A stretch of DNA of 64,000 bases, from assembly GCA_017302435.1 (NCBI GenBank), contig JAFLDL010000005.1, positions 62,001 through 126,000 of the forward strand, written 5' to 3'. The notes below the pieces were generated by a model. That model searched no databases. It had not been told where the DNA came from and saw nothing but the letters and a program-made list of their open reading frames with translations. Position 1 is the first letter of the stretch; each line of letters opens with the position of its first letter. A program made the translations under genes and the position numbers. Shown in pieces: positions 1 through 64,000 of the stretch. Source of the DNA: Candidatus Accumulibacter necessarius (lineage in GTDB: Bacteria; Pseudomonadota; Gammaproteobacteria; Burkholderiales; Rhodocyclaceae).

Positions 1-236
1 TCGCGCTGCCAGGTGTCAAGCTCTGCGCGCGGGAAGCGCGATAAGGGCTGCAACTGGAAATCCAGAAAGACATCGATATCGAGGGTGCCCGCCTTGTATT
101 GCTCGTAGAACTCGATATTTCTCGCTTCGTACAGGGTGCGGTCGAGAATTCCCTTGCCGATCAGGAACTGCGCCCATTCAAAGTCGCTGTCACCAGCGAT
201 CAGGGTGTTGTCGAGGTCGAAGAGGGCCAGATCCAT
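1..236 (-). CDS. HAD-superfamily phosphatase, N-terminal part (runs off window)
   Basis: The frame starts at the ATG at 236 and is cut by the left window edge, so only about 78 residues are visible. The N-terminus carries DLDNTL, the HAD motif I, with Asp7 as nucleophile and Asp9 as general acid/base. The following helical cap region (RNIEFYEQYKAGTLDIDVF) is typical of HAD-IB phosphatases of the SerB/phosphoserine phosphatase-like group. It lies 20 bp downstream of hda on the same strand and is probably cotranscribed with it. The substrate cannot be told from this fragment. Confidence 0.8.
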   Translation of the reverse strand, partial: MDLALFDLDNTLIAGDSDFEWAQFLIGKGILDRTLYEARNIEFYEQYKAGTLDIDVFLDFQLQPLSRFPRAELDTWQR

Positions 237-256
237 TCTTTGCTTTCAGACAGGTC

Positions 257-913
257 TCAGATGTTCAGGGAGGTTTGCAGAACCTCGCGCAGTAGCGGCA
301 GGGTGATCGGACGCTTGTGTTCGAGCGAGTAACGGTCGATGGCCAGGAGCAAGGCAGCCAGGCTGCGCATGTCGCGTGGTGCACGCGAAAAGAGGTAGCT
401 GAAGGCCTCCGGCGGCAGGACCAGGCCCCTCGTCCTTGCCTGCTCGGCGAGTGCCGCCAGCTTCTCGGCGTCGCTCAGCGGGTGCAGGCGGTAAACCAGA
501 CCGCTCCCCAGGCGGGTGCGCAGATCCTCGCGCAGCGTCAGTCGCGAGGGGGGCTCGTCGGCTGCGGCGAGCAGACGGCCGCCGCCGCCACGCAGGCGAT
601 TGATCAGGTTGAAGAGGACGATCTGCCCACCGTCGACCAGCGCCTCAAGGTGGTCCACGGCGTAGACATCCTGCGCCAGCGCCAGCGCGGACAGTTCCGG
701 GTCCAGCCGCGCATCGCAGTACGCTGCCGGACACGCCTGCAGCAGATGCGTCTTGCCGGCTCCCGCTTCACCCCAGACAAAAAACACGGACTCGCGGTTC
801 GTCGGTGCCAGCCACGCCGCCAGACCGGTCAGCGCTTCCGCGTTGCTGCCAGTGACAAAATTGTCGAAGCTGGGCGGATCCGCCGGCAGCAGGTCAAGGA
901 TCAACTGCCGCAT
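257..913 (-). CDS. hda: DnaA regulatory inactivator Hda
   Basis: Encodes 218 residues, the usual size of Hda. Residues 3-8 (QLILDL) form the beta-clamp binding motif at the extreme N-terminus. That is why the ATG at 913 was chosen over the upstream in-frame ATG at 967. A Walker A motif (GEAGAGKT, about residues 48-55) and a Walker B-like segment (YAVDHLEAL) identify the AAA+ domain related to DnaA domain III. Hda with the DNA-loaded clamp stimulates ATP hydrolysis on DnaA and prevents re-initiation. It is divergent from purM, an arrangement common in Betaproteobacteria, and followed by the HAD gene. Confidence 0.92.
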
Positions 914-1056
914 CGGGGCTGTTTCGAGTTGCGGCGTATGCGGGCGGTCAGCACGCGGAAGGGCCATTTCGGATAAGATTCGGGGTTCAGACGATCGAAG
1001 TCGTGCATTCTACCACTGCGCAGCATCTGGCAGCCTTGCTCGGGATACCCTACAAC

Positions 1057-2100
1057 ATGACTCAGGAATCTCTCTCCTATCGCGATGCGGGTGTCGACAT
1101 CGACGCCGGCGATCAACTGGTCGAACGAATCAAGCCGTTCGCCCGCAAGACCATTCGTCCGGGCGTGCTCGGTGGCATTGGCGGCTTTGGCGCGCTGTTC
1201 CAAGTACCGCGAAACTACCGCGAGCCGGTACTGGTTTCGGGTACCGACGGGGTTGGCACCAAACTCAAGCTGGCTTTCGAGTTGCAGCGGCATGACACGA
1301 TCGGCATCGATCTGGTGGCCATGAGCGTCAACGATATCCTGGTGCAAGGCGCCGAACCGCTGTTCTTCCTCGACTACTTCGCCTGCGGCAAGCTCGACGT
1401 CGATACCGCTGCCGATGTCGTCAAGGGCATTGCCAGGGGCTGCGAACTCGCCGGCTGCGCACTGGTCGGCGGTGAGACGGCCGAGATGCCGGGCATGTAT
1501 CCGGCGGGTGAGTACGATCTCGCCGGTTTTGCCGTCGGCGTCGTCGAGAAGTCGGCGATCATCGACGGCTCAACGATCGTCCCGGGCGACGTCCTGCTTG
1601 GCCTGCCATCATCGGGTGCCCACGCCAACGGTTACTCGCTGCTACGCAAGATCATTGCCCGCTCGCAGCCCGATCTGGCGCAGGCCTTCGATGGCGAAAC
1701 CACGCTGGGCGAAGCCATCCTGGCGCCGACCCGAATCTACGTCAAGCCGCTGCTGGCTCTGATGCAGTCGCTGCCGGTCAAGGGCATGGCCCATATCACC
1801 GGTGGCGGCTTGACCGGCAACGTGCCGCGCATCCTGCCGCGCGCGGTCCGCGCCGAGATCGTGCAGGCAGCGTGGCCGCGCCCGAAACTATTCGACTGGC
1901 TGCAGCGCCAAGGAAGCGTGGCCGAGAGCGAAATGCACCGCGTTTTCAACTGCGGCATCGGCATGGTCGTCGTCGTCACCCGTGAGGACGTCCAGCAGGC
2001 CATCCAGATCCTGCGCAAGGCCGGCGAGTCGGCCGTGGTCATCGGTGTCATCAAGGCGCGCGCCGAGGGGGAAGCGGCGACGACTGTGGTTCCGGCCTGA
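1057..2100 (+). CDS. purM: Phosphoribosylformylglycinamidine cyclo-ligase PurM
   Basis: 347 residues. Catalyses ATP-dependent closure of FGAM to aminoimidazole ribonucleotide, the fifth step of purine synthesis in the cytosol. The start at 1057 gives the family N-terminus [18 protein letters not shown]; an upstream in-frame ATG at 1003 would add 18 atypical residues. Visible family motifs are [14 protein letters not shown] (ATP/substrate region) and [13 protein letters not shown]. The length is standard. It is transcribed divergently from hda across about 140 bp, and no PurR-like operator was recognised there. Confidence 0.95.
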
Positions 2101-2192
2101 GAGGCTGCACCAATTTTTCACGACCATGACGCCCGGCAAAAGACGTGGCCTGCTCGACGGCGTAAAATGATCAACTCCAACAGGGAGACAGA

Positions 2193-3032
2193 ATGATGAC
2201 TGCAACAGATGAGTTTTGTGTTCGGACCAGTGGCGCGGCGACGATGCGCTCGAAAAGCACGCGGCGGGTGGCTGGCAGCCTGGGCATCGCCGTCGCCCTG
2301 CTGCTGGGCGGCTGTGCCGAGCTGACCGGCCCGTCAACCACCGTCACGGCCAGTGATCCGGCGCGCATCACGCGCACGGGCTTCCTCAGCGACTACGGTC
2401 GCCTGACGCTTGCGCCCGGCGGTGACGGTGCGCTGTGCTGGCGGAAGCCGGAACTGGACCTGAAGCGTTACAACAAGGTGCTGATCAACCGAATTCTGGT
2501 GACCATCAAGGCCGATCAGCAGGAGGGTGTCGACCCGACGGATCTCAAGTCCCTGGTCGACTACTTTCATGGCGCGCTGGTCAAGGAATTGAAGCCGCAG
2601 ATGCAGATCGTCAATGAGCCCGGGCCGGGGGTGATCGTCTTGCGCATAGCGCTGACCGATCTGGTGCCAACGCAGGTCAGCCGCAGCCTGGCTGGTACCG
2701 CGATCCCTTACGGCTTCGTGGCCGAGGCAGGTTCCGGGGTGGCGACCGGCAGGCCGGCGGGGTCCACGCCGTATCTCGGCGAGACCGGCATCGAAATGCA
2801 GTTTCTCGACGGCGCCAGCGGTGTCGTGCTGGCCGAATGCGCCGACACGCAGATCGGGAGGAAGTATGCTGCCGATGTCGACGCCGGTGCGGCCGGGGCT
2901 ACCAACACCTGGGTCAAGGGCTACATGAGTTCCTTCCAGAGCTGGTCGTACGCAAGGGACGCCTTCGACAAGTGGGCGCGGCAAATCGCCACGCGGTTTG
3001 CGGTTCTGCGCGGAGTAGAGCCGCCCAAGTAA
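2193..3032 (+). CDS. DUF3313 family lipoprotein
   Basis: 279 residues with a lipoprotein signal: a basic stretch (RSKSTRR), a hydrophobic core and the lipobox LLGGC with Cys near residue 41. The rest resembles the DUF3313 family of outer-membrane lipoproteins of unknown function (GFLSDYGRL, then an RYNKVLINRILV segment). The ATG at 2193 follows a good AGGGAGACAG ribosome-binding site. An internal ATG at 2244 would give a more conventional short signal peptide but lacks a clear RBS. A terminator follows directly, so it is probably a single-gene unit. Confidence 0.75.
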   Translation: MMTATDEFCVRTSGAATMRSKSTRRVAGSLGIAVALLLGGCAELTGPSTTVTASDPARITRTGFLSDYGRLTLAPGGDGALCWRKPELDLKRYNKVLINRILVTIKADQQEGVDPTDLKSLVDYFHGALVKELKPQMQIVNEPGPGVIVLRIALTDLVPTQVSRSLAGTAIPYGFVAEAGSGVATGRPAGSTPYLGETGIEMQFLDGASGVVLAECADTQIGRKYAADVDAGAAGATNTWVKGYMSSFQSWSYARDAFDKWARQIATRFAVLRGVEPPK

Positions 3033-3047
3033 GCTGTGCTCGCCAAG

Positions 3048-3070
3048 GGGCCGCTGTTGCGGCCCTTTTT
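3048..3070 (+). terminator. Rho-independent terminator after DUF3313 gene
   Basis: A 7-bp GC stem (GGGCCGC/GCGGCCC) with a TGTT loop is followed by TTTTT, 15 bp after the lipoprotein stop codon. Confidence 0.85.
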
Positions 3071-3213
3071 CATGGTGCGCCCGGCGGCGCAGCGACTGCC
3101 CAAAAGGGGTTGCCAATGGGCGGAGCGCCTGGCGGCCGCCAGATCGCTGCTCAGGCCAGGAGTCCGGATGGGCAAACCCTGGCAGGTTTGACTGACAACA
3201 AGGGGAGAGACGA

Positions 3214-4041
3214 ATGGGAAAGCTCGCGGGAAAAGTGGCCATCGTCAGCGGTTCGGGGCGGGGCATCGGGCGGGAAGTGGCGCTCAAGCTGGCCCGGGAA
3301 GGCGCACGCGTGGTCGTCAATGATCTCGACGCGGGGCCGGCCGAGCAGACCGTTGCCGACATCGGCGCTGACGGCGGGCGGGCGGTGGCCTGCGTCGGCA
3401 GCGTGACCTCGCACGACTTTGCCGGGCGCTTCGTGCAGACCGCGCTCGGTGAGTTCGGCGGGCTCGATATCATCGTCAACAATGCCGGCTACACCTGGGA
3501 CAACGTCGTCCAGAAGATGACCGACGAGCAATGGCAAGCGATGCTCGATGTGCATCTGACTGCCCCTTTCCGGATTCTGCGCGCGGCAGCCGACTTCATC
3601 CGCACGGCAGCGAAGCAGGAGAGCGAGGCCGGGCAGGAGAATTTCCGGAAGGTGGTCAACGTCTCGTCGATTGCCGGCATCGGCGGCAATGCGGGCCAGG
3701 TCAATTATGCCGCGGCCAAGGCCGGGATCGTCGGACTGACGCGGACGCTGGCCAAGGAATGGGGCCGCTACCGGGTGAATGTGAATTGCGTCGCCTTCGG
3801 CCTGATCAATACCCGTTTGACCAGTGCCCCTGCCGGTGGCAACGCGACGCTGGAAATCGAAGGCCGGCAGATCAAGGCCGGCGTCAATCCCGACCTGCTC
3901 CGGCAAATGGAAGCCATGGTGCCGCTCGGTCGCGGCGGCACCCCCGAAGAGGCGGCCGGGGCTATCGTGATGCTGTGCTATCCCGAGGCCAATTACGTCT
4001 CCGGCGAACTCCTGGTCTGCGCCGGCGGCTTCCGCATCTGA
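3214..4041 (+). CDS. SDR family NAD(P)-dependent oxidoreductase
   Basis: 275 residues of the classical short-chain dehydrogenase fold. The cofactor motif SGSGRGIG sits at residues 12-19, the NNAG motif follows, and the catalytic set Ser152, Tyr165 and Lys169 is visible (VSSIAG and YAAAK). It most resembles FabG-type 3-oxoacyl reductases, with a longer C-terminal half than E. coli FabG. The RBS GGGGAGAG precedes the ATG. It stands alone between a terminator and a convergent PIN gene, so the substrate is unassigned. Confidence 0.85.
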   Translation: MGKLAGKVAIVSGSGRGIGREVALKLAREGARVVVNDLDAGPAEQTVADIGADGGRAVACVGSVTSHDFAGRFVQTALGEFGGLDIIVNNAGYTWDNVVQKMTDEQWQAMLDVHLTAPFRILRAAADFIRTAAKQESEAGQENFRKVVNVSSIAGIGGNAGQVNYAAAKAGIVGLTRTLAKEWGRYRVNVNCVAFGLINTRLTSAPAGGNATLEIEGRQIKAGVNPDLLRQMEAMVPLGRGGTPEEAAGAIVMLCYPEANYVSGELLVCAGGFRI

Positions 4042-4140
4042 CGCCGTGCGGGTGTGCTGCCGTGGTGAGCACGGTCTGGCGCGACAGGCGAGCGTCCTGC
4101 AGGGTCCCGAGCGTATTGCGCTGACCGGCGGGCAGGGCGT

Positions 4141-4590
4141 TCAGGCGATCGCAGCGGTCGCGCTTTCAGCAATCAGCCCGCTGGCCGCGCTGGCCGTGAC
4201 TATCACGAAGGGGAGCGGCAGGCGGCGCTGGCGGGCGAGTTGCAGCAGCCTGCGGTCGCGGGTGATCAGCAGGTCGGCCCGGCAGCGCATGCCGAGGATC
4301 AGGAACTTCTGGTCGTCGGCGTCGCGGCAGCGGGGCAGCGGGTAATCCTCGACCGCGTCGGGTTCGCAGTGGGTAACGAAACTGGCGTAACCGTCCAGCA
4401 GCACGCCCTGTGCTGCCGCGTCGAGACCGAACTGCGGATAGGTACAGACGCGCTGCAGTTCGGCAAGACAGGGGCGGTCGGTAAAGCAGTGCAGGGTGCC
4501 GCGCGCTATGGCCTGCTGCAGCGCCAGCGTCTGCGGATCCGCGAAGTGCAGCAGATCGATCACGATGTTGGTATCGAGTACCGCGCGCAT
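4141..4590 (-). CDS. PIN-domain putative toxin
   Basis: About 149 residues. The N-terminus MRAVLDTNIVIDLL holds the first acidic residue of the PIN nuclease site (Asp in LDTN). Further acidic residues follow in the middle (CRDADDQKFL) and near the C-terminus (LLITRDRRLL), as in the family of putative TA toxin components (COG1569-like). The ATG at 4590 was chosen because it places LDTN at the N-terminus. It starts 4 bp after the stop of the upstream FAD oxidoreductase gene, so the two look cotranscribed. No antitoxin gene is visible next to it. Confidence 0.75.
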   Translation of the reverse strand: MRAVLDTNIVIDLLHFADPQTLALQQAIARGTLHCFTDRPCLAELQRVCTYPQFGLDAAAQGVLLDGYASFVTHCEPDAVEDYPLPRCRDADDQKFLILGMRCRADLLITRDRRLLQLARQRRLPLPFVIVTASAASGLIAESATAAIA

Positions 4591-4594
4591 CGGG

Positions 4595-5728
4595 TCAGCC
4601 GGCCTGCAGTTCTGCGGCGACATGGTCGGCGATTGCCAGCGACGCGGTCAGGCCCGGCGATTCGATGCCGAAGAGGTTGACCAGGCCGGCAATGCCATGT
4701 TGCGCCGGGCCCTGGATCAGGAAGTCGGCGGGCGGCTCCGAGCGGCCGGAGATTTTCGGGCGGATGCCGGCGTAGGCCGGCGCCAGCGCCGCGTCAGGCA
4801 GCCCTGGCCAGTAGCGGCGGATCTCGGCGTAGAAGGCCCTGGCGCGCGCCGGGTCGACGCGGTAATCAAGGGGAGCGATTGGCCGCCCCGGCGTGGACTC
4901 GGGCAGCCACTCGACGTCCGGGCCGAAGCGGGCCTGTCCGCCGAGGTCCAGGGTCAGGTGGACGCCCAGGCCGCCGGTTTCCGGCAGTGGATAGACCAGC
5001 CGCGAGAAAGGCGAGCGGCCGGCGAGCGCGTAGTAGTTGCCCTTGGCGTGATGGCTTGCCGGTATCCGGTCAGCCGGAAAGCCGGCGAGCGATCTGGCGA
5101 CTTCCGGGGCCCAGAGACCGGCCGCGTTGATCAGCATCGCCGTTCGGAAGCGCAGGCTCTCGGCGCCGCCGCTCTCAAGGATGAAGCCGGCCGGTTCGAT
5201 CGAGCCGCCGTGCAGCGGGCAGCGCAAAGCCAGTGAAGCGCCTTCGCGCTCGGCGTCGCCGAGCAGCGCCAGCATCAACCCATGGCTATCGATGATCCCC
5301 GTGGACGGTGAAAGCAGGGCCGCAGTGCACGCCAGTTCGGGTTCGCGGGCGCGTGCTTCGGCGGCGCTCAGCAAGCGCAGGTCATTGACGCCATTAAGCT
5401 GGCCCTGCTGCTGCAGTGCCCCGAGTTTGTCGTCCTGCGCGGCGCTGGTGGCGACGATCAGCTTGCCACAGCGCCGGTGGCTGACGCCGTGGGTGCTGCA
5501 GAATTCGTAGAGTTGCCGGCGGCCGGCCACACACAGCGTTGCCTTGAGCGATCCCGAGGGGTAGTAGAGACCGGCGTGGATGACCTCACTGTTGCGGGCG
5601 CTGGTTTCGCTGCCGAAAGTGTCGTTGCGCTCGAGAATGACCGTCTCGATACCTCGCCGTGCGAGTGCACGGGCACAGGCCAGCCCGACCACACCGGCAC
5701 CGATGACGACCGCTGGCACGCTTTCCAT
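4595..5728 (-). CDS. FAD-dependent oxidoreductase, L-2-hydroxyglutarate oxidase/GlpD-like (DAO family)
   Basis: 377 residues. An N-terminal Rossmann motif ([20 protein letters not shown]) and the DAO-family layout ([15 protein letters not shown], then [12 protein letters not shown] and the C-terminal [16 protein letters not shown]) resemble LhgO/YgaF-type L-2-hydroxyacid oxidases. The start at 5728 follows a GGGAG Shine-Dalgarno; the longer frame to 5857 has no support. It is followed closely by the PIN-domain gene. The exact substrate is inferred from family resemblance only. Confidence 0.8.
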
Positions 5729-5894
5729 TGCTTTCTCCCGAGACAGAAAGCGCATTGTAATGCCCTGCAGTCGGGCTTCGTCGGCTCGGCGGCATGGCGG
5801 CCGGCGTCTCGACCGCGCTTTGCCTCCGGCGGCGCTAGTCGCTACACTGGCGAGCATCGCTGCCCGACCGCCGGAGCCGCCGGATCACCGGACC

Positions 5895-6476
5895 ATGACC
5901 ATCGAGAAGACCCAGTCCAGCCACGACCAAGTCATCGCCGCCACGCGTCTCTGGCTGCAACGGGCGGTGATCGGCCTCAACCTCTGTCCCTTTGCCAAGG
6001 GCGTCCATGGCAAGGGGCTGGTGCGCTACGTGGTGAGCGATGCGCAGGACGACGAGGATCTGCTCGGCGATCTCGAGCGCGAGTTGCAGGTCCTGCTTGC
6101 GGCGCCGCCGGAGGCGGTGGATACGACGCTGCTGATCCACCCCCTCGCGCTTAATGAGTTCGCTGATTTCGTGCGCTTTCTCGATCTCGTCGAGGTGGTG
6201 CTGCGGACGCAGCGGCTGCAGGGCGTGCTGCAGGTCGCCAGTTTTCACCCGGACTACGTGTTTGCCGACAGCGAAGCGGATGACATCACCAACTGCACCA
6301 ACCGCTCGCCTTTCCCGACCCTGCACCTGCTGCGCGAGGCGAGCCTCGACCGCGCGGTGGCCGCCTTTCCCGATGCCGCAGCGATCTACGAACGCAACCT
6401 GCAGACCCTCAGGGAACTGGGCCACGCCGGCTGGCGGGAGCTGGGCGTCGGCGCGCCGCCGGACGACAGGGAATAG
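5895..6476 (+). CDS. DUF1415 family protein
   Basis: 193 residues. Recognisable DUF1415 features are the N-terminal AVIGLNLCPFAKGV and the central LQVASFHPDYVFAD and NRSPFPTLHLLRE segments. The function is unknown; conserved Cys and His residues suggest a metal or redox site, which is inference. It is the first gene of a tightly packed run with arfB (7 bp gap), DUF924 and YjbQ. Confidence 0.85.
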   Translation: MTIEKTQSSHDQVIAATRLWLQRAVIGLNLCPFAKGVHGKGLVRYVVSDAQDDEDLLGDLERELQVLLAAPPEAVDTTLLIHPLALNEFADFVRFLDLVEVVLRTQRLQGVLQVASFHPDYVFADSEADDITNCTNRSPFPTLHLLREASLDRAVAAFPDAAAIYERNLQTLRELGHAGWRELGVGAPPDDRE

Positions 6477-6483
6477 GTCGCCG

Positions 6484-6900
6484 ATGCCCGGGCTTTCGCC
6501 AAGAATCGAGCTGCGTGAGGACGAGGTCGAGGTGACCGCCATTCGCGCGCAGGGGGCGGGTGGCCAGAACGTCAACAAGGTAGCCAACGCCGTTCACCTG
6601 CGCTTCGACATCGTTGCCTCATCGCTGCCTGATGAACTCAAGGCGCGCTTGCTGCAGCGCCGCGATCAGCGCATCAGTGCCGACGGTGTCGTGATCATCA
6701 AGGCGCAGGCGCATCGCAGCCTCGAGCGCAATCGCATCGACGCGCTGTTCCGCCTGCGCGAGCTGATCGCCCAGGCCGCCTTCACGCCGGCGCCACGGCG
6801 GGCGACGAAGCCGACCCGCGGCTCGCAGGTGCGGCGCGTGGAAAGCAAGGTCAGGCGGGGTGCGGTGAAACTGCTGCGCGCCCGGGTCGTCGAACAATGA
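6484..6900 (+). CDS. arfB: Alternative ribosome-rescue factor ArfB (YaeJ)
   Basis: 138 residues. Carries the release-factor GGQ motif at residues 26-28 (AQGAGGQNVNK) and a basic C-terminal tail (VESKVRRGAVKLLRA) that in ArfB enters the empty mRNA channel. It lacks the codon-recognition domains of RF1/RF2, as expected. Hydrolyses peptidyl-tRNA on stalled ribosomes. It lies 7 bp downstream of the DUF1415 gene. Confidence 0.92.
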   Translation: MPGLSPRIELREDEVEVTAIRAQGAGGQNVNKVANAVHLRFDIVASSLPDELKARLLQRRDQRISADGVVIIKAQAHRSLERNRIDALFRLRELIAQAAFTPAPRRATKPTRGSQVRRVESKVRRGAVKLLRARVVEQ

Positions 6901-6955
6901 TCCTGGAGGGTTTGCCGATGTCCGTCGTCTGCTGTGCAACCGCAAGGGTGTTTCG

Positions 6956-7504
6956 ATGACGCCAGCGGACGTTCTTGACTTCTGGTTCGAGGAGACGAGC
7001 CCGGCGCAATGGTGGGCGAAATCGGACGTTTTCGACCGTCTGGTCGAGACACGTTTCGGCGCGCTGCATGCCGCAGCGGTGCGCGGCGAGTTGTACGACT
7101 GGCGCCGGGGTGCCGCTGCGGCCGATGGTCGGCTGGCCGAGATCATTGTCCTCGACCAGTTCTCGCGCAACCTCTTCCGCGATCGTCCCGAGGCTTTTGC
7201 CGCCGACGGCATGGCGCTGGTGCTTGCCCAGGAAGCGGTTGCCGCCGGCCTGGACCGCGTCCTCGATTCGGGGCGGCGAGCTTTTCTCTATCTCCCGTAC
7301 ATGCACAGCGAGTCGGCCCTGATCCACGCCTTGGCGGTCACGCTGTTCGCGGCCGAGGGCATGGAGCGAAACCTCGACTTCGAACGTCGCCACCAGGCGA
7401 TCATCGAGCGCTTCGGGCGCTACCCGCACCGCAATGCCATTCTCGGTCGCCAGTCGACGGCGGCCGAACTCGAATTTCTCAAGACGCCGGGGTCGGCCTT
7501 CTAG
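6956..7504 (+). CDS. DUF924 family protein
   Basis: 182 residues matching DUF924 throughout: VLDFWFEE at the N-terminus, IIVLDQFSRNLFRD in the centre, FLYLPYMHSE, and RYPHRNAILGR near the end. The fold is probably an all-helical TPR-like domain and the function is unknown. It sits 55 bp after arfB and 22 bp before the YjbQ gene on the same strand. Confidence 0.88.
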   Translation: MTPADVLDFWFEETSPAQWWAKSDVFDRLVETRFGALHAAAVRGELYDWRRGAAAADGRLAEIIVLDQFSRNLFRDRPEAFAADGMALVLAQEAVAAGLDRVLDSGRRAFLYLPYMHSESALIHALAVTLFAAEGMERNLDFERRHQAIIERFGRYPHRNAILGRQSTAAELEFLKTPGSAF

Positions 7505-7526
7505 GCGACCGGCAAAGGAGCGACCC

Positions 7527-7940
7527 ATGGCTTATCAGCAAACGTTTGACGTTCATAGTCGCGGTCGCGGCACGATCGAGATCACCGACGAGGTGGCGCG
7601 GATCGTTCGCGCGGCAGGGGTTGCGATCGGTCTGGTCAACGTCTTCGTCCAGCATACCAGCTGCTCGGTGGTGCTGACCGAGAACGCCGATCCGTCGGTG
7701 CGTCGGGATCTGGAAACCCTCGCTGCCCGCTGGGCGCCCGACGGCGATCCGGCCTATCACCACGACAACGAGGGCGACGACGACATGGCGGCGCACGGGC
7801 GGAACATCATCGCCGGTTCCTCATTGACGGTGCCTGTCGGCAACGGCGAGATGCGCCTCGGAACCTGGCAGGGGATCTATCTCTGGGAGCACCGGACGAT
7901 ATCGCATCGGCGCCGGGTGGTGGTCACGGTGATCGGCTGA
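7527..7940 (+). CDS. YjbQ family protein (UPF0047)
   Basis: 137 residues of the YjbQ/UPF0047 family, sometimes called secondary thiamine-phosphate synthase. Conserved segments are FVQHTSCSVVLTENADPSV, YHHDNEGDDD and the C-terminal LGTWQGIYLWEHR. These contribute His/Asp residues to a putative metal pocket. The physiological reaction is not established. A GGAG ribosome site precedes the ATG. It is the last gene of the DUF1415-arfB-DUF924-yjbQ run. Confidence 0.88.
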   Translation: MAYQQTFDVHSRGRGTIEITDEVARIVRAAGVAIGLVNVFVQHTSCSVVLTENADPSVRRDLETLAARWAPDGDPAYHHDNEGDDDMAAHGRNIIAGSSLTVPVGNGEMRLGTWQGIYLWEHRTISHRRRVVVTVIG

Positions 7941-8009
7941 AAACCGACCCGGAAGCCGACCGGTCGCTCGGCGCACCCGCGAGCGCCCGGTGGCGCAGCG
8001 GCGAGTGCT

Positions 8010-9230
8010 TCAGCGGACGACGCTGATCAGCCATCCGGCCAGGCCGGTCGCCAGGACAACCAGCCAGGGCGGCAGCTTCCAGAACATCAGGGCAACGAAG
8101 GCCAGCAGCGCCAGGCCGAAATCCTCCGGCCGGAAGATGGCACTGGTCCACACCGGTTGATACAGGGCCGCCAGGAGCAGGCCGACGACCGCCGCATTGA
8201 CGCCGGCGAGCGCGGCCTGGGTGCGAACGCTGCGGCGCAGCTGTTCCCAGAAGGGCAGCGCCCCGGCGACGAGAAGGAACGAGGGGATGAAGATGGCGAC
8301 AAGACAGAGCAGGCCGCCAATCCAGCCACTGGGCGCGGTATTCATCGATGCCCCGAGGAACGCGGCAAAGGTGAACAGCGGGCCGGGCACGGCCTGTGCG
8401 GCACCATAGCCGGCCAGGAAGGTCTCGTTTGTCAGCCAACCGCTGGGCACGACCTCGGCCTGCAGAAGCGGCAGCACGACGTGTCCGCCGCCAAAGACCA
8501 GCGCGCCGGCGCGGAAAAAGGCGTCAGACAGCGCCAGGGCCTGGTTCGGCCAGATGCGGAGAAGAATCGGCAGAGCGATCAGCAGGGCAGCGAAAAGTAC
8601 CAGCAGCACGGCCGCCAGGCGACGACTGACGGCAATCGGCAATGGATCGTGGCTTGCATCCTGGACGGGTTTGAACACGAGCCAGCCGACGACGGCTGCG
8701 CTGGTGATCATGCCGACCTGTCCCCAGGCGGTCGGCCAGAGCAGAGTCACGCAGGCAGCGACTGCGGCGATGGTGACGCGCGTGCTGTCAGTGCACAGAT
8801 TGCACGCCATGCCCCATACCGCCTGCGCGACGACCGCCACGGCGACGACCTTCAAACCGTGCAGCGCGCCGGCGGGCAGGGCGTTGCCCCAGCTCGCAAC
8901 GCCGATGGCGAAGAGGATCAGGGCGATTGCCGAGGGCAGGGTGAATCCTGCCCAGGCCGCCAGAGCGCCGGGGAACCCGGCGCGCGACAGCCCGATCGCC
9001 ATGCCCACCTGACTGCTGGCGGGGCCGGGCAGGAATTGGCAGAGGGCAACCAGGTCGGCGTAGCTGCGCTCACCGAGCCAGTGCCGGCGAGTGACAAACT
9101 CGTCGCGGAAGTATCCGAGGTGTGCAATCGGCCCGCCGAACGACGTCAGTCCCAGGCGAAGGAAGACCAGGAAAACCGTCCACGCACCGACAGGCGGGTT
9201 TGCTGCCCGGTCATTGTCTGCTGATCCCAT
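8010..9230 (-). CDS. chrA: Chromate efflux transporter ChrA (two-domain form)
   Basis: 406 residues with about ten hydrophobic segments and two homologous CHR halves. The first opens with FLRLGLTSFGGPIAHLGYF, the second with FFRAGALVFGGGHVVLPLL. Long-chain ChrA proteins export chromate across the inner membrane, and some homologues are annotated without proven chromate activity. The ATG at 9230 precedes the first hydrophobic segment; the upstream extension to 9401 is unsupported. It is convergent with yjbQ and divergent from the oxidoreductase pair. Confidence 0.88.
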   Translation of the reverse strand: MGSADNDRAANPPVGAWTVFLVFLRLGLTSFGGPIAHLGYFRDEFVTRRHWLGERSYADLVALCQFLPGPASSQVGMAIGLSRAGFPGALAAWAGFTLPSAIALILFAIGVASWGNALPAGALHGLKVVAVAVVAQAVWGMACNLCTDSTRVTIAAVAACVTLLWPTAWGQVGMITSAAVVGWLVFKPVQDASHDPLPIAVSRRLAAVLLVLFAALLIALPILLRIWPNQALALSDAFFRAGALVFGGGHVVLPLLQAEVVPSGWLTNETFLAGYGAAQAVPGPLFTFAAFLGASMNTAPSGWIGGLLCLVAIFIPSFLLVAGALPFWEQLRRSVRTQAALAGVNAAVVGLLLAALYQPVWTSAIFRPEDFGLALLAFVALMFWKLPPWLVVLATGLAGWLISVVR

Positions 9231-9400
9231 GCGATGAACCCTCTGCAGCGAAAGATGCAGATGATAACCGGAAGCCCTTGAACAAAGTCCGGCGGGCGGT
9301 TTCGTCGGCGACCGCCGGCCGCATGATGTCATCGACTTGGGGCGCTGTGGCAAGGTACACTCCGACGCTTGATTGTCACGCCGCGGCGAGGGGAAGAGCA

Positions 9401-10279
9401 ATGAACATCGGATTCATCGGTCTGGGGATCATGGGGCGCCCGATGGCGCTGAACCTGTTGCGCGGTGGTCACCCCATCACGGTCTGGGCGCGCCGTGCGG
9501 AGTCGATGCAACCCCTGCTCGACGCTGGCGCGAGTGCTGCGGCGAGTCCGGCTGCGCTGGCGGCGGTGGTTGATTTGGTGATCTCGATGGTCGCCGATGC
9601 GCCCGATGTCGAACAGGTGATGCTCGGCGAGCAGGGGGTGGCGAGCGCCGGCAGGGCCGGGCAGGTGGCCGTCGACATGAGCACGATCCGGCCGGCAGCC
9701 GCGCGCGACATCGCCGCCCGCCTGCTTGAAAGAGGCATCGATTTCCTCGATGCCCCGGTTTCGGGTGGCGAGGTGGGCGCGGTTGCCGGGACGCTGTCGA
9801 TCATGGTCGGCGGCAGCGAGGCCGCTTTCGCGACCGCGCGCCCGGCTTTTGCGTGCATGGGCAAGAACATTGTGCACGTCGGCGATTCGGGTGCCGGGCA
9901 GGTGGCCAAGGCGGCAAACCAGATCGTCACCGGGGTCGGCGTGCTGACCGTTGCCGAGGCGCTCAACTTCGCGGCGAAAAGCGGGGTTGACCCGGCCCGG
10001 GTGCGCGAGGCGCTGCTCGGCGGTTTCGCCTATTCGAAGATTCTCGAGAATCACGGCCAGCGCATGCTCGACCGCAACTTCAAGCCCGGCTTCAAGTCCT
10101 GGATGCACCAGAAGGACATGAACATCGTCATGCAGAGCGCGCACGAGCTGGGCCTGTGCCTGCCAGTGTCGGCGGCGACGGCCCAGATGTACAACGCGAT
10201 GGTCGGCTCGGGTCTCGGTGAGGAGGATTCGATTGCCATCCTCAAGCTGCTCGAGCGGCTGTCGGGTGGAGAGAACTGA
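9401..10279 (+). CDS. Beta-hydroxyacid dehydrogenase (2-hydroxy-3-oxopropionate reductase-like)
   Basis: 292 residues. The N-terminal dinucleotide motif GFIGLGIMGRPMALNLL, substrate-binding DAPVSGGEVGA and catalytic-lysine region GAGQVAKAANQ are diagnostic of the HIBADH/GarR/GlxR family. The likely reaction is NAD(P)H-dependent reduction of tartronate semialdehyde to D-glycerate. It ends in a one-base TGATG overlap with a paralogous gene, so the two are translationally coupled. The RBS is GGGGAAG. Confidence 0.88.
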   Translation: MNIGFIGLGIMGRPMALNLLRGGHPITVWARRAESMQPLLDAGASAAASPAALAAVVDLVISMVADAPDVEQVMLGEQGVASAGRAGQVAVDMSTIRPAAARDIAARLLERGIDFLDAPVSGGEVGAVAGTLSIMVGGSEAAFATARPAFACMGKNIVHVGDSGAGQVAKAANQIVTGVGVLTVAEALNFAAKSGVDPARVREALLGGFAYSKILENHGQRMLDRNFKPGFKSWMHQKDMNIVMQSAHELGLCLPVSAATAQMYNAMVGSGLGEEDSIAILKLLERLSGGEN

Positions 10280-11154
10280 TGCAGCTTGGCTTCATCGGCC
10301 TCGGCGTCATGGGCCGGCCGATGGCGCTGCATCTGCGGCGCGCAGGTCATCCGGTGGCGGTATGGGCGCGGCACTCGGCATCATGCCGGCCCTTGCTCGA
10401 AGCCGGCGCAGTCAGCTGTGGCAGCGCGGCGGCGGTCGCCCGGCGTTCACAGGTGGTGTTCACGGTCATTACCGCCGGATCCGACGTCGAGCAGGTGACC
10501 TTCGGCGAGGACGGCCTGGCCGAAGGGTTTGCCGCCGGCTCGATCCTCGTCGACATGAGCACCATCGCGCCGGAAATGGCGCGTTCGCTGGCGCAGCGTC
10601 TGTCGCTGCACGGCGTCGACATGCTCGATGCGCCGGTCTCCGGCGGTGAGCAGGGCGCCATCGCCGCGACGCTGGCGATCATGGTCGGTGGCCAGGCGAC
10701 GGCACTCGAGCGCGTGCGGCCGCTCCTCGAGTTGCTGGGCCGGAAGATCGTGCATGTCGGCGACAACGGCGCCGGGCAGGTGGCGAAAGCATGCAACCAG
10801 ATGGTGATGGTCGCCGCCATTCAGGCGGTTGCCGAGGCGCTGCACTTCAGTCGCACGGCCGGTGCCGATCCGGTGAGGGTGCGGCAGGCACTGGCCGGTG
10901 GCTCGGCCGGCAGCCGGGTGCTCGAAGTGATGGGCAGGAAAATGGTTGAGCGCGACTTTGACGCCGGCGTCGAAGCACGCCTGCATCACAAGGACTACGC
11001 CGCAGTGATCGCCGAAGCGCATCGCCTTGGCGTGCCGCTGCCGGTTTCCGGCCAGGTTGGCCAGCAGCTCAATGCCTTGATGGCCATGGGCTGGGGGTCG
11101 TCCGACACGGCAACCCTGTTGCGGGTTCTCGAAGCTGGCAGGCAAAGCCGGTGA
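10279..11154 (+). CDS. Beta-hydroxyacid dehydrogenase, tandem paralogue
   Basis: 291 residues, clearly homologous along its full length to the preceding gene: GFIGLGVMGRPMALHL, DAPVSGGEQGA and GAGQVAKACNQ are at matching positions. Divergence is mostly in the C-terminal helical domain, where substrate specificity lies in this family. The start codon overlaps the upstream stop. The next gene's GTG start overlaps this gene's end by 4 bp, so all three form one operon. Confidence 0.87.
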   Translation: MQLGFIGLGVMGRPMALHLRRAGHPVAVWARHSASCRPLLEAGAVSCGSAAAVARRSQVVFTVITAGSDVEQVTFGEDGLAEGFAAGSILVDMSTIAPEMARSLAQRLSLHGVDMLDAPVSGGEQGAIAATLAIMVGGQATALERVRPLLELLGRKIVHVGDNGAGQVAKACNQMVMVAAIQAVAEALHFSRTAGADPVRVRQALAGGSAGSRVLEVMGRKMVERDFDAGVEARLHHKDYAAVIAEAHRLGVPLPVSGQVGQQLNALMAMGWGSSDTATLLRVLEAGRQSR

Positions 11155-11645
11155 GACGAGGTCTGATCATCCTGTCGATTGCCTTGTTGAGCGCTTGTGC
11201 GGGTCTTGGCGGCCTGTCGCAGAAGCCCGAAGTCAGCGTGGCCGGCCTGAAACTGGTGCAGGTCGGCGTGTTCGAACAACGCTTCATTCTCAAGTTGCGC
11301 GTCCAGAACCCCAACGATGTGGAATTGCGGATCAACGGCCTCAGTGTCGAAGTCGAATTGAACGGACAGCCATTCATTACCGGCCTGTCGGACAAGGGCG
11401 TCACCGTCCCGCGTTTCGGCGAAGCGGTACTTGATGTGATGGCCACCAGCACCCTGGGGAGCGCGCTGAAACAGTTGCGCGAGTTGCAGAAGGGTGGCCG
11501 CGAGCGTATCGACTACCGGATCGTCGGCCGTCTCAACCTCTCCGGGATCGGCACTGTGCCCTTCGAGCGACGCGGCGATCTGCAGATGCCGGCGGTCGTC
11601 AGTCCATTGCGAAAGCCCTTGCCTCCCGGGACCCAGGGAACGTGA
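11151..11645 (+). CDS. LEA14-like (LEA type 2) lipoprotein
   Basis: 164 residues from a GTG start overlapping the upstream stop codon. The N-terminus is a short lipoprotein signal with lipobox LLSAC. The body has the LEA14/WHy-type beta-sandwich signature (LRVQNPNDVELRINGLSVEVE), found in water-stress proteins and in bacterial outer-membrane lipoproteins of unknown role. It is translationally coupled to the dehydrogenase pair, but no functional link is obvious. Confidence 0.8.
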   Translation: MRRGLIILSIALLSACAGLGGLSQKPEVSVAGLKLVQVGVFEQRFILKLRVQNPNDVELRINGLSVEVELNGQPFITGLSDKGVTVPRFGEAVLDVMATSTLGSALKQLRELQKGGRERIDYRIVGRLNLSGIGTVPFERRGDLQMPAVVSPLRKPLPPGTQGT

Positions 11646-11776
11646 GGACTGGCATCCCGGTGCCTGACTGGCGGCTCTCCGGGTGGGTGCCCGATTGGCG
11701 GACAGCGCGTCCGCCGCCTGGGGCCGGCGAGGCTGGTGGACGGCAGTCCCGGCTCCGGGGCAGCCCCGCCTGGAAA

Positions 11777-11995
11777 TCAGTCGACAGGAATGATCAGCTT
11801 GTCCCAGCCGGAACCATTGTCGTCGCTGTTGGGTCTGCCGCGACGGGCGAGCATGGCGAGACGCGTTTCGACGTCGGCGATGGCCTCCCTGGTGACGTTA
11901 AGTGTGCGGCGCTCGCTGCCGCAGCGGCGTTCTGCCATGCCAGCCGGTGGCCCGGATGAACTCTGGCGTCGATCGGTTCCTCGTTGCGCGTGCAT
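11777..11995 (-). CDS. Small hypothetical protein with two RRxG(S/T)(D/E)RR motifs
   Basis: 72 residues, ATG at 11995 after a GAGGAG Shine-Dalgarno. Two repeats of a basic motif (QRGTDRRQ and ERRCGSERR) precede a helical stretch and the tail GWDKLIIPVD. It starts 3 bp after the stop of a 34-codon frame that itself starts 22 bp after the Hsp70 stop, so the three may form one transcript. No family was recognised. Coding status rests on the RBS, spacing and protein-like composition. Confidence 0.5.
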   Translation of the reverse strand: MHAQRGTDRRQSSSGPPAGMAERRCGSERRTLNVTREAIADVETRLAMLARRGRPNSDDNGSGWDKLIIPVD

Positions 11996-11998
11996 TGC

Positions 11999-12103
11999 TC
12001 ACTCCTCGAAAATCATCACCTGCTTCGGGGGGCGCCAGCCGGGCGACACGGGTTTGGCAACCCTGGTGATCCTGTGTCCGGCCACAACGCGATAGTGTCT
12101 CAC
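11999..12103 (-). CDS. Putative 34-residue small protein downstream of Hsp70
   Basis: A GTG-started frame of 34 codons ending in KQVMIFEE, placed 22 bp after the Hsp70 stop codon and 3 bp before the ATG of the next small gene. The composition is basic at the start and acidic at the very end. The only support is its position between two collinear frames and the RBS for the next gene embedded in its last codons. No homologue was recognised. Confidence 0.35.
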   Translation of the reverse strand: MRHYRVVAGHRITRVAKPVSPGWRPPKQVMIFEE

Positions 12104-12125
12104 AAGGGCGGACCGAGCGGGCTGT

Positions 12126-14903
12126 TTACGATGCCCTGTTTTCGCCGATCAGCCGCAGTCCGGCCGGCAGGGACTCGCCAAACGCACGGCGTTCATCGGC
12201 CTTGTCGAGTTCGATCACGGTCCTTACCTGGGCGACCCAGCTGGCGCTGGCGTTGATCGTTGCCAGGCGGGCCAGCGTCGCTTCGCGCGCGTCTTCCGGC
12301 AGGTCGCGCGTGCGGTCGCCGGTCAGGCGGGCGATCTGCGTGGCAGCGAAAGCGGCCGGCTCGACCTTCTTCCAGTCGCTCGCGAGCACGGCTTCCAGCC
12401 AGCGGCGGGCGACCTCGGGCGGTACCACCTGGTGGGCGCTGCCGTAGAGCGACTGGCGCGCGCCGAGGCGGCCGAGCGCCCACCAGCCAAGCGGCTTCTC
12501 CGAAGCCTTGCGCAGCCGCTCGAGCAGCCAGTCGCCGACCTCGACCTTACGCTCGATCGGCAGCCTTTCGAGTGAGGCGACCAGCCGCAGCATGTCGTCG
12601 TGGCTGCCGGCAATGGCTGCTGGCAGGCGGCTGCGGGTTTTCGTCGGCTCGCTGCGCAACCAGGGAGCGAGTTCGGCGAGGAGTTTTTCCTGGATGCCGG
12701 GCGGCAGGCCACCGGCGGCGCGCCGCCAGAGCGTCCACCATTCCGACCAGTTCTGGCTTTCGTTGGCGTACTGGATCCCCTGCGGAAGAATCTCGCACAG
12801 CTGTTCTATCCGCCACTCGTCGAGCGCATCGCCGAGACCCGGGCGGAGGCAGAAGCCAGCGAGGTTGAGCCATAGCCGTTCGTGCTCCGGCGAGCGCCGC
12901 CGACGCCGTGCGCGCTGCATCAGGGCGTCGAAGAGCGCGCGCAGCACGGGCATCTCCCATTCGTCGCGCTTGCCAAGCAGATGCTCGAGCTGGCCACGCA
13001 GGCGCCGGACCTCCTTGCTGTCCACCGGCTGCGAGCTGGCTCCGAAGATACGTTCGACCCACTGCACGGCGTCGGCAAAGCGTGCCGGCAGAGTCGGCGA
13101 CGCCAGCGCTTCGCTGGCGCCCGCGCCGCGCAGCTGGAACTCGAGCAACCAGCGGCGAGCGGCATCCTCGCTGCTGACGCAGTGCAGCTCGAGGGTGCCG
13201 ACTTCGGTCATCGAGGTGGTCAGTTGCACCCGCACCTCGCGCTGGCTGCTGCCAGCCGGCGCCTGGACGACGGTGGCGATCGGCGGCAGGCGGACGAATT
13301 CGTCTTCGTCGAGCGTCGCGATCTGGCCCGGGAGGTAACTCGTATCGGCCACCGACGACGCCAGGTGGAAGCGCACCGGTTGCCCCAGGCGCAAGCTGAA
13401 GCGTCGTTCGGGCAGCGGGATTTCGTGCCCTTCCTCGCTGCCGCGCGGCAGCAGGCAGATGCCGCGCCGCGGCTGCGCCTGCTCCTCAAGCACCAGGAAG
13501 TAGCTGCGCGCCGAGCCGCCACCGATCCGTCGCCCGTGACCCTGGCGAACGAGCGCGTAAGCGACCGCCCCACGCGCGACGGCCACATCGGGATTCTCGT
13601 TGTGCAGAACCCGCAGCGCCGCGCCGCGCCAACTGGCGAGGGTTTGCTGCAGGCGCTCGGCGAGGGCATCGGCACGAAAAACCCCGCCATTCAGCAGCAG
13701 CGTGTCGGGAACCGGCATCTCCTGCCGCTCGCCGGTGTCGGGCAGCGCCTGGCGCGCTGCTGCCGCGTGTCGTCGGAGGAAGGCGGCGACATGGCGGGTG
13801 ATCGCCGGATCGGCGGGGTAGGGCAGGCCGAACTCGACGATTGCCGCCCGCCGCTGCTGCAGCGGTTCATCGGGGGCGACGCGCGGAAAGAAGCCATCGA
13901 CCAGGACCTGCCGCGCTTCATCGCGCTGCAGTTCGACCGTGCGGGCGCCGCCGATCAGCCGCGCGCCGCCACCCAGCAGCGTCAGCAACACGGCCTCCGG
14001 TGCGCCCGTCGTCAGCAACTGTTCCTTGGCGGCGCGGCAGCGCGCCGTCAGTTGCGAAAAGCGCGCCGCCGACAGACGGCCTTCGCTGGCCGGCAGCCGC
14101 GACTCGACTAGATGGGCCAGCGCGAGGTCCATGTTATCGCCACCGAGCATCAGGTGATCTCCGACACCGATGCGGGTGAGGGTGGGCTCGCCGTCGGTGA
14201 TCGCGATCTGGATCAGCGTCAGGTCGGTGGTCCCGCCGCCAACATCGCAGACCAGCAGCAGTCGTGTTTCCGACAGTTCCCCGGCGAGTTGCTGCTGATG
14301 ACGGAACAGCCAGTCGTAGAACGCTGCCTGCGGCTCTTCGAGCAGCCGTAGATTGGGCAGGCCGGCCTGGCGTGCGGCGGCAAGCGTCAGCGCGCGGGCG
14401 CCTTCGTCGAACGAAGCGGGAACGGTCAGGATCACCTGCTGCTGTTCCAGCGGCGCCTTCGGAAAACGGTGCAGCCAGGCGGCGCGGACGTGCGCCAGGT
14501 AGCTGGCGCTGGCGCCGACCGGTGAGACTTTGTCGACCTCGTCTTCAGCGCCCCACGGCAGAATAGCCGCCAGGCGGTCGACCGCGGCATGCGACAGCCA
14601 GCTCTTCGCGCTGGCCACCAGGCGACCGGGGACCTGTGCGCCGAGATCGAGCGCCAGGCGGCCGGTGATCACCGGCTCGCCGCTCGCCGCCGTGCTCCAC
14701 GGCAGTTGCAGCTCGCCGGGGCTGATCTCACCGGCGGCCGGATGGTAGCGTACCGACGGCAGCAGCGGTCGCGCCGCAACCTGGCCGGGACCGACCAGTT
14801 GCTCGATTTCGAACAGTTCGACCTGCTGCTTGCCGGGCGCGCTGTAGGCGACGACGGTATTGCTGGTGCCGAGGTCGATGCCGACGATGTACGGTTTTCT
14901 CAT
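12126..14903 (-). CDS. Large Hsp70-family chaperone-like protein
   Basis: 925 residues, far longer than DnaK. The N-terminal ATPase domain has phosphate-1 motif GIDLGTSNTVVAY (from residue 8), phosphate-2 VCDVGGGTTDLTLI and an adenosine motif-like LLNGGVFRADAL. The substrate-binding half is divergent, and the C-terminal third is an alpha-helical region resembling the DUF3731-type extension of proteobacterial giant Hsp70 homologues. In other genomes these often pair with a DUF2760 protein. None is present here, but two small frames follow. An ATPase chaperone is likely; clients are unknown. Confidence 0.85.
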   Translation of the reverse strand: MRKPYIVGIDLGTSNTVVAYSAPGKQQVELFEIEQLVGPGQVAARPLLPSVRYHPAAGEISPGELQLPWSTAASGEPVITGRLALDLGAQVPGRLVASAKSWLSHAAVDRLAAILPWGAEDEVDKVSPVGASASYLAHVRAAWLHRFPKAPLEQQQVILTVPASFDEGARALTLAAARQAGLPNLRLLEEPQAAFYDWLFRHQQQLAGELSETRLLLVCDVGGGTTDLTLIQIAITDGEPTLTRIGVGDHLMLGGDNMDLALAHLVESRLPASEGRLSAARFSQLTARCRAAKEQLLTTGAPEAVLLTLLGGGARLIGGARTVELQRDEARQVLVDGFFPRVAPDEPLQQRRAAIVEFGLPYPADPAITRHVAAFLRRHAAAARQALPDTGERQEMPVPDTLLLNGGVFRADALAERLQQTLASWRGAALRVLHNENPDVAVARGAVAYALVRQGHGRRIGGGSARSYFLVLEEQAQPRRGICLLPRGSEEGHEIPLPERRFSLRLGQPVRFHLASSVADTSYLPGQIATLDEDEFVRLPPIATVVQAPAGSSQREVRVQLTTSMTEVGTLELHCVSSEDAARRWLLEFQLRGAGASEALASPTLPARFADAVQWVERIFGASSQPVDSKEVRRLRGQLEHLLGKRDEWEMPVLRALFDALMQRARRRRRSPEHERLWLNLAGFCLRPGLGDALDEWRIEQLCEILPQGIQYANESQNWSEWWTLWRRAAGGLPPGIQEKLLAELAPWLRSEPTKTRSRLPAAIAGSHDDMLRLVASLERLPIERKVEVGDWLLERLRKASEKPLGWWALGRLGARQSLYGSAHQVVPPEVARRWLEAVLASDWKKVEPAAFAATQIARLTGDRTRDLPEDAREATLARLATINASASWVAQVRTVIELDKADERRAFGESLPAGLRLIGENRAS

Positions 14904-15075
14904 TTTCTTCAGAGTGTGTCACAAAGACGGCTGCAGGAGGGATGAGCGATCGGGGGCGGCCGCCGCGAACGGGACAGACGGCCGTTTGCCCGGCCAGGAT
15001 CGCGCTCAGCTTTCGCCGGTGCGCTGACGCTCGTCCTTCCGGGCGGAGGTGCTTCATGGTCGCGTCGGCCTGGTG

Positions 15076-16164
15076 TCACGGGACCATCGCCAGAAAGACA
15101 AAGACTGCGAAGACCACCAGGTGAACCGCCCCCTGGAGGATTGTGGCGCGGCCTCCGGACAGGGTCATTGAGGTCAGCAACAACGTCAGCGCCAGCAGCG
15201 CCACCTCTTTGGCGGGCAGGCCAAGATCCAGCGGCAGATCAAGTGCGATGGCGGTCGCGGCGACTGCTGGAATGGTCAAGCCGATGGTGGCGAGCGTGGC
15301 GCCGAGCGCCAGGTTGAAGCTGGTCTGCATGCGGTCGCTGCGCGCTGCGCGGACGGCTGACATCGTTTCCGGCAGCAATACCATCATTGCGATGGCGATG
15401 CCCACCACGGCGTGCGGCATCCCCGCCGTATCGACCGCTGCCTGGATGGTTGGCGCCAGCACATTGGCGAGGCCGACAACGACGCCGAGAGAGACGAGCA
15501 GCAGGACCAGGCTGAGCAGCGCGGTGGCCGCCGAGGGTGGGATCGCGTGACTGTCTTCGGCCGCCGCGTTTTCGGGCAGGAAATAGTCGCGATGCCGAAT
15601 CGTCTGGACGAAAACGAAAACTCCCCACAGCACGAAGGAAACGACGCCGGCAAAGGCAAGTTGTGGCACCGAAAAGGTCGGCCCGGCCGTGGTCGAGGTG
15701 TAGCCGGGGAGCACCAGAGTCAGGGTGGTCAGGGTGGCCAGTACCGCCAGGGCAGGCGTGGTTCCCTCGACCCGGAAACCGATGGTCCGATGCCGGATGC
15801 TGCCCATCAGCAGGCAAAGACCGATGACGCCGTTGCAGACGATCATCACGGTCGCGAACACCGTGTCGCGTGCCAGAGTGGTGGCGTTCTCGCCGCCCGC
15901 CAGCATGATGGACACGATCAGCGACACCTCGATAATGGTGACTGCCACAGCCAGTACAAGTGATGCGAAGGGCTCGCCAACCCGGTGTGCGATCACTTCG
16001 GCGTGATGAACGGCAACCAGCACGGAGGCCAGCAAGGTGGAACCGGCAACGGCAGACAGCAACCATCCCTGGGCCAGCCCCCAGATCGCCGCGAGCAGGA
16101 TGCACGCCGCCACCGGCACGACGACACTCCAGACAGGGACGCTGGCAAACACTCGACGGGTCAT
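15076..16164 (-). CDS. Calcium/proton (sodium/proton) antiporter, ChaA/CAX family
   Basis: About 362 residues with roughly eleven hydrophobic segments. Two related halves each carry an acidic alpha-repeat motif typical of the CaCA superfamily (VTIIEVSLIVSIML in the first, MMVLLPETMSAVRAA in the second). Family members exchange cytoplasmic Ca2+, Na+ or K+ for protons. The ATG at 16164 gives a compact start before the first membrane segment; no good Shine-Dalgarno is visible, so the start is uncertain. It stands alone. Confidence 0.82.
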   Translation of the reverse strand: MTRRVFASVPVWSVVVPVAACILLAAIWGLAQGWLLSAVAGSTLLASVLVAVHHAEVIAHRVGEPFASLVLAVAVTIIEVSLIVSIMLAGGENATTLARDTVFATVMIVCNGVIGLCLLMGSIRHRTIGFRVEGTTPALAVLATLTTLTLVLPGYTSTTAGPTFSVPQLAFAGVVSFVLWGVFVFVQTIRHRDYFLPENAAAEDSHAIPPSAATALLSLVLLLVSLGVVVGLANVLAPTIQAAVDTAGMPHAVVGIAIAMMVLLPETMSAVRAARSDRMQTSFNLALGATLATIGLTIPAVAATAIALDLPLDLGLPAKEVALLALTLLLTSMTLSGGRATILQGAVHLVVFAVFVFLAMVP

Positions 16165-16408
16165 AGGAGGTATCCCAAGGTTGTCTTCAGCGCCGCGATG
16201 CACTGCGCCCGGAAGGAATGGCGTTCGGATCACTGATGGACATCGTTTGGCGTACAGGGGCGAGCTGTCGGGTGGCAGATGACGGATGCTTCAACGTAGA
16301 TTGTGCGCTTCATGAAGGCACTTCTGGCTTAGAAAACGGTGGCCTGCAGGCGATTGTCTTGGTGCGGGCGGCTTGGCAAGAGGAAGGACTTTACCCCGGG
16401 ATTGCCGC

Positions 16409-16661
16409 TTGCGCTACACAGGGGACAAAACCAGGCGGCAGGTGAAGAAGCGTGGACTGGATTTCGCCGATGCGGGAAAAGCCCTTGCCGGGCCTTTGCT
16501 ACGGATCGATGATTCTCGAGTAGACCACGGCGAGCAGCGCATGATCGGCATCGGCCTTCTGGCCCGGTGGTGTTGATCGTGCCTGTGGAATCGGACGAGG
16601 CAATCCGCATCATTTCCCTGCGCAAGGCGGACAGCAATGAAACGGATCTCTTCGATCAAAA
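16409..16661 (+). pseudogene. BrnT-type toxin remnant, frameshifted
   Basis: Translation from a TTG at 16409 reads RYTGDKTRRQVKKRGLDF then DHGEQRMIGIGLLARW, matching the core of BrnT ribonuclease toxins. The frame then stops at 16574-16576, and the expected tail (EAIRIISLRKADSNETDLF) continues in another frame from 16567. The gene therefore carries a frameshift near 16564-16575 and a degenerate start. It overlaps the BrnA-like remnant, as intact brnT overlaps brnA. The end coordinate is approximate. Confidence 0.7.
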
Positions 16662-16960
16662 CGCAGGCTACTTCGGACGACGCGCCGAAGCTCACGCCAG
16701 CGGACTTCGATCGCGCCCGGCCGCGAATCGCCGGCAGCGAGGTCAGCCGCGCCGAGTGGCAGGCCGCGGTGCGCCAACGCGTCGGCAAGTTGCAGATCAA
16801 CATCATGCTCGACGCGCCAATCGTCGAACACTTCAAGGCGCTGGTTGGTGAGCGTGGCTAGCAGACGATCATCAACGACACCCTTCGCCGCGTCATCGAA
16901 AGCGGTCACCTCGAAGCCGACCTGCGGCAGGTCATTCGCGAAGAACTCGCGCGGCGCTGA
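16637..16960 (+). pseudogene. BrnA-type antitoxin with in-frame amber codon
   Basis: From the ATG at 16637 the frame reads a BrnA-like antitoxin with KLTPADFDRARPRI and a ribbon-helix-helix region (KLQINIMLDAPIVEHFKAL). It is interrupted by TAG at 16859-16861, where the family has an aromatic residue in G(Y/W)QT. The same frame continues to TGA at 16958 with NDTLRRVIESG and REELARR, the expected antitoxin C-terminus. A single substitution (such as TAC to TAG) would explain it. Confidence 0.75.
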
Positions 16961-17049
16961 AGAGACTGGCCGTCCAGAGGAGATGTGCCCGCTTTCGACG
17001 GCGAAGCAAAGCCGCGGCCAGGCGAGGGCGGCACCGGCTCCTGCGCCGA

Positions 17050-17226
17050 AGGGCAGGCCAGTATCGAGCATCGGTTCACAGCAGGCCGAAGGCCTGGGAT
17101 TGGACACGTCAGTACGGCGCAGAGATCGACGATTGCCGCCACCCCAGGCTGCCTCAGCTCGGCCTGCGCTGGGAGTCGCCCAGGCAGGATTCCCGGCGCC
17201 ACGGGATCTACTTGACCCGTGGTCAT
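17050..17226 (-). pseudogene. Duplicated fragment of the ynbD phosphatase domain
   Basis: The minus-strand frame reads DPVAPGILPGRLPAQAEL and GVAAIVDLCAVLTCP, closely matching DPIAPRILLGRLPTQGEL and GVAAIVDLCAELPCP in the intact ynbD-like gene 2 kb away. Only about 55 residues at the start of the dual-specificity phosphatase domain are kept. The catalytic Cys region is absent and the frame then degenerates. It is a partial, diverged direct duplicate. Confidence 0.75.
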
Positions 17227-17261
17227 GCGACGGAGAAAACACGCCTGCCGATGGCGCCAAA

Positions 17262-17280
17262 GTGTCGGAAAATTTTACAC
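17262..17280 (+). promoter_or_regulatory. Putative activator site upstream of PEP-CTERM gene
   Basis: An AT-rich stretch reads GTGTCGGAAAATTTTACAC, with imperfect dyad symmetry (GTGT...ACAC around AAAATTTT). It lies 49 bp upstream of a sigma-54 promoter. This fits an enhancer-type site for a response regulator such as PrsR, which is inferred from position only. Confidence 0.35.
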
Positions 17281-17284
17281 TTGC

Positions 17285-17308
17285 TGCCTTGCCTTGCCTT
17301 GCCTTGCC
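17285..17308 (+). repeat. Pentanucleotide microsatellite (TGCCT)4.8
   Basis: Nearly five perfect TGCCT units lie between the putative activator site and the sigma-54 promoter of the PEP-CTERM gene. Slippage would change spacing in 5-bp (half-turn) steps. Confidence 0.85.
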
Positions 17309-17328
17309 AGTCATGGGTTTGCACTGTG

Positions 17329-17344
17329 TGGCATGTTCCTTGCG
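17329..17344 (+). promoter_or_regulatory. Sigma-54 (RpoN) -24/-12 promoter
   Basis: TGGCATGTTCCTTGCG matches TGGCACG-N4-TTGC, with GG and GC exactly 12 bases apart, 55 bp upstream of the PEP-CTERM start codon. PEP-CTERM genes in Betaproteobacteria are often under PrsK/PrsR with RpoN. Confidence 0.65.
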
Positions 17345-17398
17345 TTTGCCCTGCCGGAACAAATTGTTCATGTCCATTCAGGGAGAATCATTTTGGGA

Positions 17399-18127
17399 AT
17401 GACGAAGATGGCCGCGATTCTCGCGGGGGTCGGCTTGCTGGCCAGCGGTGCAGCGCAGGCGACGCTGCATGACCGCGGTGGCGGTCTGATCTACGACGAC
17501 GTGTTGAAGATCACCTGGCTCAAGGATGCCAACTATGCCCAGACCAGCGGCTACGACGACGATGGAAACATGGACTGGAGCGCGGCCAAGGCTTGGGCAG
17601 CTGGCCTCAGCTACTTTGACAGCGTGCGCAACGTCACCTGGACCGACTGGCGTCTGCCGACGCTGGGCCCGATAGGTGCCAGTTTCAATTACAACTGGAG
17701 CAACAACGGGACAACTGATGTGGGCACCGGCAATACCAGCCAGAATTCCGAGATGGCCTACATGTTCTACGTTAACCTCGGCCTAAAGGGGTATTGCACG
17801 CCGGATAACCCGAACCCGAGTTCCTGCACCTGGCAGTGGGGAGGTGGAGTTGGAGCCGGTCCGACTGCTCCCTTCGACAATGTGGTACCCGACGAGTATT
17901 GGTCCGATACGGCGTACGCGCCGGATCCGGCCAACCTGGCCTGGATGTTCGACTTCGACTATGGCGACCAGCTTGGCTACTTTGGCGGGGCGTATGCCTG
18001 GGCGGTTCGCCCCGGCGATGTCGCCGCCGCTGGGGAGGTGCCGGAGCCGATGTCGCTTGCCCTGTTCGGGGCGGGATTGGCCGGCTTGGCGCTGGGGCGG
18101 CGGCGTCGATCCTTGGGCGCTTTGTAG
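17399..18127 (+). CDS. PEP-CTERM protein with DUF1566-like domain
   Basis: 242 residues. A signal peptide (MTKMAAILAGVGLLASGAAQA) is followed by a DUF1566/Lcl-like region: ITWLKDANYA, NVTWTDWRLPT and, near the end, EYWSDTAYAP and YAWAVRPGD. The C-terminus is a textbook exosortase sorting signal, VPEPMSLALF plus a hydrophobic helix and GRRRR. The product should be exported, processed by exosortase/EpsH and placed in the cell surface or extracellular matrix. A sigma-54 promoter lies 55 bp upstream. The longer in-frame start at 17219 is rejected because it precedes the promoter. Confidence 0.85.
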   Translation: MTKMAAILAGVGLLASGAAQATLHDRGGGLIYDDVLKITWLKDANYAQTSGYDDDGNMDWSAAKAWAAGLSYFDSVRNVTWTDWRLPTLGPIGASFNYNWSNNGTTDVGTGNTSQNSEMAYMFYVNLGLKGYCTPDNPNPSSCTWQWGGGVGAGPTAPFDNVVPDEYWSDTAYAPDPANLAWMFDFDYGDQLGYFGGAYAWAVRPGDVAAAGEVPEPMSLALFGAGLAGLALGRRRRSLGAL

Positions 18128-18147
18128 GCTTCGACCCTTGCGGGGTT

Positions 18148-18169
18148 GCAGGGGGCGGCAGCCCCCTGC
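18148..18169 (+). terminator. Perfect GC-rich hairpin after PEP-CTERM gene
   Basis: A 9-bp perfect stem (GCAGGGGGC/GCCCCCTGC) with a 4-base GGCA loop starts 20 bp after the stop codon. The T-tract is poor. It may act as a terminator, or could be the cruciform that follows the variable region in diversity-generating retroelement targets. Confidence 0.55.
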
Positions 18170-18406
18170 TTCGTTGATCAAATATCGGATTTCTTGCACC
18201 TGCAGTTGTCGGCATGGCACGTTACGAACATCTCCCGATCTACAAGGCAGCGCTGGATGTGGCGGTAGGCTTCGAGAAGCTGGTGGTCGGGTTTTCGCGC
18301 TATCACAAATATACGCTCGGCAGCGAACTGCGCAATGGCCGCCGCCGCGTGCTCGAGCAGGTGGTGCGTGCCAACGCGGCGCGGGAGCGGCTGCCAGGAT
18401 GTCAGG

Positions 18407-18476
18407 GGGTCTTTCTCTTTGCCTCCTACAAGTGGCTTTCGGGTGGGAACACGCCACGAGGCAAAAGGAAAGACCC
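18407..18476. repeat. 70-bp inverted-repeat element inside the chimeric frame
   Basis: Arms of 19 bp (18407-18425 and 18458-18476) are inverted copies with 17/19 matches. A second nested pair, GTGGC/GCCAC, lies in the loop. It is a MITE- or REP-like hairpin with no coding capacity, sitting at the junction of the two gene fragments. Confidence 0.75.
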
Positions 18477-18480
18477 GACC

Positions 18481-18540
18481 CCCACCCGTGCGCGACCCCC
18501 ACCCGTGCGACCCCCCACCCGTGTGACCTCCACCCATGCT
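18481..18540. repeat. Short tandem repeat, about four 15-17 bp units
   Basis: Four imperfect units based on CCCACCCGTGCGACC follow the inverted repeat directly, with the last one degenerate. They are contiguous, without spacers. Confidence 0.75.
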
Positions 18541-18755
18541 CGGCGCGACGCCCCGGATGCCGTCGTGATGTCGTTCGCCACCTTCAACAGCCTCGTGGAG
18601 ACCGTCCAGCTGTTGAAGTCGCCGGCCAATGCGGCGCACCTGGCGCGCTCGATCGAGCAATACCGCCAGGGCAAGGTCAAGGCACGCGACTTGGTGGATG
18701 CCTAGCCGCCTATCCGGATCACTCCGGCAACGGGTCGATTGGCAGGCCGATTGCG

Positions 18756-18780
18756 CCGGGTCGGCGATCGACCGACCCGG
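18756..18780 (-). terminator. Hairpin downstream of ynbD
   Basis: A perfect 9-bp stem (CCGGGTCGG/CCGACCCGG) with a 7-base loop lies 6 bp beyond the ynbD stop codon. No T-tract is visible, so termination is inferred from position. Confidence 0.5.
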
Positions 18781-18785
18781 GTTGA

Positions 18786-20132
18786 TCAGGCAACCCCGCC
18801 GGTTGTTTCTCGCCTCGGGTACTGTTGTTGCCAGCGACAAAGCAAGTCGACGTGCGCGCGACCGAGAACGACCGAAGGACGCGCTTTCTGCACTTGCGCA
18901 ACGGCCTCGGCGGCCGAGCTTGCCGCGCCCGCACGCCACAGGTACGCAGCGGCGACCAGTGCACTGCGGGCGAAACCCAGCGCGCAGCAGACCAGGACCG
19001 GCCCGGCCTGTCGATCTTCCTCAAGTGCCAGCACAGCCTGCTCGATCTCTGCGAGGCGCGGCATCACCAGATCGAGCATCGGCACCACCGTATGCCGAAG
19101 GCCCGGGGTTGGACACGGCAGTTCGGCGCAGAGATCGACGATTGCCGCCACCCCGAGCTGCTTGAGCTCGCCCTGCGTCGGCAGTCGCCCAAGCAGGATC
19201 CGTGGTGCGATGGGATCGGCTGCGGCGAGTCGGCGGGTCCACCAGCGGGAGTTCAGCCAGCCAGCAAGGAGATAGGGTGCAAACAGGCAGCGCACGGCGA
19301 AGGGCATCGAGCCGTCGGCACGCTTCGCGAAGGATTCGGCGTCAAGAGAGAGATAAATGACGGCAACCAGCGCCAGCGAGCCCGCCGGCCAGAGCAGCCA
19401 CAGCCCGGCACCGCCCGCGTCGGCCGCCAGCCAGCCAATGGCCAGGGCGGCGCCTGCGTAGGCCAATGCCAGTCGCTGCCGTGCTGCCTCGCGGCGCAGA
19501 CGGGCATGGCGCAGCGGCGATGGGGCGTCGGTCGGGAAGAGCCAGACCGCGAAACCACCCAGCCAGAGGCCGGTCGGGATATCGAAGAAGTGGTGCTGCC
19601 AGGTGGTCAGCACCGAGACCCCGATCAACAGGGCAACGGCATGGACGACGCCGTGCCAGGCGCGCGGCACGGCGCGCAGATAGGGTTCCAGGAGCACCAC
19701 CAGCAGGGCAATGTGCAGCGATGGCGCCTGGTTGTAGGGCTGGTCGAAGCTCATCAGGAGAGCGAACATCCAGCCGAAGGCGCCGGTTACCTCGCCACGC
19801 TCGAAAGTGAAGCGCAGAGGGAAGAGCAGAAAGCAGCTCACGGCGATCAGCTGGCAGGCCAGCAGGCGCCAGGCGTGGGTATCCAGCTGGCGCCGTGTCG
19901 AGCAGAGGAACAGCGAAACCCCGTAAAGCAGGTCGATCAGCCAGTAGGGCACGATCGTCCACGGCAGCAGCGGGATATGGCGTTCCCAGGCGAAGAGGAT
20001 GACGCCCACGTCGGACCGCTGACCACTGACCCAGGTCGCGAAGCCGTAGCTGGCGAAGAAGAACGGGCCGAGGAGGAGCAGCCAGGCCAGCCCCCGCCCC
20101 CACGGACGGGTTTCGCCAACCGCGTCGGCCAC
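18786..20132 (-). CDS. ynbD: PAP2/dual-specificity phosphatase fusion, YnbD-like
   Basis: About 448 residues. The N-terminal half is a membrane PAP2-type domain with PSLH (QAPSLHIALL) and HHFFDIPTG. The C-terminal half is a cytosolic dual-specificity phosphatase with catalytic CX5RS (CCALGFARS) and GRLPTQGEL at its start. This two-domain order is that of E. coli YnbD. The GTG at 20132 lies 15 bp after the ynbC stop; a longer ATG start at 20198 would overlap ynbC by 52 bp, so the start is uncertain. It is the last gene of an A-C-D order cluster and probably dephosphorylates a lipid or head-group product. Confidence 0.82.
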   Translation of the reverse strand: MADAVGETRPWGRGLAWLLLLGPFFFASYGFATWVSGQRSDVGVILFAWERHIPLLPWTIVPYWLIDLLYGVSLFLCSTRRQLDTHAWRLLACQLIAVSCFLLFPLRFTFERGEVTGAFGWMFALLMSFDQPYNQAPSLHIALLVVLLEPYLRAVPRAWHGVVHAVALLIGVSVLTTWQHHFFDIPTGLWLGGFAVWLFPTDAPSPLRHARLRREAARQRLALAYAGAALAIGWLAADAGGAGLWLLWPAGSLALVAVIYLSLDAESFAKRADGSMPFAVRCLFAPYLLAGWLNSRWWTRRLAAADPIAPRILLGRLPTQGELKQLGVAAIVDLCAELPCPTPGLRHTVVPMLDLVMPRLAEIEQAVLALEEDRQAGPVLVCCALGFARSALVAAAYLWRAGAASSAAEAVAQVQKARPSVVLGRAHVDLLCRWQQQYPRRETTGGVA

Positions 20133-20146
20133 GCTGCCGTCCAGGT

Positions 20147-21904
20147 TCAGATCCGGCGGGCCAGCGAGACGGTGAACATGCCCCACTCGTCGATCCACTG
20201 CTCGATTTTGGCGAACCCCGCAGCGCAGACCAGTTCGTCCATCTCGGCCTGAGTCCGGCGTCGCATCACCCAGGCCCGCTGGTCGCGGTGGCTGGTCAGC
20301 GTGCGCGCGATCAGCTCGATTTGCGGATGCCAGGGTTGGCCGGTGTATACGAGGTAGCCACCCGCATTCATTGCCCCGGCCAGGCCGCGTAGCGAGCGGC
20401 CGACCAGCTCGTTGTCGGAGAAGAGTTCGTAGAGGCCGGAAACGGTCACCAGGTTCGGCGCCGCATCCGGCGTCCCGAGTGTCGCGAGGGCGGCCTCGTC
20501 AAAAGCATCGCCCTGCTCGAAGCGGGCGATGTCGTCGAGTCGCCTTTCGGCGATCAGGGCGCGGCCCTGGGCGACATTCAGCTCGCTGAGGTCACGCAGA
20601 ACGATCGATTGCGGGCGCTCGGGCAGTTGCGCGACGGCGTCAAGCACGTACCGGCCATGGCCGGCAGCGACATCGGCGATTCGCAACTTCTCGCCGGCGG
20701 TCCGCAGCAGCTGCGCTGCCGTGGCAACCGCCCGCAGCAGGTGCTCCCGGCGGACGCGAACGCCGCGCCAACCGATCGAGTCGAGGTAGCCGCGATCGAT
20801 CAGCCGACCGATCAGCAGCGCACCGTTGGCCTGGTTGCGGTACACGTAGTCGAGGCTGCTGCCGGAATCGAAGCCCGTCTCCAGCCCGATGCGGATGCCC
20901 TCGGACAGGCGGCCGAGCGTGCGCATGGCCAGCCGGGTGACGGCGAAATTCAGCCGGCGCAGCGAGAAAGCCGGCAGCGGCTGACCGAGGCGAAGCTCCT
21001 CGTCGCGGGTGTAGCCGCTGCGATGCGCCTGCAGCAGCGACTCGACCGGCGGTGGCTGAGCGAAGATGAGCTCGACGAAGGCACGGATCCGGTCGAGTGC
21101 GAGCTGTCGATCGCGTTCACCGAGCGTGTCGTGCAGGAAGCCGGAGAGCAGGTGACGTTCCTTGACCGGCGAGCCCAGCCGCTCGAAGTACTGGTCCTGT
21201 GGCGCGCGCTGGACGACCCAGTCCTTTTCGGAGATCAGCAGCTGCAGCGGCAGACGGATGGCCTGTGCGTCAGCGACGACCCGGTCGGCGGCTTCGTACA
21301 GGCCGAGCAGGACGCGAGCCGAGATTGCGCGGGTGACCAGGGGATCCTCGTCATACGAGCGGATCCGTTCCGGATCGTGCGTCAGAAACTTGGCCTTGAC
21401 GTACGAAGTGATGAAGAAATTGCCAAACAGGCGCTGCATCAGTGCCAGTCCCGGCCGTGCCAGAGGAACATAAAGTCTTACCTGGAAGGCGGGTGCGGTC
21501 AGCACCAGGCAACGGATCGGCGGTGCGTAGTCGTGCGCCCAGGTCGCAGCCAGGACGGCGCCGACGCTCTGGCCAATGACGGCCATGCGGCTGGTGGCGA
21601 TGGCATGGGTGCTGCTGAGGTGGCGGACAAAGAAGTCGAGGTCCCTGACCAGCGCGGCAAAGCTCGGACTATCGCCACGCGCTCCCGGCGACTGGCCGTG
21701 GCCGCGTGCATCCCAGGCGAACATCGCAAAGTCGTCGAGTCCGAGCTCGTCAACCACGTGTTGCAGTCGTCCCGAATGCTCATGACCCCGGTGCAGCAGC
21801 ACGATCGCCCGTTCGACCGTTGCTGTTCCGGCCGCCGGCCAATAGCGGTAGAACAGCGTACTGCCATCGTGGGTCGTGAATTGCCTTTCCTGTGCAAGCC
21901 GCAT
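20147..21904 (-). CDS. ynbC: Bifunctional alpha/beta hydrolase and class I SAM methyltransferase, YnbC-like
   Basis: 585 residues. Residues 1-290 are a serine hydrolase of the monoglyceride lipase type (AWDARGHGQSPG, nucleophile elbow IGQSVGAV, His near FLHDTLGER). Residues ~370-585 are a Rossmann methyltransferase (IADVAAGHGRYVLDAV as the SAM motif, then LVTVSGLYELFSDNEL). The same fusion is found in E. coli YnbC. It starts 24 bp after ynbA and is followed by ynbD, so a three-gene operon is likely. Substrates are unknown; lipid-linked chemistry is inferred from partners. Confidence 0.82.
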   Translation of the reverse strand: MRLAQERQFTTHDGSTLFYRYWPAAGTATVERAIVLLHRGHEHSGRLQHVVDELGLDDFAMFAWDARGHGQSPGARGDSPSFAALVRDLDFFVRHLSSTHAIATSRMAVIGQSVGAVLAATWAHDYAPPIRCLVLTAPAFQVRLYVPLARPGLALMQRLFGNFFITSYVKAKFLTHDPERIRSYDEDPLVTRAISARVLLGLYEAADRVVADAQAIRLPLQLLISEKDWVVQRAPQDQYFERLGSPVKERHLLSGFLHDTLGERDRQLALDRIRAFVELIFAQPPPVESLLQAHRSGYTRDEELRLGQPLPAFSLRRLNFAVTRLAMRTLGRLSEGIRIGLETGFDSGSSLDYVYRNQANGALLIGRLIDRGYLDSIGWRGVRVRREHLLRAVATAAQLLRTAGEKLRIADVAAGHGRYVLDAVAQLPERPQSIVLRDLSELNVAQGRALIAERRLDDIARFEQGDAFDEAALATLGTPDAAPNLVTVSGLYELFSDNELVGRSLRGLAGAMNAGGYLVYTGQPWHPQIELIARTLTSHRDQRAWVMRRRTQAEMDELVCAAGFAKIEQWIDEWGMFTVSLARRI

Positions 21905-21928
21905 GTCTCTGTTCTCCGCTGGGTGCTT

Positions 21929-22552
21929 CTATTGACCTGTGTGACCGCCGCCTTGCGCGATGCCATGTCTGACCCGGTTGGCGATGGTCGGCAGCAGCAA
22001 CAGCGCAACGATTGTCAGGATAACGGGTACCCACGCTCCGGGAACGATGCCGGCACCGAGCAGCAGTCCGAGGAGGCCAAAAACCAGCGCACGATCACTC
22101 TTGCCCATCGGCCCATCGTTGCGGCGGCCGCTGCCGGCAACGATGCCCAGCAGTCCGGCCACCTCGGCCAGGTTGGACAGGAAGATGACGAGCAAGGTCA
22201 GCACGCCCGCGGCTCCGCTCACCATGGCAAAAGGCAGGTACAGCGCCGCATCGGAGACCAGGTCAGACAGTTCGTTGAGGTAGGCGCCGAGCGTCGAGCT
22301 CTGTCCAAACTCGCGCGCGAGCAGGCCGTCGATCGCATTGAGCGCCATGCGCAGCAGAAGCCATGGCGGCAGCAGCAGAAACCACTGCAGCTGACCGGCA
22401 TCGGCGGCGAACGCAAGTCCCGCCCCGAGTAAGACCGAAACGACACAGGTGCTCACCGTCACTTGGTTGGCGCTGACCCCGGCGCCATGCAGTGCGCGTA
22501 CTGCCGGGCGCAGCAGGGACTGAAAACGGGGTTTCAAGGTATGGAGGGTCAT
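21929..22552 (-). CDS. ynbA: CDP-alcohol phosphatidyltransferase-like protein, YnbA family
   Basis: 207 residues with about six membrane segments. The CDP-alcohol transferase signature is modified: ALNAIDGLLARE then LGAYLNELSDLVSD, so Asn replaces the first and third Asp of D-x2-DG-x2-AR-x8-G-x3-D-x3-D. E. coli YnbA shows the same substitutions (NALDGMLARE, LNETGD), which supports orthology. KSDRALVFGLLGL is also shared. It heads the ynbA-ynbC-ynbD operon. The CDP-diglyceride synthase ynbB of E. coli is missing. Confidence 0.85.
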   Translation of the reverse strand: MTLHTLKPRFQSLLRPAVRALHGAGVSANQVTVSTCVVSVLLGAGLAFAADAGQLQWFLLLPPWLLLRMALNAIDGLLAREFGQSSTLGAYLNELSDLVSDAALYLPFAMVSGAAGVLTLLVIFLSNLAEVAGLLGIVAGSGRRNDGPMGKSDRALVFGLLGLLLGAGIVPGAWVPVILTIVALLLLPTIANRVRHGIAQGGGHTGQ

Positions 22553-22686
22553 CAGCGGATGGCACGAATGGTGGCAAGTGATCCTGGAAGTCGCAGTTGA
22601 GCACGGTTGCTACCGCCTTGACGACGGGGCGACACGCCCGGCCGCCGCATGTGCGCCGCTGCCGTTTTCTTTCCGGGTCAGTAAAC

Positions 22687-22712
22687 GCCATGCCGCCCGA
22701 AGGCGGCATGGC
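22687..22712 (-). terminator. Perfect 11-bp hairpin after acyl-CoA synthetase
   Basis: GCCATGCCGCC pairs perfectly with GGCGGCATGGC around a TTCG tetraloop (minus-strand reading), 81 bp beyond the synthetase stop and before ynbA. GTTTAC follows, so the T-tract is weak. Confidence 0.65.
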
Positions 22713-22792
22713 CGTTTGACCCGTGGATCGCAGACACAGGGATTCAGTGCTGGTTCCGGAATGGCTGGTCGATCCCAGAAGTCGAAACTATC

Positions 22793-24467
22793 TCAGAACT
22801 CGAAATCCTCCTCGTAGAACTCCATCGCGCCACGGGGAGCGGCAGCCCGATCCTGCTCGCCCTTGCGCAGCTCGACGCGGCGAATCTTGCCCGAGATGGT
22901 CTTCGGCAGTTCGCCGAACTCGAGCCGCCGGACGCGCTTGTAAGGCGAGAGACGGCTGCGCAGGAAGACGAAGATGTCGCGTGCCAGCTCACGCCCAGGT
23001 TCATAGCCAGCGCGCAAGGTCAGGAAGGCCTTGGGCACTGCCAGCCGCAAGGCATCCGGACTCGGCACCACGGCCGCCTCGGCAACCGCCTCGTGCTCGA
23101 TCAGCACGCTTTCCAGCTCGAACGGGCTGATCCGATAGTCCGAGGCCTTGAAGACGTCGTCGGCACGGCCGACGTAGGTGATGTAGCCTTCCGCATCGGG
23201 CAGCAGTGTCGCCGGTGTGATAGAAGCCATCACGCATGACCTCGGCGGTTTTCTCCGCATCGTCGTCGTAGGAGATCATCAGGCCGAGCGGGCGCGGCGA
23301 CAGCGTCAGGCAGATTTCGCCTTCCTCGGCCACGTGCCCGTCGATATCGACCAGACGCACCTGGTAACCCGGCATTGGCCGTCCCATCGAGCCCAGCTTG
23401 ACCGCCTGCCCGGGTGAGTTGCCAACCAGCGCCGTCGTTTCCGTCTGGCCGAAGCCGTCGCGCAGCGTGATGCCCCAGGCCGCCTTGACCTGGTCGATGA
23501 CTTCCGGATTCAGTGGTTCGCCGGCGCCGATCAGTTCGCGAACCTGCACCGGATACTTGCGCAGGTCTTCCTGGATCAGCATCCGCCAGACAGTTGGCGG
23601 GGCGCAGAGGGTGGTCACCGAGCATCTGACCAGGGTGTCGAGGATAGACGCCGCGGCGAAGCGGGCGTAGTTGTAGATGAATATCGTGGCGCCAGCGTTC
23701 CAGGGAGCGAAGAAGCAGCTCCAGGCGTGCTTCGCCCAGCCGGCCGAGCTGATGTTCCAATGCACGTCGCCAGGCTGCAGTCCGATCCAGTACATGGTTG
23801 ACAGATGCCCGACCGGATAGCTCTGCTGGCTGTGCAGAACCAGTTTGGGCTTCGAGGTGGTGCCGGAGGTGAAGTAGAGAAGCTGTGGATCGGTCGCCAG
23901 CGTCGGGCCCTCAGGCTGGAACTCGCTTGACCCCTGGTAGGCCTGTTCAAGCGCTTGCCAGCCAGCGACCGCGCCACCGACGGTGATTCGCGAATAGTTG
24001 CCGGTCAGACCATTGAACTTGTCGGCGTGCGTGTGGCCGATGATCACGTGGCGGATCTGACCGCGGTTCAGACGGTCAGCCAGATCGTCAGGAGCAAGCA
24101 GGGTGGTGGCCGGCGACAACACGGCGCCGAGCTTGATCGACGCCAGCATCGTGTCCCACAGTGGTACCTCGTTGCCGAGCATCATCAGGATGCGATCGCC
24201 GCGCTTGACGCCTTGCTGGCGAAGCCAGTTGGCCACCTGGTTCGAACGCCTGGACATGTCGGCAAACGACATCTTCTGTTCCGAGCCGTCTTCGTTGACC
24301 ACCCATAGCGCCGGGCGGTCGTTGCCGGCGGCCATCACATCAAAATAATCCAGCGCCCAGTTGAACTCGGTGAGCTGTGGCCATCTGAAATCGCGATAAG
24401 CCGTCTCGTAGTCGGTGCGATGTGCCAGAAGGAAATCGCGTGCCTCGACGAAGGCTGAATAAGACAT
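22793..24467 (-). pseudogene. AMP-dependent acyl-CoA synthetase, single frameshift
   Basis: The frame from ATG 24467 (RBS AAAGGAG) encodes an acyl-adenylate synthetase with YFTSGTTSKPKLV (P-loop), GFGQTETTALVG and GEICL. It breaks after FYHTGDTA near 23205-23212. The rest (DAEGYITYVGRADDVFKAS, then the catalytic-lysine tail PKTISGKIRRVELR) continues in another frame to 22793. Together they make a full-length enzyme (~556 residues) of the medium-chain/benzoate-CoA ligase-like group. One indel in ACTGCTGCCC explains the break. It could be a real lesion or an assembly error. Confidence 0.8.
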
Positions 24468-24765
24468 TTCTGCTCCTTTCTTGTCGATCAAATCACTGAA
24501 CTGCCCCCGAACGCACGGCTGCCTCACAGGCAGCCGGAGTACCCGGGTGGCGTCTCTCCCCAGTGGGTCCTGACCTGCAGCAGCAGCCAAGCTCCGAAGC
24601 ACCACGATTGGTCCCGAAGTCTGCCCGCCCGCATGCAGCCGATCAGCCCCGCCATGTATTGCAGGGCTCATTGTAAGGGACTTCTCGTGTCACCTGCCAT
24701 CGGCCGGGCCGGGATCGGAGGGTAACAGGCGTGGCCGCTGCCAGACCCCGGCGCTGACTGGTAGA

Positions 24766-25860
24766 ATGCGACCGATGAAAGTCCATGGCACTCCGACGCG
24801 AACGATCTGGCCCGTGGCCGGGGCCGACGCCGTCGAGATCATCGACCAGACAGCACTGCCGCACAGCTATCGGGTCTTGCGGCTGAACAGCCTTGATGAT
24901 GTAGCCCAAGCCATCCGCAGCATGCAGGTCCGCGGCGCACCGCTGATCGGCGTCAGCGCCGCTTACGGAATCGCCCTGGCGCTCTCGCGGCGGGCCGATG
25001 ACGCAACGCTTCTGGCCGCCTTGCAGACGCTGGCCGCGACGCGGCCGACCGCGGTCAACCTGCACTGGGCACTGGCGCGCGTGCAAGCCTGCCTGCTGCC
25101 GTTACCAGCCGCGGCGCGTGCCGCCGCCGCGTGGCTCGAGGCAGGCCGGATTGCCGACGAGGACGTCGACCAGTGTCGCCGGATCGGCGCCCACGGCCTG
25201 CAGCGTTTGCTCTCGTGTCGGCGGGCTGGCCATCGGCTCGAGATCATGACCCATTGCAATGCCGGCTGGCTGGCCACCGTCGATCACGGCACTGCACTGG
25301 CGCCGGTCTATGCCGCTTTCGACGCGGGAATCGACAGCCATGTCTGGGTTTCCGAAACCCGCCCGCGCAATCAGGGGCTGCTGACGGCCTGGGAGCTGCG
25401 GCAGCACGGTGTGCCGCATACCGTCATCGCCGACAACGCTGCCGGCCTGCTGCTGGCGCGCGGCACGATCGACGCGGTCATCGTCGGTGCCGATCGCATC
25501 GCCGCCAACGGCGACGTTGCCAACAAGGTCGGCACCTGCCTCAAGGCGCTGGCGGCGCGGGCAGCTGGCGTACCGTTTTTTGTTGCCGCGCCGCGTTCGA
25601 CGATCGACTTCGCCTGCGCGACCGGCGGCGACATACCGATCGAGGAGCGCGCCGCTGACGAGTTGCGGCTTGTCCATGGTCTCGATGGCGCGGGGCATCC
25701 TGGCGCGTTGCGCCAGCTGCCAGCCGACGAAGCCGTCGCCAACCCCGCCTTCGACGTCACGCCGGCGAGCCTCGTCAGCGCGTTGATCAGCGAACGTGGC
25801 ACCTGCGCGGCAAGTCGCGAAGGGCTGCTGAGTCTCTACCCGGAGGAGCGAGATGGCTGA
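24766..25860 (+). CDS. mtnA: S-methyl-5-thioribose-1-phosphate isomerase MtnA
   Basis: 364 residues. Isomerises methylthioribose-1-P to methylthioribulose-1-P in MTA recycling. Family motifs are MQVRGAPLIGVSAAYG, the catalytic Cys in EIMTHCNAG, WVSETRPRNQG and the catalytic Asp in VIVGADRIAANGD. The first ATG at 24766 and a second at 24775 are both possible. The stop overlaps the aldolase start by 8 bp, so the two are coupled. No mtnB/C/D genes are nearby. Confidence 0.94.
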   Translation: MRPMKVHGTPTRTIWPVAGADAVEIIDQTALPHSYRVLRLNSLDDVAQAIRSMQVRGAPLIGVSAAYGIALALSRRADDATLLAALQTLAATRPTAVNLHWALARVQACLLPLPAAARAAAAWLEAGRIADEDVDQCRRIGAHGLQRLLSCRRAGHRLEIMTHCNAGWLATVDHGTALAPVYAAFDAGIDSHVWVSETRPRNQGLLTAWELRQHGVPHTVIADNAAGLLLARGTIDAVIVGADRIAANGDVANKVGTCLKALAARAAGVPFFVAAPRSTIDFACATGGDIPIEERAADELRLVHGLDGAGHPGALRQLPADEAVANPAFDVTPASLVSALISERGTCAASREGLLSLYPEERDG

Positions 25861-26497
25861 GCTGCGGCAGCAGTTGATCGAGACGGCACGCCGCATGGCG
25901 ACCGCCGGACTGAACCAGGGCACCGCCGGCAACCTCAGTGTTCGCCATGGAGAGGAGGGCGACCCGGGCTTCCTGATCACGCCCACGGGTATGGCCTACG
26001 ATATCCTGGAGGCGGCAGACATCGTCTGCATGCGTCTCGACGGCACGGCCGAAGGCCGCCGCAAGCCGTCGTCCGAGTGGCGTTTCCACCGTGACCTCTA
26101 CGCTGCCCGTCCCGACGCCGGCGCCATCCTGCATGCGCACTCGCCGTTTGCCACCAGTCTCGCCTGTCTGCGCCGCGACATCCCGTCCTTCCACTACATG
26201 ATCGCCCGGTTCGGTGGTGACAGTCTACGCTGCGCCGGCTACGCCACCTTCGGCACGCAGGCGCTGTCCGATGCCGTGCTGCTGGCGATCGCCAACCGGC
26301 GCGCCTGCCTGCTGGCCAACCACGGCATGCTGGTGCTTGGCGATGACCTGGCGCAGGCGCTCGACCTCGGTATCGAACTCGAGGCACTCTGCGAACAGTA
26401 CTGGCGCGCCTGCCAGCTCGGTCCACCGGTATTGCTTGGTGCGGCCGAGATGGCGACGGTCCTCGAAAAGTTCGCCGGCTACGGGCAGCAGGCCTGA
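25853..26497 (+). CDS. Class II aldolase, probable 5-methylthioribulose-1-phosphate aldolase (Ald2-like)
   Basis: 214 residues of the class II aldolase/adducin family: LNQGTAGNLSVR, PTGMAYD, the zinc-site HAHSPFATSLA and the second histidine region LLANHGMLVLG. Translationally coupled to mtnA. This pairing is the hallmark of the DHAP shunt, in which Ald2 splits methylthioribulose-1-P into DHAP and (methylthio)acetaldehyde. MtnB dehydratase and fuculose-1-P aldolase share the same fold, so the assignment rests on gene context and the absence of mtnC/mtnD. Confidence 0.75.
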   Translation: MAELRQQLIETARRMATAGLNQGTAGNLSVRHGEEGDPGFLITPTGMAYDILEAADIVCMRLDGTAEGRRKPSSEWRFHRDLYAARPDAGAILHAHSPFATSLACLRRDIPSFHYMIARFGGDSLRCAGYATFGTQALSDAVLLAIANRRACLLANHGMLVLGDDLAQALDLGIELEALCEQYWRACQLGPPVLLGAAEMATVLEKFAGYGQQA

Positions 26498-26529
26498 GCC
26501 TCCGCGCCGGCTTTTCCCGGGAACCACGC

Positions 26530-28146
26530 ATGCTGCGCATCAGCGAAATCCGCCTTCCACTGGAGCATCCTCCGGCCGCCCTGGCGGCGGCGGTTGCTGC
26601 CCGCCTCGGCGTCGCCGAGGACCACATCCTCGAACTCGGCGTTTTCCGGCGCAGTTGCGATGCGCGCAAAGCCAGTGCGCCGACGTTCAGCTACAGCGTC
26701 GACGTCGCGTTGGCCGACGAGAAGGCCGTGCTCGCCGGTTTCGCCGACGATCCGCGGGTGCAGCGGACGCCGGACATGCGCTATCACTTCGTCGGACAGG
26801 CACCGATACCGCTGGCGACGCGACCGGTCGTCGTCGGCTTTGGCCCGGCCGGCATCTTTGCCGCGCTGGTTCTGGCGCAGAGCGGCTTCCGGCCGATCGT
26901 CCTCGAGCGTGGCAAGGCCGTCCGCGAGCGCACGCAGGATACCTGGGGGCTGTGGCGAAAGAAGGTGCTCGACCCCGAGTCGAACGTCCAGTTTGGCGAG
27001 GGCGGCGCCGGCACCTTTTCCGATGGCAAGCTCTACAGCCAGATCAAGGACCCCAAGCACTACGGCCGCAAGGTGCTCGAGGAATTTGTCAAAGCCGGCG
27101 CGCCGGCGGAAATCCTTTATGTCAGCAAACCGCACATCGGCACCTTCCGGCTGGTCGGCATGGTCGAGCAGATGCGCCACGAGATCGAGCAACTCGGCGG
27201 CGAGATTCGCTTTCAGCAGCGAGTGACCGGGCTGCAGATCGAAGCGGGACGGGTGCGGGGTGTCACGCTCGCTTCCGGCGAGGAGCTGTCTGCCGGGCAT
27301 GTGATCCTGGCACTCGGCCACAGCGCCCGCGATACCTTCACGATGCTGCAGCGCGCCGGCGTCTTCATGGAGGCCAAACCCTTTTCGATTGGCTTCCGCA
27401 TCGAACACCCGCAATCACTGATCGACCAGGCACGTCTGGGACCGCATGCCGGCAACCCCTTGCTCGGTGCCGCCGACTACAAGCTGGTGCATCACTGCCG
27501 CAACGGACGCTCGGTGTACAGCTTCTGCATGTGCCCCGGAGGCACCGTGGTGGCCGCCACTTCCGAACTCAACCGGGTGGTGACCAACGGCATGAGCCAG
27601 TACTCGCGCAACGAGCGCAACGCCAACGCCGGCATCGTCGTCGGCATCACGCCGCTCGACTACCCCGGCGGGCCGCTGGCCGGCATCGAGCTGCAGCGCG
27701 ACCTCGAAGCGCGCGCTTTCGAGCTCGGTGGCGGCACCTACGAGGCACCGGCGCAACTGGTTGGCGATTTTCTTGCCGGCCGGCCATCGACCGCGCTTGG
27801 CACGGTGGTCCCTTCGTACCAGCCCGGCGTTCGCCTGACCGATCTCACCAGCGCCCTGCCGGATTATGCCATCGCCGCGATCCGCGAAGCGCTACCAGCG
27901 TTTGATCGCCAGATTCGCGGCTTTGCGATGCCTGATGCGGTGCTCACCGGCGTCGAGACGCGCACTTCGTCGCCGCTGCGCATCACCCGCGGTGACGATT
28001 GCCAGAGCGTGAACGTGAAGGGCCTGTACCCGGCCGGCGAAGGTGCCGGTTACGCGGGTGGTATTCTCTCCGCCGGCGTCGACGGGATCCGGGTTGCCGA
28101 GGCCGCGACGCGGGAGATGCTCAGGGGCGGGGCTGACGGGGTCTGA
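26530..28146 (+). CDS. Large FAD-dependent oxidoreductase (COG2509 type)
   Basis: 538 residues. An N-terminal domain of ~95 residues (LRISEIRLPLEHPPAAL, FRRSCDARK) precedes a Rossmann FAD motif (PVVVGFGPAGIFAALVLA). VQFGEGGAGTFSDGKLYSQ and the C-terminal FAD closure GLYPAGEGAGYAGGILSAG are diagnostic of the uncharacterised FAD-dependent dehydrogenases related to BaiN/HI0933. The reaction is unknown. It lies 32 bp after the aldolase on the same strand. Confidence 0.85.
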   Translation: MLRISEIRLPLEHPPAALAAAVAARLGVAEDHILELGVFRRSCDARKASAPTFSYSVDVALADEKAVLAGFADDPRVQRTPDMRYHFVGQAPIPLATRPVVVGFGPAGIFAALVLAQSGFRPIVLERGKAVRERTQDTWGLWRKKVLDPESNVQFGEGGAGTFSDGKLYSQIKDPKHYGRKVLEEFVKAGAPAEILYVSKPHIGTFRLVGMVEQMRHEIEQLGGEIRFQQRVTGLQIEAGRVRGVTLASGEELSAGHVILALGHSARDTFTMLQRAGVFMEAKPFSIGFRIEHPQSLIDQARLGPHAGNPLLGAADYKLVHHCRNGRSVYSFCMCPGGTVVAATSELNRVVTNGMSQYSRNERNANAGIVVGITPLDYPGGPLAGIELQRDLEARAFELGGGTYEAPAQLVGDFLAGRPSTALGTVVPSYQPGVRLTDLTSALPDYAIAAIREALPAFDRQIRGFAMPDAVLTGVETRTSSPLRITRGDDCQSVNVKGLYPAGEGAGYAGGILSAGVDGIRVAEAATREMLRGGADGV

Positions 28147-28205
28147 GACAATCCTCACAGATCAGCTTGGCGCGGCATGACTGAACACGGGCAGGAGACG
28201 CGTTA

Positions 28206-28215
28206 TTTGCTTATT
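28206..28215 (+). promoter_or_regulatory. TTTGCTTATT element upstream of first DUF302/SoxY unit
   Basis: TTTGCTTATT followed by GGAAATAA (partial dyad TTAT-TGGAA-ATAA), about 107 bp before the truncated DUF302 frame. One of five occurrences of TTGCTTAT at sulfur-gene promoters in this window. A LysR-type operator is inferred. Confidence 0.5.
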
Positions 28216-28321
28216 GGAAATAAATCGTTTTCGTGGCTCTTCGTCGTCTGCATCATGCGTCTCTGGTGCGCCGGCTGCTGCAGGCTCGGAAAAGCCGGCA
28301 GGGCATGAGCGACAGAATGAA

Positions 28322-28537
28322 ATGGGCAGAGTGCTGAGCGTCCTCCTCGCAATGAGTCTTTCCCTGACCACTGGCGGTACTCTGGCGCAGGTCCACCGAC
28401 GTCTCGACTGGGCTGTGAGTTGGACGGACGCGGCGCCAAATCCGAACCGACTGCCGGACAGCGTGTACCGGGCTGCTTCCCGATTACCCAAGGGCCTGGA
28501 AGAGATCATCCGGGCCGATGCCAGGGGTGTCCTGTGA
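28322..28537 (+). pseudogene. Internally deleted DUF302 gene (copy 1)
   Basis: 71 codons. The signal peptide (VLLAMSLSLTTGGTLAQ) joins directly to the last ~45 residues (LDWAVSWTDAAPNPNRLPDS, YRAASRLPKGLEEII). The full-length copy 2 at 29899-30573 has ~150 additional residues between these parts, including most of the DUF302 domain. The upstream ~120 bp are also duplicated. The frame stays open, so a short secreted peptide could still be made. Confidence 0.75.
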
Positions 28538-28547
28538 GGGAGATGTG

Positions 28548-29003
28548 ATGAGTGATCGACGCGGGTTCCTGGCGCTTGCCGCTACCGCGCTGCTTGCGCG
28601 CTTTCTGGGCAACCCCGGCGTGGCCTGGGCCAGCGACCGCAACGTCAATGCCTTCAGCGCCCACAGCCCGGAGTCGGTGTATTCCGCTCTTGGGCTGCCG
28701 GCGCCGGCGGAAAGCGCGTCGATCGTCATTCAGGTCCCCGATGTCGCCGAAAACGGTGCTCAGGTGCCTGTCGAAGTGAGCGTTCATCTGCCTCGGGTAC
28801 AACGCATTCTACTGATCGGCGAACGCAACCTGTTTCCGCTGCTGGCCGACATCCGCCTCAGCGAGCGCAGCCAACCGTGGTTCGATGCCCGAGTGAAGCT
28901 GGCCGAAAGCTCCCGCATCCGGGTCGTTGCCGAAGCAGACGGCCGTCTTTTCACCGCATCACGTTCGGTAAGGGTGATCGTCGGCGGCTGCCTGCCGGGT
29001 TAA
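28548..29003 (+). CDS. soxY: SoxY-like sulfur carrier protein
   Basis: 151 residues. A Tat-type signal (DRRGFLALAATALLARFL) is followed by the SoxY beta-sandwich (NAFSAHSPESVYSALG, VEVSVHLPRVQRILLIGE). The C-terminus is VIVGGCLPG. Canonical SoxY ends GGCGG, whose Cys carries the sulfur substrate; here the Cys is kept but the tail differs. The RBS GAGGGAGATG lies just after the truncated DUF302 stop. The partner soxZ is missing from this copy and survives 2 kb downstream in copy 2. Confidence 0.8.
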   Translation: MSDRRGFLALAATALLARFLGNPGVAWASDRNVNAFSAHSPESVYSALGLPAPAESASIVIQVPDVAENGAQVPVEVSVHLPRVQRILLIGERNLFPLLADIRLSERSQPWFDARVKLAESSRIRVVAEADGRLFTASRSVRVIVGGCLPG

Positions 29004-29070
29004 GGACGGGGCAACGGGGGGTCGACTGGGCCACGCGCGAGCCGCGGCGAACGAGTCCTTGCTCACCTGC

Positions 29071-29607
29071 TTATGCAGAGATGCCAGGAGTCTTCGGTGA
29101 GGTGCAGCCGACCGTATCGCCGTCCTCGGACTGTTCACTCCTGAGGATGGTATAGCCGTGGATCTGGAGGACACGCATGGCCTTTTCGACCTTCTTGACC
29201 TCCTTCGGCGAGTTGGCACTAGTTCGCGATTGCGACCCGAGGGTGTCGTCAGCAAGCTCGAAACCGTGGCATCGCAACCACTCGATGATCGTTGCCAGAC
29301 CCTTGCGGCCGATTCCCTCGGCCCGTTCGATGCGCCGATGACCCAGGCGGGCGACCTCGCCCGGAGTGAAATCCGAACGATCAAAAACCTTTCCCAACGC
29401 ATTCCGCTGCATGGTCGGCAGTTGCCGCTGCGTCAGCACCTCGCAGACGGGCTGATCGCCCGTGCTGGATCCCGCGTTCGCCGTCTCTGGTGTTCCATGA
29501 TGCGACATTTCGTTGGCTTTCAATGCAGTTCCGGGTTCGGTTCGCCAGCCGTGGTCTGGGCCCTGCCCGTGGCGCGCAGCCACGAGAACACGCTCGTAAT
29601 CTGACAT
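29071..29607 (-). CDS. Hypothetical protein with RpoA-CTD-like helix-hairpin-helix
   Basis: 178 residues from ATG 29607. The centre (FTPGEVARLGHRRIERAEGI then GRKGLATIIEWLRCHGFEL) resembles the helix-hairpin-helix fold of the RNA polymerase alpha C-terminal domain. The C-terminal part (KEVKKVEKAMRVLQIHGYTIL) is helical. This suggests nucleic-acid binding. It lies in the opposite direction between the two duplicated sox units, so it probably arrived separately. No family name was recognised; the plus-strand frame over the same bases shows no such motif. Confidence 0.55.
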   Translation of the reverse strand: MSDYERVLVAARHGQGPDHGWRTEPGTALKANEMSHHGTPETANAGSSTGDQPVCEVLTQRQLPTMQRNALGKVFDRSDFTPGEVARLGHRRIERAEGIGRKGLATIIEWLRCHGFELADDTLGSQSRTSANSPKEVKKVEKAMRVLQIHGYTILRSEQSEDGDTVGCTSPKTPGISA

Positions 29608-29775
29608 TCCATCTCGGCACCCCAGGGGAATCGGCGACCAAACATGCTGCGACATTAAACAGGAGGCAACCGCAAGCAAAGCAAGAATTTCTTCTAACCA
29701 TATTCCGCCAAAGCCGATTTTCCGCCGCCTTGGTTGCACCGTCTCAGCACCCGACGCGAGGCGCCGAAAGCGCTA

Positions 29776-29785
29776 TTTGCTTATT
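29776..29785 (+). promoter_or_regulatory. TTTGCTTATT element upstream of second DUF302/SoxY unit
   Basis: TTTGCTTATT followed by CCAAATTAATC, 114 bp before the intact DUF302 gene. It is the duplicated counterpart of the element at 28206. Confidence 0.5.
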
Positions 29786-29898
29786 CCAAATTAATCGTTT
29801 TCGAGGCTCTTCCCCGCCGGCATCATGCGTGGCGTGTCAGCCCGCTTCGGCAGGCTTGGAAAAGGGGAAGAGCATGAACGACAAAGTGACAGGGTGAG

Positions 29899-30573
29899 AT
29901 GGCCAGCCTGCTGAACGTCCTTCCTGCAATCAGCGTCGCCCTCGTTACGGGTGGCGCGTTGGCGCAACCCACAAAAGGCGCCGGCAGCAGGACTGACTGT
30001 ATCCTCACCGAGAGGTGCTCGCGACCAGTGCCCACCGTGCAGCCGTTAGCCCCCAACACCATGATGGAGCCGGTCACGCGAGAGGCACGGCGACAGCTCA
30101 TCGAAAGTTCGCTGGCGCAATCGCCGTTTTCGCTTCGCCAGCTGATCAACCTGATGACCCACAAGGTCGAGGCCCAGTCAGGCCTTTCCTGGGATGACGT
30201 CATCGCTTCGATGAAGCAGCGGGCGAACAAGATCAACTTGAAGTTCATCGGCGCTCACCCGGTGCACCAGGAAGTGGAGGCGATCACCGGCAAGCCAACA
30301 CCGAAGGTGGCGATCTACCACTTCTGTGACGCGCTGCTTGCCCGGGAGCTCCTCGATTACAGCCTTGAGTTCGCGGTCCTTCTACCCTGCCGCATCACCG
30401 TCGTTGAAGACGCCCAGCAGAAGATCTGGCTGACCATGCTCGACTGGGATGTGAGCTGGACCGATGCCGCGCCTGGTCCGGAGCGACTGCCGGACAGCGT
30501 GTACCAGGCCGCTTCCCGACTACGCAAGGGCCTGGAAGAAATCATCCAGGCCGGTGCCACTGGTGCACTGTGA
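29899..30573 (+). CDS. DUF302 domain protein of Sox/Fcc locus
   Basis: 224 residues with a signal peptide (LLNVLPAISVALVTGGALA). The C-terminal half is DUF302: HPVHQEVEAITGKPTPKV, IYHFCDALLARELLDYS, LLPCRITVVEDAQQKIWL. A proline-rich linker and a helical region lie between. DUF302 proteins recur beside soxYZ and flavocytochrome c in sulfur oxidisers; their biochemical role is unknown. Two Cys residues (HFCD and LPCR) could bind heme, metal or a sulfur intermediate, which is inference. Confidence 0.8.
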   Translation: MASLLNVLPAISVALVTGGALAQPTKGAGSRTDCILTERCSRPVPTVQPLAPNTMMEPVTREARRQLIESSLAQSPFSLRQLINLMTHKVEAQSGLSWDDVIASMKQRANKINLKFIGAHPVHQEVEAITGKPTPKVAIYHFCDALLARELLDYSLEFAVLLPCRITVVEDAQQKIWLTMLDWDVSWTDAAPGPERLPDSVYQAASRLRKGLEEIIQAGATGAL

Positions 30574-30583
30574 GGGAGATGTG

Positions 30584-30791
30584 ATGGGCTATTGGCGCGA
30601 GTTCCTGGCGCTGTCCTCTGCCTCAGGGCAGTCCGTTCCTGGCCTGGGCCAGCGAGCGCAGCCCGGCCTGGATCGAGGCCAAAGTGAAGCTCGCCGCAAG
30701 CTCCCGCAGCCGGGTCATTGCCCAAACCGACGGTCGCCTCGGCACCGTCTCACGCTCGGTAGCGGTGCTCGTCGGGGGCTGCCCGGGCTAA
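30584..30791 (+). pseudogene. SoxY remnant (copy 2), centre deleted and frameshifted
   Basis: The first codons match soxY copy 1 (REFLAL). The sequence then jumps from the signal-peptide end to the C-terminal part, which in a different frame reads WIEAKVKLAASS and VAVLVGGCPG before a TAA. The junction lies at CAGCGA, a 6-bp word present at both ends of the deleted segment in copy 1. The stop is 17 bp before soxZ, so it may still provide the soxZ leader. Confidence 0.75.
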
Positions 30792-30807
30792 GAAAGGAAC
30801 GACGGAG

Positions 30808-31122
30808 GTGATCGACTACGCCATCCGCCTGCGGGCCACGGTCGACGAGCAGGGTGCACTGATCAAGGCACTGCTCGCTCACCCAATGGAAAGCGGCTTC
30901 AGGAGGAATGCAGCGGGCGAGGTCTCCCCGGCCCACTACCTTACCGAAATCTCGCTCAGCATCAACGGCGAAGTCGTGGCCAAGGTGCTCACCGGTTCCG
31001 GTGTCGCCACAGATCCCCTGTTCGGCTGGCGGATTGCCGGCGTCCAGCGCGGCGATACGGTGACCGTCGCCTGGCGCGACAACCTCGGCAACACACAAAG
31101 CAAAGACACCAGAGCCCAATGA
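30808..31122 (+). CDS. soxZ: Thiosulfate oxidation carrier complex protein SoxZ
   Basis: 104 residues, typical SoxZ size. The immunoglobulin-like fold is indicated by IRLRATVDEQGALIKALLAH, HPMESGFRR, YLTEISLSINGEVV and the C-terminal GDTVTVAWRDNLGN. SoxZ pairs with SoxY in the periplasm to position the sulfur-carrying Cys arm. The adjacent soxY is broken, so the working partner is probably the copy-1 SoxY at 28548. Confidence 0.9.
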   Translation: MIDYAIRLRATVDEQGALIKALLAHPMESGFRRNAAGEVSPAHYLTEISLSINGEVVAKVLTGSGVATDPLFGWRIAGVQRGDTVTVAWRDNLGNTQSKDTRAQ

Positions 31123-31171
31123 ATCCCTTCACCGCAAGCCCCGTTTGTAGTTCTTCAATCAAGGAGTCGCC

Positions 31172-31483
31172 ATGCAGAAACTCGCTCTTGCCCTCGCCGG
31201 CACACTCATCGCGCTGAACGCGTTGGCCGAGCCCAGATCGGCTGCTGTCCCGCCAGCCAATATTCCGTACTTCGCGGCCAACTGCGCGAACTGCCATGGC
31301 ACCGACGGCAGGGCCGTCAGCGCCATTCCACCCTTGGCGGGACGCGACAGAGCCTATCTGGAGGAAACCATGAAGGCTTACAAGACGGGTGCGCGCCCGG
31401 CCACGATCATGCACCAACTCGCCAAGGGCTATACCGACGAAGAAATTGCCATCCTTGCTGAATACTTTGCCAAACAGAAATAA
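31172..31483 (+). CDS. Periplasmic c-type cytochrome, probable flavocytochrome c heme subunit (FccA/SoxE-like)
   Basis: 103 residues with a signal peptide ending near LNALA. A single heme site CANCH lies at residues 38-42, with a probable axial Met in ATIMHQLAKGY. It has class I (c553-like) size. It lies 11 bp before fccB, so it is the likely heme-binding partner of the FccB flavoprotein that accepts electrons from sulfide. The RBS is AAGGAG. Confidence 0.85.
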   Translation: MQKLALALAGTLIALNALAEPRSAAVPPANIPYFAANCANCHGTDGRAVSAIPPLAGRDRAYLEETMKAYKTGARPATIMHQLAKGYTDEEIAILAEYFAKQK

Positions 31484-31494
31484 GGAGCCCTGAC

Positions 31495-32799
31495 ATGTCC
31501 CGCTTCAACCCTTATCGTCGTCGCCTGCTGCACGCTCTGGGCGCCTCGACTGCGCTTGCTGCCGCCGGCCTTCCCGTTAGCAGCTTCGCTGCCGCCACCA
31601 CCAAGCCAGGCAGGAAGCTCGGGCGTGTCGTCGTCATCGGCGCCGGCTTCGGTGGTGCCACTGCAGCCAAGTATCTGCGCAAGTGGAGCAACGGCGCCAT
31701 CGAAGTGATACTCATCGAGCGCAATCAGCAGTTTGTTTCCTGTCCTGCGTCCAACGAAGTCCTTGGTGGCAACCGCGCCTACGATTCGCTGGTGCACAGT
31801 TACGACGGGCTCAGGAAGAACTGGGGAATCAGGCTGGTGCACGCCTCGGTGACCGGCATCGACGCCGACAGGCGCCGCGTCAGGACCGACAGCGCGGGGG
31901 ATTTCCAATACGACCGACTTGTTCTCTCCCCGGGCTTCGACTTCATCTACAGTGGCATTGCCGGCTACGACGCCAAGGCGCAAGAAACCATCCTTCACGC
32001 CTGGAAGGCAGGCCCGCAGACGCTGGCTCTGCGCAAACAACTCGAAGACCTGACCGACGGTGGCACTTACGTCCTCTCGATCCCGAAGGCTCCCTACCGT
32101 TGTCCGCCGGGTCCCTATGAGCGCGCCAGCCAGATCGCCTGGTACTTCAAGACCCACAAGCCACGCTCCAAGGTGATCGTGCTTGACGCCAACGACAAGG
32201 TAGTGTCGAAGGAGAAGCTTTTCCTCGGCGTCTGGGAAAGCGATTACCAGGGCATCCTCGAGTACCGGCCGCGCTGGAACGTCGTTGCCGTCGATGCGGC
32301 GAAGAACATCGTTACCAGCGAACTGGGAGACAAGGAACGGGGTGATGTCCTGAACTTGCTGCCGCCGCAGCGCGCCGCCGACATTGCCCGCACTGCTGGC
32401 GTGATCAACGTCAACGACCGCTGGGCTGACGTCGACTGGATCAGCCTCGAATCGACCGCCGTCAAGAACATCCACGTCCTTGGCGACGCCCTCCAGGCTG
32501 CGCCCTTGATGCCCAAGTCAGGGCACATGGCCAACCAGCACGGCAAGGCGGCCGCCGCCGCGATCGTCGAAATTCTCTCGGGCCGTGACCCGCAACCCAC
32601 ACTGATGGCCAACACCTGCTACTCGCTGGTCGACGACAAGCGGGCTATCCACGTGTGTTCGGTGCACCGTTACCACCCCGAGAAGAAGGTGCCGCTGGTC
32701 GTGGAAGGCTCCGGCGGCGTGTCGAAGGAAGCGTCGGCGGAGGAAGGCATTTACACGCGGGCCTGGGCAACCACCATCTGGAAGGACACCCTGACCTGA
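31495..32799 (+). CDS. fccB: Sulfide dehydrogenase (flavocytochrome c) flavoprotein subunit
   Basis: 434 residues. A Tat signal (RRRLLHALGAS) and an FAD motif (VVVIGAGFGGATAAKYLRKW) begin the protein. FVSCPASNEVLGG holds one redox Cys, and TCYSLVDDKRAIHVCSVHRY lies near the C-terminus. GDALQAAPLMPKSGHMAN closes the FAD site. FccB oxidises sulfide to sulfur or polysulfide in the periplasm and passes electrons to the cytochrome subunit. With soxYZ and DUF302 it makes a sulfide-oxidation operon. Confidence 0.92.
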   Translation: MSRFNPYRRRLLHALGASTALAAAGLPVSSFAAATTKPGRKLGRVVVIGAGFGGATAAKYLRKWSNGAIEVILIERNQQFVSCPASNEVLGGNRAYDSLVHSYDGLRKNWGIRLVHASVTGIDADRRRVRTDSAGDFQYDRLVLSPGFDFIYSGIAGYDAKAQETILHAWKAGPQTLALRKQLEDLTDGGTYVLSIPKAPYRCPPGPYERASQIAWYFKTHKPRSKVIVLDANDKVVSKEKLFLGVWESDYQGILEYRPRWNVVAVDAAKNIVTSELGDKERGDVLNLLPPQRAADIARTAGVINVNDRWADVDWISLESTAVKNIHVLGDALQAAPLMPKSGHMANQHGKAAAAAIVEILSGRDPQPTLMANTCYSLVDDKRAIHVCSVHRYHPEKKVPLVVEGSGGVSKEASAEEGIYTRAWATTIWKDTLT

Positions 32800-32810
32800 T
32801 CGGCCAAGCG

Positions 32811-33341
32811 ATGGAGACCATCCTGATCGTCCCGGGTCTGCACAACAGTGGTCCAGGCCATTGGCAGACCTGGTTTGAAAATTCGCTCACCGATACCCGG
32901 CGGGTTGAGCAAGCCGACTGGGAACGTCCCTGTCTTGCCGACTGGGCGAGACGTGTGTGCGAGGTGGTTGCCGCGCAAAGCGAGCCGGTATGGGTCGTTG
33001 CCCACAGCTTTGGTTGCCTCGCAGCAGTCAGCGCTGGTCTGGTTTGTGCCAGTCGCATCCGTGCCGCCCTGCTCGTGGCACCGGCCGATCCCGATCGCTT
33101 CGGGCAAGCGGCCAATCTTCCGGAAGAGCGACTTGCCTTTCCCAGCCTCGTTGTAGCCAGCAACAACGATCCGTGGGTCAAGCATAGCGTCGCCGAACAC
33201 TGGGCAGGCGTCTGGGGCAGCCGCTACCGGAACATTGGCGACGCCGGCCACATCAACGTCGACTCGGGTTATGGCCCATGGCCGCAGGGTCTCGGTTTTC
33301 TCCAGGAGCTACAGCAGGAGGCGCTGGCCTTCAAGCTGTGA
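32811..33341 (+). CDS. RBBP9/YdeN-type alpha/beta hydrolase
   Basis: 176 residues. The start METILIVPGLHNSGPGHWQ, nucleophile elbow VAHSFGCLAAV and final histidine DAGHINVDSGYG define the RBBP9/YdeN serine hydrolase family. The ATG lies 12 bp after fccB, so it ends the sulfide-oxidation transcript. Family members are small esterases of unknown substrate. Confidence 0.85.
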   Translation: METILIVPGLHNSGPGHWQTWFENSLTDTRRVEQADWERPCLADWARRVCEVVAAQSEPVWVVAHSFGCLAAVSAGLVCASRIRAALLVAPADPDRFGQAANLPEERLAFPSLVVASNNDPWVKHSVAEHWAGVWGSRYRNIGDAGHINVDSGYGPWPQGLGFLQELQQEALAFKL

Positions 33342-33669
33342 CCTGGTCGGTGCAACTCGTTGTTGGCCAGTCCAGCGCTGCCGCCACAAGGGGCGCTCCC
33401 CGCCCGCCTTCTTCGCCCGGCGATTGAACCTTGGTTCTCGGGACTGCCTGTTGAACGGTCTGTAGCGGCCAGAGGGTTTTCGAATGCCTCCGACCGTGGA
33501 GAAGCTTATGCACCGGTGATTCATATTCTTTGCAGGTCTTCGTCGTTGCCCGGATGACCTGCTCGGGACTACCTTCTGCTGCTACCGACGGAATCCTGAT
33601 TCCGCCTTCTCTTGACGTCTGACCAGCATCCGGCCCGCCCACAACCCGAAACCTTTTCAAGGAATACCG
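33342..33669. other. Intergenic region before ssuA, no gene seen
   Basis: 328 bp without a convincing coding frame. It should contain the promoter of the ssuACB genes. No TTGCTTAT element, terminator or recognised operator was found. Confidence 0.6.
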
Positions 33670-34641
33670 ATGTCCCGAATCCTCAGACACGTCGCGGCCC
33701 TGGCTGCCTCTCTTCTCGCTGCCGTCGGCGTCGCCCGAGCTGCCGAACAACCAAAGGAGATCCGCGTCGACTACGCCTATTATTCCCCACCGAGCCTGGT
33801 GCTGAAGCGCTTTGGCTGGCTGGAACAGGAATTCAAGGCCGAGAACATTCTCGTCAAATGGGTGCTCAGCCAAGGCAGCAATCGGGCGCTCGAGTTCCTC
33901 AACAGCGGCAGCATAGACTTCGGTTCGACGGCGGGGCTGGCTGCCGTGCTGAGCAAAGCCAACGGCAACCCGATCAAGGGCGTGTACATCTACTCGCGGC
34001 CGGAATGGACGGCCCTGGTCGTGCCCAGGGATTCGCCGATCAAGTCAGTCAGGGATCTGAAGGGCAAGAAGGTTGCCGCTACCAAGGGCACCGACCCCTA
34101 CCTGTTCCTGCTACGCAGTCTGCACCTGGATGGACTGAAGAAAACCGACATCGAACATGCGAGCCTGCAGCATGCTGACGGTCGAGCCGCTCTCGAACAG
34201 GGAAAGGTTGATGCCTGGGCCGGCCTCGACCCCCTGATGGCGGCCAGCGAGATAGATGCCGGCTCGAAGCTGATCTATCGCAACGTATCGTTCAACACCT
34301 ACGGCTTCCTCAACACCACCGAATCGTTCAGCAAGCAGTATCCGGAACACGTCAAGCGCGTCATCGCCGCCTACGAAAAGGCGCGCAAGTGGATCCTCGC
34401 CAACCCCGAGGAGACGGCCAGAATCGTCGCCGAGGAGGCGAAGCTGTCATTGCCGGTCGCCAGGCTACAGTTGACGCGCAACGATTTCAGCAATCCGGTG
34501 CCCGGCGCCGAGCACCTCAAGGCGCTCAAGTCTGCAGCCCCGATCCTGGTTGAGGAAGAACTGGTCAAGAAGGGTACCGACGTCAACAAGGTGATGGACG
34601 ACCTGGTCGATCCAACCTGGGCCAAGGCCGTGGTGCGCTGA
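33670..34641 (+). CDS. ssuA: Sulfonate/nitrate-type ABC transporter substrate-binding protein
   Basis: 323 residues with an N-terminal signal peptide ending in GVARA. The periplasmic fold of the SsuA/TauA/NrtA group is shown by VKWVLSQGSNRALEFLNSGS, DFGSTAGLAAVLSKA, VRDLKGKKVAATKGTD and ALEQGKVDAWAGLDPL. Aliphatic sulfonates are the likely ligand given the surrounding sulfur genes. The RBS CAAGGA precedes the ATG. First gene of an A-C-B operon. Confidence 0.85.
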   Translation: MSRILRHVAALAASLLAAVGVARAAEQPKEIRVDYAYYSPPSLVLKRFGWLEQEFKAENILVKWVLSQGSNRALEFLNSGSIDFGSTAGLAAVLSKANGNPIKGVYIYSRPEWTALVVPRDSPIKSVRDLKGKKVAATKGTDPYLFLLRSLHLDGLKKTDIEHASLQHADGRAALEQGKVDAWAGLDPLMAASEIDAGSKLIYRNVSFNTYGFLNTTESFSKQYPEHVKRVIAAYEKARKWILANPEETARIVAEEAKLSLPVARLQLTRNDFSNPVPGAEHLKALKSAAPILVEEELVKKGTDVNKVMDDLVDPTWAKAVVR

Positions 34642-34653
34642 GGAGATTGGGCA

Positions 34654-35484
34654 ATGAGTGAAGTCAGCATTCCGGCTTCGACAGCAGTTGTCGCCAGCAG
34701 CCGCTTCGAGTTCAAGGCATTGATCCGGCGAGTTCAGGGTCTCCTGGTTCCCGCCGTCCTCGTCATCATCTGGGAAACGGTCGTGCGCGCCGGCTGGGTC
34801 AGCCAGCACCTTCTGCCGCCGCCGAGCGAGCTGGTGACGACATTGGCGGATCTCGCTGGCAACGGGACGCTCCTTGGCCATATCGGCATCAGCAGTCTGC
34901 GCGTTCTGATCGGCTTCTTCATCGGTGCCGGGCTCGCTGTCGTCGTCGGTGCCGCAGTCGGGCTGTCGCGACGGACGGAGGCTTTGCTCGACCCGACCTT
35001 CCAGGCGCTGCGCGCCATTCCGTCGCTGGCCTGGGTTCCGCTGCTACTCCTCTGGCTGGGGATCGACGAAGCGCCGAAAATCACGCTGATCGCCATCGGT
35101 GCTTTTTTCCCGGTCTATCTCAACTTCGTCGCCGGTATCCAGAACGTGGAGCGCAAGCTGGTCGAGGTCGGCGGCATCTACGGCCTGACCGGCTACCGGC
35201 TGATCGCCCGCATCTTTCTGCCGGCTGCCCTGCCCAATCTCTTCACCGGTTTGCGCTCCGGTTTGTCGCTCTCCTGGATGTTCCTGGTTGCGGCCGAGCT
35301 GATTGCTGCCAGTAGTGGGCTCGGCTACCTGCTGACCGATGGTCGCGAAACTGGCCGCGCCGACCTGGTCATCGTTGCCATCATCGTTCTCGCCCTGCTT
35401 GGCAAGACCAGCGACAGCCTGCTGCTCTGGCTCGAAGTGCGGCTGCTGGGCTGGCGCGATGTTTTTGACACCCGTCCGTCCTGA
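34654..35484 (+). CDS. ssuC: Sulfonate-type ABC transporter permease
   Basis: 276 residues with six predicted membrane segments and the binding-protein-dependent permease EAA loop (VGGIYGLTGYRLIARIFLPA). It resembles SsuC (LPPPSELVTTLADL near the start, AIPSLAWVPLLLLWLGI). It follows ssuA by 12 bp and precedes the ATPase by 11 bp. Confidence 0.86.
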   Translation: MSEVSIPASTAVVASSRFEFKALIRRVQGLLVPAVLVIIWETVVRAGWVSQHLLPPPSELVTTLADLAGNGTLLGHIGISSLRVLIGFFIGAGLAVVVGAAVGLSRRTEALLDPTFQALRAIPSLAWVPLLLLWLGIDEAPKITLIAIGAFFPVYLNFVAGIQNVERKLVEVGGIYGLTGYRLIARIFLPAALPNLFTGLRSGLSLSWMFLVAAELIAASSGLGYLLTDGRETGRADLVIVAIIVLALLGKTSDSLLLWLEVRLLGWRDVFDTRPS

Positions 35485-35495
35485 GGACTACCCGA

Positions 35496-36314
35496 ATGTC
35501 ACACAATCTGCTCGACCTGGCGGTAGCCGCCAAGGACTTCCAGGCGCTTCGCGTCATCAAGAACGTCCGCTTTGGCATCAACGCTGGCGAAGTCGTCAGT
35601 CTGGTGGGCCCCAGCGGCTGCGGCAAGAGCACCCTGCTGCGCATCATTGGCGGCCTCGATACGAGTTACAGCGGTAAGGTTTGCATCAAGGGCGAGCCGC
35701 CTCATCTGCATTCGCGGGAAGTCGGGCTGATTTTTCAGGAACCGCGTCTGCTGCCCTGGCTGATGGTGGCCGAGAACGTTGCTTTCGAACTCGGGCGCAA
35801 GGGGCGGCACCATCCCTACGTGACCCAGTTGCTCGCCGAGGTCGGACTGAGTGATTTTGCCACAGCCTATCCGAAGCAGCTCTCGGGCGGCATGGCCCAG
35901 CGCGCGGCGATTGCTCGCGGCCTCTTCACCCAGCCTTCGCTGCTCCTCCTCGACGAGCCGTTCAGCGCCGTTGACGCGTTCACCCGCAGGCGACTGCAGG
36001 ATCTCTTGCTATCGGTCGCCGGGCACCACGGTACAACCCTGCTGTTGGTCACCCACGACGTCAGCGAAGCGGTCTATTTGAGCGATCGCGTCATCGTGCT
36101 GGCCGACCGGCCGGGGCGGATCAGCGGCCAGGTCATCGTCGGCGAGGCCCGCCCGCGCGACCGGCGCAATCCGCAGCTGATCAGGCGGGAAGCCGAGGTG
36201 CTCACCCTGTTGAACGATGGCACGAACGCGTTCTTCGATCTCTCCTACGACCTTGCCAGCGCTCCCACGCCATGGCAGGCCGCGCGCCTTTCAAGCCTGA
36301 ACTTTGCCATTTGA
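35496..36314 (+). CDS. ssuB: Sulfonate-type ABC transporter ATP-binding protein
   Basis: 272 residues. Walker A GPSGCGKST (38-46), Q-loop FQEPRLLPWL, signature LSGGMAQRAAIAR and Walker B LLLLDEPFSAVD are all present, with the H-loop in LVTHDVSEAV. FQEPRLLPW is typical of SsuB/TauB/NrtD. Cytosolic energiser of the upstream transporter. It is convergent with the CoA-transferase genes. Confidence 0.88.
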   Translation: MSHNLLDLAVAAKDFQALRVIKNVRFGINAGEVVSLVGPSGCGKSTLLRIIGGLDTSYSGKVCIKGEPPHLHSREVGLIFQEPRLLPWLMVAENVAFELGRKGRHHPYVTQLLAEVGLSDFATAYPKQLSGGMAQRAAIARGLFTQPSLLLLDEPFSAVDAFTRRRLQDLLLSVAGHHGTTLLLVTHDVSEAVYLSDRVIVLADRPGRISGQVIVGEARPRDRRNPQLIRREAEVLTLLNDGTNAFFDLSYDLASAPTPWQAARLSSLNFAI

Positions 36315-36476
36315 GGCGATGAACGCCGACGAACTGAAAACCTGCCAGGCGCCATTCAAGGCGCTCTAGCAACAATACCCTGCTGGCGTACACCTTACCC
36401 TTTCCGCCCGCGGCCGCCTCGGCAGCGATGTTCCCCTGGGCGTGCGCCCCGAAAGCGCTCACGGCAAGGTTCGTCA

Positions 36477-37262
36477 CTACCGTCGCAGCATACCGGTTTC
36501 GTCCACGCGGCGCAGCGCGGCGAGTTCTTCGGCCGAGGGCTCGGGAACGACGCGGACGTCGGCCGCCATCTTCAGATCCCAGCCGGTATTGGCCAGAATT
36601 TCCTCGATGCCGGAAAACGCAAAGTAGGCGTCGAGTTGAAACTCATGCGTCTGTGGGTCCGGCCGCAGGATGCCGAGGGTGGTGATGATCGCCGAGGGAC
36701 CGCTGCCGACGAAACCCAGCTGTTCCCGGGCATCGCCGCCGTCGAGGTAACCCGGTGAGGTGATGTAGCTCACGCGGTCCACGAAGCGCTTTGGCTCATG
36801 GCTGACCATGATCAGGTAACGCTTGGCACCACAGGCAATGTCATTGGCGCCGCCGGCGCCAGTCAGCCGGGTCTTTGGTGGACGGTAGCTGGCGCCGATC
36901 GGTCCATCCCAGATGCCGGTCGTGTTGACATTGCCGAAGCGATCGACTTGAGCGGCGCCGATGATGCCGACGTCGCAACGACCGGAGGCGACCAGGCAAC
37001 CGAGGGCGTCAAGGGCACTGGTGAAACTCATGGCATTGACTGCCAGACGATTGCATTCGATTCCCCAGGGCAGGCCGCCAACCGGCGTCGCGCCATAGAC
37101 GCCACCTTCGGTCATCGCCCGCACCCTCGGCGCATGATGGGCCTGCGCGAAGTAGCCAGCGAGCATCGACAGGCCGACGCCAAAGATGGCCAGTTCGCCA
37201 TCACGAATCTCGCGGCCGGTAGCGATGGCCATCATTTCCTGCCGGCGGTAGTCGGTACTCAT
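36477..37262 (-). CDS. CoA-transferase family protein, beta subunit
   Basis: 261 residues of the class I CoA-transferase beta type (GctB/IpdB-like): MMAIATGREIRDGELAIFGV, DVGIIGAAQVDRFGNVNTT, GAGGANDIACGAKRYLIMV. The E-x-G-type catalytic segment of classic beta subunits is not obvious, as in IpdB-type CoA-ring hydrolases. The start overlaps the alpha-subunit stop by 4 bp. It is last in a seven-gene minus-strand run starting with an ABC transporter. Confidence 0.8.
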   Translation of the reverse strand: MSTDYRRQEMMAIATGREIRDGELAIFGVGLSMLAGYFAQAHHAPRVRAMTEGGVYGATPVGGLPWGIECNRLAVNAMSFTSALDALGCLVASGRCDVGIIGAAQVDRFGNVNTTGIWDGPIGASYRPPKTRLTGAGGANDIACGAKRYLIMVSHEPKRFVDRVSYITSPGYLDGGDAREQLGFVGSGPSAIITTLGILRPDPQTHEFQLDAYFAFSGIEEILANTGWDLKMAADVRVVPEPSAEELAALRRVDETGMLRR

Positions 37263-38251
37263 GCCCTGGCTGCTGTGGTCATGGCCAGCGCTTCAGCATG
37301 CGGCAGCAGCCAGCGCCGGTAAGGGTCAAGCAGGAAAGCGGTCGCTCCGTGCGAGAGTTCGGCGATCCTCTCGCGGCCGATCAGGTCGAGATAGCCATCG
37401 AGATCGGCGTAGCTTTCGACGTAGTCGCGGACGTAGGCTGCCGTTCCATCGTCGCTGCCGAGCGCCTGGTTCATTGCCTTCATGTGTGCTTCGTCCACGT
37501 CGTACATGCCGGGAGAAGCCTGCGGCCAGGCGGCAAATGGACAGTAGACGACGGCCTCGACGATGATCCCGGGGATACGCACCAGATTCGGATACTGGCG
37601 CATGCAGTCGGTGTGCACGATGGCATCGGCCAGCAGGACGACCCGCTTCGCAGCCCGCGACAGTTCGAAGCGGCTCCACTCGGTACCGAGCATGATCGCG
37701 TTGCCTTCCTGGTCGGCAAGGGTCACGTGGATTGCCGCCAGATCGGGACGCAGCGGCGCGAAAGCGCCGATCTGCCTACCCGAGAAGGGATCGGTCAGTG
37801 AAGGAATCTTGTTGGGATTGGGGTGGACGTTGGGCTCGAAAGCGCGCCGGTATTGAAGGTCCGAGCCGATATTGACCGTTGCGGGAACGAAGGGCCAGTT
37901 AAGCGCACCAGCCAGCAGACGCAGTGCCATCGCCAGGTTGGAGAAGTCTTCAAGGACCACTTTGCCCTGCTCGATGGCGCGTCGCAGGCCGTTGGCAAAG
38001 CCGAAGCCCTCCAGCCCGCTGAAACCACATTCTGCCTGTGTCACGGCACCGGCCGCTGCCAGCAGGTTGAGCTGCTGGGTATTGGCGTGAAAGATGGCGT
38101 GCAGCCCGCGGCGCTGCTGGCGCAACAGCTCCCGACCGAAGGCGATGGCATCCGATCCGACCGGCAGTGCCGCCCCGCTGGCGTACTGCATGCCGTCCCA
38201 CGTGTGCTGGCGAACGGCCTCCGCGAGGGTGATCAGTTTGTTTAGGGGCAT
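37259..38251 (-). CDS. CoA-transferase family protein, alpha subunit
   Basis: About 330 residues of the GctA/IpdA type (KLITLAEAVRQHTWDGMQYA, CGFSGLEGFGFANGLRRAIE, PFVPATVNIGSDLQ, GMYDVDEAHMKAMNQ). The ATG at 38251 was preferred to a GTG two codons upstream. Coupled to the beta subunit. The substrate is unknown. Its position behind an SsuA-type transporter, a thioredoxin and an SCO protein suggests activation of an imported organosulfur or other carboxylic acid, which is inference. Confidence 0.8.
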   Translation of the reverse strand: MPLNKLITLAEAVRQHTWDGMQYASGAALPVGSDAIAFGRELLRQQRRGLHAIFHANTQQLNLLAAAGAVTQAECGFSGLEGFGFANGLRRAIEQGKVVLEDFSNLAMALRLLAGALNWPFVPATVNIGSDLQYRRAFEPNVHPNPNKIPSLTDPFSGRQIGAFAPLRPDLAAIHVTLADQEGNAIMLGTEWSRFELSRAAKRVVLLADAIVHTDCMRQYPNLVRIPGIIVEAVVYCPFAAWPQASPGMYDVDEAHMKAMNQALGSDDGTAAYVRDYVESYADLDGYLDLIGRERIAELSHGATAFLLDPYRRWLLPHAEALAMTTAARA

Positions 38252-38263
38252 TCGCACATCTCT

Positions 38264-38902
38264 TTAGTTGGCATGCGCAACCCGCTGCGCCCCTGGGGGT
38301 CCGCTGGCACCTTCAGTCAGCAGGCGGGAAAGGTCGCGGCGCAACTCGGCGACGCTCTGCCCATAAGGTGCGAGGCCGCGCAGGCGACCGTTGGCATCGA
38401 ACAGGAAAACCCCGGCCGTATGGTCTACGGTGTACCCCGCACCTCCCGACGGCTTCCTTTCCGCGACCAGTTGCAACTGGCTGATCAAAGCGGCTGCCGC
38501 CCGGGTGCTGCCGCGCAGCCCGAGCACGGGGCGACCGCTGGCCGGGCTGAATGCGGCCGCATATTCCTTGAGCATCGCCAGGCCATCGCGATCGGGGTCG
38601 AGGGTGGCAAAGAGCACCTGGACGCGCCGGCGCTGAGCCGGCGACAGGCCTTCGACGGCAGCCTTCAGTTCGCTCAGCGTCGTCGGGCAGACATCGGGGC
38701 ACTGCGTATAGCCAACCGACAGCGCTACCACCAGGCCGCGGAAATCCGCCAGGCGCCGATCACGTCCATCGCTGGCCGCCAGCGCGAATTCCGGGTAGAG
38801 CGGCAGATTGCCGGCGGGAGGAGAAGCGGGCAGCGCGCCATCTTTGCGAACGGCAGAGTTGCCGCGGGCAGCGTCCCTTGGCGCGAACGGAAACTCTTCG
38901 AA
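38264..38902 (-). CDS. SCO1/SenC family protein without a visible start codon
   Basis: The open frame begins directly after the thioredoxin gene's TAG stop and runs in the same frame for 212 codons. The SCO copper motif CPDVCP (Cys68, Cys72 counted from the TAG) and the His in YTVDHTAG are intact, and LPLYPEFALAASDG and LADFRGLVVALSVGYTQ form the expected N-terminal strands. No ATG, GTG or TTG lies upstream of the GTG at 38731, which would delete those strands. It may be the second half of a thioredoxin-SCO fusion interrupted by an amber codon, or be translated by read-through. Confidence 0.65.
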   Translation of the reverse strand, partial: FEEFPFAPRDAARGNSAVRKDGALPASPPAGNLPLYPEFALAASDGRDRRLADFRGLVVALSVGYTQCPDVCPTTLSELKAAVEGLSPAQRRRVQVLFATLDPDRDGLAMLKEYAAAFSPASGRPVLGLRGSTRAAAALISQLQLVAERKPSGGAGYTVDHTAGVFLFDANGRLRGLAPYGQSVAELRRDLSRLLTEGASGPPGAQRVAHAN

Positions 38903-39379
38903 CTACGCACGCGCAACGTAATCCGCAAGATCGCGTAGCCCGGTTTGGTCAAGCGTACCGGTATAGCGGTAGAGGAGACTGCCGTCACCGGCAAAGAAGA
39001 TGAAGGACGGCGTGGCAACGGCGCGCAGGCGTTTGGCGAAATTCTCTACCGTCGTGGTACGTCCCATCGCGTCGATGATTGGCGTGGCGAGCGAGAGGTC
39101 GATGCGAACCGTCCGGAAGCGGCCCGCGATCAGCTTCTCCGTGCGCCGGTCACGATAGACTGTTTTCTCCATTTCCAGGCAGCCGGGGCAATCCGGGAGG
39201 GTGAGTACGATGGCCAGCTGCTTTCCGTCTGCGTGGGCTGCCTCCGCCTCCCGCTGCAGGTTGTCAGCAGTGCGCGCGAACAGCGCCGCCTGCGATCCAC
39301 CACTCGCGAGAAGAATGATCAGAGCGGCAGCAACCTGCCGTAACGTCGGGATCAGCGGCTCGAGGAGGTGATGGAACAT
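38903..39379 (-). CDS. Secreted thioredoxin-fold protein (SoxW-like)
   Basis: 158 residues. An N-terminal hydrophobic segment (LRQVAAALIILLASGGSQA) is a signal peptide. The redox site is LPDCPGCLEMEKTVY (Cys64, Cys67), followed by VATPSFIFFAGDG with the cis-Pro. This is the layout of periplasmic SoxW/thioredoxin-like proteins that keep sulfur-pathway thiols reduced. The ATG lies 1 bp after the permease stop. Its TAG stop is followed in frame by the SCO sequence. Confidence 0.82.
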   Translation of the reverse strand: MFHHLLEPLIPTLRQVAAALIILLASGGSQAALFARTADNLQREAEAAHADGKQLAIVLTLPDCPGCLEMEKTVYRDRRTEKLIAGRFRTVRIDLSLATPIIDAMGRTTTVENFAKRLRAVATPSFIFFAGDGSLLYRYTGTLDQTGLRDLADYVARA

Positions 39380-39380
39380 G

Positions 39381-40211
39381 CTATTTCAACCAGAACAGCG
39401 AGCGCCGGCGGACGCGGTCGAGCAATGTCATCGCGAGAAAGGTCACCAGGCCAGTGTAGAGGATTCCGGCGACCATCTTGGGGTAGTCGGCGAAGTCGGC
39501 GTAGTACTGGACGAAGCGGCCAAGACCGGCGTTGGCGCCGAACAATTCGGCGACCGTCAGCAGGATGAACGAGAAGGCCAGGCCGACTGCCATGCCGGTG
39601 AAGATATGTGGCAAGGCTGCCGGGAAAACTACCCGCCGCTGGTACTCGAAGCGGGTCAGGCCGAGAATGCGGGCGTTGTCACGATAGCTTTGTTCGAGCG
39701 CATGCGCGCCGGCGACGGAGTTCTGGAAAATGGGCCAGAAGGCGCCGATGAAGACGACAAAGATCGCCGACAGCTTGAAGGTCGGCAGAATGGCAATCGC
39801 GTAGGGAATGTACACGGTTGGCGGCACCGGTCCGGCGACCTTGGCGAAGGGCAGGAAGATCCGCTGCAGACGCGCTGACGTGCCGACCGCCAGCCCCGAA
39901 ACGATGCCGAGTAGCGTCGCCAGGGCGAAGCCCGGGATGAGGATGGTCAGCGAAGACAAGGTTCCTGCCCAAAGTTCCGGCAGCGAATCCCAAAGCGCAT
40001 TGGCAGTGATCAGCGGCGAGGGCAGCAGGGGGTTGTCGCCCAGCGGCAGATAAACTGACGCGACCCACCAGGCGAGCAGCAGCACGATCCAGACCGAAAC
40101 GCTTTCCAGTGCCCGGCTCAGCCAGCCGCGCTCCAGACCGGGCTCGGCCGCGGAAGCGGGCACCGTTGCCGCCGGCACCGGCAGGTTTACCAGGGCAATG
40201 AAATCACTCAT
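39381..40211 (-). CDS. ABC transporter permease, SsuC/TauC type
   Basis: 276 residues with about six membrane segments. YIPYAIAILPTFKLSAIFVV and the EAA loop (NARILGLTRFEYQRRVVFPA) define a nitrate/sulfonate/taurine permease. The ATG at 40211 follows AAGGAGAACG; the longer frame to 40259 is unsupported. It belongs with the ATPase and binding protein upstream. Confidence 0.85.
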   Translation of the reverse strand: MSDFIALVNLPVPAATVPASAAEPGLERGWLSRALESVSVWIVLLLAWWVASVYLPLGDNPLLPSPLITANALWDSLPELWAGTLSSLTILIPGFALATLLGIVSGLAVGTSARLQRIFLPFAKVAGPVPPTVYIPYAIAILPTFKLSAIFVVFIGAFWPIFQNSVAGAHALEQSYRDNARILGLTRFEYQRRVVFPAALPHIFTGMAVGLAFSFILLTVAELFGANAGLGRFVQYYADFADYPKMVAGILYTGLVTFLAMTLLDRVRRRSLFWLK

Positions 40212-40304
40212 CAGTCGTTCTCCTTGTGCTTGCGGGTCGTTGTTGACCGGCTTGGCCATCGCGTCACGGGTCAGGTTCGCACTGCGTCAGCCGACGCCTT
40301 GGCT

Positions 40305-41090
40305 TCAGGCGGCCTTGAGGCGCTGCAGGGTGTCCTGCACCAGCGTCGCTGCCACCTGTTCCCGCAGCGCCTGCAGGGGGTGGCTGTCGAGCAGACTGTG
40401 CCGCTCGCGTGGTCGCTCGAGTGGCACCTGCAAGTCGGCGATCACCCGGCCCGGTGACGATCCGAGGACCACCAGGCGATCGCCGAGGTAGATCGCCTCG
40501 TCCACGTCATGAGTGACGAAGACGATGGTCTTTCTCGGTGTCGCGAGCTCCCAGACCTCCAGCAGCAGGTCCTGCAAGCGGGCACGGTTGACCGGATCGA
40601 GCGCTCCGAAGGGCTCGTCCATCAACAGCAACGGTGAGCCAAGCGCGAGCGCACGGGCGATCGCGGCGCGCTGGCGCATGCCGCCTGACAACTCACCGGG
40701 GTATCTGCCGATCGCGGCTTCCAGCCCCAGGTCCCTGAGGTACTTGCCGGCTTCCGCCTGCCGATCGGCTTTCCTGACCGTCGGCTTGGCCTTGGCGATC
40801 GCGATCTCGATGTTATCGACCACCGATAACCAGGGAAACAGTGCGTAGTCCTGAAAAACCACACCGCGCTCAAGGCTCGGGCCGACCACCGGCGCGCCAT
40901 TCCAGGTTAAGCGGCCGCTGTCCACAGGATCGAGGCCGGCCGCCAACCGCAGCAAGGTCGTTTTTCCTGATCCGCTGGCGCCGAGCAGGCTGACGAACTG
41001 GCCTTCCGGAATGCTGACATTGATGTCCTGGAGGACCTGCGTCGCCTTGTAGGCGAAGCCCACACCCTCCAGCTTGAGGCCATGGCTCAT
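40305..41090 (-). CDS. ABC transporter ATP-binding protein, SsuB/TauB type
   Basis: 261 residues with Walker A GASGSGKTT, FQDYALFPWLSV Q-loop, signature LSGGMRQRAAIAR, Walker B LLLMDEPFGALD and H-loop FVTHDVDEAI. The start overlaps the binding-protein stop by one base (TGATG). FQDYALFPWL places it in the taurine/nitrate/sulfonate group. Confidence 0.88.
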   Translation of the reverse strand: MSHGLKLEGVGFAYKATQVLQDINVSIPEGQFVSLLGASGSGKTTLLRLAAGLDPVDSGRLTWNGAPVVGPSLERGVVFQDYALFPWLSVVDNIEIAIAKAKPTVRKADRQAEAGKYLRDLGLEAAIGRYPGELSGGMRQRAAIARALALGSPLLLMDEPFGALDPVNRARLQDLLLEVWELATPRKTIVFVTHDVDEAIYLGDRLVVLGSSPGRVIADLQVPLERPRERHSLLDSHPLQALREQVAATLVQDTLQRLKAA

Positions 41091-42112
41091 CACGCGTCCT
41101 TGCGCTTGAATTCTCGCTGCAACTTCTTCCATAACGGATCGCCAGGATTTTCCCTCGCCAACTGGTTCAGCACTTTTTCGTATACCCGCACGTCGATCGC
41201 GGCATCGAGATCCGGCTTGGTAGTAATGAACTCGCTGTTCACCATCACGTCGGCAAAATGCTTGACGCCCTTGACGTCGGGGTCGCTGGACTGGTCGAGA
41301 TACTGCGAGTAGTAGCCGCGCCACAGCAGCTGGCTGTCGATCCTGACGTAGCGGGCGATCGAATCGATGGTTTCCTTCTTGTTCTCGGCAGCGAACTTCT
41401 CGGCCTGCAGAATGGCACGCAGGAATTTCTCCCAGATAACCGGGTTCTTCAGGCTGGCCTCGGTGACCACCAGACGGCAGCAGGGATGACCGGGTTGCAG
41501 GTCGGTGGAGTGAATCACCACCTTCAAGCCCTGATCTTCGGCGCGCAGATCATGCGGCCCCCATACCAGCCCGGCGTCTACCTGGCCGGACTTGACTGCC
41601 TCGATCACTGCCGGTGGGTTCTTCAATTCGAAAATCTGGACGTCGGTTTTCCAATTGATGCCCTTATCCTTGAGGGTACCGCGCAGGACAGCATCCCCTG
41701 ACGCCATGCGTACAGTCGCGATCTTCTTGCCCCGGAGATCGGCCACACTGGCGATCTTTGCTGCATTCGCCGGGGTCGCGATCAGCGCGGCGTCGCCGCC
41801 CATGATGCCGCCGATGATCTTGATCTTCGCACCCTTGGCAATGTGCGCTACCGGTGCAGTGGTGCCGAAGGCGCCGATGTCGAGCTTGCCGGCAACGACG
41901 GCGTTGAGGCCGTCGGCGGAGTTCTGGAACTCGATCAGTTCGACATCCAGCCCTTCCCTGGCGAACAGGCCCTGCTCCTTGGCAACAAAGAACTTGGCGT
42001 GGCCGGTGACCGGCAGATAGCCGACTTTCAGCGTTTCGGCCGCGGCGTTGCCGAGCCCGGTTGCCAGGGCCAGAGCGGGTAGCAGGCAGCGCAGGGTTTT
42101 CAAATCGATCAT
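41090..42112 (-). CDS. ABC transporter substrate-binding protein, TauA/SsuA/NrtA-like
   Basis: 340 residues with a signal peptide (LPALALATGLGNAAA). VGYLPVTGHAKFFVAKEQGL, FQNSADGLNAVVAGKLDIG and AVKSGQVDAGLVWGPHDL are family features. CC in HPCCRLVV is unusual. It heads the minus-strand run of transporter, thioredoxin, SCO and CoA-transferase. A TTGCTTAT element lies 116 bp upstream on the same strand. The ligand is probably an organosulfur anion (inferred). Confidence 0.84.
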   Translation of the reverse strand: MIDLKTLRCLLPALALATGLGNAAAETLKVGYLPVTGHAKFFVAKEQGLFAREGLDVELIEFQNSADGLNAVVAGKLDIGAFGTTAPVAHIAKGAKIKIIGGIMGGDAALIATPANAAKIASVADLRGKKIATVRMASGDAVLRGTLKDKGINWKTDVQIFELKNPPAVIEAVKSGQVDAGLVWGPHDLRAEDQGLKVVIHSTDLQPGHPCCRLVVTEASLKNPVIWEKFLRAILQAEKFAAENKKETIDSIARYVRIDSQLLWRGYYSQYLDQSSDPDVKGVKHFADVMVNSEFITTKPDLDAAIDVRVYEKVLNQLARENPGDPLWKKLQREFKRKDA

Positions 42113-42227
42113 CGCGTTCTCCTGAGTGTGGGGAAATTCGAGAGCGGACTCTAGCGCGCCTGACAAGCGACAAGAACGACTGTTTCCTTCGTTACTTATA
42201 CCCACAGCTGATGAGTGCCATGCCGTT

Positions 42228-42235
42228 ATAAGCAA
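42228..42235 (-). promoter_or_regulatory. TTGCTTAT element between divergent transporter and rhodanese operons
   Basis: The minus-strand reading TTGCTTAT is identical to the core at four other sulfur-gene promoters. A related TTACTTAT lies 37 bp away in the opposite orientation. It lies in the 230-bp divergent promoter region. Confidence 0.5.
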
Positions 42236-42342
42236 CGCAGATTTTCTTCGTTCGCTGCCGCCGGTCCTGCGGCTAGAGTGCTGCTGCCCATACACCGACA
42301 CCATAACGATGACGGCCGGCTTTCCATTTCCAGGAGACTTTG

Positions 42343-42861
42343 ATGCTTGCCACCGCCCAACTCGACTTTGCCCCGATCGACACGGAATATGTCCCGGAGG
42401 ACGCCCCGCGCGCCACAGACCTGCACAGCATTCTCGCCGCAGCGACCGCTCGCGCCGCTCGCGAGAACCTGCCTTACGCCGGTACGGTTCCACCGCACGA
42501 CGCCTGGGTGTTGGCGGCGGCCGGCGCAGCCATTCTCATCGACGTGCGCACCACCGAAGAATACAAGTACGTCGGTCACGTGCCCGGCACGCCACTGGTG
42601 CAGTGGCAATTCGGGCCAGCCCTGACGAAGAATCCACGCTTCGCCCGTGAACTCGCAGGCAAGGCGGGCAAGAACGAAGTGATTCTCCTCATTTGCCGCA
42701 GCGGCAAGCGCTCGGCTGCGGCGGCTGAAGCCGCTACACGGGCCGGCTTTACTCGCGTATTCAATGTGCTCGAAGGCTTTGAGGGGGAACTCACCGCCGA
42801 CGGTCAGCGAGGCGCGACTGGTGGTTGGCGGTACCACGGCCTGCCCTGGATTCAGGACTGA
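42343..42861 (+). CDS. Rhodanese-domain sulfurtransferase
   Basis: 172 residues. An N-terminal helical region of ~60 residues precedes a single rhodanese domain with AILIDVRTTEEYKYVGHVPG and the active-site loop LICRSGKRSAAAAE, whose Cys forms the persulfide. The RBS AGGAGA precedes the ATG. It is first in a five-gene set with serine acetyltransferase, an XRE regulator, the encapsulin shell and the cysteine desulfurase. Rhodanese genes recur next to family 2A encapsulins, which suggests a role in moving sulfane sulfur to or from the compartment. Confidence 0.9.
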   Translation: MLATAQLDFAPIDTEYVPEDAPRATDLHSILAAATARAARENLPYAGTVPPHDAWVLAAAGAAILIDVRTTEEYKYVGHVPGTPLVQWQFGPALTKNPRFARELAGKAGKNEVILLICRSGKRSAAAAEAATRAGFTRVFNVLEGFEGELTADGQRGATGGWRYHGLPWIQD

Positions 42862-42882
42862 GTAGCCAGGAAGCGCCCGCCA

Positions 42883-43848
42883 ATGAACGCACCGCTTCTC
42901 TCCGCAGCCCCTCCATCGACCTCCGATCTCTGGGGTCTTGACGCTATCGTTCGCGATCTGCGCCTTGCCCGCGAGCGCTGGCGCCTGGCGCAGCATCGCA
43001 CACTCGAATCGGGCGGCCGTGAGTTTCCTTCCCGTGCAGCCCTGCGCGACATCGTCGAGAGACTGTGCGGCGTACTTTTCCCGATGCGCCTCGGTCCACC
43101 CGACCTGCAGCAGGGCCCCAGTGAGGATTTCTACATTGGGCATACACTCGACATTGCCCTGCGCAGTCTGCTTGACCAGGTTCGCCTGGAACTTGGTCAC
43201 GTTTCCCGCCACGACCCACTGAGTGATCCGGCGGTCGTCGAAAACGATGCCATCGCTGTTGTGCGGCAGTTTGCTGCTGACCTGCCGGGCATTCGCCTCG
43301 TGCTCGACAGCGACGTCGAGGCTGCCTACCGTGGCGATCCGGCCGCGCGCAGCGTCGATGAAATTGTGCTCTGCTATCCCGGAACGGTGGCCATCATCCA
43401 TCACCGCCTGGCGCACACGCTGTACCGGCTGGGTGTGCCGCTGCTGGCGCGGATCGTCTCCGAACTCGCTCATTCCGCCACCGGTATCGACATCCACCCC
43501 GGCGCACGCATCGGCGGCAGTTTCTTCATCGACCACGGTACCGGCGTCGTCATCGGCGAAACGGCAGTCATTGGCGAGCGAGTCCGCCTTTACCAAGCGG
43601 TCACCCTCGGTGCCAAGCGCTTCAGCGTCGACGCCGAGGGAGCCCTGGAGAAGGGCACGCCACGCCATCCGATCGTCGAGGATGATGTGGTGATCTACGC
43701 CGGGGCGACCATTCTCGGGCGCGTCACCATCGGCCGCGGCTCCTCGATCGGCGGCAACGTCTGGCTGACGCACAGCATCCCGCCAGGGAGCTTCCTTACC
43801 CAGGCCGTCTCCAGGAACGAAATGCTGGAAAGCGGTGGCGGGATATGA
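42883..43848 (+). CDS. Serine O-acetyltransferase (EpsC type)
   Basis: 321 residues. An N-terminal helical domain (~1-190) precedes a left-handed beta-helix with SATase signatures: IDIHPGARIGGSFFIDHGTG, VVIGETAVIGERVRLYQAVT, LGAKRF and IVEDDVVIYAGATILG. The long N-terminal part matches the EpsC group found beside family 2A encapsulins. The product O-acetylserine accepts sulfide to give cysteine, the desulfurase substrate. It overlaps the XRE gene by 4 bp. Confidence 0.9.
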   Translation: MNAPLLSAAPPSTSDLWGLDAIVRDLRLARERWRLAQHRTLESGGREFPSRAALRDIVERLCGVLFPMRLGPPDLQQGPSEDFYIGHTLDIALRSLLDQVRLELGHVSRHDPLSDPAVVENDAIAVVRQFAADLPGIRLVLDSDVEAAYRGDPAARSVDEIVLCYPGTVAIIHHRLAHTLYRLGVPLLARIVSELAHSATGIDIHPGARIGGSFFIDHGTGVVIGETAVIGERVRLYQAVTLGAKRFSVDAEGALEKGTPRHPIVEDDVVIYAGATILGRVTIGRGSSIGGNVWLTHSIPPGSFLTQAVSRNEMLESGGGI

Positions 43849-44066
43849 ATGGCCTCAACGAGCGCTTTCCCAGCATCGTCCGGCAGTTGCGCCATGAGCG
43901 CGGCTGGTCTCAGGAACGGCTGGCGGAGAGGGCCAACCTCAACCGCTCCTATGTTGGCGAGATCGAGCGCGGACTTGCCAGTCCTTCCCTGGTCACCGCC
44001 GACAAGCTGGCACGAGCGCTGGAGGTTGACCTCTCGGCTCTGGTCGCCCGTTGCGAGCATGGATAG
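43845..44066 (+). CDS. XRE-family transcriptional regulator
   Basis: 73 residues, a single Cro/C1-type helix-turn-helix: VRQLRHERGWSQERLAERAN then NRSYVGEIERGLASPSL. The start overlaps the serine acetyltransferase stop by 4 bp. With no ligand domain it is probably a local repressor or activator of the encapsulin operon, a role inferred from position. Confidence 0.88.
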   Translation: MNGLNERFPSIVRQLRHERGWSQERLAERANLNRSYVGEIERGLASPSLVTADKLARALEVDLSALVARCEHG

Positions 44067-44167
44067 CGCTCTCGCGAAGTCACCGCTATCGGCCATGGTG
44101 GTGGCTATAGCATGTTGAGCGGCCAGCCTCACCAAGAGTAAGGTTTTGCTTTTGGGCAAAAAAGTAA

Positions 44168-44177
44168 TTTGCTTATT
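44168..44177 (+). promoter_or_regulatory. TTTGCTTATT element upstream of encapsulin gene
   Basis: TTTGCTTATTCG followed by TCTTTCTTATAA, 42 bp before the encapsulin start. It is the same element as at other sulfur promoters, and shows the shell gene has its own promoter region. Confidence 0.5.
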
Positions 44178-44218
44178 CGTCTTTCTTATAACCACGTCAC
44201 AATTGCAAGGAGTACCCC

Positions 44219-45145
44219 ATGGCAGATAGTCCTCACCAAGCCGCCCTGAGCGATGTCGCCGCACGGCAACTGGCCAACGCCACCAAGACCGTCGCGCAGC
44301 TCTCGACCATTTCCCCGCGCTGGCTGACGCACCTGCTGCAATGGCTGCCCGTGGAAGCCGGCATCTATCGCCTGAACCAGGTCAGGAACCCGCGTGACGT
44401 GCAGGTCGCGTGTGCCAAGCGCGACGAGTCCGAACTGCCGCAGACCTTCGTCGACTACGAAGAAAAGCCGCGCGAGTACTTCCTCAGCGCCGTCACCACC
44501 GTCCTCGACGTTCACACCCGTATTTCCGACCTGTACAGCAGCCCGCACGACCAGATCAAGGAACAACTGCGGCTGACCATCGAGACGATCAAGGAGAGGC
44601 AGGAAAACGAGCTGATCAACAACGGCGACTATGGCCTGTTGGCCAACGTCGCTGACAACCAGCGCATCACGACGCTGAGCGGTGCGCCGACCCCGGATGA
44701 CCTTGATGACTTGCTGACCAAGGTCTGGAAGGAACCCGCCTTTTTCCTCACCCACCCGTTGGCGATCGCCGCTTTTGGCCGCGAGTGCACCCGCCGCGGC
44801 GTTCCGCCACCCACCGTTTCGCTGTTCGGCTCCCAGTTCGTGACCTGGCGCGGCATTCCGCTGATCCCGTCGGACAAGGTGCGGGTCGAGGAGGGCAAGA
44901 CCAAGATCCTGCTCCTGCGTGTCGGCGACAAGCGCCAGGGGGTCGTCGGCCTCTATCAGCCGGGCCTGCCGGGTGAACAAAGCCCCGGCCTGTCGGTGCG
45001 CTTCATGGGCATCGACCGCAATGCCATCGCTTCCTATCTGATTTCGCTCTATTGCTCACTGGCTGTCCATGCGGAAGACGCACTGGCCGTACTCGATGAC
45101 GTGGAGATCGACAAATACCATGACTATGCTGACACCTATCGCTGA
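44219..45145 (+). CDS. Family 2A encapsulin shell protein (SrpI-like)
   Basis: 308 residues, the normal family 2A size. Features are the N-terminal arm (QLANATKTVAQLSTISPRWL), the E-loop region QENELINNGDYGLLANVADN and the HK97-fold C-terminal segments SVRFMGIDRNAIASYLISLY and DDVEIDKYHDYADTYR. Shell proteins of this group assemble into T=1 compartments of 60 subunits that enclose a cysteine desulfurase. The cargo gene starts inside the last codons (26-bp overlap). The RBS AAGGAG is strong. In other bacteria this system is sulfur-starvation induced and stores elemental sulfur. Confidence 0.93.
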   Translation: MADSPHQAALSDVAARQLANATKTVAQLSTISPRWLTHLLQWLPVEAGIYRLNQVRNPRDVQVACAKRDESELPQTFVDYEEKPREYFLSAVTTVLDVHTRISDLYSSPHDQIKEQLRLTIETIKERQENELINNGDYGLLANVADNQRITTLSGAPTPDDLDDLLTKVWKEPAFFLTHPLAIAAFGRECTRRGVPPPTVSLFGSQFVTWRGIPLIPSDKVRVEEGKTKILLLRVGDKRQGVVGLYQPGLPGEQSPGLSVRFMGIDRNAIASYLISLYCSLAVHAEDALAVLDDVEIDKYHDYADTYR

Positions 45146-46946
45146 TTCGCCGGCCGGCGCACTGCCCTTCAGCCTCGCAGCCATTCCGGGCCTGCCGGAC
45201 GAAACGGCACTTGCCCGCCTGGCTGGGGAGTTGTTCCGGGCACTGCCGGGAAGCGAGGCGCCTTCTTCGCCATCGGCACCAGGGGTCAGCGGCCTGGCGA
45301 TCGGCGAGCCGGGGCCGGCATTGCAGCCGGTTGCCGCGCCATCGGTCGGCCAGGCGCCGGTCGCCGCAGGGCCAGTTGCTCCGGAGTTCGGGGTGCCCGA
45401 AGCCTATGCCGCCGCCTTGCCGATGACCGCCCCGATCAGCGCCCCCGCGGGTGTCCCGGGATCGCCGTACTACTTCCTCGGCGAAGCAACGGCGCTGTCG
45501 TCTGCCCACCAGGCACCGACACCAGTCGCTGACAATCACGTCGTTGCCCATCCCTTCGAACTGCCGGGTGAGGTCGCCCTGCGCCGCGTGCTCGATGAAA
45601 TCGCCGGCGAACGCTCGCTGCCGGCGGCAGCGCCGCTGCCAGCGCCCGGCCACAGCGGCTACTACTTCCTCGACCAGCCGGCGTCGGTTCCACGGGCCGA
45701 TGCCGCCCGCTTCCCGGCCTTCGACGTGCAGGCCGTACGCCGCGACTTCCCCATCCTCGCCGAGCGCGTCAATGGCAAGCCGCTGGTCTGGTTCGACAAT
45801 GCGGCGACGACGCAAAAGCCGCAGGCGGTCATCGATCGCCTGGTGCAGTTCTACCAGCACGAGAACTCCAACATTCACCGTGCCGCCCACGAACTGGCGG
45901 CACGTTCCACCGACGCCTACGAAGCCGCCCGCAGCAAGGTGGCGCGCTTTCTCGGCGCAAGTTCCGCCGAGGAGATCATTTTCGTTCGCGGCGCGACCGA
46001 AGCGATCAACCTGGTAGCCAAGACCTGGGGCAAGCAGAACATCGGCGAAGGTGACGAGATCGTCGTTTCGCTGCTCGAACACCACGCCAACATCGTTCCC
46101 TGGCAGCAATTGGCGAAGGAGAACGGCGCCCACATTCGGGTCATCCCGGTCGATGACAAGGGCCAGATCCTGCTCCAGGAATACCAGCGGTTACTCAACG
46201 ACCGCACGAAGCTGGTGGCAGTCAGCCAGGTCTCCAATGCCCTGGGCACCGTGACGCCGGTGAAGGAAATCGTCGAGCTGGCTCACCGGGCGGGTGCCAG
46301 GGTGCTGGTGGACGGTGCCCAGTCGGTATCGCACATGCGCGTCAACGTGCAGGCGATCGACGCCGACTTCTTCGTCTTCTCCGGCCACAAGGTCTTTGCG
46401 CCGACCGGCATCGGCGTTGTCTACGGCAAGCGCGATATTCTCGAGGACATGCCACCCTGGCAAGGTGGCGGCAACATGATTGCCGACGTCACCTTCGAGC
46501 GGACCCTCTACCAGGGCGTGCCGGCTCGCTTCGAGGCCGGCACCGGCAACATTGCCGATGCCGTTGGCCTCGGCGCCGCGATCGATTATGTGGAGCGGAT
46601 CGGTATCGAGAATATTTCCCGCTACGAGCATGATCTCCTCGCCTATGCCACGCAGAGGGTCCAGCCGATCCCCGGCATTCGCCTGATCGGCACCGCCGAC
46701 GACAAGGCCAGCGTGCTGTCCTTCGTCCTCGCCGGTTACCGCCCGGAAGAGGTCGGGGCGGCGCTGAATGAAGAAGGCATTGCCGTGCGCGCCGGCCACC
46801 ATTGTGCCCAACCGATCCTGCGCCGCTTCGGTGTCGAAGCCACGGTGCGCCCGTCGCTGGCGTTCTACAATACCTGCGCCGAAGTGGATCTGCTGGTCTC
46901 GGTACTGCAGCGCCTGGCGAGAGGAAAAGGCAGGGCTGTGGGCTAG
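45120..46946 (+). CDS. Cysteine desulfurase (SufS type) with N-terminal encapsulin-targeting arm
   Basis: 608 residues. Residues 1-~199 are low-complexity, Pro/Ala-rich and probably disordered, with short conserved islands (ALARLAGELFRALPG, GSPYYFLGEA, GHSGYYFLDQ) typical of family 2A cargo-loading domains. Residues ~200-608 are a type II cysteine desulfurase: FDNAATTQKP, PLP lysine in FSGHKVFAPTGIG (about Lys424) and active Cys in RAGHHCAQP (about Cys562). It removes sulfur from cysteine inside the shell. ATG 45120 overlaps the shell gene; ATG 45126 is an alternative. Confidence 0.93.
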   Translation: MTMLTPIADSPAGALPFSLAAIPGLPDETALARLAGELFRALPGSEAPSSPSAPGVSGLAIGEPGPALQPVAAPSVGQAPVAAGPVAPEFGVPEAYAAALPMTAPISAPAGVPGSPYYFLGEATALSSAHQAPTPVADNHVVAHPFELPGEVALRRVLDEIAGERSLPAAAPLPAPGHSGYYFLDQPASVPRADAARFPAFDVQAVRRDFPILAERVNGKPLVWFDNAATTQKPQAVIDRLVQFYQHENSNIHRAAHELAARSTDAYEAARSKVARFLGASSAEEIIFVRGATEAINLVAKTWGKQNIGEGDEIVVSLLEHHANIVPWQQLAKENGAHIRVIPVDDKGQILLQEYQRLLNDRTKLVAVSQVSNALGTVTPVKEIVELAHRAGARVLVDGAQSVSHMRVNVQAIDADFFVFSGHKVFAPTGIGVVYGKRDILEDMPPWQGGGNMIADVTFERTLYQGVPARFEAGTGNIADAVGLGAAIDYVERIGIENISRYEHDLLAYATQRVQPIPGIRLIGTADDKASVLSFVLAGYRPEEVGAALNEEGIAVRAGHHCAQPILRRFGVEATVRPSLAFYNTCAEVDLLVSVLQRLARGKGRAVG

Positions 46947-46972
46947 ACTGGCCGGCAAAAAGAAGTGAGAAC

Positions 46973-47015
46973 AGGAACGCCCCCGGCGTGCTCGGTGCAG
47001 GCCGGGGGCGTTCCT
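46973..47015. terminator. Strong bidirectional-type terminator hairpin
   Basis: A 15-bp perfect stem (AGGAACGCCCCCGGC/GCCGGGGGCGTTCCT) with a 13-base loop lies between the convergent desulfurase and cystathionine lyase/synthase genes, followed by GGTTTTGG. Confidence 0.85.
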
Positions 47016-47070
47016 GGTTTTGGTGAAGGGAGTGGCACCTTACACCCGCGGGGGTTTGGCGCGCTCCCTG

Positions 47071-48276
47071 TCAGGTTGGGCCGTGGCCGATGCGCTGCAG
47101 CGCGCCGGCAAGATCGCGCCTGAGATCTTCCACCTCCTCAATGCCGACCGACAGACGCAGCAGGGAATCGCCGATGCCCAGGCGGGCGCGTTGTTCCGGC
47201 GGGATGGTGGCGTGGGTCATGATCGCCGGATGCTCGATCAGACTCTCAACGCCGCCCAGGCTCTCCGCCAGGGTGAAGAGTTCACAGCCGTGCAGGAAGC
47301 GCTTCGTGCCGGCCAGATCGGTCGCCAGTTCGACGGCGATCATGCCGCCGAAGCCACGCATCTGTCGCTGTGCCAGCGCATGCTGCGGATGCGAGGCGAG
47401 GCCGGGGTAGGTGACCCGCCGGATTTCTGGCTGCACTTCCAGCCAGGCGGCGAGTTCCTGCGCATTCTCGCAGTGTCTTTGCATACGCACGTTGAGGGTT
47501 TTGACGCCGCGCAGCGCAAGGTAGCTGTCGAAAGGGCCGGCAATGGCACCGACGGCGTTGTGCAGGAACTGGAGTCGTTCGAGATGTTCGGCGTTGCGTT
47601 CGTCGCCGCTGACCACGGCGATGCCGCCGATCACGTCCGAGTGGCCGTTGAGATACTTGGTACTCGAATGGACGACGATGTCGAAGCCGAGTTCCAGCGG
47701 CCGCTGTATCCACGGGCTGGCGAGCGTGTTGTCGGCCACCGCGAGCAGGCCGTGCTGGTGGGCGAGGGTGGCAAGTGCCTGCAGGTCCACCAGGCGCAGC
47801 AGCGGATTGGTCGGCGTTTCCACCAGCAGCATGCGACTTTCGGGACGGATCGCAGCGACCAGCGCCACCGGATCGGAGAGATCGACAAAGCTGCAGGAGA
47901 GCGCCGCACTGCGCTTCCTTACCCCCTCGAGCAGGCGGTAGGTACCGCCATAGAGATCGTCGCCGGCAACCACGTGCGCTCCGCTATCGAGCAGTTCGAG
48001 GACGGTGGCGATGGCGGCCAGCCCGGAGGCAAAGGCAAAGGCGGCGCCACCGCTCTCAAGGTCGGCCACACAGCGCTCCAATGCCCAGCGCGTCGGATTG
48101 TGCGAGCGACCATAGTCCAGCCCCTTATGTACCCCAGGACTTTCCTGGACGTAGGTCGAGTTGGCATAGATCGGGGGCATGACCGCACCAGTGGAAGGAT
48201 CTGGACTTTGTCCGGCGTGGATGACACGGGTGCCGAAGCCGGGGCGGGAAGCGTTCTTGTCGTAGTGGTCGGTCAT
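47071..48276 (-). CDS. Cystathionine gamma-lyase/gamma-synthase family PLP enzyme
   Basis: 401 residues, Cys/Met metabolism PLP family. GTRVIHAGQSPDPSTGAVMP, YGRSHNPTR, VETPTNPLL and the PLP lysine in HSSTKYLNGHSDVIGG are seen. Methionine gamma-lyase, cystathionine gamma-lyase (MccB) and gamma-synthase (MetB) cannot be separated by eye. A cystathionine beta-synthase remnant upstream suggests the original role was reverse transsulfuration. The ATG at 48276 gives the canonical N-terminus. Confidence 0.88.
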   Translation of the reverse strand: MTDHYDKNASRPGFGTRVIHAGQSPDPSTGAVMPPIYANSTYVQESPGVHKGLDYGRSHNPTRWALERCVADLESGGAAFAFASGLAAIATVLELLDSGAHVVAGDDLYGGTYRLLEGVRKRSAALSCSFVDLSDPVALVAAIRPESRMLLVETPTNPLLRLVDLQALATLAHQHGLLAVADNTLASPWIQRPLELGFDIVVHSSTKYLNGHSDVIGGIAVVSGDERNAEHLERLQFLHNAVGAIAGPFDSYLALRGVKTLNVRMQRHCENAQELAAWLEVQPEIRRVTYPGLASHPQHALAQRQMRGFGGMIAVELATDLAGTKRFLHGCELFTLAESLGGVESLIEHPAIMTHATIPPEQRARLGIGDSLLRLSVGIEEVEDLRRDLAGALQRIGHGPT

Positions 48277-48316
48277 CCAAACTTCTTTCGCAGGTGATTG
48301 ATCAGGTCGAAGCGGG

Positions 48317-48590
48317 TCACGAAGTGTACATCTTCGACAGGTAGCGGGTCCCGGTGTCGCAAACAAACGAGACGACCCGCTTCGGCGCCGTCTGCTCGCG
48401 ACAGTAACGGAGTACAGCCGCCACCAGGGTGCCGGTTGAGGAGCCTCCAAGCAGGCCTTTGGCCCGCAACAGATTGCGCGCCGTGTCGAAGCTTTCCTGG
48501 TCGCTGATCGCCGGACATCTTGTCCGGCACCACCATCAACGGCGTGTTGCCGATCAGGTCGAGAACCGCAGGCCGGAGAAGACGTGGCAT
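48317..48590 (-). pseudogene. Cystathionine beta-synthase remnant, large internal deletion
   Basis: From ATG 48590 the first ~17 residues (PAVLDLIGNTPLMVV) are the start of a CBS/cysteine synthase. After a junction near 48510-48530 another frame gives the end of its catalytic domain: SFDTARNLLRAKGLLGGSST, LVAAVLRYCREQTAPKRV and VCDTGTRYLSKMYTS, stopping at 48317. Roughly 280 central residues, including the PLP lysine, and any CBS domains are gone. It sits directly upstream of the cystathionine gamma-lyase-like gene, the usual partner. Confidence 0.8.
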
Positions 48591-48626
48591 GCCCGGACCC
48601 CTACAGCTCATGGCAGGCCGGCGGCA

Positions 48627-51109
<2,483 letters not shown>

Positions 51110-51395
51110 TCAGATATGGTTTCGAATGGCCAAGGCGGCCGGAGGCAGTGCTGCTGCTCGCGTTGCCCGATTTTCCCGGCCATGCTGCAGAAAGCCCACG
51201 GGAGCCGCTCAAGCCGGTGAGACTACTGCCCAGCTTGCGGATCACGAACGAAGAAAAATGGAATTCCTTATTACCAGCTGCGCGTGGTTGTCATTGTCGG
51301 AAGCGTCATAAGCATCGAAGAAAAACTGACTTCCACGCCCGGGAACGTGTTGCTAGCCTTTTCCCTCTTCACTTCAACCCCATCAAGGATTTCCG

Positions 51396-52356
51396 ATGAA
51401 ACGACAGTTCCTGAAAGCCATCCTCGGCGTCGCCGCCGGGCTCGCCATTGCTGCCGTCTGGCAACCGGCCTTCGCCGAATACAACCCGAAACTCGTGCGC
51501 ATCGGCTTCCAGAAGTCCGCCAGCCTGCTGACCCTGCTGAAGGCCCAGGGGGCGGTGGAAAAGCGCCTGGCGGCGCAGGGCCTGGAGGTGAAGTGGGGTC
51601 GAGTTTCCCGCCGGGCCACAATTGCTGGAGGGCCTCAACGTCGGTGCCATCGACTTCGGCTATGTCGGGGAGGCGCCGCCAGTCTTTGCGCAGGCGGCCG
51701 GCGCCAACTTCGTTTATGTCGGTTACGAGGAACCCGCCCCGACCGCCGAAGCGGTGCTCGTCCCCAAGGGGTCGGCGATCAAGACCGTGGCTGACCTCAA
51801 GGGCAAAAAGGTGGCACTCAACAAGGGCTCCAACGTCCATTACCTGCTGGTAAAGTTACTGGAGAGGAGCGGTTTGAAGTATGCCGACATACAGCCGGTA
51901 TTCCTGCCGCCTGCGGATGCCCGGGCCGCCTTCGAGCGTGGTAGCGTTGACGCCTGGGTGATCTGGGACCCCTACACGGCCGCCGCCGAGAAGCAGATCG
52001 AGGCGCGCATCTTGGCCGACGGCAAGGGTGTGGTGAACAACTACGCCTTCTTCCTTGCTGAGCGCGAGTTCGCCAGCAAACGGCCCGAAGTCATCAGTCT
52101 GCTCTTCGATGAACTGCAGAAGCAGGGCCAGTGGATCATCAGGAACTACCCGGCGGCGGCGGCTCAGCTTGCCCCCTTGCAGGGCCTCGACCCCGTCGTG
52201 GTCGAGCTGAGCATCCTTCGTTACAGCAATGTCGTGAAGCCAATCACCGATCAGGTACTGGCCGAGCAACAGAAGCTTGCCGACACCTTCTCCGAACTCA
52301 AGCTGATCCCGAAGGAGATCAAGGTCAAGGATGCGTCGCTGCCGGGCAAGCGCTGA
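51396..52356 (+). pseudogene. ssuA: Sulfonate-binding protein SsuA, frameshifted in a G-run
   Basis: The first part from ATG 51396 has a signal peptide (AILGVAAGLAIAAVWQPAFA) and LVRIGFQKSASLLTLLKAQG. It breaks at GLEVKW where the run GGGG (51596-51599) holds one base too many. Removing one G restores VEFPAGPQLLEGLNVGAIDF, and the second frame continues to 52356 (SVDAWVIWDPYTAAAE, then IPKEIKVKDASLPGKR). Otherwise full length for SsuA (~319 residues). Either a real lesion, a slippage-prone switch or a sequencing error. Confidence 0.82.
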
Positions 52357-52784
52357 CAACACCAGATCAGGCAGCCGGGATTCACGAAACAGCGCCTCGA
52401 CCTTTGGGCGGCGCAGTTGCGCTTGGAGCGGCTTGTCATCATCCGGAGGAATCGGATACCGCGACGTCGCTCGCTCTCGACCGGAGCTGGGTCGAAGTAG
52501 ACGGGCGCAGAAGCGCACGCGTCGACAACCAGGTGACCGGCCGCGGTCGGACTGGAATGTGTGACGGATGCCACCGAGGATGGTCTGGTTGGTCTGATTG
52601 ACCGCACCGATGCCGGCAACCGGGCCGCCCCTGCCGTCGATACCTTCTCGATCTCCGGGCACGTTGAGCACCCCACGAGTTTCTCCGGTGCTTCGTCACT
52701 AAGCACGGATGCTGCCCCCTGCCCGTAGCCGCCAACCACGGTTGTACGAAGGGGCGGCCTCAGGGCTGCCCCTTCGCGTGCAGG
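52357..52784 (+). other. Gene-poor stretch with one possible molybdoenzyme fragment
   Basis: No intact gene in 428 bp. A frame at 52561-52728 ends with FSISGHVEHPTSFSGAS, which resembles the opening strand of sulfite-oxidase-type molybdopterin domains, then stops. It lies beside molybdate genes, but the match is short and may be chance. Confidence 0.35.
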
Positions 52785-53213
52785 TCAGACCGGAACGCCG
52801 AGGACGACGTGGCTGGCCTTGATCAGTGCCGTGGCCGGGACACCTTCCTTCAGGCCGAGTTCGAGCACCGCCTCGTTGGTGACCACGGCATAGACCGTCG
52901 ATCCGCCCGGCAAGACAATCACCACTTCGCTGTTCACTGCCCCCTTGCGCACGCTGCTGACCTGGCCGGTCAACTGGTTGCGCGCCGAAAAGCGCACGTC
53001 CGGTTCGCCGGCCAGGATGATGACCCACGGCGCCTTGACATAGGCAATCGCTTCCTGGCCAACCGCCAGATCGAGCGACTTGACGCTGCCTTCTGTAACA
53101 ATCGCGACAATCCGGTCGCCGCCGGGCAGTGTCAGCTCGACTTCGGCATTCACTGCGCCATCGACCAAAGCGGTGATTTTTCCTTTGAAAACATTGCGTG
53201 CGCTGACTTTCAT
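52785..53213 (-). CDS. Molybdenum-pterin binding protein with two Mop domains
   Basis: 142 residues made of two Mop (TOBE-like) repeats, each opening with a SARN motif: SARNVFKGKITALVDGAVNA and SARNQLTGQVSSVRKGAVNS. Such molbindins (ModG/Mop type) bind molybdate or tungstate oligomerically in the cytosol and act as a store or buffer. It is divergent from modE, with two ModE-box-like sites between them, so it is probably ModE controlled. Confidence 0.9.
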   Translation of the reverse strand: MKVSARNVFKGKITALVDGAVNAEVELTLPGGDRIVAIVTEGSVKSLDLAVGQEAIAYVKAPWVIILAGEPDVRFSARNQLTGQVSSVRKGAVNSEVVIVLPGGSTVYAVVTNEAVLELGLKEGVPATALIKASHVVLGVPV

Positions 53214-53252
53214 CGGCTTCTCCTGGAGGGTCTGAGGGATCTGGCCCGATTC

Positions 53253-53278
53253 TCGCTATATACTTGTCTAGGTAACGG
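53253..53278. promoter_or_regulatory. ModE-box-like operator 1
   Basis: TCGCTATATA, a 6-base spacer and TAGGTAACGG form an imperfect dyad resembling the ModE consensus, 40 bp before the mop start. Confidence 0.6.
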
Positions 53279-53382
53279 GTTGTGTCGGGTTGCCAACACT
53301 TTAGAAGTGTTCTTCGATCAGCACAACCATAACGACCCGCCATTATTGGGGTTTTTTTCCACGCCAAGCGGCGCGGCGGCTT

Positions 53383-53408
53383 TCGCTATATAGACATTTA
53401 CATTGCGA
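53383..53408. promoter_or_regulatory. ModE-box-like operator 2
   Basis: TCGCTATATA, a 6-base spacer and TACATTGCGA form a good dyad ending 5 bp before the modE ATG, which suggests direct autorepression. Confidence 0.65.
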
Positions 53409-53413
53409 GACTG

Positions 53414-54992
<1,579 letters not shown>

Positions 54993-54994
54993 CC

Positions 54995-55147
54995 ATGGCC
55001 GTCCTCCACCACACGGGTCAGCCACAGGCTGTGACCCGCTGCGCACCTGACGATCCCACCTGGCTGATTCATCGCGTCATCCAGACCGACATCGACGGCC
55101 CGCCCGGGCGTGGCTTTTTCACCCTTGCCGAGAATCATCCCGCCTGA
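54995..55147 (+). CDS. Small hypothetical protein in the mod operon
   Basis: 50 residues, ATG 2 bp after the modA stop and TGA 8 bp before modD. The sequence contains DDPTWLIHRVIQTDIDGPPG and no membrane segment. Tight spacing on both sides favours translation, but no family was recognised. It might be a truncated gene. Confidence 0.5.
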   Translation: MAVLHHTGQPQAVTRCAPDDPTWLIHRVIQTDIDGPPGRGFFTLAENHPA

Positions 55148-55155
55148 AGTCAGCC

Positions 55156-55992
55156 ATGAGCCCCTATCGACTCCCCGACGCGTTCCTCGAGAGCCTGTTG
55201 CAGGAAGACAGCCCCTGCGGCGACGCCACCACGTTCACCCTTGCCATCGGTCACATGCGGGGCCATCTGGTTTTTCGGGCAAGAGGGGAAATGGTGCTCT
55301 GCGGCAGCGAGGAAGCCCAGCGTCTCGGCGAACTGCGCGGGCTGACGGCCGTCGGTCCAATGCGCGTCAGCGGCAGTCCGCTTGCCGCGGGTGACGAGAT
55401 CCTGTGTCTCGGCGGCGACGCCGCCAGTCTGCACCTCGTCTGGAAGACGGCGCAGACCTTGATGGAGTACCTTTCCGGAATCGCCATCGTTACTGCCGCG
55501 CGGCGCGGCCACACGGCGGCCAGTGTCGTGTGCACGCGCAAGAATTTCCCCGGCACCAAGGCCGCGGCGATCAAGGCCGTGTTCAGCGGCGGCGCATCAC
55601 CGCATCGCCTGAGTCTGTCGGAAACGCTGCTCGTCTTTCCCGAGCACCGGGCCTTCCTCCGCGATGAGGCCCCTGGCACGACGATCGAGCGCCTGCGCCA
55701 GTGCTGGCCGGAGCGGGCAGTCGTCGTCGAAGTCAATAGCGAAAGCGAAGCACGCCGCTGGATCGACGCCGGAGCCGATATCCTGCAACTCGAAAAAATG
55801 CCGGTCGAAAAGCTGCGCCAGATCGCTGCCTATGCCGCAGCCAGTCGGCAGGCGACGAAAATCGCAGCTGCCGGTGGCATCGATGTCGGCAACGCGGCGG
55901 CCTACGCTGAGGCGGGCGCGCAGACTCTCGTCACCAGCGCGCCCTTTTCTGCTCGTCCGCGTGATGTCGCCGTCACGATGGAATCTGGTTGA
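55156..55992 (+). CDS. modD: ModD, nicotinate-phosphoribosyltransferase-like molybdenum protein
   Basis: 278 residues of the QPRTase fold: [13 protein letters not shown] near the N-terminus, [35 protein letters not shown] and [20 protein letters not shown]. ModD is encoded in some mod operons, notably of nitrogen fixers and phototrophs; its reaction is unproven. It sits between modA and modB. Confidence 0.88.
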
Positions 55993-55997
55993 CGAGG

Positions 55998-56678
55998 ATG
56001 GACAGCGCTGCTGCGGATTTCGCCGCCGTCTGGCTGACGCTGAAGCTGGCGACGGTGGTGACGATTCTCCTGCTGATCATCGGCACGCCAATCGCCTGGT
56101 GGCTGGCGCGGACAGGTTCGGCGCTCAAGAGCGTGGTCGGCGCCGTGGTCGCGCTGCCGCTGGTGCTGCCGCCAACGGTGATTGGCTTCTATCTGCTGAT
56201 CGCCATGGGGCCGCAGGGGCCGGTCGGACAGCTCACGCAGTGGCTGGGCATCGGCCTGTTGCCCTTCACTTTTCCCGGTCTGGTCATCGCCTCGGTGTTC
56301 TACTCGCTGCCCTTTGTCGTGCAGCCGATCCAGAACGCCTTCGAAGCTATCGGCGAGCGACCACTGGAGGTTGCAGCCACTTTGCGCGCCGGCCCCTGGG
56401 ATGCCTTCTGGTCGGTTGCCGTGCCGCTCGCACGCCCCGGCTTCATCACCGGGGCCATCCTCGGCTTTGCCCATACCGTCGGTGAATTCGGCATCGTGCT
56501 GATGATCGGCGGCAATATTCCGGGCAAGACCCGCGTCGTCTCGGTGCAGATTTACGACCACGTCGAGGCAATGGAATACGCCCAGGCGCACTGGTTGGCC
56601 GGCGGCATGGTGCTGTTCAGCTTCCTGGTGCTGCTGGCGCTGTACATCTTCAACCCGGCGCGGAGGAAGGGCGAATGA
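55998..56678 (+). CDS. modB: Molybdate ABC transporter permease ModB
   Basis: 226 residues with five or six membrane segments. Family motifs are [15 protein letters not shown], the EAA loop [20 protein letters not shown] and [19 protein letters not shown], which identify ModB. The start at 55998 lies 5 bp after modD. The stop overlaps modC by 4 bp. Confidence 0.93.
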
Positions 56679-57754
56679 GCCGGGAAATCCGTGCCCGCCT
56701 GCGCATCGAACGGTGCGACTTCAAGCTCGAGGTCGACCTGACGCTGCCGGGCCGTGGTGTCACCGGTCTCTTTGGCCATTCCGGCTCGGGCAAGACCACC
56801 TGTCTGCGCGCCATCGCCGGACTCGAGCGTGCCGCCGACGGCTACTTTACAGTCGGCGACGACGTCTGGCAGGACGAGGCAAAAGGCCTGTTCGTGCCGC
56901 CGCACCAGCGCGCGCTGGGGATGGTCTTTCAGGAAGCCAGCCTCTTTCCGCATCTTTCGGTGCGCGGCAACATGCAATTCGGCGAACAGCGCACGCCGGG
57001 CAGCAAGCGCCACTTCGCCCTCTCCGAAGTCGCCGAACTGCTCGGCATAGAACACCTGCTCGACCGCTCGCCCGGCCAGCTCTCCGGTGGCGAACGCCAG
57101 CGCGTGGCGATCGCCCGCGCCCTGCTCGCCGCGCCGCAGATCCTGCTGCTCGACGAGCCGCTGGCAGCGCTCGACCTCAAGCGCAAGCTCGAAATCCTGC
57201 CTTATCTGGAACGGCTGCACCGCGAGCTGTCGCTGCCGATCATCTATGTCAGCCACTCGCCCGACGAAGTCGCGCGACTCGCCGACCATCTGGTGCTGCT
57301 CGAGCAGGGGCGGGTTGTTGCCAGCGGCCCGCTGAAGCAGGTGTTGAGCCGCATCGACCTGCCCGCCACTTTCGCCGACGATGCCGGCGTCGTCATCGAG
57401 ACCCGGCTCGCTGCGCAGGAGGCAGACGACCTGAGTCGACTCGAGTTTTCCGGCGGACAGATCCTTGTCACGCGCCGCGACGAGCCCCTCGGCACGCTGC
57501 TCCGCTGCCGCATTCACGCGCGCGATGTCAGCCTGGCGCTGGTGCCGCAGGTACAAAGCAGCATCCTCAACAGCGTCGAGGCGACAGTCGTCGATCTGGC
57601 GTCGACCGACACGCCGGGCCACGTCCTGGTCCGCCTCGATGTCGCCGGCGAGCCGCTGCTCGCCCGCATCACCCGCCGTTCCGCGGCAAGGCTGCAAATC
57701 CGGCCCGGCCTGGCGCTGAAGGCGCAGATCAAGGCCGTCGCACTCCTCGCCTGA
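56675..57754 (+). CDS. modC: Molybdate ABC transporter ATP-binding protein ModC
   Basis: 359 residues. Walker [10 protein letters not shown] (34-42), [13 protein letters not shown]-loop, signature [13 protein letters not shown], Walker [12 protein letters not shown] and a C-terminal TOBE/Mop domain from ~290 ([16 protein letters not shown]). Completes ModABC. A deleted copy of its 3' end lies 1.1 kb downstream, beyond a toxin-antitoxin pair. Confidence 0.93.
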
Positions 57755-58122
57755 GCGGCATACAGCGCGCCAGGGTGCAGGGCCACCCTGCGAGTCGGCC
57801 AGGAGCAGCCGGTGAGGTGAGCGAGAATTCAACAGCGACCGATCTCCCGCGATACTGCGTCAACTCTTTACCCCTCGGTCGTCACTCGCCGACCAGTCCA
57901 TCAATAACACCCTGAAACGGGAACTCAGAGAAGAACTTGACGGGCTTCGCTACGAAGAACACTACCAGTATCCCAGTGAAAGGTTTGCCCCATGATCGAA
58001 CAGGTTGGCCTGCGCAAACTGTGGCGGACGGAAAACAAAGTGGACACCGCACTCATTGTCCGTCGCCTGGGATCAGCGTAAAGTCGAACGAAGCAACGAA
58101 AAGCAAACGCGAGGACTGACCG
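57755..58122. other. Intergenic region between modC and toxin-antitoxin pair
   Basis: 368 bp without a convincing gene. The first ~45 bp (57755-57797) are shared with the duplicated segment ending near 59070. No terminator or known element was recognised. Confidence 0.55.
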
Positions 58123-58347
58123 ATGAAAACGAATGCCCTGATGGACGAAATTATTTCCCTGCCCATGGAAGAACGTGCGCGGATAGCTGAAGCGCTATTG
58201 CAGAGCCTCAATCCACACGATGACGCTATTACCGCCGCTTGGGTTAGCGTTGCCAACCAGCGCCAAAAGGAGGTGGCCAGCGGTCAGGTTCAGACGATTC
58301 CGGGGGAACAGGTTTTTGAGCGAATCCGGCAGCGCCACGCTCGATGA
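58123..58347 (+). CDS. Addiction-module antitoxin (TIGR02574-like)
   Basis: 74 residues typical of the short antitoxins paired with ParE/RelE toxins: LMDEIISLPMEERARIAEAL, LLQSLN, AWVSVANQRQKEV and a C-terminal toxin-binding helix (EQVFERIRQR). The stop overlaps the toxin ATG by 4 bp. Expected to repress its own promoter and neutralise the toxin. Confidence 0.88.
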   Translation: MKTNALMDEIISLPMEERARIAEALLQSLNPHDDAITAAWVSVANQRQKEVASGQVQTIPGEQVFERIRQRHAR

Positions 58348-58640
58348 ACATCGAGTTTCACCCCGAAGCGGCCGAAGAGTTCGAAGCTGCTGTTGAATGG
58401 TACGAAGAGCGTGAAACTGGCCTGGGTCTCGACTTCGCGGTCGAAATCCACGCTGCCATCCAACGTGCCGCCGCTATGCCCGACGCCTGGACCCAACTTG
58501 CCGGCAATGTTCGCCGCGTATTGGTCAACCGCTTTCCCTATGGTGTTCTGTACGAACCGGGGAGCACGAGCCTGCTCGTACTGGCCGTGATGCACTTGCG
58601 ACGCGAGCCGGGTTACTGGATGACGCGCCGGAGTGAATGA
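58344..58640 (+). CDS. RelE/ParE-family toxin
   Basis: 98 residues, full length: IEFHPEAAEEFEAAVEWYEE, GLDFAVEIHAAIQRAAAMPD, RRVLVNRFPYGVLYEP and VLAVMHLRREPGYW. Coupled to the antitoxin. ParE-type (gyrase) and RelE-type (ribosome-dependent mRNase) activity cannot be told apart here. The pair is flanked by direct copies of the modC 3' end. Confidence 0.88.
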   Translation: MNIEFHPEAAEEFEAAVEWYEERETGLGLDFAVEIHAAIQRAAAMPDAWTQLAGNVRRVLVNRFPYGVLYEPGSTSLLVLAVMHLRREPGYWMTRRSE

Positions 58641-58849
58641 CGTCCCGTAGTCGTGAATCTCCGGCAAGTCTCCTGTTGCCAGAACGCCCGTTCGATCACT
58701 ATTCGCTCATCGGCAATCGACAAACGGGGACTGGCATAGACGAAGACTACGACGGCGAGATGGAGCAGATCCAGAGGGACATTCCCGAGGAGGGCATGGA
58801 GTTTGGCGAAAACATGCAGCGGTCTGAGGATGAAGGGTGGCTTTATCCG

Positions 58850-59070
58850 GACGACGATGCCGGCGTAGTCATCGAAACCCGCCTCGTGGCGCAGGAGGCA
58901 GACGACCTGACTCGACTTGAGTTTTCCGGCGAACCGCTGCTCGCCCGCATCACCCGCCGTTCCGCGGAAAATCTGAAAATCCGTCCTGGCCTGGCGCTGA
59001 AGGCGCAGATCAAGGCCGTCGCACTCCTCGCCGGAACGGCATATAGCGCGCAAGGGTGCAGGACCACCCT
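58850..59070 (+). pseudogene. Duplicated, internally deleted 3' fragment of modC
   Basis: Reads [20 protein letters not shown] then [16 protein letters not shown] and [18 protein letters not shown], corresponding to modC 57375-57456 and 57644-57797. About 190 bp of modC is missing; both sides of the deletion share CCGGCG. The modC stop codon is mutated here, so the frame runs on. It has no start of its own. Confidence 0.85.
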
Positions 59071-59169
59071 TGCGATTGCAATGAAAGGGTTTTAGGGGAC
59101 GCCGAGCGGCCGGGTCCCAGCGGCCATGGAACAGGTCACTGCGACCGCTCGCACTGCCTTGCCACCCTA

Positions 59170-59577
59170 GCTGAGGCTCTGGGGCAACCAGGCATCGACG
59201 CGACCACTCTCGAAGGCCGCGCGGGCGTCTGGGGGCGGCAGGTAGATCACCTCGATATCGCCGGATTTCAGGCCGGCCTGTGGCAGCAGTTTGGTCAGCA
59301 GGTAGTTGGCGTTCGATCCCTTGGCCACGGCAACCCGCTTGCCTTTCAGTTCCGCTACGCTCTTGATCTGCGAATCCGTCGGCACGACGATCGCCTCGGC
59401 GGAGGGTGCCGGCGGTTCGTTGCCCAGCTAAACCAGGTCGGCGCCGGCTGCCTGAGCGAAGATCGGCGGCGATTCGCCGACAGTACCGACATCGATGCTA
59501 CCGACGTTGATCGCCTCCAGAAGGGGCGGGCCAAAGGGGAACTCGGTCCATTTGACATCCACACCCTGGCGACGCCG
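59170..59577 (-). pseudogene. SsuA-type binding-protein fragment with in-frame amber
   Basis: Minus-strand reading VDVKWTEFPFGPPLLEAINV, SPPIFAQAAGADLV, then TAG (59428-59430), then GNEPPAPSAEAIVVPTD and RAAFESGRVDAW, after which similarity ends. It corresponds to about residues 66-185 of an SsuA protein, lacking the signal peptide and the C-terminal lobe. It follows tauD directly and is probably the relic of a tauD-linked transporter. Confidence 0.82.
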
Positions 59578-59579
59578 GA

Positions 59580-60452
59580 TCAGAAAGCCCGCTCTTCGCC
59601 AAAGGTCACCCGGTCCAGCAGGCGGTGCTGGTCGCCATAGTCGCTGACCGCGTAGTGGACGGTGGCACGGTTGTCCCAAACGGCCAGGGTGTTCTTCTGC
59701 CAACGCAATCGTGCCTGGAACTCCGGGCGCTGGAAGCGGGTGAAGAGCAGGGTCAGCAGGGCGTCGCTCTCCTGGCGCGAAAGGCCTTTGATGCGATCGG
59801 TGAAGTTCGGGTTGACATAGACGAGTTTCCTGCCGGTTACCGGATGCGTGCGAACAACCGGGTGGACCACCGGCAGGTGATCGTTCCTCGCCTTGCGGTA
59901 AAGCGCTTCACCGTCGGGCAGTGCCGCGAAGTACTGCGGCCAGCCGCTGTGCTCGAAGCTGTGAATCGCTTCGAGTTCTTCGAGATACGCCTGCAGCGAG
60001 CGGGGTAGCGAATCATAGACCGCCGTCGCACTGGCCCACACCGTATCACCGCCGAACTCGGGGACGATATGGGAGTACAGAACCGTACCCGTCGGCGGAT
60101 TGGCGACAAAGGTGATGTCGGCGTGCCACTGATCGGTGCCGTAGCGAGTAACGCCCGGCCTGGCTTCGAGCACCTCAATGAACTTCTGCGTTTCATGCCG
60201 CGGGAAGAAGGCCTTGGCCTTGTCGGGATCCCCGAAGACGCGGGCCACTGCCACCTGCTCGGCCGGGCTCAACTTCTGCTTGCGGAAAAAGAGGACCTGG
60301 AATTCGGCGAGCGCCTGGCGCAACTCGCCACGCGCGTCGGAGTCCTCGATATTGGCAAGATCAAAATCGTGCACCACCGCACCGATGGTGGGAGTGTACG
60401 GCTCAATGAGAAGGTGTTTGTAGCCGGGAACGGGATTTTCGGGTTTGGACAT
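59580..60452 (-). CDS. tauD: TauD-family alpha-ketoglutarate-dependent dioxygenase
   Basis: 290 residues. The iron-binding HxD (DQWHADITFV), distal His (RATVHYAVSDY) and the oxoglutarate-binding Arg (HRLLDRVTF) are all present. TauD hydroxylates taurine or related sulfonates, releasing sulfite and aminoacetaldehyde. Related family members attack alkylsulfates, so the substrate is probable only. The RBS GGAG precedes ATG 60452. The adjacent transporter relic suggests an old tauAD-like operon. Confidence 0.86.
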   Translation of the reverse strand: MSKPENPVPGYKHLLIEPYTPTIGAVVHDFDLANIEDSDARGELRQALAEFQVLFFRKQKLSPAEQVAVARVFGDPDKAKAFFPRHETQKFIEVLEARPGVTRYGTDQWHADITFVANPPTGTVLYSHIVPEFGGDTVWASATAVYDSLPRSLQAYLEELEAIHSFEHSGWPQYFAALPDGEALYRKARNDHLPVVHPVVRTHPVTGRKLVYVNPNFTDRIKGLSRQESDALLTLLFTRFQRPEFQARLRWQKNTLAVWDNRATVHYAVSDYGDQHRLLDRVTFGEERAF

Positions 60453-60825
60453 GGGAAGACTCCTGCAGGGACTGTGGAATGGTCGGGCAATGCCCGTCCG
60501 ACGGAGTCTAGGGAGCAGCTAGCCTCGGGCGAACCAATTATTTCTGCAATGCATATCAGCCGTTGCCGAGCAAGCTTATCAGCCTGCGCTCGCGCGCTCG
60601 CGGCGTCCCGATTAGCCGGAAATCAATGCCTCGCCCGGTTCAGCAACCACGGGCCGTGCACCTTGCGCGAAGGCCTTCGTGGCGGCTGGTCGAGGATGGC
60701 GATCTGCCGCGGGGTATTGATACGTCCGATGCAACAAGGGCTAGGATCGGTCTGACCGGCGCGTGTCTGCAGCCGCTGAGCTGACCAGCCCAGTGGCGAA
60801 TCGCCAAGACATTCCCGACGCGGTG
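60453..60825. other. Intergenic region between tauD and EAL gene, no gene seen
   Basis: 373 bp. Short plus-strand frames (such as 60563-60784) are Arg-rich and match nothing recognisable. The part next to 60453 should hold the tauD promoter; ACCAATTATTTC near 60533 is AT-rich but does not match TTGCTTAT. Confidence 0.5.
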
Positions 60826-61698
60826 TCACCCGGAGCAGCTTCCGAACTGCTCACCAAAGACGTTCCAGCGTAATCCACCGCCTCTCCGATCAATTGCCGC
60901 CCAGGAGGAGGGTTTTCCGTAAATAAATCCCTGCAGGAGGTCGGCTCCGGAATCGCGTGCCAGTTCGTCCTGCAAAGATGTCTCGATGCCCTCGCAAACG
61001 ACGGTGGCACCGAGTTCGTGAATGATGTCCACGATCTTCGGCAGGATTCGTCGTGCACTCGGGTTGCTGATCGCCTGGACGACCAGTGTGCGATCGATCT
61101 TGACGACGTCCGGTGTCAGCCGCCACAGGCGGTCGAAGTTGGAATCGTGCGCGCCGAAGTCGTCGATGGCGACACGAAAGCCACGCCGGCGATAGCCAAG
61201 GATCGCCTGTTCAAGCAGCGCAAGATCGTCAATGTGCGATTCGATGACCTCCAGGACGACTTGCCTCGGGGCCAAGCCACAATAGCCCAGCAGAGTCTCC
61301 ATGGTGCGCCCGTGATCGCCCGATTCGACGTTCAGCACATGGCGGAAATCGACGTTGAGAAACAGATCCCCGCGTTCAGCACCCAGGTGAAAGAAATTCA
61401 CCGCGTGCACCATGCGGCAGAGACGATCGAGGTAAACCACGGCGGCTGGGGTGTCGGGCAGTTCAAACGCCCCCGCCGGAGTGACGGCCACGTTCGTGGA
61501 GCTACGCGCGCGCAGCAGTGCCTCGTGGGCCGTCGTGCGTCCATCGAGTCCGGAAACGATCGGCTGAAAGACGCTGTCCAAGCGCAGGTCGCCGAAATTT
61601 CCGTAGGCGCCGCCATCGTCAAACTGCAGGGCACACGGGCGAGTGTCGCGGAGATCGTTCCACTGCTCGAAGTAGGACTGCACTTGTCTGATGTTCAT
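60826..61698 (-). CDS. EAL-domain cyclic-di-GMP phosphodiesterase-like protein
   Basis: 290 residues, one EAL domain and no sensor domain. The EAL motif is at residues 59-61 (HEALLRAR). LFLNVDFRHVL (metal Asn), VLEVIESH and AIDDFGAHDSNFDRL with the DDFG loop follow, then VKIDRTLV. The loop reads DDFGAHDS rather than DDFGTGYS. Most metal and catalytic residues appear present, so activity is plausible. The ATG at 61698 was chosen over 61734. It is unrelated by function to its sulfonate neighbours. Confidence 0.85.
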   Translation of the reverse strand: MNIRQVQSYFEQWNDLRDTRPCALQFDDGGAYGNFGDLRLDSVFQPIVSGLDGRTTAHEALLRARSSTNVAVTPAGAFELPDTPAAVVYLDRLCRMVHAVNFFHLGAERGDLFLNVDFRHVLNVESGDHGRTMETLLGYCGLAPRQVVLEVIESHIDDLALLEQAILGYRRRGFRVAIDDFGAHDSNFDRLWRLTPDVVKIDRTLVVQAISNPSARRILPKIVDIIHELGATVVCEGIETSLQDELARDSGADLLQGFIYGKPSSWAAIDRRGGGLRWNVFGEQFGSCSG

Positions 61699-61806
61699 CG
61701 TTGACTCGCATAACAAACAAAGTACAAACCCCATTTCCTGAAGATCGCCGGGTCCCGCGACAGGCCAGGAGAACGCAATAGCGAATCCACCTTGTTCAAC
61801 CCAGTT

Positions 61807-63540
61807 TCAGTCCCTGGCGCTGTACGCTGCGTACTTCGCCAACAATCGCCTTGGCGGTTTGAAGGCGTCACGCCGGAAAGGGTCGCCGAGGGCCTGGGTC
61901 AGGCGAAGGTTGATCACCGTCGGCTGGTTCGAGGCAACCGCCGCCAGCAGGGCATCACCGACCTGATCCTCATGTTCCACCGTGAGGCCCTGCGCCCCCA
62001 TGGCGCGCGCCACTTCGGCGAAATTCGGGTTGTCCAGCTCGGTACCCAGAAAACGGCTGTCGAAGTAGTCGATCTGATTGCGCTTTTCGGCGCCCCACTG
62101 GCCGTTGTCGAAGACCACGGCCACCACCGGGATTTTCTCGCGGACGGCAGTCATGACCTCGGTCAGGCTCATGCCCCAGGCGCCATCGCCGACATAGGCG
62201 ATGGCGGGGCGATCCGGCCGTCCGACCTTGGCGCCCAGGGCCGTCGGATAGGCGTAGCCGCAGTTGCCGAAGGCCATCGCGGCGAAGAAGGAATTGGCTT
62301 CCTCGAACTCGAGATAGCTGTTGGCGACAGAACAGACGTTGCCGATGTCGGTGGCGACCATGGCGTTCGCCGGTCGCGCCCTGGCCAGGGCCGCCAGCGC
62401 GCGCCTGGGATCGACGCGGCTGGCTTCATTGGCACCCGCCTGTCGCACCAGAGCCTCGGCCCAGACCCCTTTCTCCGCCGCAATCGTGGCAATCCGCTCG
62501 ACGTTCCGCGGTCGCTCGCCCTGCAGGCGGCGCAATTCTTCGGCAATCGCCGCCGCCGCCGCCCTGGCATCGCCATTGATGGCGAGTTCAACCGGCTTGA
62601 CCAGACCGAGAACCCGCAGATCGGTATCTACCTGGATGATCTTCGCACCCTGTGGCCAGTAGTCGAGGCCGTACTGCGGCAGGGTGCCGAAGGGACCGAG
62701 ACGCGTACCCAGGGCGAGTACTACATCCGCCCGGGCAAGCAGTTTCATCGCCGCCTGCGAACCCTGGTAGCCAAGCGGGCCGGCAGCCAGTTCATGGCTG
62801 GCCAGGAAGCTGTCATTGTGCAGGTAGGAGTTGACGACCGCGGCAGAGAGATGTTCAGCCAGTCGTTGCAGCTCGCCAACGCCCTCGGCGATGGCAACGC
62901 CGCCACCGGCGATGATTACCGGGAAACTGGCATCGGCGAGCAAGCGCGCCGCGGTCGCGATGGCGTGGCGGTCGCCGGCACCACGATTCACGGCAAAGGG
63001 TCGCGGAATCACCGTTTCGATCTCGCCGTAGAAGTGATCGCGGGGAATGTTCACCTGCGTCGGGCCCCGTTCATGCAGCGCGTAGTGGAACGCGCGCCCG
63101 GTGAGCTCGGCGATGCGCTGCGGACTGTTGACCTGGGCCTGCCAACGCGTGATCTTGGAGAAGATCGGCAACTGCTCGGTTTCCTGAAAACCGCCGAGAC
63201 CCGAGGTCAGACTCTCGGCTTCCGGGGTGATCGCCACCACCGGTGAATGGGCCCAGTAGGCGGCGGCGATGGCGGTGACGAAATTGGTGATTCCCGGCCC
63301 GTTCTGGCCGATGCACACCCCGTGCCGGCCCGTGGCGCGGGCGTAGCCGTCGGCCATGTGCGCAGCGTTCTGTTCGTGGGCCACCGAGATGAAGCGGATT
63401 CCCGCCAGGGGAAACAGGTCGTGGGCATCCATGTACGCGGAGCCGACGATACCGAAAACATCCCTCACTCCGTTGGCTACCAGCGTCTCGACGAATGCCT
63501 CGGAGGGCGTCATGCGCTGCTTTGTGGTCTCTGTGGCCAT
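61807..63540 (-). CDS. xsc: Sulfoacetaldehyde acetyltransferase Xsc
   Basis: 577 residues of the thiamine-diphosphate enzyme family. The start region GVRDVFGIVGSAYMDAHDLF, the activating Glu in SVAHEQNAAHMADGYA and the ThDP motif from VGDGAWGMSLTE to VVFDNGQWGAEKRNQ match Xsc rather than acetolactate synthase. Splits sulfoacetaldehyde with phosphate to acetyl-phosphate and sulfite. The RBS AGGAG precedes ATG 63540. A TTTGCTTATT element lies 73 bp upstream. No taurine transaminase/dehydrogenase or pta gene is visible here. Confidence 0.9.
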   Translation of the reverse strand: MATETTKQRMTPSEAFVETLVANGVRDVFGIVGSAYMDAHDLFPLAGIRFISVAHEQNAAHMADGYARATGRHGVCIGQNGPGITNFVTAIAAAYWAHSPVVAITPEAESLTSGLGGFQETEQLPIFSKITRWQAQVNSPQRIAELTGRAFHYALHERGPTQVNIPRDHFYGEIETVIPRPFAVNRGAGDRHAIATAARLLADASFPVIIAGGGVAIAEGVGELQRLAEHLSAAVVNSYLHNDSFLASHELAAGPLGYQGSQAAMKLLARADVVLALGTRLGPFGTLPQYGLDYWPQGAKIIQVDTDLRVLGLVKPVELAINGDARAAAAAIAEELRRLQGERPRNVERIATIAAEKGVWAEALVRQAGANEASRVDPRRALAALARARPANAMVATDIGNVCSVANSYLEFEEANSFFAAMAFGNCGYAYPTALGAKVGRPDRPAIAYVGDGAWGMSLTEVMTAVREKIPVVAVVFDNGQWGAEKRNQIDYFDSRFLGTELDNPNFAEVARAMGAQGLTVEHEDQVGDALLAAVASNQPTVINLRLTQALGDPFRRDAFKPPRRLLAKYAAYSARD

Positions 63541-63612
63541 CTGCGGCTTCTCCTGATCAAAGGAAGTCGATTGTAGGCAGTGGGAGGCGGCGCATGAACG
63601 AAGATTCTCTGC

Positions 63613-63622
63613 TTTGCTTATT
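63613..63622 (+). promoter_or_regulatory. TTTGCTTATT element upstream of xsc
   Basis: Same 10-mer as at 28206, 29776 and 44168, here in reverse orientation relative to xsc, 73 bp before its ATG. Confidence 0.5.
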
Positions 63623-63749
63623 CGTGATTTGCTGACCACGTGGGGAGCCGGTGCTCGTTCCGATCGAGCGCCGCGAGAATTGTCCAGCGCACGGATTGCC
63701 CATCACGGGTTGTATCACCCGTTGACGCCAGCGCTTCCTTTCTTCGCGG

Positions 63750-64000
63750 TCACGCTGCTTGCGGAAAAGGCGTGCGGATGTCCGAGAGGAACTGTTGTAA
63801 CCGCGGATGCTCGGGGCGAGCAAAGAACTCGCCCGGCGCTGCTCGTTCAAGAACCTTGCCCTCGTCCATGAACAGGACCCGGTCGGCGACGTCGCGCGCG
63901 AAACCCATCTCGTGCGTCACGCACACCATGGTCATGCCGTCACGGGCGAGATCACGCATGACCAGTAGCACCTCGCCGACCATTTCAGGGTCGAGCGCGC
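63750..64000 (-). CDS. Amino-acid-type ABC transporter ATP-binding protein, C-terminal part
   Basis: Runs off the right edge; about 83 residues are visible. ALDPEMVGEVL (end of the D-loop), MVCVTHEMGFARDVADRVLF (H-loop) and ERAAPGEFFARPEHPRLQQF are typical of polar amino acid transporter ATPases (GltL/GlnQ type). On the same strand as xsc but separated from it by 209 bp. The rest of the transporter lies outside the window. Confidence 0.88.
   Translation of the reverse strand, partial: ALDPEMVGEVLLVMRDLARDGMTMVCVTHEMGFARDVADRVLFMDEGKVLERAAPGEFFARPEHPRLQQFLSDIRTPFPQAA

Follow-up and report, generated by a model that had tools for sequence, protein, structure and literature searches.

An operon in the genome of Candidatus Accumulibacter necessarius probably specifies a sulfur compartment of the family 2A encapsulin type with two steps of control, in which sulfur limitation would act on a promoter upstream of the whole operon (P1) and a small XRE-type regulator made from it would act on a second promoter (P2) in front of the shell gene. 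The operon itself is a known kind of system; what the present analysis adds is the regulatory part. It lies in a stretch of 64,000 nt, referred to here as the window, where five collinear genes on one strand (rhodanese, serine O-acetyltransferase [SAT], XRE regulator, shell, cysteine desulfurase) span positions 42343-46946 (Table 1). Every gene is found where a preliminary description had placed it. In gene order, the intergenic distances are 21 nt, a 4-nt overlap (SAT/XRE), 152 nt and a 26-nt overlap (shell/desulfurase), which agrees with the gene overlaps mentioned in that description.

Table 1. Predicted genes and regulatory sites of the encapsulin operon (window positions)
Feature	Position	Strand	Evidence
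P1 box, AT-rich, CysB-type activator box (predicted)	42226..42253	+	Motif and arrangement before other sulfur genes
P1 -10 element TAGAGT	42274..42279	+	TAnnnT at fixed offset +48
Rhodanese, single-domain, active-site loop CRSGKRS	42343..42861	+	PF00581, 50 bits
Serine O-acetyltransferase (EpsC/CysE type)	42883..43848	+	NF041874, 168 bits (cut-off 150)
XRE (HTH_3) regulator, 73 aa	43845..44066	+	PF01381, 58 bits
P2 element, presumed XRE operator GTGGTGGCTATAGCATGTTGA, 21 bp, overlaps/abuts -35 TTGA	44098..44118	+	
Family 2A encapsulin shell, 308 aa	44219..45145	+	NF041162, 542 bits (cut-off 380); PF19307, 352 bits
Cargo cysteine desulfurase, 608 aa from shell-overlapping ATG	45120..46946	+	NF041166, 906 bits (cut-off 800)

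Conservation was assessed in the best 80 of 564 confirmed relatives, all with at least 82% shell identity and thus a sample biased to near kin, leaving out the window's own locus (L001). At distances of up to 9 kb from the shell gene and in the same orientation, a rhodanese gene is found in 74 of these loci, SAT in 70, XRE in 48 and the desulfurase in 77; the three desulfurase-less loci (L008, L023 and L081) stop within 250 nt past the shell match. The profile scores and this synteny rule out a chance assembly. In a sample drawn evenly from the order, the window counted, XRE lies beside 5 of 15 shell genes.

A profile search of the shell gene product bore out its earlier assignment to family 2A (NF041162; Table 1). 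The protein also exceeds the cut-off of the 2B model (422 bits against 400), the best stretch covering 240 of 450 positions. Its sole Pfam match is PF19307, with no cNMP-binding domain, as in family 2A. The solved structures that match it best are 8t6r (566 bits), which we take to come from Acinetobacter baumannii, and 6x8m, the SrpI shell (513 bits); one paper is said to deal with sulfur storage in Acinetobacter. Residues F262 and Y273, located near cargo density in SrpI according to PMC8049743, are both retained. The genome has a single family 2A shell gene; across the order, such a gene occurs in 14 genomes from a set of 150 that includes the window's own. The nearest relative among the matches listed is a metagenome-assembled genome named Candidatus Accumulibacter iunctus (L002), with a 96% identical shell. 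Judged by sequence, the compartment is an ordinary family 2A encapsulin.

The desulfurase carries an arm of some 195 residues (about residues 1-195) ahead of its SufS domain, close to the 200 residues first estimated, and the catalytic domain matches the 8kg1 desulfurase with 658 bits. Two arm motifs, LARLANEFFS and AASPYYFLDG, were described for the cyanobacterial cargo, whose loading needs the arm (PMC8049743). Forms of both are present here (LARLAGELF; SPYYFLG and GYYFLD, with YYFL occurring twice), so that a desulfurase with an N-terminal arm and both motifs adjoins the shell gene, as in family 2A. Among 78 arms, the window's own included, a YYFL-type motif is found in 76, at least two copies of it in 50, and the strict LARLA pattern in 41. 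The genome contains four Aminotran_5 genes in all at E 1e-10, the window's counted. Searches for SufE (PF02657) and SufB/D (PF01458) gave no match in this genome, whose 88 contigs are listed as 100% complete; the corresponding controls were positive in 5 and 14 of 14, respectively. This SufS-type protein is thus not accompanied by the SufE and SufB/D partners of Fe-S assembly, which makes a role in a normal SUF system unlikely. Encapsulated desulfurases are referred to as involved in sulfur storage in PMC12407261.

The active-site loop of the rhodanese, CRSGKRS, is shared by 73 of the 74 relatives with this gene (from the best 80 of 564), the remaining one having CRSGNRS. Two SAT genes are found in the genome at E 1e-10, that of the window and one on contig C24. 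The preliminary description had proposed a local cycle leading from O-acetylserine and sulfide to cysteine and on to stored sulfur. Such a cycle would be incomplete here, since the window's operon has no cysteine synthase gene; a CBS-like stretch downstream (48273-48600) was rejected as a working enzyme, as it holds only pieces of the domain's start and end in different frames and appears to be a remnant. The proposal fares better elsewhere: a cysteine synthase gene lies directly upstream of SAT in 16 of the 80 relatives (best of 564), and the CysK encoded on contig 27 of the present genome shares 83.5% identity with its operon-borne counterpart in Dechloromonas sp. H13 (locus L013), to which the cysteine synthases of contigs C21 and C18 show 44% and 25% identity. 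In a held-out set of 13 genomes, the arrangement occurs in two loci of one genome. The GGGI tail at the C-terminus of SAT was considered as a conserved cysteine synthase contact and discarded, a GxGI end being present in 5 of 70 relatives (from the best 80 of 564).

An EM search upstream of the rhodanese gene identified a 28-nt AT-rich motif scoring above 8 in 64 of 75 regions, the window counted (log-likelihood 739, against 93 in shuffles). At a fixed offset of +48, in columns outside the motif, the T, A and T of a TAnnnT element are present in 60, 62 and 62 of the 64 aligned sites. In the window, transcription from P1 is predicted to start at about 42286. Scanning the window with the profile returned eight sites above 12, compared to 0.0 per replicate in shuffled windows (10 replicates, one strand). 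Five of the eight precede the encapsulin operon (whose site is one of the training sequences of the profile), metY, tauD, xsc and ssuA, and all five have the TAnnnT element exactly at +48. The other three map in the Sox region: those at 28203 and 29773 are devoid of a -10 element; the third, a minus-strand site at 29678, shows TAATGT and lies inside a doubtful reading frame, with no clear gene.

Stretches outside the window were chosen for matches to CysB, CysK, SAT or the pattern itself and do not constitute a random sample. In these, box and -10 element precede sbp-cysTWA on contig 34 (18.8, TAAACT) and, on contig 19, a group comprising TauE, a sulfite/nitrite-reductase-like gene and cysD (16.9, TACCAT), the latter position assuming that TauE starts later than its longest frame. 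The box at the tauABC genes on contig 27 is strong (22.7), its -10 element being shifted by one, a Sulf_transp gene has a weaker one (11.2, CAGTCT at +48), and a weak P1-like site (9.8, TATGGT) is associated with cysK on contig 27. Further sites, with no gene assigned, are present on contigs 27 (12.2, 13.3 and 14.7) and 34 (12.3, TAGACT); none above 12 was detected in the examined stretches of contigs C24 (cysE/iscS), C21 and C25. A pattern search built with the in-window sites gave 13 matches, against 5 for the control. Two CysB-family regulators, with 488 and 478 bits against a cut-off of 402, are encoded in the genome, on contigs C34 and C19; one of them adjoins cysA. Sulfate uptake and sulfite reductase/cysD genes are CysB targets, and a box common to such sulfate-assimilation operons, as expected of a CysB regulon, is found here at sbp-cysTWA and at TauE/sulfite reductase/cysD. 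We infer that the P1 arrangement marks a sulfur-limitation regulon of the CysB type. A P1-type box was also sought no more than 100 nt from the start of the shell gene; this was abandoned as too weak, with 9 of 79 loci positive compared to 3 in shuffles.

The shell gene appears to have a control element of its own. About 100 nt before its start is the sequence TTGaTGGCTATAGCatGTTGA, which scores above 8 in 48 of 80 upstream regions, the window counted; a search of the genome allowing up to 3 mismatches found no match beyond this site. The element follows the XRE gene closely: among loci with at least 300 nt upstream, the window counted, both are present in 51 and both absent in 39, two loci (L015 and L039) having XRE without the element and two (L053 and L069) the element without XRE. 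Hence, 51 of the 53 loci that have XRE also have the element, against 2 of 41 that lack XRE. When 49 sites were aligned, a -35-like TTGA was seen at the end of the element and GAnAnT 17 nt after the hexamer (40, 37, 40 and 39 of 49), and the palindrome GCTATAGC is centred at about -43 from the predicted start, which for the window's P2 would be at about 44150. This is the typical position of a class II activator, and the XRE protein is accordingly seen here as a putative activator of P2. Conceivably, XRE might instead repress P2 until relieved by a separate signal, given that the element shares sequence with the -35 box, so that a protein bound there could block polymerase. We consider this the less likely direction of control, if a serious one: apart from the position of the palindrome, the element is lost along with XRE, whereas one would expect a promoter under repression to remain after loss of its repressor. 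In the window's own P2, the -10 region is poor at the consensus offset (GTAAGG versus GAnAnT in most relatives), which argues against P2 being strong in this genome. Searching 150 genomes of the order for the motif with at most one mismatch gave 87 matches, mostly attributable to chance since a backward control pattern gave more; by eye, four were at the encapsulin position.

Taken as an activator, XRE would link the two promoters as follows. Under sulfur shortage, a CysB-type LysR protein would activate P1 along with the sulfate-uptake, sulfate-reduction and sulfonate genes, and rhodanese, SAT and XRE would be made. SAT would supply O-acetylserine to cysteine synthase, here the CysK of contig 27. 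N-acetylserine, an isomer of O-acetylserine, induces CysB in enteric bacteria, so SAT could in addition reinforce P1. XRE would bind the GGCTATAGC element immediately ahead of the P2 -35 box and presumably raise transcription of the shell and desulfurase genes. The arm would load the desulfurase into the shell, where incoming cysteine would be converted to alanine and sulfane sulfur, as is known for relatives. As suggested by the lack of SufE and SufB/D matches in the genome, this sulfur may be stored inside the shell or handed to rhodanese, its obvious local acceptor; a rhodanese on the shell exterior was proposed as acceptor in PMC8346489.

The surroundings of the operon could suggest another use. 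They form the sulfur island recognised in the preliminary description, with SoxY, SoxZ, an FCSD-type flavoprotein, SsuA-type and other sulfonate transport genes, TauD and Xsc, as well as MetX and MetY. On these grounds, and because xsc and tauD share the P1 arrangement, the compartment might chiefly buffer sulfane sulfur arising from the catabolism of sulfonates and sulfide. This appears improbable. Four neighbours (SsuA, MetX, MetY and a gamma-synthase family gene) were followed within 9 kb of the shell gene in the best 80 of 564 relatives, some of whose contigs end before that distance. At a threshold of 40% identity, SsuA turned up in none of the 80 (13 weaker matches, 23-31%); MetX (at least 50%) was found in 3, MetY (at least 45%) in 13 and the gamma-synthase family gene (at least 60%) in 2. 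The sulfonate part of the island thus does not seem common to the relatives, and a MetY homologue recurs. Moreover, the P1 arrangement also stands before the assimilatory sbp-cysTWA and sulfite reductase/cysD genes, and the P1-like sites of the Sox region are either without a -10 element or in a doubtful frame. Of the dual role envisaged initially, use in sulfur starvation is favoured by the sharing of P1 with sulfate uptake and reduction genes; the catabolic side is weakened by it, the sites at xsc and tauD notwithstanding.

The association between XRE and the P2 element was examined further in a held-out set of 14 loci, drawn from 13 additional genomes, which share no 200-nt stretch of shell gene with the 80 relatives and provide the sole outside test of a profile trained on the latter. 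The element is present in 4 of 4 held-out loci with XRE and in 0 of 10 without. On a tree of three concatenated proteins (89 loci), 10 supported independent pairs were obtained, the element differing in the same way as XRE in 8.9, not differing in 1.1 and differing the opposite way in 0.0 on average (median sign-test p 0.0039); the tree of the shell alone yielded 4 supported independent pairs (p 0.125). At the level of sequence comparison, regulator and element are coupled across the relatives. That the 21-bp element is a mere core promoter, linked to XRE by common ancestry, is very doubtful, for in spite of its -35-like TTGA and the few pairs of the shell-only tree, no pair of the three-protein tree goes the opposite way on average, the held-out split is clean, and the GCTATAGC palindrome is, to our knowledge, no usual sigma-70 feature. 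There is about an even chance that a large beta-proteobacterial branch of family 2A has its own shell/cargo promoter and a dedicated XRE activator made, with SAT and rhodanese, from a sulfur-limitation promoter, forming a feed-forward circuit whose regulator and site were gained and lost together.

The closest described system is SrpI/CyD of Synechococcus elongatus PCC 7942, which, according to PMC8049743, shares the shell family, the SufS-type cargo, the disordered arm with two motifs and the link to sulfate starvation; in contrast to it, rhodanese, SAT and XRE belong here to one operon preceded by a CysB-type box, and the regulator named for the cyanobacterial system, in the title of a reference, is CysR. 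A survey, PMC8346489, counts 1281 family 2A cysteine desulfurase operons and already reports SAT and rhodanese as their most enriched accessory genes; XRE is absent from its main text but may be included in its supplementary gene tables. The 8t6r and 6x8m shells and the 8kg1 desulfurase match in sequence, and these structures carry no promoter information. In the open-licence PMC literature, a search for family 2A operons controlled by XRE or preceded by a CysB box led to a single paper with encapsulin, XRE and regulator, PMC8987985, where these appear in separate sections.

Among the operons seen, those of Dechloromonas-type bacteria that include cysK are the most complete for the cysteine cycle. 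The promoters held in common with sulfate assimilation genes provide a direct genetic prediction on whether family 2A compartments serve as a starvation store or as a catabolic buffer. The XRE regulator and its unique site offer a handle for switching the compartment on or off in cultivable relatives; Rhodocyclus tenuis (L005) and Dechloromonas sp. H13 (L013) are two such relatives that carry this operon. If the feed-forward circuit is true, it would delay and amplify production of the 60-subunit shell until cysteine synthesis has already been raised.

In two Rubrivivax relatives (loci L053 and L069), the 21-bp site found about 100 nt before the shell gene, the presumed XRE operator, is present upstream of that gene even though no neighboring XRE gene was found. 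Matches to XRE, rhodanese and serine acetyltransferase (SAT) were sought beside the shell gene in both loci and none was found; the XRE gene may sit elsewhere. A MAG titled Verrucomicrobiaceae (L051) carries an operon of beta-proteobacterial type (shell 83% and SAT 74% identical), reflecting either contamination or transfer.

Downstream of the encapsulin operon, the gamma-synthase family gene and metX flank a cystathionine beta-synthase/cysteine synthase-like remnant whose domain pieces sit in different frames. At the matching position in the Candidatus Accumulibacter iunctus MAG (L002) there is likewise just a C-terminal-like piece, adjoining a run of N. Like the window, 13 of the best 80 of 564 relatives carry a MetY homologue (48-93% identical) no more than 9 kb from the shell gene, which may point to a link with methionine synthesis.

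Coordinates of the features discussed (window positions, except L125, a stretch of contig 34 of the same genome)
Feature	Position	Strand	Remarks
Promoter-like stretch	28203-28300		precedes SoxY region
Promoter-like stretch	29773-29870		precedes DUF302 gene
Shared gap	42110-42342		233 nt
Cystathionine beta-synthase/cysteine synthase-like remnant	48273-48600	minus	domain start and end pieces only
Sulfonate-binding protein gene, SsuA family	51396-52356	plus	split over two frames
P1-type box (predicted CysB-type promoter motif)	L125:8774-8801	minus	TAGACT at +48; upstream of a reading frame

The two promoter-like stretches are alike (TTTGCTTATTnnAAAT...ATCGTTTTCG), a likeness perhaps due to duplication.

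The SsuA-family gene has its start in one frame and its remainder in another, the result of either decay or a sequencing error. The encapsulin operon and divergently oriented ssuA-type genes have the gap in common, and it contains one P1-type box for each side. Judging from this arrangement, the shared gap with its two boxes may couple the encapsulin operon and the ssuA-type genes.
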